Below are positions 1 to 27,403 of a DNA stretch of 27,403 bases, in pieces. The stretch lies in IMG/VR virus record IMGVR_UViG_3300032020_000039, positions 1-27,403 of that record; one strand, given 5' to 3'. Position 1 is the first letter of the stretch. The number at the start of each line of letters is the position of its first letter. Under the pieces are notes generated by a model. The model saw only the letters and a program-made list of their open reading frames with translations. It was not told where the DNA came from and ran no database searches. The DNA is from a virus. A program made the position numbers and the translations under genes.

Positions 1-197
1 CTTGCCAAGTTAAACTCTATGACAACGAAATCCATTGGTTTTGATAAATCCGCCCACTCTGTTATAAGAGGTGCTTGAGGAGGGCAAGACTTCCGTTTAC
101 CATAATTGGGGCAACCTTTCGGGTGGCGAGGATACGGCAACATACACCATTCTCTAGCCCTCATATCAATAACTAAATCCTTAACTCTATATATCAT
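1..197 (-). CDS. Predicted metal-binding protein, partial (runs off left edge)
   Basis: The first 65 codons of a gene that continues past the left edge. It starts at an ATG preceded by a GAGG ribosome site about seven bases upstream. The peptide has three clustered cysteines in the pattern CPNYGKRKSCPP, plus an earlier Cys near residue 18. This resembles the cysteine motif of DUF2284-type predicted metal-binding proteins, where such residues bind iron-sulfur or zinc. It is the last gene seen in the replication transcript. The family call rests on this short motif only, and the function is unknown. Confidence 0.6.
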   Translation of the reverse strand, partial: MIYRVKDLVIDMRAREWCMLPYPRHPKGCPNYGKRKSCPPQAPLITEWADLSKPMDFVVIEFNLA

Positions 198-226
198 TGC
201 CCATCCTCATAATAACCCTCAGCCAT
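194..226 (-). CDS. Possible 10-residue minigene between two coupled genes
   Basis: A ten-codon ORF (MAEGYYEDGQ). Its ATG overlaps the TGA of the preceding gene (TGATG) and its own TGA overlaps the ATG of the next gene (ATGA). The double overlap could link termination and re-initiation between the flanking genes. An ORF this short can occur by chance, and there is no similarity evidence. Confidence 0.25.
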   Translation of the reverse strand: MAEGYYEDGQ

Positions 227-486
227 CACTCTGCCTTATCCTTTAGTATCTCATCAAGCTCTTTTCTCAGTTTTGGGTTAAATGCTTCTGGACCAGTGTC
301 ATAAGAAATACCTGCAACAATAAATCCCTTATCCCTCTCATTAAGTTCTTTTCTCAGCCCCCTTAGATATATTTCCTGACAGAGCTTATAACAGTTCTGG
401 ATGCCTTCGTCATAAGCTCTTTGTCTAATAATCCGTAGTGCCTTCCCCGTCATTATGTAGAGCTTCCCACCTAGAATTATTATCAT
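226..486 (-). CDS. Hypothetical protein, 86 aa
   Basis: An 86-residue protein beginning MIIILGGKLYIMTGKALR, rich in basic and charged residues, with a helical C-terminus ending in alternating Lys and Glu/Asp. The chosen start is the ATG that overlaps the stop of the upstream gene (ATGA) and has GGGGGG a few bases upstream. A longer reading from the same frame would run far into the upstream gene and is not needed. The two Cys near residues 35-40 do not form a clear metal site. No family is recognised. It probably belongs to the replication-module operon. Confidence 0.65.
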   Translation of the reverse strand: MIIILGGKLYIMTGKALRIIRQRAYDEGIQNCYKLCQEIYLRGLRKELNERDKGFIVAGISYDTGPEAFNPKLRKELDEILKDKAE

Positions 487-761
487 AATTCCCCCCTTCT
501 TACTAGCGGGTCGGGGCGAAGGAATTCCCCCCATTTTGCTTCCCTCCCAATCAACCTCTCCAGGCGGCGCCATGCCCCAACACAATAGCTACATAGCTTT
601 TTACCTCGATATTCGCAAAGCGCATTCTTGTGCCCTATCCCACAGAGGATTCCACATGCGTTACATTTAGGATGGTTTCGCATAATGATATAACAGCGAG
701 GGCATTGCTCATCTAATGCTACTGTGTATTTCTCTGGTCGCTCAGTTTTTGGCCTGCTCAT
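483..761 (-). CDS. Small zinc-binding protein
   Basis: A 92-residue protein with several closely spaced metal-ligand candidates: CPRC, CNAC, a following Cys-Gly-Ile-Gly-His, then a Cys and CSYC. This suggests two zinc knuckles packed in the first 65 residues, followed by an Arg-rich tail that could bind nucleic acid. It overlaps the helicase loader upstream and the next gene downstream by ATGA at each end, so translation is probably coupled. The role is unknown; a position beside the loader suggests DNA metabolism or regulation, which is inference. Confidence 0.7.
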   Translation of the reverse strand: MSRPKTERPEKYTVALDEQCPRCYIIMRNHPKCNACGILCGIGHKNALCEYRGKKLCSYCVGAWRRLERLIGREAKWGEFLRPDPLVRRGEL

Positions 762-1426
762 TCCACTACCTTTAGTCTTCGGCGGAAATCTCTCGCACTG
801 TTAAGAACCACACTTCCAATATCTGGGTCAAAGAAGCGACTCACTACACGCACTGGCAATGAATCCAAATCTTTATTGGTAACAATCACAGTGATACTTC
901 TAGCCCGGTATCTGCCATTTATAATCCTCTCCATCACCGACATCTCCCAGTCAGTCCCATACTCCATACCAAAATCATCAAACAGAAGTGCCCCTTTGCC
1001 ACTTTGATAATTTTCAATAACCGCATCAACATCTTCCCTACTCTCACGCATCATCCGTCTTAAATAGGCTAGGAAGTCAGCCACTACCCATATCCTGCTC
1101 ACTATGCCCCGCTCCCTCAATTTCAAGGCTAGTGCTTCAAGCAAGTGGGTCTTGCCATTGCCTACCCCACCATAGCATAGCAGAAATGGCTTCCCTGTCC
1201 CTTCAGCCAGTGCCTTAAATGCCTCATATGCCTCTTTCGTCCCTGGCAAGGGCTTAAAGTTCTCAAAGGTATGATTGGGATTAGACACTCCAAAGGAATA
1301 AACTGGGATAGCCTCAACTTCCGCCGGCAACTCTATGCTCTTCAGGTGATTTATACTCATTCCTTGATTTAAGTTCCCTAGAGCTTTGCTTATGTGTTCC
1401 ACCTTTGCCCTCCTTCGGAAATTCAT
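758..1426 (-). CDS. DnaC/IstB-like AAA+ ATPase, helicase loader
   Basis: A 222-residue AAA+ ATPase of the DnaC/DnaI/IstB type, which loads the replicative helicase at the phage origin. Walker A is GGVGNGKT near residues 86-93, Walker B is ALLFDDFG near 146-153, a sensor-1 type segment VTNKD lies near 182, and RVVSRF supplies a candidate arginine finger near 193-198. The start is the ATG with AAAGG eight bases upstream. An internal ATG at 1360 would give about 200 residues and still keep the ATPase core. The 5' end overlaps the replisome organiser by about 113 bases, which fits two replication proteins that act together. Confidence 0.85.
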   Translation of the reverse strand: MNFRRRAKVEHISKALGNLNQGMSINHLKSIELPAEVEAIPVYSFGVSNPNHTFENFKPLPGTKEAYEAFKALAEGTGKPFLLCYGGVGNGKTHLLEALALKLRERGIVSRIWVVADFLAYLRRMMRESREDVDAVIENYQSGKGALLFDDFGMEYGTDWEMSVMERIINGRYRARSITVIVTNKDLDSLPVRVVSRFFDPDIGSVVLNSARDFRRRLKVVE

Positions 1427-2024
1427 CTTCCCAACCTTTAGCATTGAGCCAAGTAGCAGGATATGGGATAAACTTCCCATCATCCTTTTGCCAATCTACT
1501 GATTTTATAGCTTGCTCTATTGTAGCTAACATAGTCGCTAAAAGTTGTTCGTCAGGATTGATTTTTGCAAAAGCCTTCTCCGCTTGCCCTTTAGATTTCC
1601 GCTTGGGATATGCCTTCCAGAAAATTTCAAACTTCTGTGGTATAGATTTCTTTTGGCGGTAAACTTGCTGATAACCTTTTACCCTTTCATATTCCGATTG
1701 ATAGTAACTCCAATTATTGATATGAATACCACCATCATCCTCAGTTATGCGCCCCTCATCTATGCATTTGGATAATGTTCGCTCTAGCATCTCTAATGGC
1801 ACAAATAATTGGCTAGCAATGAAATCATGAGGTAATGCTCGCCCATCCCTATCGGCGATAATTCCAGGCAAGCTAGACATAGCTGATAAGCAAAGAAGGT
1901 CATACCAAACTCCACGTTCATCAGGCGTTAATTGCCAACGAATAGAACCAGTAATACATTCTACAGGATATAGTTTAATCCACCGTCGCCGCCTCTCTAA
2001 AGCTTTCCTTATCCTTGCAGTCAT
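1314..2024 (-). CDS. Phage replisome organiser / DnaD-like replication initiation protein
   Basis: A 236-residue protein with two parts. The N-terminal ~120 residues resemble a winged-helix replisome organiser: a WIKLYP start, then LTPDERGVWYDLLCLSA and a SQLFVP helix segment. The second part (about 130-200) carries the FWKAYPKRKSKGQAEKAF and YPATWLNAKGWEDE motifs common in phage primosome and helicase-loading proteins. The C-terminus is a polar, probably disordered tail encoded in DNA shared with the start of the ATPase gene. It is the first gene after a good promoter and a phased repeat array, so initiator dose is probably controlled there. Confidence 0.8.
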   Translation of the reverse strand: MTARIRKALERRRRWIKLYPVECITGSIRWQLTPDERGVWYDLLCLSAMSSLPGIIADRDGRALPHDFIASQLFVPLEMLERTLSKCIDEGRITEDDGGIHINNWSYYQSEYERVKGYQQVYRQKKSIPQKFEIFWKAYPKRKSKGQAEKAFAKINPDEQLLATMLATIEQAIKSVDWQKDDGKFIPYPATWLNAKGWEDEFPKEGKGGTHKQSSRELKSRNEYKSPEEHRVAGGS

Positions 2025-2037
2025 TCTAATCTCCCTT

Positions 2038-2108
2038 GTTAGTTTAGTAGTTAGATAATATCACAAGTGGTGTTAGAAGTCAAGTTAGTCCATTGTTAGA
2101 AAAGTTAG
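2038..2108. repeat. Six phased GTTAG repeats across the promoter
   Basis: GTTAG (CTAAC on the coding strand) occurs at 2038, 2050, 2072, 2084, 2095 and 2104. The steps are 12, 22, 12, 11 and 9 bases, roughly one or two helical turns, so most copies face the same side of the DNA. Three copies lie upstream of the -35 box, one abuts it and two lie downstream of the -10. This looks like an operator or iteron array, but the binding protein is not known. Between the array and the gene ending at 2212 there is only an A/T-rich, purine-skewed stretch with GATA/TATC tandem runs. Confidence 0.6.
2055..2083 (-). promoter_or_regulatory. Sigma70-type promoter of the replication initiator operon
   Basis: On the minus strand, TTGACT (-35) and TATTAT (-10) are separated by exactly 17 bases. 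The expected start point lies about 25 bases before the replisome organiser ATG, with GGGAG as ribosome site. The promoter sits inside the GTTAG/CTAAC repeat array, so a repressor or initiator bound to the repeats would cover it. Confidence 0.75.
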
Positions 2109-2211
2109 ATTTATGTATCTATCTATATCTATATCTCTTTCTCTATCTTTTTAAGGGATAGGATTGTTAAGGGAAGGGGAAGCCTTTTGGGGTCTAGCCA
2201 CTCGGTATCTC

Positions 2212-2418
2212 CTACATACTTTCGCAGGTTCTTTCTTCTACTGGTATCTTATGGTCTTTAACACTATGTTCCCCACAGGGTGGATTAAAAGGTGCAATCT
2301 CGCATTCTTCACAAATGAATTCACCACAGCCATAGCAGTAAAAGTCTTGAGTAACTTCTTGTTTACAAAAATAACATCTTGGGTTTTTCCTGACAGGTTT
2401 TAATGTTTCAACTACCAT
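2212..2418 (-). CDS. Small zinc-finger protein
   Basis: A 68-residue protein dominated by metal ligands in the order CYFC, CYGC, CEEC, then CGEH and a further His. The spacing of the CxxC pairs resembles a RING/B-box-like or double zinc-ribbon fold, but no specific family can be assigned. The ribosome site is AAAGGAGG before the ATG. It is the last gene before the replication promoter and probably ends the 6420-2212 transcript. Confidence 0.7.
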   Translation of the reverse strand: MVVETLKPVRKNPRCYFCKQEVTQDFYCYGCGEFICEECEIAPFNPPCGEHSVKDHKIPVEERTCESM

Positions 2419-2436
2419 CTATGCCTCCTTTGGGTC

Positions 2437-3120
2437 TTATTCTGGAAACTCCTGTCTTTGCTCATAACCAAAATATTGACCTAGTAGTGGTCTCAGATTG
2501 TCTTTCAGGAACACCTTCACACCAGCTTTATCACAGGCTCTTACAATCTCCGCTATCCACTCCATCTTAGGGTCATACTTATGCCCATAGCCCGTAAGCC
2601 TACCGATGATGAGCCAGTCTAAAGTGCTCCCTATATGTGCTGGCAAATCCTCTAAATAGCATGATGCTAACATCGGCTCTATGCTCACATATCGCTTGCT
2701 GCAACGAATATCATCAAGGTGGTTCAGGGCATCAAAGAGCATATCAGCATTAGTAGCTGTCACCCCCACCCAGTAATTCTCAGGAAATGGGCTGAACTTG
2801 ATTAGGTTCTGGGGTTGCTTAGTAAGAACTTGAAAGATATGCTGGGGATATTGTTGCGTCTTTTCCTTGATAGCTTCACGCCATTCATCCGGTACCCAGT
2901 TGCCCCAATAATCGTTTGTAGAGCATAAGAATACCCTCTTAGGGACTTTGGGGAGCTTGTCAAATACTGAGAGGTCAAGCCTCAATTCAGGGTCTTGCTT
3001 AAATCTGTGAGCTATTCCTCGTTTGCCAGAATAATAACAATACCAGCATCCCCCTTGACACAATCCCTTAATAGGGTTTAGTGTCATATCTGTCCAGCCA
3101 ATGCTCGCTTTCAGACTCAC
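2437..3120 (-). CDS. Phage Gp37/Gp68 family (DUF5131) radical-SAM-like protein
   Basis: A 227-residue protein with an N-terminal cysteine cluster CQGGCWYC (C-x3-C-x2-C, radical-SAM type) after NPIKG. It also carries the LCSTNDYWGNWVP and FQVLTKQPQNL segments and the YVSIEPML motif typical of the phage Gp37/Gp68 (DUF5131) family. Such proteins resemble spore photoproduct lyase-type radical SAM enzymes, but their substrate is unproven. A role in DNA repair or base modification is only inferred. Its ATG overlaps the stop of the upstream zinc-ribbon gene (ATGA). Confidence 0.85.
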   Translation of the reverse strand: MSLKASIGWTDMTLNPIKGLCQGGCWYCYYSGKRGIAHRFKQDPELRLDLSVFDKLPKVPKRVFLCSTNDYWGNWVPDEWREAIKEKTQQYPQHIFQVLTKQPQNLIKFSPFPENYWVGVTATNADMLFDALNHLDDIRCSKRYVSIEPMLASCYLEDLPAHIGSTLDWLIIGRLTGYGHKYDPKMEWIAEIVRACDKAGVKVFLKDNLRPLLGQYFGYEQRQEFPE

Positions 3121-3257
3121 CTTATCTCCTTTAACTTAGGGTGACATCTTGAACAAAGCCACTCTGTTCTACCTACTCCTTTATCCCTTAGCCACCATAC
3201 ATTACAGCCACAACGGCAAGGTTTATTTGGTTTGGATGGAATGTTATTCCCCATCAT
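3117..3257 (-). CDS. Small zinc-ribbon protein
   Basis: A 46-residue protein with paired ligands CRCGC and CSRCHP around a Trp-rich centre (VWWLRDKG, then EWLC), a compact zinc-ribbon pattern often seen in phage-encoded small proteins. Tandem ATGs at 3257 and 3254 are possible starts; both lie within the end of the preceding gene. The frame extends upstream, but that part only shadows the neighbour. Its stop is coupled to the Gp37/Gp68 gene by ATGA, which supports it being translated. Confidence 0.6.
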   Translation of the reverse strand: MMGNNIPSKPNKPCRCGCNVWWLRDKGVGRTEWLCSRCHPKLKEIR

Positions 3258-4122
3258 ACTCTGGCCAATCATTAAGCTGTTTGACTTCGTAGTATACACT
3301 TGGAATATCCTCATTTATCCGCTTCTCAGGGATTTTAAATTTATTGATGAGATAAGACTTCGTAAACTTAGTATCCTTATGCTTGGCGTGCTTGGCTACA
3401 TAGTTAAAAAGTTGTTCTTGCGTCTTGGGTATTTTGGTAGGGATGGCCACCTCTTCTTTAGGAGGGGTTAGTATAACCGTATTATCGGCACTTAAACTGC
3501 TTCCCTTGCTTCCCCCCTTTGGGAATAGCTCCTCACTATCACGCTCGGCTTGCTCTAAATCTGGAGCAGGTGTATCAGTTTTTTGAGCGGTAGATTTTAC
3601 TGTAGGTTTGCGGAGTTCAGCCTTTGCTTCAAGTGTTTTAAGTGCTATTGAGATTGTGCCCTCACTAAGCCAACGGTAATAAACTTCTGCCGTAGTTAAT
3701 ATATCTTTGACTTCTATCAATTTAGCAATCGCCATATCTTTGGCATAGGACAAAGCGTAGGAGCGCCTACTCAATTCTATTTCCTCAGCAGATTTACCAT
3801 ATTGCCTTCCCCCACCAACTGCTACTGGCTGACCGTCTTTGTAAATCTGGGTTACTTTTCTGTCAGTAAAAGTAGTCCCTTCAAAATTCCCCGTTCCTTC
3901 CCTAGTGGAAGTAACAATATCCGCCTCAAGAATCTGTCCCTTACTAGCCTCAATAGCCTCAAACAATCTGGTGCTAAAGGTGAAGAATTTTAACTCCTTA
4001 TCATCGACCTTAGCCTTAAACTCTAATTTGACAGCCCCTCGGTCGCCTATTGGTTGCCTCTCCTTTACCTCCAAAATCTCCAGCTTCATTCGTTGTGGTT
4101 TCAGTGTTTCTGTTTGAGTCAT
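3244..4122 (-). CDS. Putative phage ssDNA-binding / recombination accessory protein
   Basis: A 292-residue protein. The first ~100 residues look like an all-beta OB-like domain (alternating KLEILEVKE, VKLEFKAKV, LKFFTFSTRLF, VTQIYKDGQPV). A helical segment rich in Ala/Leu follows (120-180), then a polar Pro/Ser/Thr-rich linker, then a short basic winged-helix-like C-terminus (about 245-290). This layout suits a single-strand DNA binding or recombination mediator protein, and its place in the replication module agrees. No catalytic motif is seen and the assignment is by architecture only. The ribosome site is AAGGAGGG. Confidence 0.5.
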   Translation of the reverse strand: MTQTETLKPQRMKLEILEVKERQPIGDRGAVKLEFKAKVDDKELKFFTFSTRLFEAIEASKGQILEADIVTSTREGTGNFEGTTFTDRKVTQIYKDGQPVAVGGGRQYGKSAEEIELSRRSYALSYAKDMAIAKLIEVKDILTTAEVYYRWLSEGTISIALKTLEAKAELRKPTVKSTAQKTDTPAPDLEQAERDSEELFPKGGSKGSSLSADNTVILTPPKEEVAIPTKIPKTQEQLFNYVAKHAKHKDTKFTKSYLINKFKIPEKRINEDIPSVYYEVKQLNDWPEYDGE

Positions 4123-4252
4123 TATTTTTACCCTCCTTAATCTTTTTTGTAGTCTTATCTATAGATATATTCAATTCCTTTTCAGGTTTATTAACATTAG
4201 GCAGTAAGGGTTTCCTCGGTTTATAAGGCCAATTCGGGTTTCTTCGGGTCAT
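4016..4252 (-). CDS. Possible overlapping hypothetical protein, 78 aa
   Basis: A very polar 78-residue reading rich in Asn, Lys, Arg and Pro (starts MTRRNPNWPYKPRKPLLP). The final third lies inside the start of the ssDNA-binding gene in another frame, and the start lies inside the 38-residue gene before it. A GGGGAA stretch precedes the ATG. The unique central part fills an otherwise uncovered gap, which is the main argument for it. It could equally be a spurious reading of an A-rich leader. Confidence 0.4.
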   Translation of the reverse strand: MTRRNPNWPYKPRKPLLPNVNKPEKELNISIDKTTKKIKEGKNNDSNRNTETTTNEAGDFGGKGEATNRRPRGCQIRV

Positions 4253-4337
4253 TGGCTAATTCCCCTAAAGTTTTATTCCCATGCTTCTTTAGAAAAAGCT
4301 TCCATTCCTTCCATGTGCCACAAAATATTCGTTTCAT
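4221..4337 (-). CDS. Small hypothetical protein, 38 aa
   Basis: A 38-residue ORF starting MKRIFCGTWKEWKLFLKKHG, with AAGGAAGG about seven bases before its ATG and closely following the zinc-binding gene at 4348. It is basic and aromatic-rich. The strong ribosome site and tight spacing support translation, but nothing about function can be read from it. Confidence 0.5.
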   Translation of the reverse strand: MKRIFCGTWKEWKLFLKKHGNKTLGELANDPKKPELAL

Positions 4338-4347
4338 TTGCCTTCCT

Positions 4348-4590
4348 TTATTCTTTTGTCAAGGTGTATTTTTCTTTCTTCTCGTCAAACTGAATGATTC
4401 CCTCGGCTTCCAAAACTTTAGGAATTACTGCTCGCAGGAAATCTTCACAGTCTCCACATAGCAAATAGGGATAGGCTAACTCGCTATCTAGCCGAATGTT
4501 TAGCGATTTTCTGTCAAAAAACGACTGATTTAATTCTTCTTCGGCTAATTGCTTTATGGTTTTGTTACATAGTGAACATCTCGGTTCCAT
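4348..4590 (-). CDS. Small CxxC zinc-binding protein
   Basis: An 80-residue protein with a CSLC pair at residues 5-8 and a CGDC pair near 45-48, enough for one four-cysteine zinc site. A helical acidic/basic tail ending DEKKEKYTLTKE follows. It starts at an ATG with AAAGGAGG upstream. Paired-cysteine small proteins recur through this module. Function unknown; protein or nucleic acid contact through a zinc ribbon is the family-level expectation. Confidence 0.7.
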   Translation of the reverse strand: MEPRCSLCNKTIKQLAEEELNQSFFDRKSLNIRLDSELAYPYLLCGDCEDFLRAVIPKVLEAEGIIQFDEKKEKYTLTKE

Positions 4591-4609
4591 CCTAAACCTC
4601 CTTTAATTA

Positions 4610-5071
4610 TTAAGGTCTGGTAATCTCTTTATTAAACGCATCTACGGCAGCTACTACGCCATCGTTTAGTTTAGTAGCTTTTCTATCAATAGCATCCACT
4701 CGTTCCCATATTACCGCTAGTTCACCCTTAATCCACAGACGCAAGTCATCTACAGCATCGGATACTTCACCAAGAGATTTAACTACTTCAGTTATCCGCT
4801 TGCTCTGGAAAGTTTGTTCAGTCTCAATCTGTGATAACCTAGTAGCCAAATCACTTATATCTTGGCTTAGACCTTTAGCCATCCCAGCTATCTTGGCATC
4901 AGCCACCCTAGCCGCCTCACCAGCAGCCTTCTCACCAGCCAACCTTGCTGCTATAGCCGCTTCTTTCGCCTCGGTTGTTGCCTGTTCCGCCTTTTGAATC
5001 AGGTCAACAATGTCATCCAAGATACTTGGTAATGGTTGTGTCATTACCTTCTCTGATACTTTACTAACCAT
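4610..5071 (-). CDS. Coiled-coil hypothetical protein
   Basis: A 153-residue, highly helical protein. Residues ~25-65 are an Ala/Glu/Lys-rich stretch (AEQATTEAKEAAIAARLAG) and 70-140 continue in heptad style with Leu/Ile/Val at a/d positions, predicting a long coiled coil and oligomerisation. There is no membrane segment or enzyme motif. The ribosome site is AAGGAGG, located inside the end of the 45-residue gene upstream. A scaffolding or regulatory role in the early module is possible but unsupported. Confidence 0.7.
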   Translation of the reverse strand: MVSKVSEKVMTQPLPSILDDIVDLIQKAEQATTEAKEAAIAARLAGEKAAGEAARVADAKIAGMAKGLSQDISDLATRLSQIETEQTFQSKRITEVVKSLGEVSDAVDDLRLWIKGELAVIWERVDAIDRKATKLNDGVVAAVDAFNKEITRP

Positions 5072-5073
5072 TC

Positions 5074-5211
5074 TTAACTTTCCTCCTTAATTTCCTTAGA
5101 TTCTTGTCGGTTACCATATTTCCATTGTCTATATTCTTCACAAAGCTCCGGGTGGTAGTGCAATAATTGAGCGATTTGTATTGGTTCTAAAAATCCCCAA
5201 GCTATATTCAT
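5074..5211 (-). CDS. Small hypothetical protein, 45 aa
   Basis: A 45-residue ORF (starts MNIAWGFLEPIQIAQLLHYH) whose ATG overlaps the TGA of the preceding gene (ATGA). It ends three bases before the next start. It has a hydrophobic N-terminal half and a charged KEIKEES end. The coupling at both ends is the evidence that it is a gene. No family is recognised. Confidence 0.6.
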   Translation of the reverse strand: MNIAWGFLEPIQIAQLLHYHPELCEEYRQWKYGNRQESKEIKEES

Positions 5212-5399
5212 TTCTTTATCTTATTCCACTTTATTATTTTGAAGGGAAAGAATTGACACAGAAACCAATACTTAAATCTATTCCTTAATGTTCGAGGGGT
5301 AAATAACCCAATTACAATCGGATAAAATCGTTTACCACCTTCCCTTTGTTGCTCTTCACCCCAGACTATATGTAAATTGGGCTCTATTGTCTTTGGCAT
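5208..5399 (-). CDS. Small basic hypothetical protein, 63 aa
   Basis: A 63-residue basic protein with several aromatic residues towards the C-terminus (RFKYWFLCQFFPFKIIKW), which might associate with a membrane or fold as a small beta domain. It follows a perfect hairpin and has AAGGGGG upstream of the ATG. It is coupled to the 45-residue gene by ATGA. No homology is apparent. Confidence 0.55.
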   Translation of the reverse strand: MPKTIEPNLHIVWGEEQQREGGKRFYPIVIGLFTPRTLRNRFKYWFLCQFFPFKIIKWNKIKK

Positions 5400-5424
5400 T
5401 TCTATCCCCCTTAAATAATAATAG

Positions 5425-5456
5425 GCGGGGCTAATGCCATACTAGCCCCGCTTTTT
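5425..5456 (+). terminator. Perfect 9-bp stem-loop with T-tract, possible attenuator
   Basis: GCGGGGCTA pairs perfectly with TAGCCCCGC around a 9-base loop. Read on the plus strand it is followed by TTTTT, the form of an intrinsic terminator, although no plus-strand gene is evident. Read on the minus strand (the gene direction) it is followed by CTATTATTATTT, a weaker U-rich tail, so partial termination or mRNA stabilisation between the flanking small genes is possible. Confidence 0.55.
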
Positions 5457-5591
5457 GAAAGGAGAAATGAGATGAAAAGAACCGGGTTGCCCAAGCCCGG
5501 CATAACGTTCTTTTTTGAATGGACAGCCTTCGCATTCCCATTGACATTTAGAATCGCATCGTTTATTATCTAACGGAATAGCCCTTTTCAT
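5442..5591 (-). CDS. Small cysteine-rich protein, 49 aa
   Basis: A 49-residue ORF with four cysteines in the pattern CDSKCQWECEGC near residues 12-23, a likely compact metal site. Its ATG overlaps the TGA of the HTH gene (ATGA), and its stop lies inside the GC-rich hairpin. Coupling and the cysteine pattern support a real gene. A plus-strand ORF also covers this interval but lacks any neighbour in its direction. Confidence 0.6.
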   Translation of the reverse strand: MKRAIPLDNKRCDSKCQWECEGCPFKKERYAGLGQPGSFHLISPFKKRG

Positions 5592-5944
5592 TTTGTTTTC
5601 TTCCCATCTGAGAAGTCCACCACAATGTCATGTGAGACCAATTGCTTTAACCATCTCCTAAAAGCCCTCAGATTTTGACCTAGCACGCTGTGGTGCGATG
5701 CTGAGGGAGTATTGCCACCCACCAAAGACTCATTGATAGCCCCTCTCAGTTCTGGTATCTGTTGGCAAATGGCTCTATAGACCTTATTGCCTGGGTTTCT
5801 ATTGCCTTGCTTTAATCTGTAAAGTGTGGAGAGGTGTAATCCCAATTTGTTAGCTAATTCGCTTGTAGTCAAACCAGTTTTCTCTTGATAGTTGTTGATA
5901 GCTAATACTAAATTGTTTTGCATTCCCTTTGTCCTAACTGCCAT
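5588..5944 (-). CDS. HTH (Cro/CI-like) DNA-binding protein
   Basis: A 118-residue protein with a helix-turn-helix at about residues 23-55: TTSELANKLGLHLSTLYRLKQG matches the HTH_3 pattern, with the recognition helix in LSTLYRLK. The remainder is basic and helical. It probably acts as a phage regulator or replication-origin binding protein. It lies third in the transcript starting near 6413, so it may control that promoter or the GTTAG array. That link is inference. The ATG at 5944 has AAGG upstream; an internal ATG at 5923 is an alternative. Confidence 0.7.
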   Translation of the reverse strand: MAVRTKGMQNNLVLAINNYQEKTGLTTSELANKLGLHLSTLYRLKQGNRNPGNKVYRAICQQIPELRGAINESLVGGNTPSASHHSVLGQNLRAFRRWLKQLVSHDIVVDFSDGKKTK

Positions 5945-6120
5945 TTTAATAACCTTATTTGTTTAGTTTGTGCCTCCGCTTGAACTTCCAATTTTGCAAT
6001 TCGGGCTTCAAAATATTTAATCCGTTGCTTATTACAAACGGGGCAAGTAACTAAAGCATATAACGCACGGGGATTTATTTTACCTATCTCCTGTCCTCGT
6101 TTAATTAACAGTTTATCCAT
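5908..6120 (-). CDS. CxxC protein with coiled-coil tail
   Basis: A 70-residue protein with a CPVC pair near residue 26, a helical stretch with heptad spacing (FEARIAKLEVQAEAQTKQIR), and a third Cys near the end. One CxxC pair could form an intermolecular zinc site if the coil dimerises. The ribosome site is AGAAGGA. It overlaps the HTH gene by 37 bases. Function unknown. Confidence 0.6.
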   Translation of the reverse strand: MDKLLIKRGQEIGKINPRALYALVTCPVCNKQRIKYFEARIAKLEVQAEAQTKQIRLLKWQLGQRECKTI

Positions 6121-6209
6121 TTGTTTTTCCTTCTGGCAAGCTCGCTGGCTCGGTCAACCTTCCCCTTGATAACCGATGGTTTATATGGACACCAGCAAGC
6201 CCAATACAT
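6105..6209 (-). CDS. Possible 34-aa Trp/Cys-rich peptide
   Basis: A 34-residue ORF (starts MYWACWCPYKPSVIKGK) with GGGGAAG before its ATG. It overlaps the following gene start by 16 bases in another frame and is the first sizeable ORF downstream of the 6415-6444 promoter. Part of it encodes the repeated AGCGARCTTGCCAG element of the leader, so it may be a shadow of a nucleic-acid signal. Confidence 0.35.
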   Translation of the reverse strand: MYWACWCPYKPSVIKGKVDRASELARRKNKWINC

Positions 6210-6414
6210 TACACTTCCCCATTAGCTAAATGGGGAGCCAGTTTATCCTTACCACTGGCAAGTTCGCTGGGGCTACTCGGCGACAATTTATTAAAACTGC
6301 CAAATATCTAAGTTACCTTTTATCCTTAACTCTGAGTCGGTCAAGGCTCGCAACATCCTCAGTAGTTGCTCACCCCAGCAAGCCTTTATTCATTTGTCAA
6401 AACCTCGTAGATAG
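6121..6414 (-). other. Repeat-rich leader of the early transcript
   Basis: About 290 bases between promoter and first clear gene. On the coding strand AGCGARCTTGCCAG occurs twice (plus-strand 6134-6147 and 6256-6269), GGCTTGCTGG occurs twice (near 6191-6200 and 6375-6384), and TTGACCGA-like segments occur twice (near 6150 and 6336). GGGGAGCC- and CCCATTAGCTAAATGGGG-type short palindromes also lie here. Only micro-ORFs are present (such as MNKGLLG). It may be a structured 5' leader, regulatory RNA or part of an origin; nothing decides among these. Confidence 0.4.
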
Positions 6415-6444
6415 AGTATAACATAACTTTTTGATAAATGTCAA
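6415..6444 (-). promoter_or_regulatory. Sigma70-type promoter of early/regulatory operon
   Basis: A perfect TTGACA -35 at 6439-6444, with TATACT (18-base spacer) or TTATAC (17-base spacer) as -10. It reads toward the HTH and small zinc-protein genes and follows an intrinsic terminator at 6536-6562, so a new transcription unit starts here. Confidence 0.8.
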
Positions 6445-6452
6445 GTAGATAT

Positions 6453-6514
6453 TCCTTAAAAAATCCTTGTAAATTGGTTAGATAGAATCCTTTTAACTTC
6501 CTTTTATTTTCCTT
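6453..6514. repeat. Five phased WTCCTT repeats upstream of the promoter
   Basis: TCCTT occurs at 6453, 6464, 6488, 6499 and 6510, with steps of 11, 24, 11 and 11 bases, each preceded by A or T and followed mostly by A/T. All copies lie on one face of the helix just upstream of the -35 box. This could be an activator-binding array or an intrinsically bent A-tract upstream element. Confidence 0.5.
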
Positions 6515-6535
6515 GTTTTGTTGCATAACAATAAA

Positions 6536-6562
6536 ACAAAAAAAGGGGGCATTTAAGCCCCC
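6536..6562 (-). terminator. Intrinsic terminator after DUF4406 gene
   Basis: On the minus strand GGGGGC, loop TTAAAT, GCCCCC is followed by a run of seven T. It lies downstream of the DUF4406 gene and upstream of the next promoter, the expected end of the late/homing-gene transcript. Confidence 0.85.
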
Positions 6563-6638
6563 ATCGTAACTCCCAAGGTATCAATTGTAACCCTGAAGGA
6601 TATAAACCATTCACTTACTCTTTGGTATCCCTAGATTT

Positions 6639-6968
6639 CTATTCTAGTGCGTCTGGTATGGCAAGGGGTACTTCTTCTAAAGAGTAATAAATAGGAATCC
6701 CCAAATATCTTGCCTGGCCTACTTCCCTATCGGCTCCTTCGCTATCACCATCAAGCCTCAGTAAGGCATCGCATCTTTCTAATATCGCAGAATCAATCTC
6801 TAACCAAACCTCCCACGGCTTGGGTGATAAGAAATGCCAAAAGTGGGTAAGGCAAGGGCAAAAGGGGATATGCCCTTTCTTAAGCACTTCATCTGCAACC
6901 ATTAAAGAATTCCTTACATTTACAGCTATATCTCCCAGCGAATATGGAGAGGCTATGTAAATCAACAT
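6639..6968 (-). CDS. DUF4406 / nucleoside 2-deoxyribosyltransferase-like protein (intact copy)
   Basis: A 109-residue protein with the family hallmarks in order: IYIASPYS at the start, a helix with NVRNSLMVADEVL, the HIPFCPCLTHFWHFL segment (36-50), WLEID with ERCDALLRL (about 64-78), and the SEGADREVGQARYLGIPIYYSLEE C-terminal block. Relatives of nucleoside 2-deoxyribosyltransferases bind nucleosides or nucleotides; the SxGAxxE block holds the likely catalytic Glu. Its ATG overlaps the end of the upstream homing endonuclease gene. A truncated paralogue lies on the other side of that endonuclease. Confidence 0.8.
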   Translation of the reverse strand: MLIYIASPYSLGDIAVNVRNSLMVADEVLKKGHIPFCPCLTHFWHFLSPKPWEVWLEIDSAILERCDALLRLDGDSEGADREVGQARYLGIPIYYSLEEVPLAIPDALE

Positions 6969-7483
6969 TCTTTATACTGCTTCCTTTTATTTAAGACCTT
7001 TGAATTAAAGTCTATTGCTTCTGACGCACGATTATTTTTTATGTGAAGGTATGGAAGAAGTTCTTTAAGTAAATAAATTACATCTGCTATACGAGCTATT
7101 CTAAAAATATAATGCTTCTTGGTATACCTAACATTGGGTTTTCTCGTCTCTATTTTACCGCAATGTAATAATGTATGCATCCATTCTAATACTTCTAAAT
7201 CGCTATTGGAAAAGGAAAGGAAATACTTATTGCCTTTTTCATTGAGGTATATGCTTCCTTCACCATCCAGAAAGGCTGCGATATAACTTAAATCAGTATT
7301 TGCAATATCCTGTTTACAAATAATAGCGTGGAATCTATATTGTCTAACACGAAGCATTTTAGCTCTAACCCGACAAGCAATTTCACCCGGCGAATTTAAT
7401 AACTCGGGCGAGAAAATTATAGGATATTGCGAATATGCCTCCTTAATTAAATCATCCTCTCTTTGTGTCCACTTATGATACAT
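6962..7483 (-). CDS. Free-standing LAGLIDADG homing endonuclease
   Basis: A 173-residue single-motif LAGLIDADG endonuclease, expected to act as a homodimer. The N-terminal ~45 residues (WTQREDDLIKEAY) resemble a SANT/Myb-like or HTH DNA-binding domain; YIAAFLDGEG at 67-76 is the LAGLIDADG helix with the catalytic acid retained. The GKIETRKPN and IADVIYLLKELLPYLHIK segments are typical of the fold. It has its own promoter and a GAGGG ribosome site. It lies between a truncated and a complete DUF4406 gene, the signature of insertion at that locus. It is related in layout to the endonuclease nested in the glycosyltransferase intein. Confidence 0.85.
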   Translation of the reverse strand: MYHKWTQREDDLIKEAYSQYPIIFSPELLNSPGEIACRVRAKMLRVRQYRFHAIICKQDIANTDLSYIAAFLDGEGSIYLNEKGNKYFLSFSNSDLEVLEWMHTLLHCGKIETRKPNVRYTKKHYIFRIARIADVIYLLKELLPYLHIKNNRASEAIDFNSKVLNKRKQYKEC

Positions 7484-7500
7484 ATATTCCCTCTTATATA

Positions 7501-7529
7501 ATTATACCATAAGTGGCAATAATCTACAA
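7501..7529 (-). promoter_or_regulatory. Promoter of the 6962-7483 endonuclease gene
   Basis: TTGTAG (-35) and consensus TATAAT (-10) with a 17-base spacer. The block TTATGGTATAAT (7501-7512) is identical to one in front of the endonuclease nested in the glycosyltransferase intein. It overlaps the end of the truncated DUF4406 reading. Confidence 0.65.
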
Positions 7530-7651
7530 ACAAAGGGAATGTATCCCATCTCTAATAATTTATCAGCAACATCAAGAACTCGTTTAACATTTTGAGCCAC
7601 ATCGCCCTTTGTATAAGGTGCGGATATATAAACAATTTCCTTTTCTTTCAC
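7502..7651 (-). pseudogene. Truncated DUF4406 paralogue (5' part only)
   Basis: A 49-codon ORF with a GTG start and AGAGG ribosome site. Its first 40 residues match the N-terminus of the intact DUF4406 gene: VYISAPYTKGDVAQNV against IYIASPYSLGDIAVNV, and MGYIPF against KGHIPF. Similarity stops after the conserved IPF, exactly where the family continues with xPxLTHFWH, and the reading ends within the promoter of the endonuclease gene. The Ser/Glu-containing C-terminal block is missing, so no activity is expected. The copies are clearly diverged, so this is not a very recent duplication. Confidence 0.75.
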
Positions 7652-7682
7652 AGCTTAAACCTCTTTATCAAGCCAAGGATAG

Positions 7683-8174
7683 TTATACTTCTAGTTCCCG
7701 AATGCGTTGTTGTAATACCTTGACTAATGTATTGTGCTGATGATTTTGTTTGTTGACAAGAGCTAAATTTTCAGGACGATTATCATTTCTAATACCATTA
7801 AGATGATGGACAATTTCTTTGCTAGATAGACATCTATTTAGTGCTCTTGCCATCACAAGGCGATGCTCTAAAATATAGCCTGTTGTTACCCCCTTTTCAC
7901 TACACATTTCATAAAAGGGGTCAGCAGAAGATAAATATACCCTAATATAACCCTGCGTAGTAAAATTCCTACCACCTTTCCATAATCCATGTTTCAATCC
8001 AATGCGTTTCCCTTTTTGAACACAAGATATACAATATTCTTTAGATATTTTGCCCTTATTTAAACGAACCCATCTTTGCTTACCGCATGCAATACAGGCA
8101 GACCATCTATATCTATTCGTCTTTGGCTTGTAACCTATTTCCCTGCCGAGTTTTGTTTCCCCTAAGTATGGCAT
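7683..8174 (-). CDS. HNH homing endonuclease
   Basis: A 163-residue HNH nuclease. Residues 27-51 hold CIAC and CISC, an N-terminal zinc knuckle. The HNH core is at about 102-147: LEHRLVMARALNR, the IVHHLNGIRNDNRPENLALV box with the two His and the Asn residues, and a final His in QNHQHN. A C-terminal helix with heptad spacing follows. The chosen ATG has GGAGGTG upstream; a GTG four codons earlier lies within the ribosome site and is unlikely. It follows the intein-bearing phosphoesterase and carries its own promoter, typical of a free-standing mobile nuclease gene. Confidence 0.85.
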   Translation of the reverse strand: MPYLGETKLGREIGYKPKTNRYRWSACIACGKQRWVRLNKGKISKEYCISCVQKGKRIGLKHGLWKGGRNFTTQGYIRVYLSSADPFYEMCSEKGVTTGYILEHRLVMARALNRCLSSKEIVHHLNGIRNDNRPENLALVNKQNHQHNTLVKVLQQRIRELEV

Positions 8175-8192
8175 ATACACCTCCACAAGTGT

Positions 8193-8222
8193 ATTGTATC
8201 ATACTAGGGTATCAATTAGCAA
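8193..8222 (-). promoter_or_regulatory. Putative promoter of the HNH gene
   Basis: TTGCTA (-35) and TACAAT (-10) with an 18-base spacer in the short gap after the phosphoesterase stop. Each box has one or two mismatches to consensus, so this is moderately supported. It parallels the private promoters of the other homing nuclease genes. Confidence 0.5.
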
Positions 8223-8226
8223 GGGA

Positions 8227-10176
8227 TTATAGTTCTCTCCAATTAAAGTTATATTCAGTATAATGTTTTAAAACGCCATCCTTCCACATAGCAAAACCAT
8301 TGTTCCAGAGATAATACGGACTGTCAGTATAGGTTATGTATCTCATGCACTGAGCATCACCCATCCAGCCTAATTCAATCATGGGTCTTCCGTCAGGTGT
8401 AAAGCCTTCCAAACCACGATGACGGTGAGCCAACACAAGCCATTCACCTGGATGAAGTTGTGATAAATCTCGTGATAAAGTCCAATCTAATTTCCTTGCC
8501 TTAGCCGGGTGAGTTACTCGGACTTTATTGTCTATTAGAAGCCAGTTAAACAAGCCGTGAAAATGGAGCTTAGGATTATCCTTCTGTCCTACTAACCCCA
8601 TCAGCCTTTTAGCCGATACTGAAAATGTTACTGCTCCTAATAATCTAAGCCAGTGATTGCCACCGATAATATCAATTCGCTCAAACCAATTGAATAGCTT
8701 TTCCAAAATCATTTCGGTGAAGGCTAGTTCATCATCTAGCTTTACGGCTATATCTTCAGCCTGCTTTTGCCTTAACCACCAAGATAACCGGTCAATATCC
8801 CCAAAGTCCCCACCGATGACCAGTTGCTTTATGTTCTCCTTCTTAGCAACACTCAAAAGTCTGTTTAACCATAGCATAGAGATAAAGGGAGAATTGCCTG
8901 TTAGGGTAACTTTCCCATTTCTTCTAACAAATATTGTTTTATTATCAGTAGCGATACACCAAACAATGCCATTATAATGTTCTGTTTGTCTGTTCCTATA
9001 ATAAAAGACACCAGTAGAATTACAACTCATTCTGTAAAATGGATGCTCACCCTTGCAAAGCCTCACTGATGGTGACATCCCTGCTATAATGGTAAATTCC
9101 ATTAACTTATCAATCATAGAAGGGGATTTTTGAGAAATCCGAAATCTCCCTATATCTCCATCACCCTTCCTAAAGGTATCAATGTACAATTGAGCTTGTC
9201 TTCGGGAAAACTTGATATTGGGTATCTGTTTAGATTTCCTTATTAAGTATTGCTTAAAGGAAAAAACTTTCATCGGATAACGATTAAAGCCTGTAAGGGG
9301 ATTAGTCCTTTCATCAAAGTCAATCTCAAGTTCATTTAGCGTATTCCTTATTTCTTCACAATGGTGAGAATGGTCGGATTGATAAACGAAAGTCCTTCCT
9401 GTTTCCCTTACTGTCCCCTCAGTATTTATCCACGCCATCAATTTTATTTGTGCATCAGAATAAGGGGCATCTTCCCAATCACATAAACCATTATTGATAC
9501 TTCTATCCAGCTTATTTATATCTTTGGCTGGCTTAAATTGTAAAATTGGTTGCCTAAAATTATGTAGGTTGAGGTGTGGTATTTGATGTTCAGGGGTTAC
9601 CAATAAATCGTGGTCTCTATGTAGCCATCTATACATATCACCAACATAATTGTATTTTATGATTTTCCGAATTTCTTTGTATTCCAATTGAAGATTTTGA
9701 GGATTAACCGTCAATGGTTTATCTTTTTCGTTAATTGTATTAATGGTTTTCCATCCATTATTTGTTAAGATTTCGCTCTCGGAGTCAACACAGTGGTAAT
9801 CAGCGCTGATAATATAATCACCCGTGAGTTTGTCGTTATCAATTATCGCTGGGGCAATTTCCCTTTGATACTCCATCATAATATCATCAAGCGTAATACC
9901 AGCAACATTTAACCTATCGTAGATAGTTGTATGTGCTACACCAAGAATTCTTGATGCTGGGAAAACACCACCAGCAGCTTTAATTACATCTTTTATTTCT
10001 TCTATTGTTTTATTAAGTAATTTGCTTTCAGGGGCAAACCGCAAGCCAAATTTCTGAGTATAATCCCGAATCGTTCTAGCATTGAGATTAAGACCTCTGG
10101 CTGCCTCAACACTACTGGAATATTTCTTAACTACATCTTGCCAATAACTTTCTTTTTGAGGATATTTAGGTTTAAT
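8227..10176 (-). CDS. HTH-metallophosphoesterase with embedded intein (probable AUU start)
   Basis: A calcineurin-like metallophosphoesterase interrupted by an intein. From the proposed start the precursor is 649 residues; removing the intein leaves about 349. Residues 1-100 contain two HTH-like segments (VEAARGLNLNARTIRDY and FPASRILGVAHTTIYDRL). The metal site follows: ADYH at 125-128, GGDFGD near 455-460, GGNHW near 505-509, TH near 556 and AHRH near 583-586, corresponding to DxH, GD, GNH and GHxH of the family. No ATG, GTG or TTG lies in frame upstream of a TTG at 10044. That TTG lacks a ribosome site and would cut off the first HTH. An ATT at 10174-10176 sits five bases after AGGAGG and is the best start. 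Substrate unknown; a nuclease or repair role is plausible. Confidence 0.75.
   Translation of the reverse strand: MKPKYPQKESYWQDVVKKYSSSVEAARGLNLNARTIRDYTQKFGLRFAPESKLLNKTIEEIKDVIKAAGGVFPASRILGVAHTTIYDRLNVAGITLDDIMMEYQREIAPAIIDNDKLTGDYIISADYHCVDSESEILTNNGWKTINTINEKDKPLTVNPQNLQLEYKEIRKIIKYNYVGDMYRWLHRDHDLLVTPEHQIPHLNLHNFRQPILQFKPAKDINKLDRSINNGLCDWEDAPYSDAQIKLMAWINTEGTVRETGRTFVYQSDHSHHCEEIRNTLNELEIDFDERTNPLTGFNRYPMKVFSFKQYLIRKSKQIPNIKFSRRQAQLYIDTFRKGDGDIGRFRISQKSPSMIDKLMEFTIIAGMSPSVRLCKGEHPFYRMSCNSTGVFYYRNRQTEHYNGIVWCIATDNKTIFVRRNGKVTLTGNSPFISMLWLNRLLSVAKKENIKQLVIGGDFGDIDRLSWWLRQKQAEDIAVKLDDELAFTEMILEKLFNWFERIDIIGGNHWLRLLGAVTFSVSAKRLMGLVGQKDNPKLHFHGLFNWLLIDNKVRVTHPAKARKLDWTLSRDLSQLHPGEWLVLAHRHRGLEGFTPDGRPMIELGWMGDAQCMRYITYTDSPYYLWNNGFAMWKDGVLKHYTEYNFNWREL
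8893..9792 (-). mobile_element. Intein (with in-frame LAGLIDADG domain) in the phosphoesterase
   Basis: A 300-residue intein beginning at Cys (CVDSESEILTNNGW, block A) and ending Thr-Gly-Asn before Ser+1. The block B signature is TPEHQIPH. The central region holds an in-frame homing endonuclease with two degenerate motifs, LMAWINTEG and YIDTFRKGDGD, both keeping the acidic residue. The extein junction ADYH|SPFISMLWLN restores the metallophosphoesterase DxH segment, so insertion is directly beside the metal ligands. The usual penultimate His is Gly, a tolerated variant in some inteins. Splicing is predicted, not shown. Confidence 0.85.
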
Positions 10177-10329
10177 CTTTACCTCCTCTAAATACGATTG
10201 TATTCACTTATTCTTTTCTGCCACTAGAATGTCATTATGGTGCGTTTGGCGAGGCTTGGGGAAGTTTATGTGAAATATTGAATAAGTACCCAAGCGAACC
10301 CTGCCCCTGCGGCTTGACAAACAGCACTA
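10177..10329 (-). other. Intergenic leader before the phosphoesterase
   Basis: About 150 bases with no convincing gene. It holds the AGGAGG site (10182-10187) of the phosphoesterase and an in-frame TGA just upstream, which limits how far that gene can extend. A short GTG-initiated 31-codon reading exists but has no ribosome site. No clear promoter hexamers or terminator are visible. Confidence 0.4.
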
Positions 10330-10527
10330 TTAGATTATTTCTCTCATTCGCTTAATTGCCCTTTCGCCAAGCCATTCAGCAAGGAATCCACCCCACAGAA
10401 AGATTTGCCAGGTTGCTGGATTTTGACCATTTATAGCAAACCAAGTAATCATTATTGCTGACCAGACTGCCAAACCCGGGCGAATCAGAGCTTTAATCAA
10501 CTCAATAATCTCTGTAAAATTATTCAC
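10330..10527 (-). CDS. Small membrane protein, possible holin
   Basis: A 65-residue protein with two likely membrane segments, about residues 16-33 (LIRPGLAVWSAIMITWFAI) and 38-52 (ATWQIFLWGGFLAEWLG), and a basic C-terminus (ERAIKRMREII). This is the size and layout of a class II holin. The GTG start overlaps the TAG of the upstream gene by one base. With three other membrane proteins nearby, which one is the holin cannot be settled from sequence. Confidence 0.6.
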   Translation of the reverse strand: MNNFTEIIELIKALIRPGLAVWSAIMITWFAINGQNPATWQIFLWGGFLAEWLGERAIKRMREII

Positions 10528-10757
10528 TAAGCTATCCTCAAAACCTTCAAAGGTATTATAGCAACAAAGCCGATGAATAAGGCAATAACAAATTCTAAAA
10601 TATCTTTGTGGCTATCTGTGCCAGTTTTGAAATCTTGCACAACCTCATAGCTTATGAACGCCATTGTGCCAGCCACAGGCACAGCCCAGCACCAAGCACC
10701 ACAGAAGCCAGCAATAAACCCACCTACAAAATGCCACCAACATCTTACCTTAAACAT
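10527..10757 (-). CDS. Small membrane protein, two-TM
   Basis: A 76-residue protein with two hydrophobic segments, about 10-34 (FVGGFIAGFCGAWCWAVPVAG) and 54-73 (LEFVIALFIGFVAIIPLKV), separated by a polar loop with charged residues. It may be a holin, antiholin or spanin-like accessory. It overlaps the zinc-ribbon gene upstream by eight bases and is coupled to the next membrane protein downstream. Confidence 0.6.
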   Translation of the reverse strand: MFKVRCWWHFVGGFIAGFCGAWCWAVPVAGTMAFISYEVVQDFKTGTDSHKDILEFVIALFIGFVAIIPLKVLRIA

Positions 10758-10908
10758 TGTCTCGCTCCCAGTCTTGTCTTTTTGTTCCTTCTGGTTGTAT
10801 TAAAGTCATGTGTCCACAAACAGGACATTTATAGAAATTTACTTCATTATGCCGTACAATACGCATCGGGCTAATTATATTCTTTTTGGCGCAATTCGGA
10901 CAGTTCAT
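10750..10908 (-). CDS. Small zinc-ribbon protein, 52 aa
   Basis: A 52-residue ORF with CPNC at residues 3-6 and CPVCGH near 29-34, a textbook two-knuckle zinc ribbon, followed by a charged tail (GTKRQDWERDNV). It fits exactly between the neighbouring genes: the ATG lies a few bases after the upstream stop and the end overlaps the next start. The ribosome site is weak (GTGGGTAAAA). No function can be given. Confidence 0.65.
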   Translation of the reverse strand: MNCPNCAKKNIISPMRIVRHNEVNFYKCPVCGHMTLIQPEGTKRQDWERDNV

Positions 10909-10911
10909 TTT

Positions 10912-11346
10912 TTACCCACACAATAATAAAAGTCTCCATTCCTTAGGAACTTCAAATACAGAATCCAATTGCGGTTCGATTATTTTCACAGTTCCTTTGT
11001 AGTAAAAACTCAAAACAGCATGCCCATTCTCAGGGGTTAAAACCCAAGTTATGAAAATTGGCATAGCACAAGTTCTATCATCTACGCCTCGCAATGCTCC
11101 CATAAGAGCAAAGGCAAAATTGTCACAATCTTTCTTCTCGGTTATATAAAGTGCTTTATTGGCTTGATTTTCTGTTATGACTTGTTTTATTAAATCAATA
11201 TCGGCTTCATCATAAGTTTCATCGGCTAAATGGAAGCATACCCTTTTACGCTGGCAAAGACCTATATTAAAAACCCTAATATATGCCTGCTTAATCTCGC
11301 TTACTGATATATTCCCTCTATTTCTAATCCGTCCTTTTATATTCAT
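10912..11346 (-). CDS. Transglutaminase-like cysteine protein, possible lysis or virion factor
   Basis: A 144-residue protein with the papain/transglutaminase-like triad order: Cys in KKDCDNFAFALMGAL, His in ENGHAVLSFY, and an acidic/Gln residue in IEPQ. Related phage proteins are annotated as cysteine-protease or lectin-like, and their substrate is unknown. It lies next to a holin-like gene, so an endolysin or cell-wall role is possible. The chosen ATG forms TAATG with the upstream stop; an ATG nine bases earlier lies inside the neighbour and has no spacing from its ribosome site. Confidence 0.6.
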   Translation of the reverse strand: MNIKGRIRNRGNISVSEIKQAYIRVFNIGLCQRKRVCFHLADETYDEADIDLIKQVITENQANKALYITEKKDCDNFAFALMGALRGVDDRTCAMPIFITWVLTPENGHAVLSFYYKGTVKIIEPQLDSVFEVPKEWRLLLLCG

Positions 11347-11642
11347 TACCACCATCCTTGAAGATAACCCATTATCAAACCTGTTACCCCAGCACCAATA
11401 AGTCCACCCAGAATTTCTGCTTTGATATTACCCTTAATGCTAGTTTTTATTCTCTTATTGTCTTGGTCGCAATTTTGAACCTTCTCCAAGAATTTAATGC
11501 GAGCATCTTGTTCTTGACAGGGTAAATTGCCTACACTTTTAGCGAGGTCTCCAATTTGTCCATTAAAAGTATCTAGCCGTTTATTGATGCCCTTTACCTC
11601 GCCAATCAATTCACCAATTTGCTGTGATTCGTTCTTAGTCAT
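11346..11642 (-). CDS. XhlA-like coiled-coil membrane protein, putative holin
   Basis: A 98-residue protein. The first ~70 residues form a helical coiled coil (IGELIGEVKGINKRLDTF, then ARIKFLEKVQ). The last ~22 form one membrane segment (ILGGLIGAGVTGLIMGYLQ) ending in GWW. This is the layout of hemolysin XhlA-type proteins that work with a holin and amidase in phage lysis cassettes. Its stop codon overlaps the next gene by TAATG. The assignment is by topology. Confidence 0.65.
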   Translation of the reverse strand: MTKNESQQIGELIGEVKGINKRLDTFNGQIGDLAKSVGNLPCQEQDARIKFLEKVQNCDQDNKRIKTSIKGNIKAEILGGLIGAGVTGLIMGYLQGWW

Positions 11643-11646
11643 TTTA

Positions 11647-11859
11647 CTATTTCCTTATAATCTTTCTAAGCATATACATAATGAGGCCAAAGATTGATAC
11701 AGACATTATAAACTCACCCAACCTAATAATCGCATTGGGTTCTCGGATAACAAATTCACCCCCAGAATACCAAAGCCCCCAAAAGGTATAGCAAAGGAAA
11801 CTAGAATACCAAAGAGTAATTGAAACAAGAAAAATTAGTAGAAAATCCCGTTTAGACAT
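11647..11859 (-). CDS. Small two-TM membrane protein
   Basis: A 70-residue protein with a hydrophobic N-terminal segment (LLIFLVSITLWYSSFLCY, residues 7-24) and a second (LGEFIMSVSIFGLIMYML, about 47-64), with a basic end (RKIIRK). It lies between a virion-type gene and the XhlA-like gene and is another holin candidate. No specific family is recognised. Confidence 0.6.
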   Translation of the reverse strand: MSKRDFLLIFLVSITLWYSSFLCYTFWGLWYSGGEFVIREPNAIIRLGEFIMSVSIFGLIMYMLRKIIRK

Positions 11860-12258
11860 TTAGAGCAAATCCCATTCTGTCCATTTATATAGTGATGCAG
11901 TTAGAGCTCGCAATACTTTATAATAATAGCTGAGGGGAACTACAAAAGTTAAAGTCCCGTATCCAGAAGTAGGAAAGTCTTGCACACTCACAATAGTAGT
12001 TACTGGGTTTTCGCTACCACAATATGCTGTTATATTGTCTGCTTCTCCTGCTGTAGTCGCAGTAACTGTAACTATCCTGATTTTACCCCCAGTATTTTGA
12101 TATTGTGTGGCAAATACCCTACTAGGTTGGCTTTGGGTAACATTATCTAGTGCATCCTTGAGATATTCAAGACTACCAGTAGCACCCAAATAGTTATTCC
12201 ACTGCGCTGCGGAAATTAACGAACCTGTTGTGACATCACTCCCAGCCGTCCAGCCCAT
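11860..12258 (-). CDS. Putative virion structural protein, 132 aa
   Basis: A 132-residue protein starting with the phage-typical segment MGWTAGSDVTTGSLISAAQWN followed by a helix (SLEYLKDALDN). A beta-rich remainder (IRIVTVTATTAG, GTLTFVVPLSYYYKV, LYKWTEWDLL) suggests a small jelly-roll or carbohydrate-binding-like domain. Proteins with this N-terminus are common near tail genes. Coupled to the upstream zinc protein by TAATG. Exact role unknown. Confidence 0.55.
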   Translation of the reverse strand: MGWTAGSDVTTGSLISAAQWNNYLGATGSLEYLKDALDNVTQSQPSRVFATQYQNTGGKIRIVTVTATTAGEADNITAYCGSENPVTTIVSVQDFPTSGYGTLTFVVPLSYYYKVLRALTASLYKWTEWDLL

Positions 12259-12644
12259 TATAATAACTCCTTTTCGTGTTCTTTATTTTCTCTTATTAAA
12301 TCTTCAATAGTCTCATTTGGTTTCCAATTGCGATTTACTATTGGTCTCTTACTCAGTAATTCTTCAATCTGCTTTCGTTCTTTAGGGAATTTTATCTTTC
12401 TAAACTCATGTTTATGATTAGCATTCCAGCAAGATTGGCACATAAATAATTTCTCTTCCCAAGCATATTCAGCCCCACCACATTCACATTTAACTAACCA
12501 TCTTCCGTGATTAACATAGGCTTGAAGCGTTGAAGTATTACTGATAGTCTCATCAAACTTGATATATCTCTTTGCCATCTTTGCTTTTAGTTGATTTACA
12601 AAAGAATCAAATCCATATTCAAACCACATATTTGCTGTTATCAT
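12258..12644 (-). CDS. Zinc-binding hypothetical protein, 128 aa
   Basis: A 128-residue protein with CECGG (54-58) and CQSC (about 69-72) plus nearby His residues, forming one zinc ribbon in the middle. The flanks are charged helices; the C-terminus is strongly acidic/basic (IEDLIRENKEHEKELL). It sits inside the tail gene block, an unusual place for a nucleic-acid-type finger; zinc-containing tail accessory proteins do exist. Function not assigned. Confidence 0.6.
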   Translation of the reverse strand: MITANMWFEYGFDSFVNQLKAKMAKRYIKFDETISNTSTLQAYVNHGRWLVKCECGGAEYAWEEKLFMCQSCWNANHKHEFRKIKFPKERKQIEELLSKRPIVNRNWKPNETIEDLIRENKEHEKELL

Positions 12645-12651
12645 ATTTACC

Positions 12652-13833
12652 TCAATAGCATAATCTGGTTGTCTCTCCTATTTCTGAAAACCCAGCCACA
12701 CCAATAGCCCAATAAACCTGAGTATCAGCATCGCTTAATTGCCAAGTAGTCTCCCATCGTTCATTAGTAGCAGCATATCTATGTGTAATTCCCTCAATGT
12801 AATAATCTGTATCAACTGAGGCTTGATTAAGTCTCAATGTTATCCTATCGCTAATATCAAATCCTAGTACTTTGGGATACAGATTATTAGGGTCGGATTT
12901 GGGATAGATAGTTAATTCACCCACTCTTAAAGCAGGATCTTTATATTTAGATAAAAGATAGTCAGCTTGGTCTTTAGCTTCTGTATCAGCCGTCATTAAT
13001 AAATCGCTTCTGCTAAATGACCGGGGGCCGAAATTCGCTGAACTAGAACTATTTTTAGCAACTTGCTCGGCTCCGTTAAGCCTTGTAATGCGGATATCAT
13101 TGTAGAGATATTGGTCATCATAAGAAAACTTGGCATTTTGATATTTCATTTCGCCTATATCATCGCCGAATGTCCCTCTACTAACTGTATGATTTAATAG
13201 ACGATGATGTCTATTTTCAAATTGAACATCACCATCCGGGGCTTGATAAAAAATTCCTAATTCTGAATGCTGAACAGTAAATAGATGGTCCATGGCCTTT
13301 ATATCAGTTATAGTGCCTGTAGCTTGAAGGGTTGTTTGCCCAGCACTTATATCTCTAGCCCCTAAAGGCCAACCAAAATCATTAAGGATATTAGTTACTC
13401 TCGTTCCGCTATTTTCTTGATTATAGCCTATAGTACCAAGAGTAAAGAGGGCTAAATTCTTTTGTAAATCAGCACAGCGTAATTCCATAATAGGAGCACT
13501 GCCAGCACTTAATCTCCAACCTGGATGCCATTCTTCAATAAATCCCGTATATACATCACGAATGGAACCACCATAGGATGTCTGGATATTAAGTCTTTTG
13601 CCGGGTAGAATATTAGGTGAATAGGGGCTTGAAGTATTACCTGGCCAATAATAACCCTGAGAATTATCTAAAATAGTGATAGCCTCTCCAGCTTCAATGC
13701 GGTCAAGGAAATGTTGCCTACCACGCTTTGAATAAAATTCCAAAGCATTAGGTGTCACAGTTGCCCAAACTGGTGTAGTCGCCATTGGCATTGTTGTGAA
13801 TGCAATTCTGATTATTATATCAGGTTCAGCCAT
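12652..13833 (-). CDS. Phage tail/baseplate protein (distal tail or hub-like)
   Basis: A 393-residue, mainly beta protein directly after the tape measure, the usual place of distal tail or baseplate hub proteins. Segments such as ITILDNSQGYYWP, KRLNIQTSYGG, VYTGFIEEWHPGW and the late DYYIEGITHRY block (before WETTWQLSDADTQVYW) are typical of hub-like phage tail proteins in siphoviruses. The chosen ATG has AGGGG seven bases upstream; a TTG two codons earlier overlaps the tape measure stop. The protein probably connects the tube to fibre proteins. Confidence 0.7.
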   Translation of the reverse strand: MAEPDIIIRIAFTTMPMATTPVWATVTPNALEFYSKRGRQHFLDRIEAGEAITILDNSQGYYWPGNTSSPYSPNILPGKRLNIQTSYGGSIRDVYTGFIEEWHPGWRLSAGSAPIMELRCADLQKNLALFTLGTIGYNQENSGTRVTNILNDFGWPLGARDISAGQTTLQATGTITDIKAMDHLFTVQHSELGIFYQAPDGDVQFENRHHRLLNHTVSRGTFGDDIGEMKYQNAKFSYDDQYLYNDIRITRLNGAEQVAKNSSSSANFGPRSFSRSDLLMTADTEAKDQADYLLSKYKDPALRVGELTIYPKSDPNNLYPKVLGFDISDRITLRLNQASVDTDYYIEGITHRYAATNERWETTWQLSDADTQVYWAIGVAGFSEIGETTRLCY

Positions 13834-13835
13834 TT

Positions 13836-15278
13836 TCAAACCCCTGTATTTATATTGCGTAATTTAAGTTTTTGTAATTCTTCCCTTACTGTTTCAGCCA
13901 ATAATCGCTCAGAGCCAACAAATCCTTGCACAGTAACATAAACATTACCAGCCGTTGGGCCTATATACTCACCACCATGAGCCATAACCAATCTTGGTTG
14001 TCCAAAAGGCCCAGGCACAATACCCCCATATTGATAGCCTTCGGGAAATTGTATCATACCAGGTGCTGTAAGACCAGCTAGAGTGGGGTTTTCTGCCACC
14101 AACTGTTCCCATGATTTTCCGCTTTCTGCCCACATTTCATACATTGAGCGTGCCGCCTCCCAACTTGCATAACCTGTAGGAGGAGAGGGGATTTCAGCAG
14201 GTTTTTCAATCGCCTCTTCAGCCGTAGGGGTAAAATAAGGTCCGTATACAGGTAGTCCTTTGAGATAATCTGCCCCTGGCATTGTAGAAAGAATACCTAA
14301 CCCCAAAAGTTTATCCAAAAGCATAAATGAATGAACAGCGATTCCTATACCAGCTGCCAATTGTATCCAGCCAGCAGGACCGCTTAGTCCTTGTAAAATC
14401 CCCATCTTAACTATTAATGCTATAAGAACAACTCCAACAGCCTTTAATAATCCTATTAATTTGGTAATGGCGAAAATCATTGCTGCCCCACCGATAGCAA
14501 TAGCAAAAGCCTCAAATACCTTAACTAATTCAGGATGTGCTTTTATAATCTCAGTAAATTTTTCTAATAAGGCAGTTATAAAAGGCATTACATCTTGGGC
14601 TACTGCGAAACCCAATCCCTGAAGTGCTCCTACAAATCTAGTCTTAGTATCTTCAAAATCTTCGGCAGCTAAAGCTGATTCCTCACTAAATACAAGATTG
14701 AGGTCATGTGCTTCTTCTTTTAGACCAGTAATTGATTCTTGAGTCTCCTCAAAAAGCGGAATCATATCAGTACCAGACCTGCCAAATATTTCTTGTGCAG
14801 CTGTAACTTCTTCAAATTGGTCTGTGCATTGTCCCACTGCTGTAGCAATTGTCCAGAAAGCATCTTCGGGTTTCATTGTTTGAAGAGTAGCAATATCTAA
14901 TCCTAATTTTCTAAATGTTTGGGCATAAGTTTCATTCCCTCTTCCAGCCTCAACAATAGCTATACTCATTCTTTTAAGCCCTGTTTCAATTGTCCCGAGA
15001 CTTGTGCCTGTTATATCAGCCACATATCTCATTTCGGAAAGGGCTTCTGTCCCAATCCCTGTTCGCTTTGCCATTTTAGCGACTTCATCGCCAGCCTTGG
15101 CATAGTCATTAACCATTTTGCCAATAGCAACACCAAGACCAACAGCAACGCCTATAACGGCTAGCTTCATTTTATTAAATGAGGCTGTATTTTTATCGGT
15201 TTGAGTTTTTAATTTCCCCAGCTGTTGACTAGCTAGATCTTTAGCTGTGATTAATACCTGAAGATTTGCTTCTGCCAT
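13836..15278 (-). CDS. Tape measure protein
   Basis: A 480-residue tail length protein. The N-terminus has a helical tape-like repeat zone (AKDLASQQLGKLKTQTDKN), then AKRTGIGTEALSEMRYVAD, a phage tape-measure hallmark. Hydrophobic segments follow at about 40-55, 255-285 and 305-320. The C-terminus has GGIVPGPFGQPRLVMAHGGEYIGP, another family motif. At roughly 1.5 angstrom per residue it would give a tail of about 70 nm, short for a siphovirus. It follows the chaperone gene and is transcribed with the tail tube genes. Confidence 0.85.
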   Translation of the reverse strand: MAEANLQVLITAKDLASQQLGKLKTQTDKNTASFNKMKLAVIGVAVGLGVAIGKMVNDYAKAGDEVAKMAKRTGIGTEALSEMRYVADITGTSLGTIETGLKRMSIAIVEAGRGNETYAQTFRKLGLDIATLQTMKPEDAFWTIATAVGQCTDQFEEVTAAQEIFGRSGTDMIPLFEETQESITGLKEEAHDLNLVFSEESALAAEDFEDTKTRFVGALQGLGFAVAQDVMPFITALLEKFTEIIKAHPELVKVFEAFAIAIGGAAMIFAITKLIGLLKAVGVVLIALIVKMGILQGLSGPAGWIQLAAGIGIAVHSFMLLDKLLGLGILSTMPGADYLKGLPVYGPYFTPTAEEAIEKPAEIPSPPTGYASWEAARSMYEMWAESGKSWEQLVAENPTLAGLTAPGMIQFPEGYQYGGIVPGPFGQPRLVMAHGGEYIGPTAGNVYVTVQGFVGSERLLAETVREELQKLKLRNINTGV

Positions 15279-15282
15279 TTAA

Positions 15283-15840
15283 TTATCCTGTTACTGTACC
15301 AATAATTTTCCCATAAGCATCTGCTATTACCTTAGTAGTTAATAATTTACCCACATTCTGCTCGGTCATATCAGGGTAATTTTCTCTAAGCATAAGGGTC
15401 AGTAAAAAACGCACATATTTCATTCTTACCTTCCCAGATTCAAACATTTCAAAAAATGCTAGATTAAATGAGTCCTCAATCTCCACCATCATATTAGCAT
15501 TAAGAGGAGCAAGATGATATTCATTACCATCGCCCAATATGATAGCTGTATTCTCTATCTTTCCTGCCAAGTTTTTACCTCCTATAGATTTTCTTCTTGG
15601 AGCATTACCCACAAAATCCTGAACCTTAAATCGTTTGGCTTTTGTTTGGGCATTAGCCCATGTAGCAATAACCATACCAAAACATGATGCTAAATTATAT
15701 TCATCTAGTTCTTTTTGATATTGTAATTCGGAAGCTAAGATGCGGAGTTTAGCATAAGGTAATCGGCAAATATATTCCAAATTCCAGCCTGTTTGTCTAG
15801 CTACAAAAGTGATTAATTCATTTAGCCATCCTTTTCCCAT
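15283..15840 (-). CDS. Tail assembly chaperone (possible fused/permuted form)
   Basis: A 185-residue protein between tail tube and tape measure, the standard chaperone position. The N-terminal half (FVARQTGWNLEYICRLPYAKLRILASEL) resembles the second, frameshift-expressed chaperone part. The C-terminal half (IENTAIILGDGNEYHLAPLN, then a helical block) resembles the first chaperone part. Both lie in one frame, joined near residue 90, so no ribosomal frameshift is needed. The reversed order is an interpretation from weak resemblance. Role: keep the tape measure soluble and recruit tail tube subunits. Confidence 0.55.
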   Translation of the reverse strand: MGKGWLNELITFVARQTGWNLEYICRLPYAKLRILASELQYQKELDEYNLASCFGMVIATWANAQTKAKRFKVQDFVGNAPRRKSIGGKNLAGKIENTAIILGDGNEYHLAPLNANMMVEIEDSFNLAFFEMFESGKVRMKYVRFLLTLMLRENYPDMTEQNVGKLLTTKVIADAYGKIIGTVTG

Positions 15841-15844
15841 ATTA

Positions 15845-16252
15845 TTATGCAGATGTAGTACCTCGGCTTAGACAACCATCACCAATTAGACTTGCAGAAC
15901 AAGTAACCCCTCCGCCTACTGTGGCCTCTGGATTATAGCTGGTTAGAATTGCTGTCCCCCAGTAATATATCTTGCTGGCTGCGCTTCCATTGGGGAAGAA
16001 TTTAACTTCCTTCCCACCTTGTCCAATCATCTGATAGAATACTTGGTCATTAGCATTAGCTGCCGAGTTCCAGAAACCATCATAATCTAATGTCCAACCA
16101 TAGATACCTTCTTTATGTTCTTTGGCTTCACTGCCGAATGCTGTTAATTCAGCCGTATCTGGCGTGATGGTTATAGTTATTCTATTACCATCATCCTCCA
16201 TCGATTGGAAATTTACCCATAAATCTGCATCTTTCCCATGTACTTTTGGCAT
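15845..16252 (-). CDS. Tail tube protein (short paralogue)
   Basis: A 135-residue beta protein related to the gene just upstream. It shares GNRITITITPDTAELTAFGS, the KEHKEGIYGWTLDYDGFWNSA block (residues ~43-63) and ILTSYNPEATVGGGVT. This pattern is typical of a siphovirus major tail tube or minor tail protein. It lacks the additional C-terminal domain of the other copy. The two together suggest one major tube protein and one decorated or tip-proximal version. Confidence 0.65.
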   Translation of the reverse strand: MPKVHGKDADLWVNFQSMEDDGNRITITITPDTAELTAFGSEAKEHKEGIYGWTLDYDGFWNSAANANDQVFYQMIGQGGKEVKFFPNGSAASKIYYWGTAILTSYNPEATVGGGVTCSASLIGDGCLSRGTTSA

Positions 16253-16266
16253 TTTTACCTCCTATT

Positions 16267-16983
16267 TTATTCTTCAGTAGCACAACTTATAGTTAAATCA
16301 AATGAATCACTTGCCCCTCCTATAGTATGAACTGACCTAAACCAAGGCCCAACAGGTGCTGTTGCTATATTCTTTTGTTCTGCTATTAATTCGTTTGTTA
16401 ACTGAGTAAAGCTAAATATATCGCCGTAAGTTCCAGCCTCAGCAGTGCTGGCTTGAATCTTTACATTACAAGTACCATGTGAGCCCGATAATGCTCTCAA
16501 TATGCTGGTAATTCCTATATTTAATCCGGCAGTGCCCAAGTTCCTTGCTGTGCTTGTTCCATTAGCCGTTTTAATTCCTGCATTTAATAATATAGTGCGA
16601 TTTAACAAATTACTGCCTTGGAATTCTGCCGCAAAAGTAACAGCACCAGCTATCACAGCTTCTGGATTATAAGTGGTTAAAATCCCATATCCCTCATAGC
16701 CCAAATTACCTGGTGTAGTACCTGCGGGGAATATACCCACTACTTGAGAGCCCGCACCTATTAAACTATGTATGACAGGGTCAGAATGATAAACTGCGGA
16801 GTTCCAGAAACCATCCTCACTCAAAGTCCAACTATATTTACCCTCTTTATTTTCTTTAGCTTTTGCACCAAAGCCAGTAATATCAATTGTATCTATAGCG
16901 ATATTTAAAGTAATTCGATTGCTGTCTCCTGATAGGTCATAAGCCTTAATAAATATGTTGGCATTTTTACCATATATAGCCAT
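16267..16983 (-). CDS. Tail tube protein with extra C-terminal domain (long paralogue)
   Basis: A 238-residue protein. Residues 1-130 match the short paralogue (SNRITLNIAIDTIDITGFGA, KENKEGKYSWTLSEDGFWNS, ILTTYNPEAVIAG). Residues ~135-238 add a beta-rich domain (ILLNAGIKTANGTS, TCNVKIQASTAEAGTYGD) resembling an Ig-like or adhesion domain displayed on tails. The ribosome site TTAGGAGGG lies between a perfect hairpin and the ATG. Probably one of the two is the main tube subunit. Confidence 0.65.
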   Translation of the reverse strand: MAIYGKNANIFIKAYDLSGDSNRITLNIAIDTIDITGFGAKAKENKEGKYSWTLSEDGFWNSAVYHSDPVIHSLIGAGSQVVGIFPAGTTPGNLGYEGYGILTTYNPEAVIAGAVTFAAEFQGSNLLNRTILLNAGIKTANGTSTARNLGTAGLNIGITSILRALSGSHGTCNVKIQASTAEAGTYGDIFSFTQLTNELIAEQKNIATAPVGPWFRSVHTIGGASDSFDLTISCATEE

Positions 16984-17000
16984 AAAATTTACCCTCCTAA

Positions 17001-17033
17001 CAAAACTGCCCAGACTAATGACTGTCTGGGCAG
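17001..17033 (-). terminator. Perfect 10-bp hairpin before tail tube gene
   Basis: CTGCCCAGAC pairs fully with GTCTGGGCAG around an 8-base loop. On the minus strand TTTTG follows and then the tail tube ribosome site. The short T-run suggests a weak terminator or an mRNA processing/stability element that separates neck genes from the highly expressed tube genes. Confidence 0.6.
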
Positions 17034-17055
17034 CTCAAACTTGTTAAATCTTATT

Positions 17056-17505
17056 CTATTCTAGCTCAGTTACTTCTATATCCTCAATTATCTGACAAAT
17101 CATTTCCTGCATCATGAAATGGGGTCCACTCCCATCTGCACCAAATACTGGCGTAGGTTCAGCACCACTAATAATCTGTGCATCAAAGACGCCCGAAACA
17201 TTATCTAGTTTAGGATATTGGTCAACTTGGTCTATTATGTCTTGCCGTTCATCCCGAATATTTTCCTGTATCTGAGCATCATCTTTATATTTGATGAACA
17301 GCTCAACAATGATATTCCAAGTATTCTGCTTCCCCCCCCCAAATTCACTCCGCATTCGGGTAAAAGTTCCAGGGCGCAAAATCACAACTTGATTAAAGCC
17401 TCTTTGTAGTAAGCGATAATCTCCAAGAGACACATTATTATCAGTGTAATTTTTCAATTTTTTAATTACAGTGGCGAGTCCATCTTGGCAAGTTTCATAA
17501 CTCAT
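17056..17505 (-). CDS. Tail terminator/neck-type protein
   Basis: A 149-residue protein placed just before the tail tube genes. Segments YRLLQRGFNQVVILRPG, WNIIVELFIKYKDDAQIQE and a central helix (IRDERQDIIDQVDQYP) followed by beta strands fit the fold of phage tail terminator or minor tail U-like proteins. The GGGK at residues ~56-59 is encoded by nine consecutive G, a slippage-prone tract. It starts with an ATG overlapping the upstream stop by one base (TAATG). Confidence 0.55.
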   Translation of the reverse strand: MSYETCQDGLATVIKKLKNYTDNNVSLGDYRLLQRGFNQVVILRPGTFTRMRSEFGGGKQNTWNIIVELFIKYKDDAQIQENIRDERQDIIDQVDQYPKLDNVSGVFDAQIISGAEPTPVFGADGSGPHFMMQEMICQIIEDIEVTELE

Positions 17506-18047
17506 TAATCATACTCCGATTCTTCTTTGGCTACTATATCTGGATGACGGTGTATATCCTTGGTAAATATATAAGGCTCAAAATCCGTATCATCCTCAAT
17601 AACTTCTTTATCGCTAATACTAATCCCCCCGGCACTTAGGGCAGCCGATAGTTCCCAGCTTTTTGTAGCCCCAAGACGCTGGAACCCAATTGATTGGATT
17701 AAGTCTTTGACCTTTATATATTCTTTGAATAATCGATCATATCTTGTATTCTCGCCTGCCTTATAACCAACGCTAGGTTGAGTAAGCTCACATTTAGCTG
17801 CAGCCCCTAATGCATTGTAATGCTGTAAAACGCCTAGAATATCAGCATTGGTCTGGCTCTTGGCATAACCATATTCAGTTAGGAATACGCCCATTTCATC
17901 ATAAGTATCAGTAATAAATTTCTCTACTTGGGATAGAGTAGGAGTAGTATCACCATCAAAAACGCCAGCATCAGTTAACTGCCGTTCTAAAGCTGCTACT
18001 TCATCCATACAATCGCCCGTTGCTCTTTCAAAAGCCGTATAACTCAT
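17505..18047 (-). CDS. Hypothetical neck/head-tail protein, 180 aa
   Basis: A 180-residue, mostly helical acidic protein (LSQVEKFITDTYDEMGVFLTE, then YDRLFKEYIKVKDLIQSIGF) with an acidic end (AKEESEYD). Between the BppU-like gene and the tail terminator, it may be a neck or head-tail joining component. The motif is not decisive. Linked by TAATG to both neighbours, so expression is coupled. Confidence 0.5.
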   Translation of the reverse strand: MSYTAFERATGDCMDEVAALERQLTDAGVFDGDTTPTLSQVEKFITDTYDEMGVFLTEYGYAKSQTNADILGVLQHYNALGAAAKCELTQPSVGYKAGENTRYDRLFKEYIKVKDLIQSIGFQRLGATKSWELSAALSAGGISISDKEVIEDDTDFEPYIFTKDIHRHPDIVAKEESEYD

Positions 18048-18364
18048 TATCCTGACTCCGTTATATTAATTAGAAAAGGTTGCGTGCTTTCTCTCACTCC
18101 CGCTTTAGTAAGCTCAATTTCAGCACGATAGCTTGCAATAGTAGTAAACACAGCCGAACCTATAGTATAAGTAACACTGCCTGCACTGGCATTAAGTATA
18201 CTACAAGTACCGCTGGTTATTAAAGTATCTGGTATATGAGGCGACCATGCCTTTAAGGTAACCAGATAATCAGTCAAGTTATAGGCAACAGTGCCACTCG
18301 AATCCTTTATGGCAAATGCTACATTGTATCCAAAATCATTTTTTGGCAATTCTACGTCTTGCAT
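18047..18364 (-). CDS. BppU N-terminal-like beta protein
   Basis: A 105-residue beta-sandwich type protein. It shows the pattern of the BppU/DUF2479 N-terminal domain: NDFGYNVAFAIKDSSGTVAYNL, then a central GSVTYTIGSAVFTTIASYRAEIEL and a C-terminal FLINITESG. In lactococcal phages that domain attaches fibres to the baseplate. Standing alone here, it probably acts as an adaptor for the repeat protein encoded immediately upstream. Ends with TAATG. Confidence 0.65.
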   Translation of the reverse strand: MQDVELPKNDFGYNVAFAIKDSSGTVAYNLTDYLVTLKAWSPHIPDTLITSGTCSILNASAGSVTYTIGSAVFTTIASYRAEIELTKAGVRESTQPFLINITESG

Positions 18365-18365
18365 A

Positions 18366-19811
18366 TTATCTTATCCTCACAATTTTAGTTCTTGAATATA
18401 ATTTTGCTATTAAAGCTCTTAATCCCATCATTAACATGTAACTCCTAGCGGGAAGATTGATTGTTAAGCTCCTAGCATACAAAGAAATATCAAAACTTCT
18501 CTTATATAATTTTATCACAAGGAAGGCTAATACTCTACGGACAATAGATAACCTTGACTCAATCAAGGAGACTGCCTCATTAATTATCCGTAGCATTGTT
18601 CGGGGTCTTAAAGTAGACTCTATGATAGATATAGCTTCGGCTATTACTTTTATAATAAGTCCATAGAGCTTAGTGGCGATTGTCTCACTAATATTTATTG
18701 ACTCTCCAATTCTTTTAAGTAATGTAGTTAGTCTACGATGGGTTTCAGCTAGATTAACTATCTCCCCTATTCTCCGAAACATCTGCCTAAAGGCTCTAGT
18801 GGTTTCATTAATATTTACAGCTTCAGCAATCCTTCTAAATAACTGGCGGGATATTTTGGTTGCCTCACCGATATTGATAGTTTCACCAATTCGGCGGAAT
18901 AATTGGCGGAAGATTTTAGTAGATTCGCTAATACCTAATACTTCCGCAATAATTCGAAGTATTCCTTTAACCCTAGCGATTGATTCATTGAGACTAACTG
19001 TTTCCCCTATCCTACGAACTAACCCTCTGTAGGCTCTATATGATTCATTAATATTGACAATTTCGCCAATCCTTCTAAACAAAGCTCTAAATCTACGGAG
19101 AGCTTCATTAATATTAATAGCTTCGTTGATAATCTGTAATATGCCTTTAGATTTAATAATAGCTTCGACAATACTTATAGCTTCGGCTATTACTTTTACA
19201 ATAAGTCTGTAGAGTTTAGTGGCAATTGTTTCACTAATATTTATTGATTCCCCGACTCTCTTGAGTAGAGTGGTTAACCGCCGATAAGATTCATTTATAT
19301 TTATTGCTTCATTTATTCTTCGAAACATTTCCCTGAATGGTCTAGTATTCTCATTAATATTGACCAGTTCCCCAATTCGGCGATACATAGCTTTAAATAT
19401 TTTTGTGGATTCATTGATGTTTACAGTTTCCCCTATTCTTTTGAGTAATGTAATTAATCTTCTAGTAGTTTCATTTATAGTAATCATTTCGCCAAACCTG
19501 CGGAATAAAGTTCTAAAACTGCGATGAGTTTCATTGAGATTAACTACTTCCCCTATCCTGCGAAATTGTTGCTCATATCGTCTATGGGTCTCATTTATCC
19601 CTTCAGTCTCCCCAATCCGCCTGAATAAGCTTTTAAACCTACGATAAGCCTCATTAAGCCCTTCGGTTTCGTTTATGATTTTAATATAGTCTTCACCTAC
19701 AACAATCTGAAAGGCGTCATTCTGAAAGGCATCTGTCTGAAAAGCTGTTTCGCCAGCAAGCATTTCCCCAAATGCTGCTTCAGCAAATAAAGTCTCACCA
19801 AAAGCGGGCAT
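18366..19811 (-). CDS. Fibre-like protein of nineteen 20-residue repeats
   Basis: A 481-residue protein. Residues 1-43 form an AFxTDAFQxDAFQI-type leader (FQTDAFQNDAFQIVVGED) seen in phage structural proteins. Residues 44-427 are nineteen tandem repeats of about 20 residues, consensus RRIGExVNINExxRxFRxLF. The conserved Glu, Asn and paired Arg alternate with Ile/Val/Leu. The last ~50 residues are basic and hydrophobic. The regular period suggests a rod made of beta-turn or short helix units, perhaps trimeric. Position between a BppU-like adaptor and a collar protein supports a tail fibre or spike shaft. No enzymatic motif. Confidence 0.7.
   Translation of the reverse strand: MPAFGETLFAEAAFGEMLAGETAFQTDAFQNDAFQIVVGEDYIKIINETEGLNEAYRRFKSLFRRIGETEGINETHRRYEQQFRRIGEVVNLNETHRSFRTLFRRFGEMITINETTRRLITLLKRIGETVNINESTKIFKAMYRRIGELVNINENTRPFREMFRRINEAININESYRRLTTLLKRVGESINISETIATKLYRLIVKVIAEAISIVEAIIKSKGILQIINEAININEALRRFRALFRRIGEIVNINESYRAYRGLVRRIGETVSLNESIARVKGILRIIAEVLGISESTKIFRQLFRRIGETINIGEATKISRQLFRRIAEAVNINETTRAFRQMFRRIGEIVNLAETHRRLTTLLKRIGESINISETIATKLYGLIIKVIAEAISIIESTLRPRTMLRIINEAVSLIESRLSIVRRVLAFLVIKLYKRSFDISLYARSLTINLPARSYMLMMGLRALIAKLYSRTKIVRIR
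18531..19682 (-). repeat. 60-bp tandem coding repeats with a higher-order duplicate
   Basis: Nineteen copies of a ~60-base unit in frame, each coding ExxNINE and a basic half. Repeats 7-9 and 16-18 are a larger duplicate: the segments at 19164-19283 and 18618-18737 encode 40 residues of which 36 are the same, both with a two-residue insertion (ETIATKLY). This points to block duplication or unequal recombination on top of older, diverged units. Confidence 0.8.
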
Positions 19812-19820
19812 TATGCCTCC

Positions 19821-20525
19821 TCATGCCGTTCTCTTCCAAACATAGACTACAAAATATGGGGGAAGATTATTATGAGCAGACCCACTACCTGTTACCTCGG
19901 TTGTTTTATCAGTTCCCCTAGTAGAGGATGTATCCGCTGTCCTTGCAATATATGATGCTTCTGACCCAGTTGTGGCACTTCTTAATTCCCCTAAAATATG
20001 GCTATGAGATGGTATTTCACTTGTTGTTAAGGTATGGGTTTTTTCTCCTCCCGTTTCCTCAGTAGTATCAAAATCAGCATCAGTAGCTTTTTGTCCAACA
20101 AGGAATTGCCCTTGTGCTATCTGAGACCAAGTGCCGTAGCCTAATAAAGTTGCAGGGTCAGTATTGACTACTGCTAAAAAGACAGAACCAACAGGAAAGG
20201 CTTGCCCACCTCCTGCACCTTCCAGAGTATTGACCGCATCATTTAGGTCAGTTATATATTTGGCGGTGATATTAAGCTCTACAGTCATATTGGCATTATG
20301 AGCAGCCGCAGAAGTATCTTCTTGAGCCCTTGATACCGTCATTACATCATTGGTTCGTGCCGTGCAAAGTAATATCTCGCTACTAATAACTATAGGGAAA
20401 GGAAATATCGATGGGAATTTTGCTCCTTCCCCAGCCTTTACTGTTAGAGAGGTATCAGTATCACTTATGCCCGCCGCTAATGTTGATAGTGCTAGATTTT
20501 TAGCCTTCAGGAATGTTGTCGCCAT
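19821..20525 (-). CDS. Tail collar / Gp10 C-terminal-like protein
   Basis: A 234-residue protein. The N-terminus (AGISDTDTSLTVKAGEGAKF, residues ~18-37) begins a beta domain of phage fibre adaptors. Residues ~105-150 carry FPVGSVFLAVVNTDPATLLG and YGTWSQIAQGQFLVG. The C-terminus has the EIPSHSH and SAHNNLPPYFVVYVWKR motifs characteristic of T4 gp10/gp12-like collar and receptor-contact domains, where His clusters may bind metal. Probably a baseplate or fibre tip component. Confidence 0.75.
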   Translation of the reverse strand: MATTFLKAKNLALSTLAAGISDTDTSLTVKAGEGAKFPSIFPFPIVISSEILLCTARTNDVMTVSRAQEDTSAAAHNANMTVELNITAKYITDLNDAVNTLEGAGGGQAFPVGSVFLAVVNTDPATLLGYGTWSQIAQGQFLVGQKATDADFDTTEETGGEKTHTLTTSEIPSHSHILGELRSATTGSEASYIARTADTSSTRGTDKTTEVTGSGSAHNNLPPYFVVYVWKRTA

Positions 20526-20534
20526 CTTTACTCC

Positions 20535-20945
20535 TTACCATGATTTGAATACTTTGGCTATTACTATCTGTTCCCCTATATCATCAAAGTGAACTAGGAC
20601 ATAATCGCCAATCACTATCTTGCCAGCAACATATTCATCCTTAACTGTTTGGGTGGCAAAGCAATCATACAAATAATCTCTGCCTTCCCAAACCCTCTTA
20701 ACCCTTGCTGGTCTAGCTTTGGTAGCATCCACACCTACTAAAGCTGATATATGCGTTGATAGTGATGGCTCAGTTTGTGCTACAGGCGGTATAACATCAG
20801 TAAAGGTCATTGTGCCGTGAGGCTCATCTCCAGGCTTCCAGTCAGAGTCAAAATCGTCATGGAGCATCCTTAAGCCCTGAGCCTCAGCTTCAGTTACTTT
20901 GACCTTGCGTTCTACTAGGTTTTTATAAGGATAGTAGTATTCCAT
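20535..20945 (-). CDS. Hypothetical virion-associated protein, 136 aa
   Basis: A 136-residue protein starting MEYYYPYKNLVERKVKVTEAE. It has a mixed N-terminal half with an acidic stretch (HDDFDSDWKPGDE) and a C-terminal beta segment (GKIVIGDYVLVHFDDIGEQIVIAKVF) resembling an SH3/OB-like barrel. It lies within the fibre block, ten bases upstream of the collar gene. Probably a minor virion protein; no family is recognised. Confidence 0.5.
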   Translation of the reverse strand: MEYYYPYKNLVERKVKVTEAEAQGLRMLHDDFDSDWKPGDEPHGTMTFTDVIPPVAQTEPSLSTHISALVGVDATKARPARVKRVWEGRDYLYDCFATQTVKDEYVAGKIVIGDYVLVHFDDIGEQIVIAKVFKSW

Positions 20946-20962
20946 TTAATCTTCTCCCTCCC

Positions 20963-21478
20963 TTAAGCTAGTTTGTGAGCGATAATGCAGGAGTTAGTCG
21001 TAACTTTAGAGTCTGAGGCGTTTGCTGTGTATTGCGCCCATTGTAGTTGGACATTTCCAGCATTAGCACCACCGACATATACTCCTTGTAGAAAACACCA
21101 CCTGTCACCACCAGTCCAGGAGTCAACTTTAAGGGCAGTTGTAACATCCGCACCTAGTGTAGTAGCGGGTATGATAGGATATTCTATAACCCATACCCCT
21201 GAGCCTAAAGCGGGCAACGAGAGAGCAAACTTGTAGTCAGGAGTTGCCGATGCTGCAAGCATTCTGAGTATAATGCGAAACTCCCATACCTCATTAGCTG
21301 CTACAGCAAATAGAAGGTGGTCATCATTCTGTAAGGTGGATGAGTTATTGACTGTCTCATCAGCAGTCTTGCGAACTACAGTAAGCCCCAAGTGGGTAGC
21401 GTTCCAATCAACAGGACGGACTAAAGTCGTATCAGCTCCATCTGCTATTCCTGATACAAAAGCATGTGTTATTGGCAT
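20963..21478 (-). CDS. Putative tail fibre/adhesion protein, 171 aa
   Basis: A 171-residue beta-rich protein. It begins with a phage-fibre type leader, ITHAFVSGIADGADTTLVRP followed by VDWNATH, found at the N-terminus of many tail appendage proteins. Then come TLQNDDHLLFAVAANEVWEF and several strands, compatible with a jelly-roll that binds a cell-surface ligand. It follows the inserted homing endonuclease gene. The AAGGAGG ribosome site is just before the ATG. Confidence 0.6.
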   Translation of the reverse strand: MPITHAFVSGIADGADTTLVRPVDWNATHLGLTVVRKTADETVNNSSTLQNDDHLLFAVAANEVWEFRIILRMLAASATPDYKFALSLPALGSGVWVIEYPIIPATTLGADVTTALKVDSWTGGDRWCFLQGVYVGGANAGNVQLQWAQYTANASDSKVTTNSCIIAHKLA

Positions 21479-21503
21479 TTAGACCTCCTTAATCACCCCA
21501 TAA

Positions 21504-22052
21504 CTAAGCCCCCAACATTTTACTAGATTCTATTGACCTTTCTCTTTGACGTCTTAGTTTTTGTGCTTGGCTAAGATTTCTAATATAACCTTGACTTCGT
21601 AGCCAATAATTTATAGTTGCTGGTTTAAGACCCAATTTAATACCAATTGCCTTACAGCTTAAACCATCTATATACCAGCCGAGTGCTTGACTAAATTCAT
21701 CTCTAAATTCAATTTTATCAATTCTAATTTTCTTTTTAAGTCCCAGAAGTTTGTGTGCCTTCTTTTTCTTAAGTATTAAATAGGGTAAACAGCTGCGAGT
21801 TATTTCCCGACTAACTCTTGAGCCAAAAGTTAATTGATGCATTAAACTATTTTTATCAAAACCACTGGGATGACTAGATATACTACCAACACCCAATTTA
21901 TCAATTATATAATCTAGAATTAATCTATCTTTTTGATGAATGCAAAGCTTACAAAGATAATATCCCTGCTTATCTTGATAAATATTTAAGCAACCATCAC
22001 CATCAATAAACCCTGCTAACCAAGCCCAAAAAGTTTCTGGTAAATCTTTCAT
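21504..22052 (-). CDS. Free-standing LAGLIDADG homing endonuclease, probably leaderless
   Basis: A 182-residue single-motif endonuclease starting MKDLPETFWA, with WLAGFIDGDG at residues 11-20. It also shows the CIHQKDRLILDYIIDKLGVGSI and ILKKKKAHKLLGLKKKI segments of the fold and a C-terminal HTH-like part (CKAIGIKLGLKPATINYWL). A TTG reading from 22097 would overlap the upstream gene but has no ribosome site. The ATG at 22052 lies seven bases after a perfect TATAAT and is preferred. Its last residues (MLGA) echo the LLGA end of the upstream structural protein, evidence of insertion at that 3' end. Confidence 0.85.
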   Translation of the reverse strand: MKDLPETFWAWLAGFIDGDGCLNIYQDKQGYYLCKLCIHQKDRLILDYIIDKLGVGSISSHPSGFDKNSLMHQLTFGSRVSREITRSCLPYLILKKKKAHKLLGLKKKIRIDKIEFRDEFSQALGWYIDGLSCKAIGIKLGLKPATINYWLRSQGYIRNLSQAQKLRRQRERSIESSKMLGA

Positions 22053-22105
22053 AGTTAGATTATATACTATGAAACTAACTCTGTCAACTAATATCAAGCC
22101 CCCAA
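21506..22105. repeat. 10-bp direct repeat flanking the homing endonuclease gene
   Basis: AAGCCCCCAA occurs at 21506-21515 and at 22096-22105, once at the end of the endonuclease gene and once at the end of the upstream structural gene. On the coding strand it is TTGGGGGCTT, coding Leu-Gly-Ala followed by the stop region in both genes. It may be a target duplication, microhomology or trace of gene conversion. Confidence 0.7.
22059..22087 (-). promoter_or_regulatory. Full-consensus sigma70 promoter of the endonuclease gene
   Basis: TTGACA, 17 bases, TATAAT: both hexamers and spacer match consensus exactly. The expected start point falls on or next to the A of the ATG at 22052, so the transcript would have no leader. 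A TTTCATAG/CTATGAAA inverted repeat and an AGTTAG/CTAACT pair overlap the -10 region and could be an operator. Confidence 0.85.
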
Positions 22106-22624
22106 TAATTCATGATTAACAAACACCTTTAAAGTGTCATTAGCTGTCTTATTAAAGGCTGCAGCAAATAGGAAATGGGTTAATGCTGTTCCACCAACAG
22201 CTACATTCACGCAGATAGCGCCCTCAGCTATATTAGTGATATTAGCTTGGGCTGTGCCAAAACTATACCGCCAAGTAACTATGTTTACTCCAGCACCAGT
22301 ATTATCAGCATCAACATCATTGGTTTTTTCATAGCCTGCATCAAGTCCCATTGTCCCGCCGGTAGCAAAGACAGTAACACTTGTGTCAGTTTTGGTAGGG
22401 GTAGTTATACCAGTCCCCATTCTTAAGCCAGCAAAAGCACCATCAAAATCAGCTGTCGGAGCTTCCCCGCAACCCATCTGGGCATAATATTTATCGCCAT
22501 CATTAGTTACGATATTACGCCCTGGGACAAGTTTTTTAGCCCCATTTCTAACATCTTCCAATACTGCCAGGACACATCCTCCAACCTTTAATTTTTCTGC
22601 ACTTGTTTGAATACTATCCTTCAT
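22094..22624 (-). CDS. Putative virion structural protein, 176 aa
   Basis: A 176-residue beta-rich protein. A short N-terminal helix is followed by VLAVLEDVRNGAKKLVPGRN and IVTNDGDKYYAQM, a Gly/Thr-rich middle (FAGLRMGTGITTPTKTDTS) and strands to the C-terminus (DTLKVFVNHELLGA). The composition and place at the head of the fibre cluster fit a tail or capsid-decorating protein. It starts with AAAGGAGG and a TAATG overlap with the 41-residue gene. The homing endonuclease sits directly at its 3' end. Confidence 0.55.
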   Translation of the reverse strand: MKDSIQTSAEKLKVGGCVLAVLEDVRNGAKKLVPGRNIVTNDGDKYYAQMGCGEAPTADFDGAFAGLRMGTGITTPTKTDTSVTVFATGGTMGLDAGYEKTNDVDADNTGAGVNIVTWRYSFGTAQANITNIAEGAICVNVAVGGTALTHFLFAAAFNKTANDTLKVFVNHELLGA

Positions 22625-22749
22625 TATTTCCTCCTTTTAAAGAATAGAAATCTAGAATACCATTTAGGTTTAATGACTCTCTTTTTGCCATCCTTACTTC
22701 TTAATACAGCTACGACCTTTTCTCCAGTTCCGACCTTTTCTTTAACCAT
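22624..22749 (-). CDS. Small basic protein, 41 aa, directly after a terminator hairpin
   Basis: A 41-residue, strongly basic ORF (starts MVKEKVGTGEKVVAVLRSK). It ends RFLFFKRRK, where AAAAGGAGG also serves as ribosome site for the next gene (TAATG). There is no ribosome site directly before its ATG; AAGGAGG lies about 44 bases upstream with a hairpin in between. It may be initiated after RNA folding, by read-through, or not at all. Function unknown. Confidence 0.5.
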   Translation of the reverse strand: MVKEKVGTGEKVVAVLRSKDGKKRVIKPKWYSRFLFFKRRK

Positions 22750-22752
22750 AAT

Positions 22753-22785
22753 AAAAAAGCCTGACGATTTTTCTGACCGTCAGGC
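22753..22785 (-). terminator. Intrinsic terminator of the sugar/glycosyltransferase operon
   Basis: On the minus strand GCCTGACG pairs with CGTCAGGC around an 11-base loop, followed by six T. It lies 23 bases after the glycosyltransferase stop and separates the sugar cassette from the virion genes. The ATG of the next ORF follows the T-run by only a few bases. Confidence 0.8.
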
Positions 22786-22807
22786 GGTTCCTCCTTAAAG
22801 TAAAATC

Positions 22808-24868
22808 TTATTTAATATTATACTCTTTGTATCTTATAGGTTCAAGACTATCTAAGATAGGCTTCCAGCCTTCATTAATTATCTTTTCCCAACGATAACC
22901 CATAGCAAATTCACGCCCTACTTTACCTAATGCTTTTCTATCTGCTTGATATGCAGCTTCCATAGCTTCAATTATGCCATCAATATTAGGTAATGCCTGA
23001 AAAGAATTTAGAGGTGTCCACCACCTACGGGCTACAGGAACTTTCCAGCCAGCAGCTGTTAGTTCTGGCATAGAAGAAAAGTCAGTAGTAATTACGGGAA
23101 TACCACAATTATGGACTATAAAACCTTGAGCTACATAGACATGCGATTTTGTTGCAAGGTTGTAGACTGGAAGATTTTTGACTTTTCTCGTTCGGATTTC
23201 AATGATGGCTTCACGTTCAAATCCTTCAGTATTTGGATTATCTCTTGTTGCCTCTTGTTGATTTTCTCGTGTATTCCTTGAGCTAATCTTTCTTGTGCCC
23301 ATTGAATTATCAAATGGCAGTGTATTTGTTTTATTACCAATAAGGGTAATAGTTTCTTGAATAGGGGAAGAAACCCTATCCCCGTTATCCAGAATAGATA
23401 TGCTTGTGCCCATCCCTTCACTAACTTGCGTTTTTCTATTCGGGTATTTGCACAGGTTATCTTTTTCTGCAACCATTCCATTAACATTGGGGAACTGCTG
23501 GATATGCAAATTATTGGCTTCCAGTTGTTGTCCCGTCCGTTTCGCCTTCTGATTGAAATTGTGCCCTCGCCATCTATCAATCCTGCTAAATAACCCCATT
23601 CGGCTTCTGTTAATGGTGGAGACTTCAAAGTTATCTTTTGCCCAATTGTTTTGTGAATTCCTGCTTGTTGTATTTGCCAAAATGCTTGACCATAGGTCAG
23701 TCCTACTTTTTGAGCTACCTCTTTGAGGGGCATGATTTTGTATAGTGTGAACAATTTCTCCGATTGAGCCTGACTGTATTTTCTGTAACCCTTCTTGGGC
23801 ATAACCACCTCCTAGGGTATATTCTTTATTATACCATAATTGATGGTTTTCAGTTAAGTCTTTAGCCAAAACCCAATCATTGTTAGTCCAAAAAGGATGT
23901 TCAGGGGTTACTTCAATAGTTCCTTTTGCTGTTTCTATAGTAATAATATCCCCAGAATATGAGCGTTCTTGTATGCCAATGATATCTTCTGCGGTTACAA
24001 ATGTATCACTTGGAAAGCAACTCTGTGCCTCTAAAATGGGAATCCCAAATCCTTCACCCATAGATACTGCACATAGAACATCCATAGCATTATATATCTG
24101 GCACATTAGGTCATCAGGAAAGCCAAGATTTAATAGATAGGGTTCAGCAAATCTTATATATTCAGTAATTCCAAATCCTCTACTCATTAATTGGAGGTCA
24201 GGCCCACCATACCGGTTAGATGATTCAGAATGACAATATAATCTAGTTTCAGGATGTCTCTTTACAAATTCCGAAAATGCCTCAAAAATCTCAGGGAAAC
24301 ATTTGCGACAAGGCCAGCCTTTATTAGCTGCTACCATACCGATTAGAAAGCAATCAGAAGGAAAACCCAATTGTTTCTTAAGTTCACCCTTAATTATATC
24401 TAAGGGCTTAAAAGCATTTATATCTACTCCATGCGGAACATAATCAGCTTTAATTCCTGCATTACCTAATTCTTTAACCCCAAATTTACTAAAAGCAACA
24501 ACTCTTAAAGCAGACCGTAATCGTTGAACTATTGGTTCGGGTGCCGGGCTATGGTCAATAGGTAGCCAAGGAATCCAGCGAACCATATTACCAAAATTTT
24601 CATGCATTACCCAAACATCCATAAGGCTAATAACAATATCAGCTTTAAAATGCCGGGCATGATTCATAAATATATCATTACCCCAAATATCATTCCATAT
24701 TGGATAACAAGTATGCCCCTGATATTCCATTATCCCACCCTGTAATCCCCAGAATGGGAAGACTGCTACAGTATGTCCTAATTTCTCAAATCCTGATACG
24801 AGATGCCTAGCCTGAACACCGTATCCGGTAGGTGCCCATTCGGCATTGGATTGAATAAGTATTCTCAT
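22808..24868 (-). CDS. GT4 family glycosyltransferase interrupted by an intein
   Basis: A 686-residue precursor; removing the intein (residues 284-587) leaves 382 residues, normal for a GT-B, GT4-type glycosyltransferase. The N-extein has AEWAPTGYGVQARHLVSGF, HGVDINAFKP (~146-155) and GMVAANKGWPCRKCFPEI. The donor-binding motif GEGFGIPILEAQS|CGIPVITTDFSSMPEL is split by the intein at S|C; in GT4 enzymes the E in this ExxE/EAxxCG block binds the nucleotide sugar. Until spliced the enzyme should be inactive. Start is an ATG immediately after the SDR stop, with AAGGAG upstream. It probably transfers a sugar made by the upstream enzymes onto virion or host glycans. Confidence 0.85.
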   Translation of the reverse strand: MRILIQSNAEWAPTGYGVQARHLVSGFEKLGHTVAVFPFWGLQGGIMEYQGHTCYPIWNDIWGNDIFMNHARHFKADIVISLMDVWVMHENFGNMVRWIPWLPIDHSPAPEPIVQRLRSALRVVAFSKFGVKELGNAGIKADYVPHGVDINAFKPLDIIKGELKKQLGFPSDCFLIGMVAANKGWPCRKCFPEIFEAFSEFVKRHPETRLYCHSESSNRYGGPDLQLMSRGFGITEYIRFAEPYLLNLGFPDDLMCQIYNAMDVLCAVSMGEGFGIPILEAQSCFPSDTFVTAEDIIGIQERSYSGDIITIETAKGTIEVTPEHPFWTNNDWVLAKDLTENHQLWYNKEYTLGGGYAQEGLQKIQSGSIGEIVHTIQNHAPQRGSSKSRTDLWSSILANTTSRNSQNNWAKDNFEVSTINRSRMGLFSRIDRWRGHNFNQKAKRTGQQLEANNLHIQQFPNVNGMVAEKDNLCKYPNRKTQVSEGMGTSISILDNGDRVSSPIQETITLIGNKTNTLPFDNSMGTRKISSRNTRENQQEATRDNPNTEGFEREAIIEIRTRKVKNLPVYNLATKSHVYVAQGFIVHNCGIPVITTDFSSMPELTAAGWKVPVARRWWTPLNSFQALPNIDGIIEAMEAAYQADRKALGKVGREFAMGYRWEKIINEGWKPILDSLEPIRYKEYNIK
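23131..23802 (-). CDS. LAGLIDADG homing endonuclease nested out of frame in the intein
   Basis: A 223-residue ORF wholly inside the intein coding sequence, in the +1 frame relative to it. It has an N-terminal HTH-like domain (LFTLYKIMPLKEVAQKVGLT), the catalytic helix YLAGLIDGEG at 71-80, then ISSSSPMLMEWLQKKI and FLPLFKKLLPLLVIKQIH of the fold. One motif implies a homodimer. The ATG follows a perfect AGGAGG by five bases; those same bases encode Leu-Gly-Gly-Gly-Tyr of the intein. A GTG two codons earlier is in frame but lies within the ribosome site. The stop is 23 bases before the intein end, so the last ~20 codons also overlap the splicing block. It should be translated independently of the glycosyltransferase. 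Confidence 0.85.
   Translation of the reverse strand: MPKKGYRKYSQAQSEKLFTLYKIMPLKEVAQKVGLTYGQAFWQIQQAGIHKTIGQKITLKSPPLTEAEWGYLAGLIDGEGTISIRRRNGRDNNWKPIICISSSSPMLMEWLQKKITCANTRIEKRKLVKGWAQAYLFWITGIGFLPLFKKLLPLLVIKQIHCHLIIQWAQERLAQGIHEKINKRQQEIIQILKDLNVKPSLKSEREKSKIFQSTTLQQNRMSM
23828..23857 (-). promoter_or_regulatory. Putative promoter of the nested endonuclease
   Basis: TTAACT (-35, four of six matches) and TATAAT (-10) with an 18-base spacer, inside the intein coding sequence and just upstream of the nested gene. TTATGGTATAAT (23828-23839) is identical in 12 bases to the promoter of the 6962-7483 endonuclease. Suggests expression apart from the glycosyltransferase transcript. Confidence 0.55.
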
Positions 24869-25525
24869 TTAGAAGCTCCTTGATTCTCCCCCATCGGCTG
24901 TTATGCAGGCACCATTTATCCAGCGAGCATAATCCGAGCATAAAAATGCTACTATTCCAGCTACATCTTCAGGTTTGCCATATCGCTCATATTTGTCCAG
25001 TTTCTTACCTTCAATCCAGATTGCTCCAGGACAGATAGTATTAAAAGTTATATTAGCTTCTTGATATTCTTTTCTAAGAGCTAGACATTTCATTAAGCTA
25101 ATTTCAGCCGCCTTAGCCATATTAAACCAAGGCCTCCCCCCACCTTCTTTACCATAAATAGAAGCTATCGTTATTACCCTACCCCATTTATTTTCAAGCA
25201 TATAAGGCAAACAAGCCATAGTGAATTTTATAGCTGCTTCGGCATTCTTTTTGTATACTTCTTGCCACACTTTAAATTGTGTTAAAGTAGGTTCTTCTTC
25301 TCCCCAACGCCCTCCTCCCCCAATATTATTTATCAATATATCTGAATCGGCATATAAGGTTGTAGCTCTAGCTATATCATTATCAATAAGCACATCATAA
25401 CCTTCTCGCCTTGAAATGGAATGGACTGTGCAACCTTCGGATAAAAGTAATTCTTTTATTGCCAAGCCAATACCATGGCTGCCTCCAGTTATTAATGCTA
25501 TTTTATCTTTAAGTCCTAAATCCAT
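24869..25525 (-). CDS. Short-chain dehydrogenase-like protein lacking the catalytic Tyr
   Basis: A 218-residue classical SDR. The NAD(P) loop TGGSHGIG is at 13-20, NNIGGGG is in place of NNAG (66-72), Ser of IASIYGKEGG is near 122, and CPGAIW and CSDYARWINGACITADGGES are C-terminal. The catalytic YxxxK is FNMAK: Phe134 replaces Tyr while Lys138 is kept. Without the Tyr hydroxyl the usual hydride-transfer chemistry should be impaired, unless another residue substitutes. It probably belongs to nucleotide-sugar modification with the neighbouring genes. It overlaps the RmlC-like gene by ten bases and abuts the glycosyltransferase. Confidence 0.8.
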   Translation of the reverse strand: MDLGLKDKIALITGGSHGIGLAIKELLLSEGCTVHSISRREGYDVLIDNDIARATTLYADSDILINNIGGGGRWGEEEPTLTQFKVWQEVYKKNAEAAIKFTMACLPYMLENKWGRVITIASIYGKEGGGRPWFNMAKAAEISLMKCLALRKEYQEANITFNTICPGAIWIEGKKLDKYERYGKPEDVAGIVAFLCSDYARWINGACITADGGESRSF

Positions 25526-26028
25526 TTTGCCCGTTTATCTCTTTCCGATAATATTGGGTTTTTAACCGGCCATTGAATATTAAACTGAGGGTCATCATAT
25601 CTAAAGGTTACTTGATTGGGATTATCTAAATTATAATATTCTGATTGCATTACATGAATAATAACAAAGTCACTTAACGCTACGAAACCAGTTCCATATT
25701 GAGGCGGCTTAAAAAGCTGAAGATAATTCTCATCAGATAAAGTAAAAGAATCCCATTTACCAAATTCCTTATCATTCTTATCGCAATTCACCAGAACATA
25801 ATAGGCTTTACCATACAAACATTGATAGAGTTTCGTACACAAAGGGCTATAATGGATTCCGCTTAGAACATTCTTTTTTGCCGTGAATACATTATGTTCT
25901 ATAAAATTTATTCCAAGCCAATTATATTTCCCAGAGTGCCAAGTCATAAAATTTTTACCTCGTAAATCATCATAGATTTCGGGCTCTATTAATAAAACTC
26001 CTGATAACTTGGACGGGATTACCCGCAC
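25516..26028 (-). CDS. RmlC-like dTDP-sugar 3,5-epimerase family protein
   Basis: A 170-residue cupin-fold epimerase. The family core is seen as EHNVFTAKKNVLSGIHYSP (His59 as catalytic base), Lys66 in TKLYQCLYG, FKPPQYGTGFVALSD, the Tyr pair in MQSEYYN (131-132), and TFRYDDPQFNIQWPVKNPILSERD at the end. RmlC enzymes epimerise 4-keto-6-deoxy sugar nucleotides. The catalytic His and Tyr look intact, so activity is plausible; the exact substrate is unknown. Overlaps both neighbours by ten bases, suggesting coupled translation. Confidence 0.8.
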   Translation of the reverse strand: MRVIPSKLSGVLLIEPEIYDDLRGKNFMTWHSGKYNWLGINFIEHNVFTAKKNVLSGIHYSPLCTKLYQCLYGKAYYVLVNCDKNDKEFGKWDSFTLSDENYLQLFKPPQYGTGFVALSDFVIIHVMQSEYYNLDNPNQVTFRYDDPQFNIQWPVKNPILSERDKRAKWI

Positions 26029-26999
26029 CTTCTTAACTCCTTATCAGACACGCTAGAATCAAAATCTGAGGCTTTTTCTGGCGAACAAGTACTAAACCAT
26101 TCCCAAGTTCTTTTTAGCCCCTCTTTTAAGCCTACGGACGGTTTGTAACCTAATAATTCTTGGGCTTTTGATATATCCATTATCCTTATTGGGTAAGAAG
26201 CTGGTTTATCAGAAAACTTGTAATTGAAAGGAATTATTTCAGCCATTGTCTCTATAACTTCTTTAATTGTATGATATTCTGTCCCACCAAGATTGATAAT
26301 ACCTTTGCCTAATCCATATTGCATGGCTTGAATTATGCCACTGGCAACATCCTCACTATATAGGAAATCCCTAACCTCATTACCATTAGTATGAATAAGG
26401 ACAGGATTATCGCCTCTTTTTATTTTAGCCATAAGTGAGGGAATAAACATTGAGGTTTCGGCGTCAAATTTATCTCCAGGACCATATATATTTGTCAGCC
26501 GAACTATGGCAAAATTATTATTCCCATATTCTAATTTATAAGATTCTATCTGAAATTCACCAATCCGCTTAGCCCATCCAGGCCAGAAATCCATAGGATT
26601 TCCTTGCCAAGCATCGCTTTCTTTTAATATTTGTTTATAAGAATAGGCTCCGATAGAGCTAGTATAAACTATACCTTTGATACTAGCTATTCGGCAAGCC
26701 TCTAGTATATTTGTATTCATTTGGAGTATAGGAACAAAAAAACTGGATGCTCGACTATGTGTTATAACAGGTGACCCTTTTAGACCAGCAAGATGAAATA
26801 TATAATCCTTATCAGAAACAATATCACAGCAAAATTTTGAATCTGTCAAATCTGCACAGATATGGCTAATATTAGGTAATCCATTAGGTTCTAGGGATAC
26901 AGTTGTTATTATTGCCCCAGCATCGTAGAGTAATTTAGCTATTTGTCTACCGATAAGTCCAGTACCACCAGTAATTAAGATTTTTTTATTTCTGAACAT
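26019..26999 (-). CDS. Extended SDR, NDP-sugar epimerase/dehydratase-like
   Basis: A 326-residue extended SDR. The NAD loop GGTGLIG is at 11-17, FHLAGLKG near 68-75, TSS near 113-115, IVRLTNIYGPGDKFD in mid-protein, and EVRDFLYSEDVASGI and INLGGTEYHTIKEV in the substrate-binding part, as in UDP-glucose 4-epimerase and GDP-sugar relatives. The usual Y-G-W-A-K is P-G-W-A-K: Pro140 replaces the catalytic Tyr, Lys144 is retained. Either the enzyme has changed chemistry or it is a non-catalytic partner. It overlaps the cupin gene by 25 bases. Confidence 0.8.
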   Translation of the reverse strand: MFRNKKILITGGTGLIGRQIAKLLYDAGAIITTVSLEPNGLPNISHICADLTDSKFCCDIVSDKDYIFHLAGLKGSPVITHSRASSFFVPILQMNTNILEACRIASIKGIVYTSSIGAYSYKQILKESDAWQGNPMDFWPGWAKRIGEFQIESYKLEYGNNNFAIVRLTNIYGPGDKFDAETSMFIPSLMAKIKRGDNPVLIHTNGNEVRDFLYSEDVASGIIQAMQYGLGKGIINLGGTEYHTIKEVIETMAEIIPFNYKFSDKPASYPIRIMDISKAQELLGYKPSVGLKEGLKRTWEWFSTCSPEKASDFDSSVSDKELRRCG

Positions 27000-27340
27000 T
27001 GCGATTCCGAAAGTCTAACTATATCATTGTCATTATGATGAGTGCTAATTTCCAAAATCACAGCATTGGCTATTCCTATAAACTGATGCTGCATACCTGG
27101 ATAAATTGTTTTGGGGCGGGCAAAAGGAGTCAACATATAATCTTTCCCTTCAATTGTTAAACCCGCCGTTCCTTGCAGAGCATAAAAGGTTTCCTTTTTA
27201 ATATTATGATAATGAAGCGATGATATGGCTCCTTTATCTAAATAAAGTAACTTGCTACAGTATTCGGGACAATTTATAATCCATTCCTCTCTCCCCCATT
27301 TTTTAGGAACTATCTTTAAAGATGATTTGACTTCCCCCAT
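26975..27340 (-). CDS. Cupin-fold sugar isomerase-like protein
   Basis: A 121-residue single-domain cupin. Metal ligands fit motif 1 (His43, His45 and Glu50 in SSLHYHNIKKETFYALQG) and motif 2 (His85 in YPGMQHQF), as in the C-terminal domain of type II phosphomannose isomerases and related sugar-phosphate isomerases. It is short compared with bifunctional ManC (about 470 aa), so it may act alone on a keto-sugar or be a binding protein. Ribosome site GGAG. It starts within the end of the kinase-like gene upstream. Confidence 0.75.
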   Translation of the reverse strand: MGEVKSSLKIVPKKWGREEWIINCPEYCSKLLYLDKGAISSLHYHNIKKETFYALQGTAGLTIEGKDYMLTPFARPKTIYPGMQHQFIGIANAVILEISTHHNDNDIVRLSESQCSEIKKS

Positions 27341-27403
27341 AATCTACTCCAAATGGAATGTGCATTAATCCTGCAAGTGCTTCTCGAACTGCCTTTTGAT
27401 GTT
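27303..27403 (-). CDS. C-terminus of a probable GHMP-type sugar kinase, partial
   Basis: The last 32 codons of a gene entering from the right edge. The segment AVREALAGLMHIPFGVDYGG followed by SQIIF resembles the end of heptose-7-phosphate/GHMP sugar kinases (xGLxxVPFxFxxxGSxII). It overlaps the cupin start by 38 bases. The similarity is short, so the family is tentative; a kinase would fit a nucleotide-sugar pathway with the other enzymes. Confidence 0.45.
   Translation of the reverse strand, partial: HQKAVREALAGLMHIPFGVDYGGSQIIFKDSS

Follow-up and report, generated by a model that had tools for sequence, protein, structure and literature searches.

Inteins are normally scored as mobile elements or as mini-inteins by searching for an endonuclease in their own reading frame. 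The stretch of viral DNA analysed here (the window: 27,403 nt, IMG/VR record IMGVR_UViG_3300032020_000039) raises the question of how to read an intein that fails this search while its DNA carries a complete homing endonuclease gene one base over. Is the second gene real, are both frames maintained, and could a nuclease encoded in this way be the mobility enzyme of the intein?

Anatomy of the glycosyltransferase intein and of its nested gene

The features of the locus are the following:

22808-24868, minus strand: precursor ORF of a GT4-family glycosyltransferase, 686 aa, uninterrupted (382 aa without the intein)
23108-24019, minus strand: intein, 304 aa, residues 284-587 of the glycosyltransferase precursor
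23735-24019, minus strand: N-terminal splicing (HINT) half, intein residues 1-95, from the AF2 model
23228-23734, minus strand: intein-frame linker, residues 96-264, predicted to be disordered and free of stops
23108-23227, minus strand: C-terminal splicing half, residues 265-304, including VYNLATKSHVYVAQGFIVHN, from TIGR01443 and AF2
23131-23802, minus strand: HTH+LAGLIDADG homing endonuclease gene, 223 aa, in the +1 frame relative to the intein
23808-23813, minus strand: AGGAGG Shine-Dalgarno, overlapping the nuclease-frame TAG upstream of the ATG
23828-23857, minus strand: promoter-like TTAACT-18-TATAAT with a TG extension, the best match in the region, just upstream of the nuclease

The precursor matched glycosyltransferase families (phrog_2170, 2.2e-28; Pfam Glyco_trans_1_4, 8e-7). 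Its intein is inserted within the E..E active-site motif, between EGFGIPILEAQS and CGIPVITT; it opens with CFPSDT and closes with FIVHN, followed by Cys. All class 1 residues are present (Cys1, T38-P-E-H41, His303-Asn304 and Cys+1), and C1, H41, H303 and N304 are invariant across six relatives. In the glycosyltransferase frame, Pfam Intein_splicing gave a match with an E-value of 2e-7, under the curated cut-off, and NCBIfam intein_Cterm (TIGR01443) matched the intein above its cut-off. In an AF2 model built from an intein alignment, ten-residue blocks of the N-terminal half had mean pLDDT values mostly of 72-92, with dips to 46 near residues 71-80 and to 54 at block 91-100. Values fell to about 25-32 in the linker and were 63-94 in the C-terminal half (about 79-94 for residues 271-304). 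The best Foldseek matches of this model were nearly all inteins or hedgehog HINT domains, with E-values of only 0.008-0.1, which are weak because most of the model is disordered. The HINT fold expected of a class 1 intein is thus met at the level of model prediction. Removal of the intein leaves a complete host protein, joined as EAQS|CGIPV, and an empty, intein-less GT4 site, EAQACGCPV, was found in Microcystis phage Mae-JY09. Protein splicing of the precursor is inferred from these features, in the absence of expression data.

The nested gene starts in the context TAGGAGGTGGTTATG, with a 5-nt spacer between AGGAGG and ATG and three codons between the nuclease-frame TAG and the ATG; its 3′ end overlaps the C-terminal splicing block. 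Its frame matched Pfam LAGLIDADG_3 just under the curated cut-off (E 1.8e-4) and the endonuclease family PHROG 5046 (1.3e-14). The AF2 model of its product (pLDDT 86) retrieved I-CvuI, I-MsoI and I-CreI with Foldseek (E about 1e-6), and the AGLIDGEG of the catalytic helix is invariant in six relatives. The product is therefore predicted, by modelling, to have both the helix and the fold of a LAGLIDADG enzyme. Site-specific cleavage of an empty allele remains an inference, the target being deduced from the insertion site only. The gene sits at the position usual for in-frame endonuclease domains, which have been described as always occupying one conserved insertion site (PMC6801210). The promoter-like match would yield a short leader carrying the Shine-Dalgarno; such sites are no more numerous there than chance would give, so that an internal promoter is suggestive only.

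Some observations concern the surroundings of the locus. Three endonuclease-like genes lie outside inteins, at 21504-22061, 6962-7483 and 7683-8186 (all minus strand), two of them LAGLIDADG by Pfam and one HNH-looking by eye. A 481-aa protein encoded at 18366-19811 (minus strand) consists of many degenerate repeats of the RRIGE.ININE..R type. Genes at 24869-27340 (minus strand), adjoining the glycosyltransferase, resemble sugar-nucleotide enzymes (SDR, epimerase and cupin types by eye), which suggests, by eye, a phage glycosylation cluster around it. PADLOC gave no result.

Recurrence at the same site and in other phages

Relatives were sought with a degenerate DNA pattern (the GT4 motif followed by Cys and a hydrophobic residue) and by a scan with the nuclease alignment. 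The pattern yielded three same-site GT4 inteins (L001, L016 and L029) and the scan added a fourth (L034). Each of the four carries an HTH+LAGLIDADG gene in +1 that shares 36-43% identity with that of the window. Since the exteins of the group are only 29-40% identical, the layout is either old or repeatedly transferred, and all the copies are too divergent to reveal recent homing. Two more inteins, L036 and L363, occupy two other sites, in VWA/metallopeptidase-like proteins, and again have an HTH+LAGLIDADG gene nested in +1. Among the pattern-recovered GT4 inteins none was seen without a nuclease or with an in-frame one, and the C-terminal junction pattern VHNCGxPV returned only GT4 inteins already found. 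P0001 and P0002, each used as a single query against viral contigs, gave no relatives, and a scan of genome contigs gave no full-length nuclease relative. For nearly all the weaker nuclease relatives that were checked, the other frames of the same strand contain no long ORF enclosing the gene.

Stop-to-start distances bear on how the nested genes are expressed. In eight cases, the gap between the last nuclease-frame stop and the start is 3 codons (window), 1 (L418, a PolA intein listed below), 2 (L036), 5 (L419, a helicase intein listed below), 11, 11, 16 and 29 codons. Gaps of this size speak against a lengthy frameshift fusion and favour translation from the ATG itself. Purine-rich candidate signals precede the start in L419 and L034; in L016 and L029 there is no clear Shine-Dalgarno and a TATAAT lies seven bases before the ATG, so that initiation may differ between members.

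We then surveyed inteins ending in NGFIVHN, which gave 80 matches, 69 of them with a usable ORF and some redundant. The survey provides no count of in-frame nucleases (an in-frame LAGLIDADG regular expression matched none). Besides L036, it contained three more same-strand out-of-frame nucleases:

L418: PolA intein, nested HNH (phrog_374, 3e-27)
L419: helicase intein, nested DUF559 (2e-10)
L385: intein at a contig edge, nested HNH_3 (2e-11)

Deposited phage genomes were searched with nucleases of these three types. Out-of-frame nucleases were found within annotated intein-containing CDSs of PolA (Salmonella LDDK01, Streptococcus Javan255, Gardnerella AB1 and Pseudomonas MR14) and of helicases (Pseudomonas MR14, Corynebacterium phi673, Vibrio CP-T1 and Vibrio 159E43-1b), and in none of these records is the nested gene annotated. 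The Salmonella Ent1 record marks the intein and leaves the nuclease unmarked. In Sodalis phage SO-1 (L465), the ORF nested in PolA is annotated (gp39), although it is assigned to a type I intron; Rfam finds no intron there, and the host frame runs through without a stop. The nested families other than LAGLIDADG are HNH and DUF559/Vsr-like, in PolA and helicase inteins. Cultured carriers include Salmonella, Escherichia, Vibrio, Streptococcus, Corynebacterium and Pseudomonas phage isolates, among them Escherichia phage Pubbukkers and Corynebacterium phage phi673.

Other nested ORFs were noted along the way. Gordonia phage SchottB (L458) has an intein in a MuF minor-capsid protein (CDS 1034-4135, minus strand) with a LAGLIDADG ORF antisense to it (2471-3151, plus strand). 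A uracil-DNA glycosylase intein (L409) contains a 261-aa antisense ORF (460-1242) with HTH and Vsr-like features by eye and a weak REase_MTES_1575 match (E 0.039). Three DNA methylases, L270 (minus strand), L318 (plus strand) and L459 (Mycobacterium phage DotProduct), have an out-of-frame LAGLIDADG ORF within an insertion showing no visible intein motifs; they resemble the ShiLan domain discussed below but with a different nuclease family. In L368 (minus strand; oriented 634-2091), a LAGLIDADG ORF is nested in another frame of a ParB-like ORF, with no obvious intein. Alternative ORFs in L291 and L316 were rejected as nested cases, being GC-rich coextensive ORFs without a host domain.

Constraint on the two reading frames

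To evaluate the openness of the intein frame, we held the nuclease protein fixed, permuted its synonymous codons and counted the resulting intein-frame stops. The window has none, against 6.6 expected (P=0.0002), and the third frame of the overlap has 27. Seven other nested cases gave P<=0.0016 each; among nine further intein cases, P was below 0.004 in eight and 0.017 for the PolA of Pseudomonas phage MR14. The DotProduct methylase, which has no intein, was not significant (0.079). As a control, 90 LAGLIDADG ORFs were taken from a scan not based on the window gene. Their stops were about as many as expected (median observed/expected ratio 0.92), and the only 3 of the 90 with no stop in that phase were all nested in a longer host ORF.

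Similarity among the five GT4 copies was examined in the same spirit. With the intein protein fixed, permuting its codons abolished the similarity in the nuclease frame (z=38). With the nuclease fixed, its codons permuted and stops excluded, the intein frame gave z of 5.5 and 4.7 at the ends (the parts shared with the splicing blocks), 3.1 in the linker (against 1.5 for the third frame) and 6.1 overall. We used this last figure, as penalising stops in the null inflates it to 10.4. With values of 3.0 and 3.8 at the ends and of 3.8 overall, the third-frame control was not zero, and some of the excess in the intein frame therefore reflects shared DNA ancestry. These computations support selection for the encoded protein in the nuclease frame, and for the splicing blocks and openness in the intein frame.

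Substitution patterns could be measured in the PolA inteins of isolates. Salmonella Jerseyvirus and Sodalis/Escherichia Dhillonvirus share 83% DNA identity in the overlap region, compared with 52-57% in the flanking PolA exteins; in the core overlap, pN/pS is 0.17 in the nuclease frame and 1.2-1.5 in the intein frame. Within Jerseyvirus, the nuclease frame gave 0.12-0.13 versus 0.86-1.26 for the intein frame. Overall, nuclease-frame pN/pS was 0.12-0.24 in five of six isolate pairs, the sixth having too few changes. Computation thus shows that in the PolA core the nuclease frame is under purifying selection and the intein frame is not, yet stays open. The Jerseyvirus/Dhillonvirus pattern is the one predicted for homing by a nuclease-driven element; it belongs to a sister system and not to the window copy.

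A simple rule bears on the relative phase of the two frames. Enumeration of amino-acid pairs showed that none of them makes a host-frame stop unavoidable when the nuclease is in +1, so that any +1 nuclease can be opened by silent changes alone. In the other phase, a host-frame stop is unavoidable wherever Met precedes Ile, Met, Thr, Asn or Lys. The nested cases are mostly in +1, with the PolA of Salmonella LDDK01 and of Pseudomonas MR14 in +2, and silent openability probably accounts for the preference.

These results can be set against the initial annotation of the locus, made from sequence alone. The coordinates, AGGAGG, ATG, stop and +1 nesting that it gave held exactly. Its estimate that the intein frame would stay open by chance with a probability of (61/64)^224, about 2 in 100000, ignored composition and is corrected by the permutation value, P=0.0002. 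The proposal of two readings with a separate nuclease start is supported by the distinct constraints on the frames and by the stops before the ATG, and that of selection for an open host frame is supported by computation. Neither of the outcomes named as refuting it, a frameshift error whose correction merges the frames or homologues with the endonuclease in frame, occurred: the homologues are likewise out of frame, and every GT4 intein recovered in the homologue search it proposed has the nested gene.

Known systems, rival explanations and proposed mechanism

The GT4 intein of the window combines elements of several known systems. It resembles in-frame LAGLIDADG (DOD) inteins such as PI-SceI and PI-PfuI in its splicing domain, its insertion in an active-site motif and the position of the endonuclease; it differs in that the nuclease is a separate +1 gene with its own start and stop and not a part of the intein protein. 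An in-frame endonuclease, as in a canonical intein, is absent, the nuclease being in +1 in all five GT4 inteins. The same phage has a second, apparently conventional intein at 8227-10044 (minus strand). Its host protein looks metallophosphatase-like by eye, its in-frame endonuclease region appears degenerate, and its Intein_splicing match is weak (E 0.013). The ShiLan domain and the Pacc40 gp60 insertion are out-of-frame HNH genes in methylases without a detectable splicing domain (PMC11855218). They share with the window an out-of-frame nuclease in an insertion, an open host frame and a phage host. In contrast, the window has a true intein (Intein_splicing and TIGR01443 matches), a LAGLIDADG enzyme and a strong Shine-Dalgarno, whereas ShiLan has no detectable RBS (PMC11855218). 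Fractured genes, whose inteins are reported to be split and separated by a free-standing endonuclease (Dassa et al. 2009, cited in PMC8899391), also have a separate nuclease ORF between splicing halves; theirs are two ORFs, while the window intein is continuous within a single 686-aa ORF that overlaps the nuclease gene, and so is not split. The nuclease shares its predicted fold and single LAGLIDGEG helix with the single-motif homodimers I-CreI, I-CvuI and I-MsoI, which are intron-encoded, but has an N-terminal HTH and lies in an intein. Finally, PHROG 5046 and similar free-standing phage LAGLIDADG genes are of the same sequence family, but nearly all the weaker relatives checked lack a long enclosing same-strand ORF.

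No out-of-frame nuclease inside a true intein was found in the full-text literature searched, where the ShiLan element came nearest; subscription papers were mostly outside its scope and novelty is provisional. A preprint from the ShiLan group that deals with non-canonical intein architectures in actinobacteriophages (Gosselin et al. 2025, 10.1101/2025.01.02.630785) may overlap with this finding. The initial statement that known inteins carry an endonuclease in frame or none fits the literature examined and fails against the databases, where many phages, some cultured, have the out-of-frame form. Its further proposal, that a free-standing gene invaded a mini-intein, is plausible because the nuclease lies at the usual endonuclease position, the linker is predicted to be disordered and the weaker relatives are mostly un-nested; this step is inferred, no pre-invasion intermediate having been seen.

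Four other explanations were considered. The first is that one partner is a relic, only the intein mattering or only the nuclease. There are no activity data, and the intein-frame core is nearly neutral in the PolA cases; against this stand the low nuclease-frame pN/pS in five of the six isolate pairs, the AGLIDGEG invariant in six relatives and the splicing residues conserved in all six inteins, which make a relic very improbable. The second is programmed ribosomal frameshifting, producing the nuclease as a fusion to the N-terminal parts of the glycosyltransferase and intein. The predominance of a single phase (+1) would fit. However, gaps of 3, 1, 2 and 5 codons (window, L418, L036 and L419) leave almost no room for a shift, the strong Shine-Dalgarno of the window fits initiation, and silent openability explains why +1 is preferred, the PolA genes of Salmonella and Pseudomonas being cases of the other phase. 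We consider frameshifting most unlikely. The third, also highly unlikely, is that the insertion is an ORF-containing group I or II intron, across which the host frame is never translated. It is favoured by the GenBank note 'type I self-splicing intron' for gp38/gp39 of Sodalis phage SO-1. But the catalytic RNA of a group I intron is missing, with no Rfam match in the window (to E 1) or in eight relatives (gathering threshold); both ends have canonical intein residues and a HINT prediction, and stop avoidance in the intein frame would be without reason. The fourth, a sequencing or assembly frameshift hiding an in-frame endonuclease, is conceivable for an environmental virus contig, single-base errors being common in principle, but is practically ruled out: one shift would not leave the intein frame open through the whole gene, the same phase recurs in four other same-site contigs and two inteins elsewhere, and the out-of-frame layout is seen with other nuclease families in cultured phages, whose sequences come from many laboratories.

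The preferred reading, which we regard as very likely, is that the mobility enzyme of this intein is encoded in another frame, by a mobile nuclease gene with its own start that is overprinted in the flexible linker of a splicing domain. The anatomy of the layout, its conservation, the two-frame constraint, the fold predictions, the empty site and the spread in a related system are shown by computation. Splicing, nuclease translation, cleavage and homing of the window copy are inferred, without expression, splicing or cleavage data. According to the overprinting model, the precursor would be translated in one frame as N-terminal glycosyltransferase, intein and C-terminal glycosyltransferase, and the HINT halves would splice it to release the intact 382-aa enzyme. 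In the intein frame, the DNA between these halves would merely supply a flexible, disordered linker. Shifted by one base, the same strand would also be translated from an internal start (AGGAGG, ATG and perhaps an internal promoter) into a separate 223-aa nuclease of the HTH+LAGLIDADG type with an I-CreI/I-MsoI fold. This enzyme may cut GT4 alleles that lack the intein, at the conserved active-site codons surrounding the site of insertion; repair would then copy the nuclease gene into the cut allele, carrying the intein along.

The GT4 intein of the window is thus a member of a real, recurrent and conserved architecture, in which the homing endonuclease is a separate gene overprinted in an intein, even if its biochemistry is inferred. 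Nested nucleases that are out of frame, and sometimes antisense, likely represent a widespread and largely unrecognised form of intein mobility, reached independently by at least three nuclease families, and many phage inteins that appear to lack an endonuclease are likely mobile. An intein of this appearance with a full nuclease one base over changes how intein mobility should be annotated, and the same holds for the intein-bearing DNA polymerases and helicases of cultured phages. As isolates such as phi673 and Pubbukkers carry the architecture, it can be tested at the bench. The overprinted state might, speculatively, be a stage towards fractured genes and split inteins. It provides a case in which a tolerant linker, together with a simple codon-phase rule, allows two genes to overlap at length on one strand, and a testable intermediate for the entry of nucleases into inteins and for the origin of split inteins with intervening nucleases.
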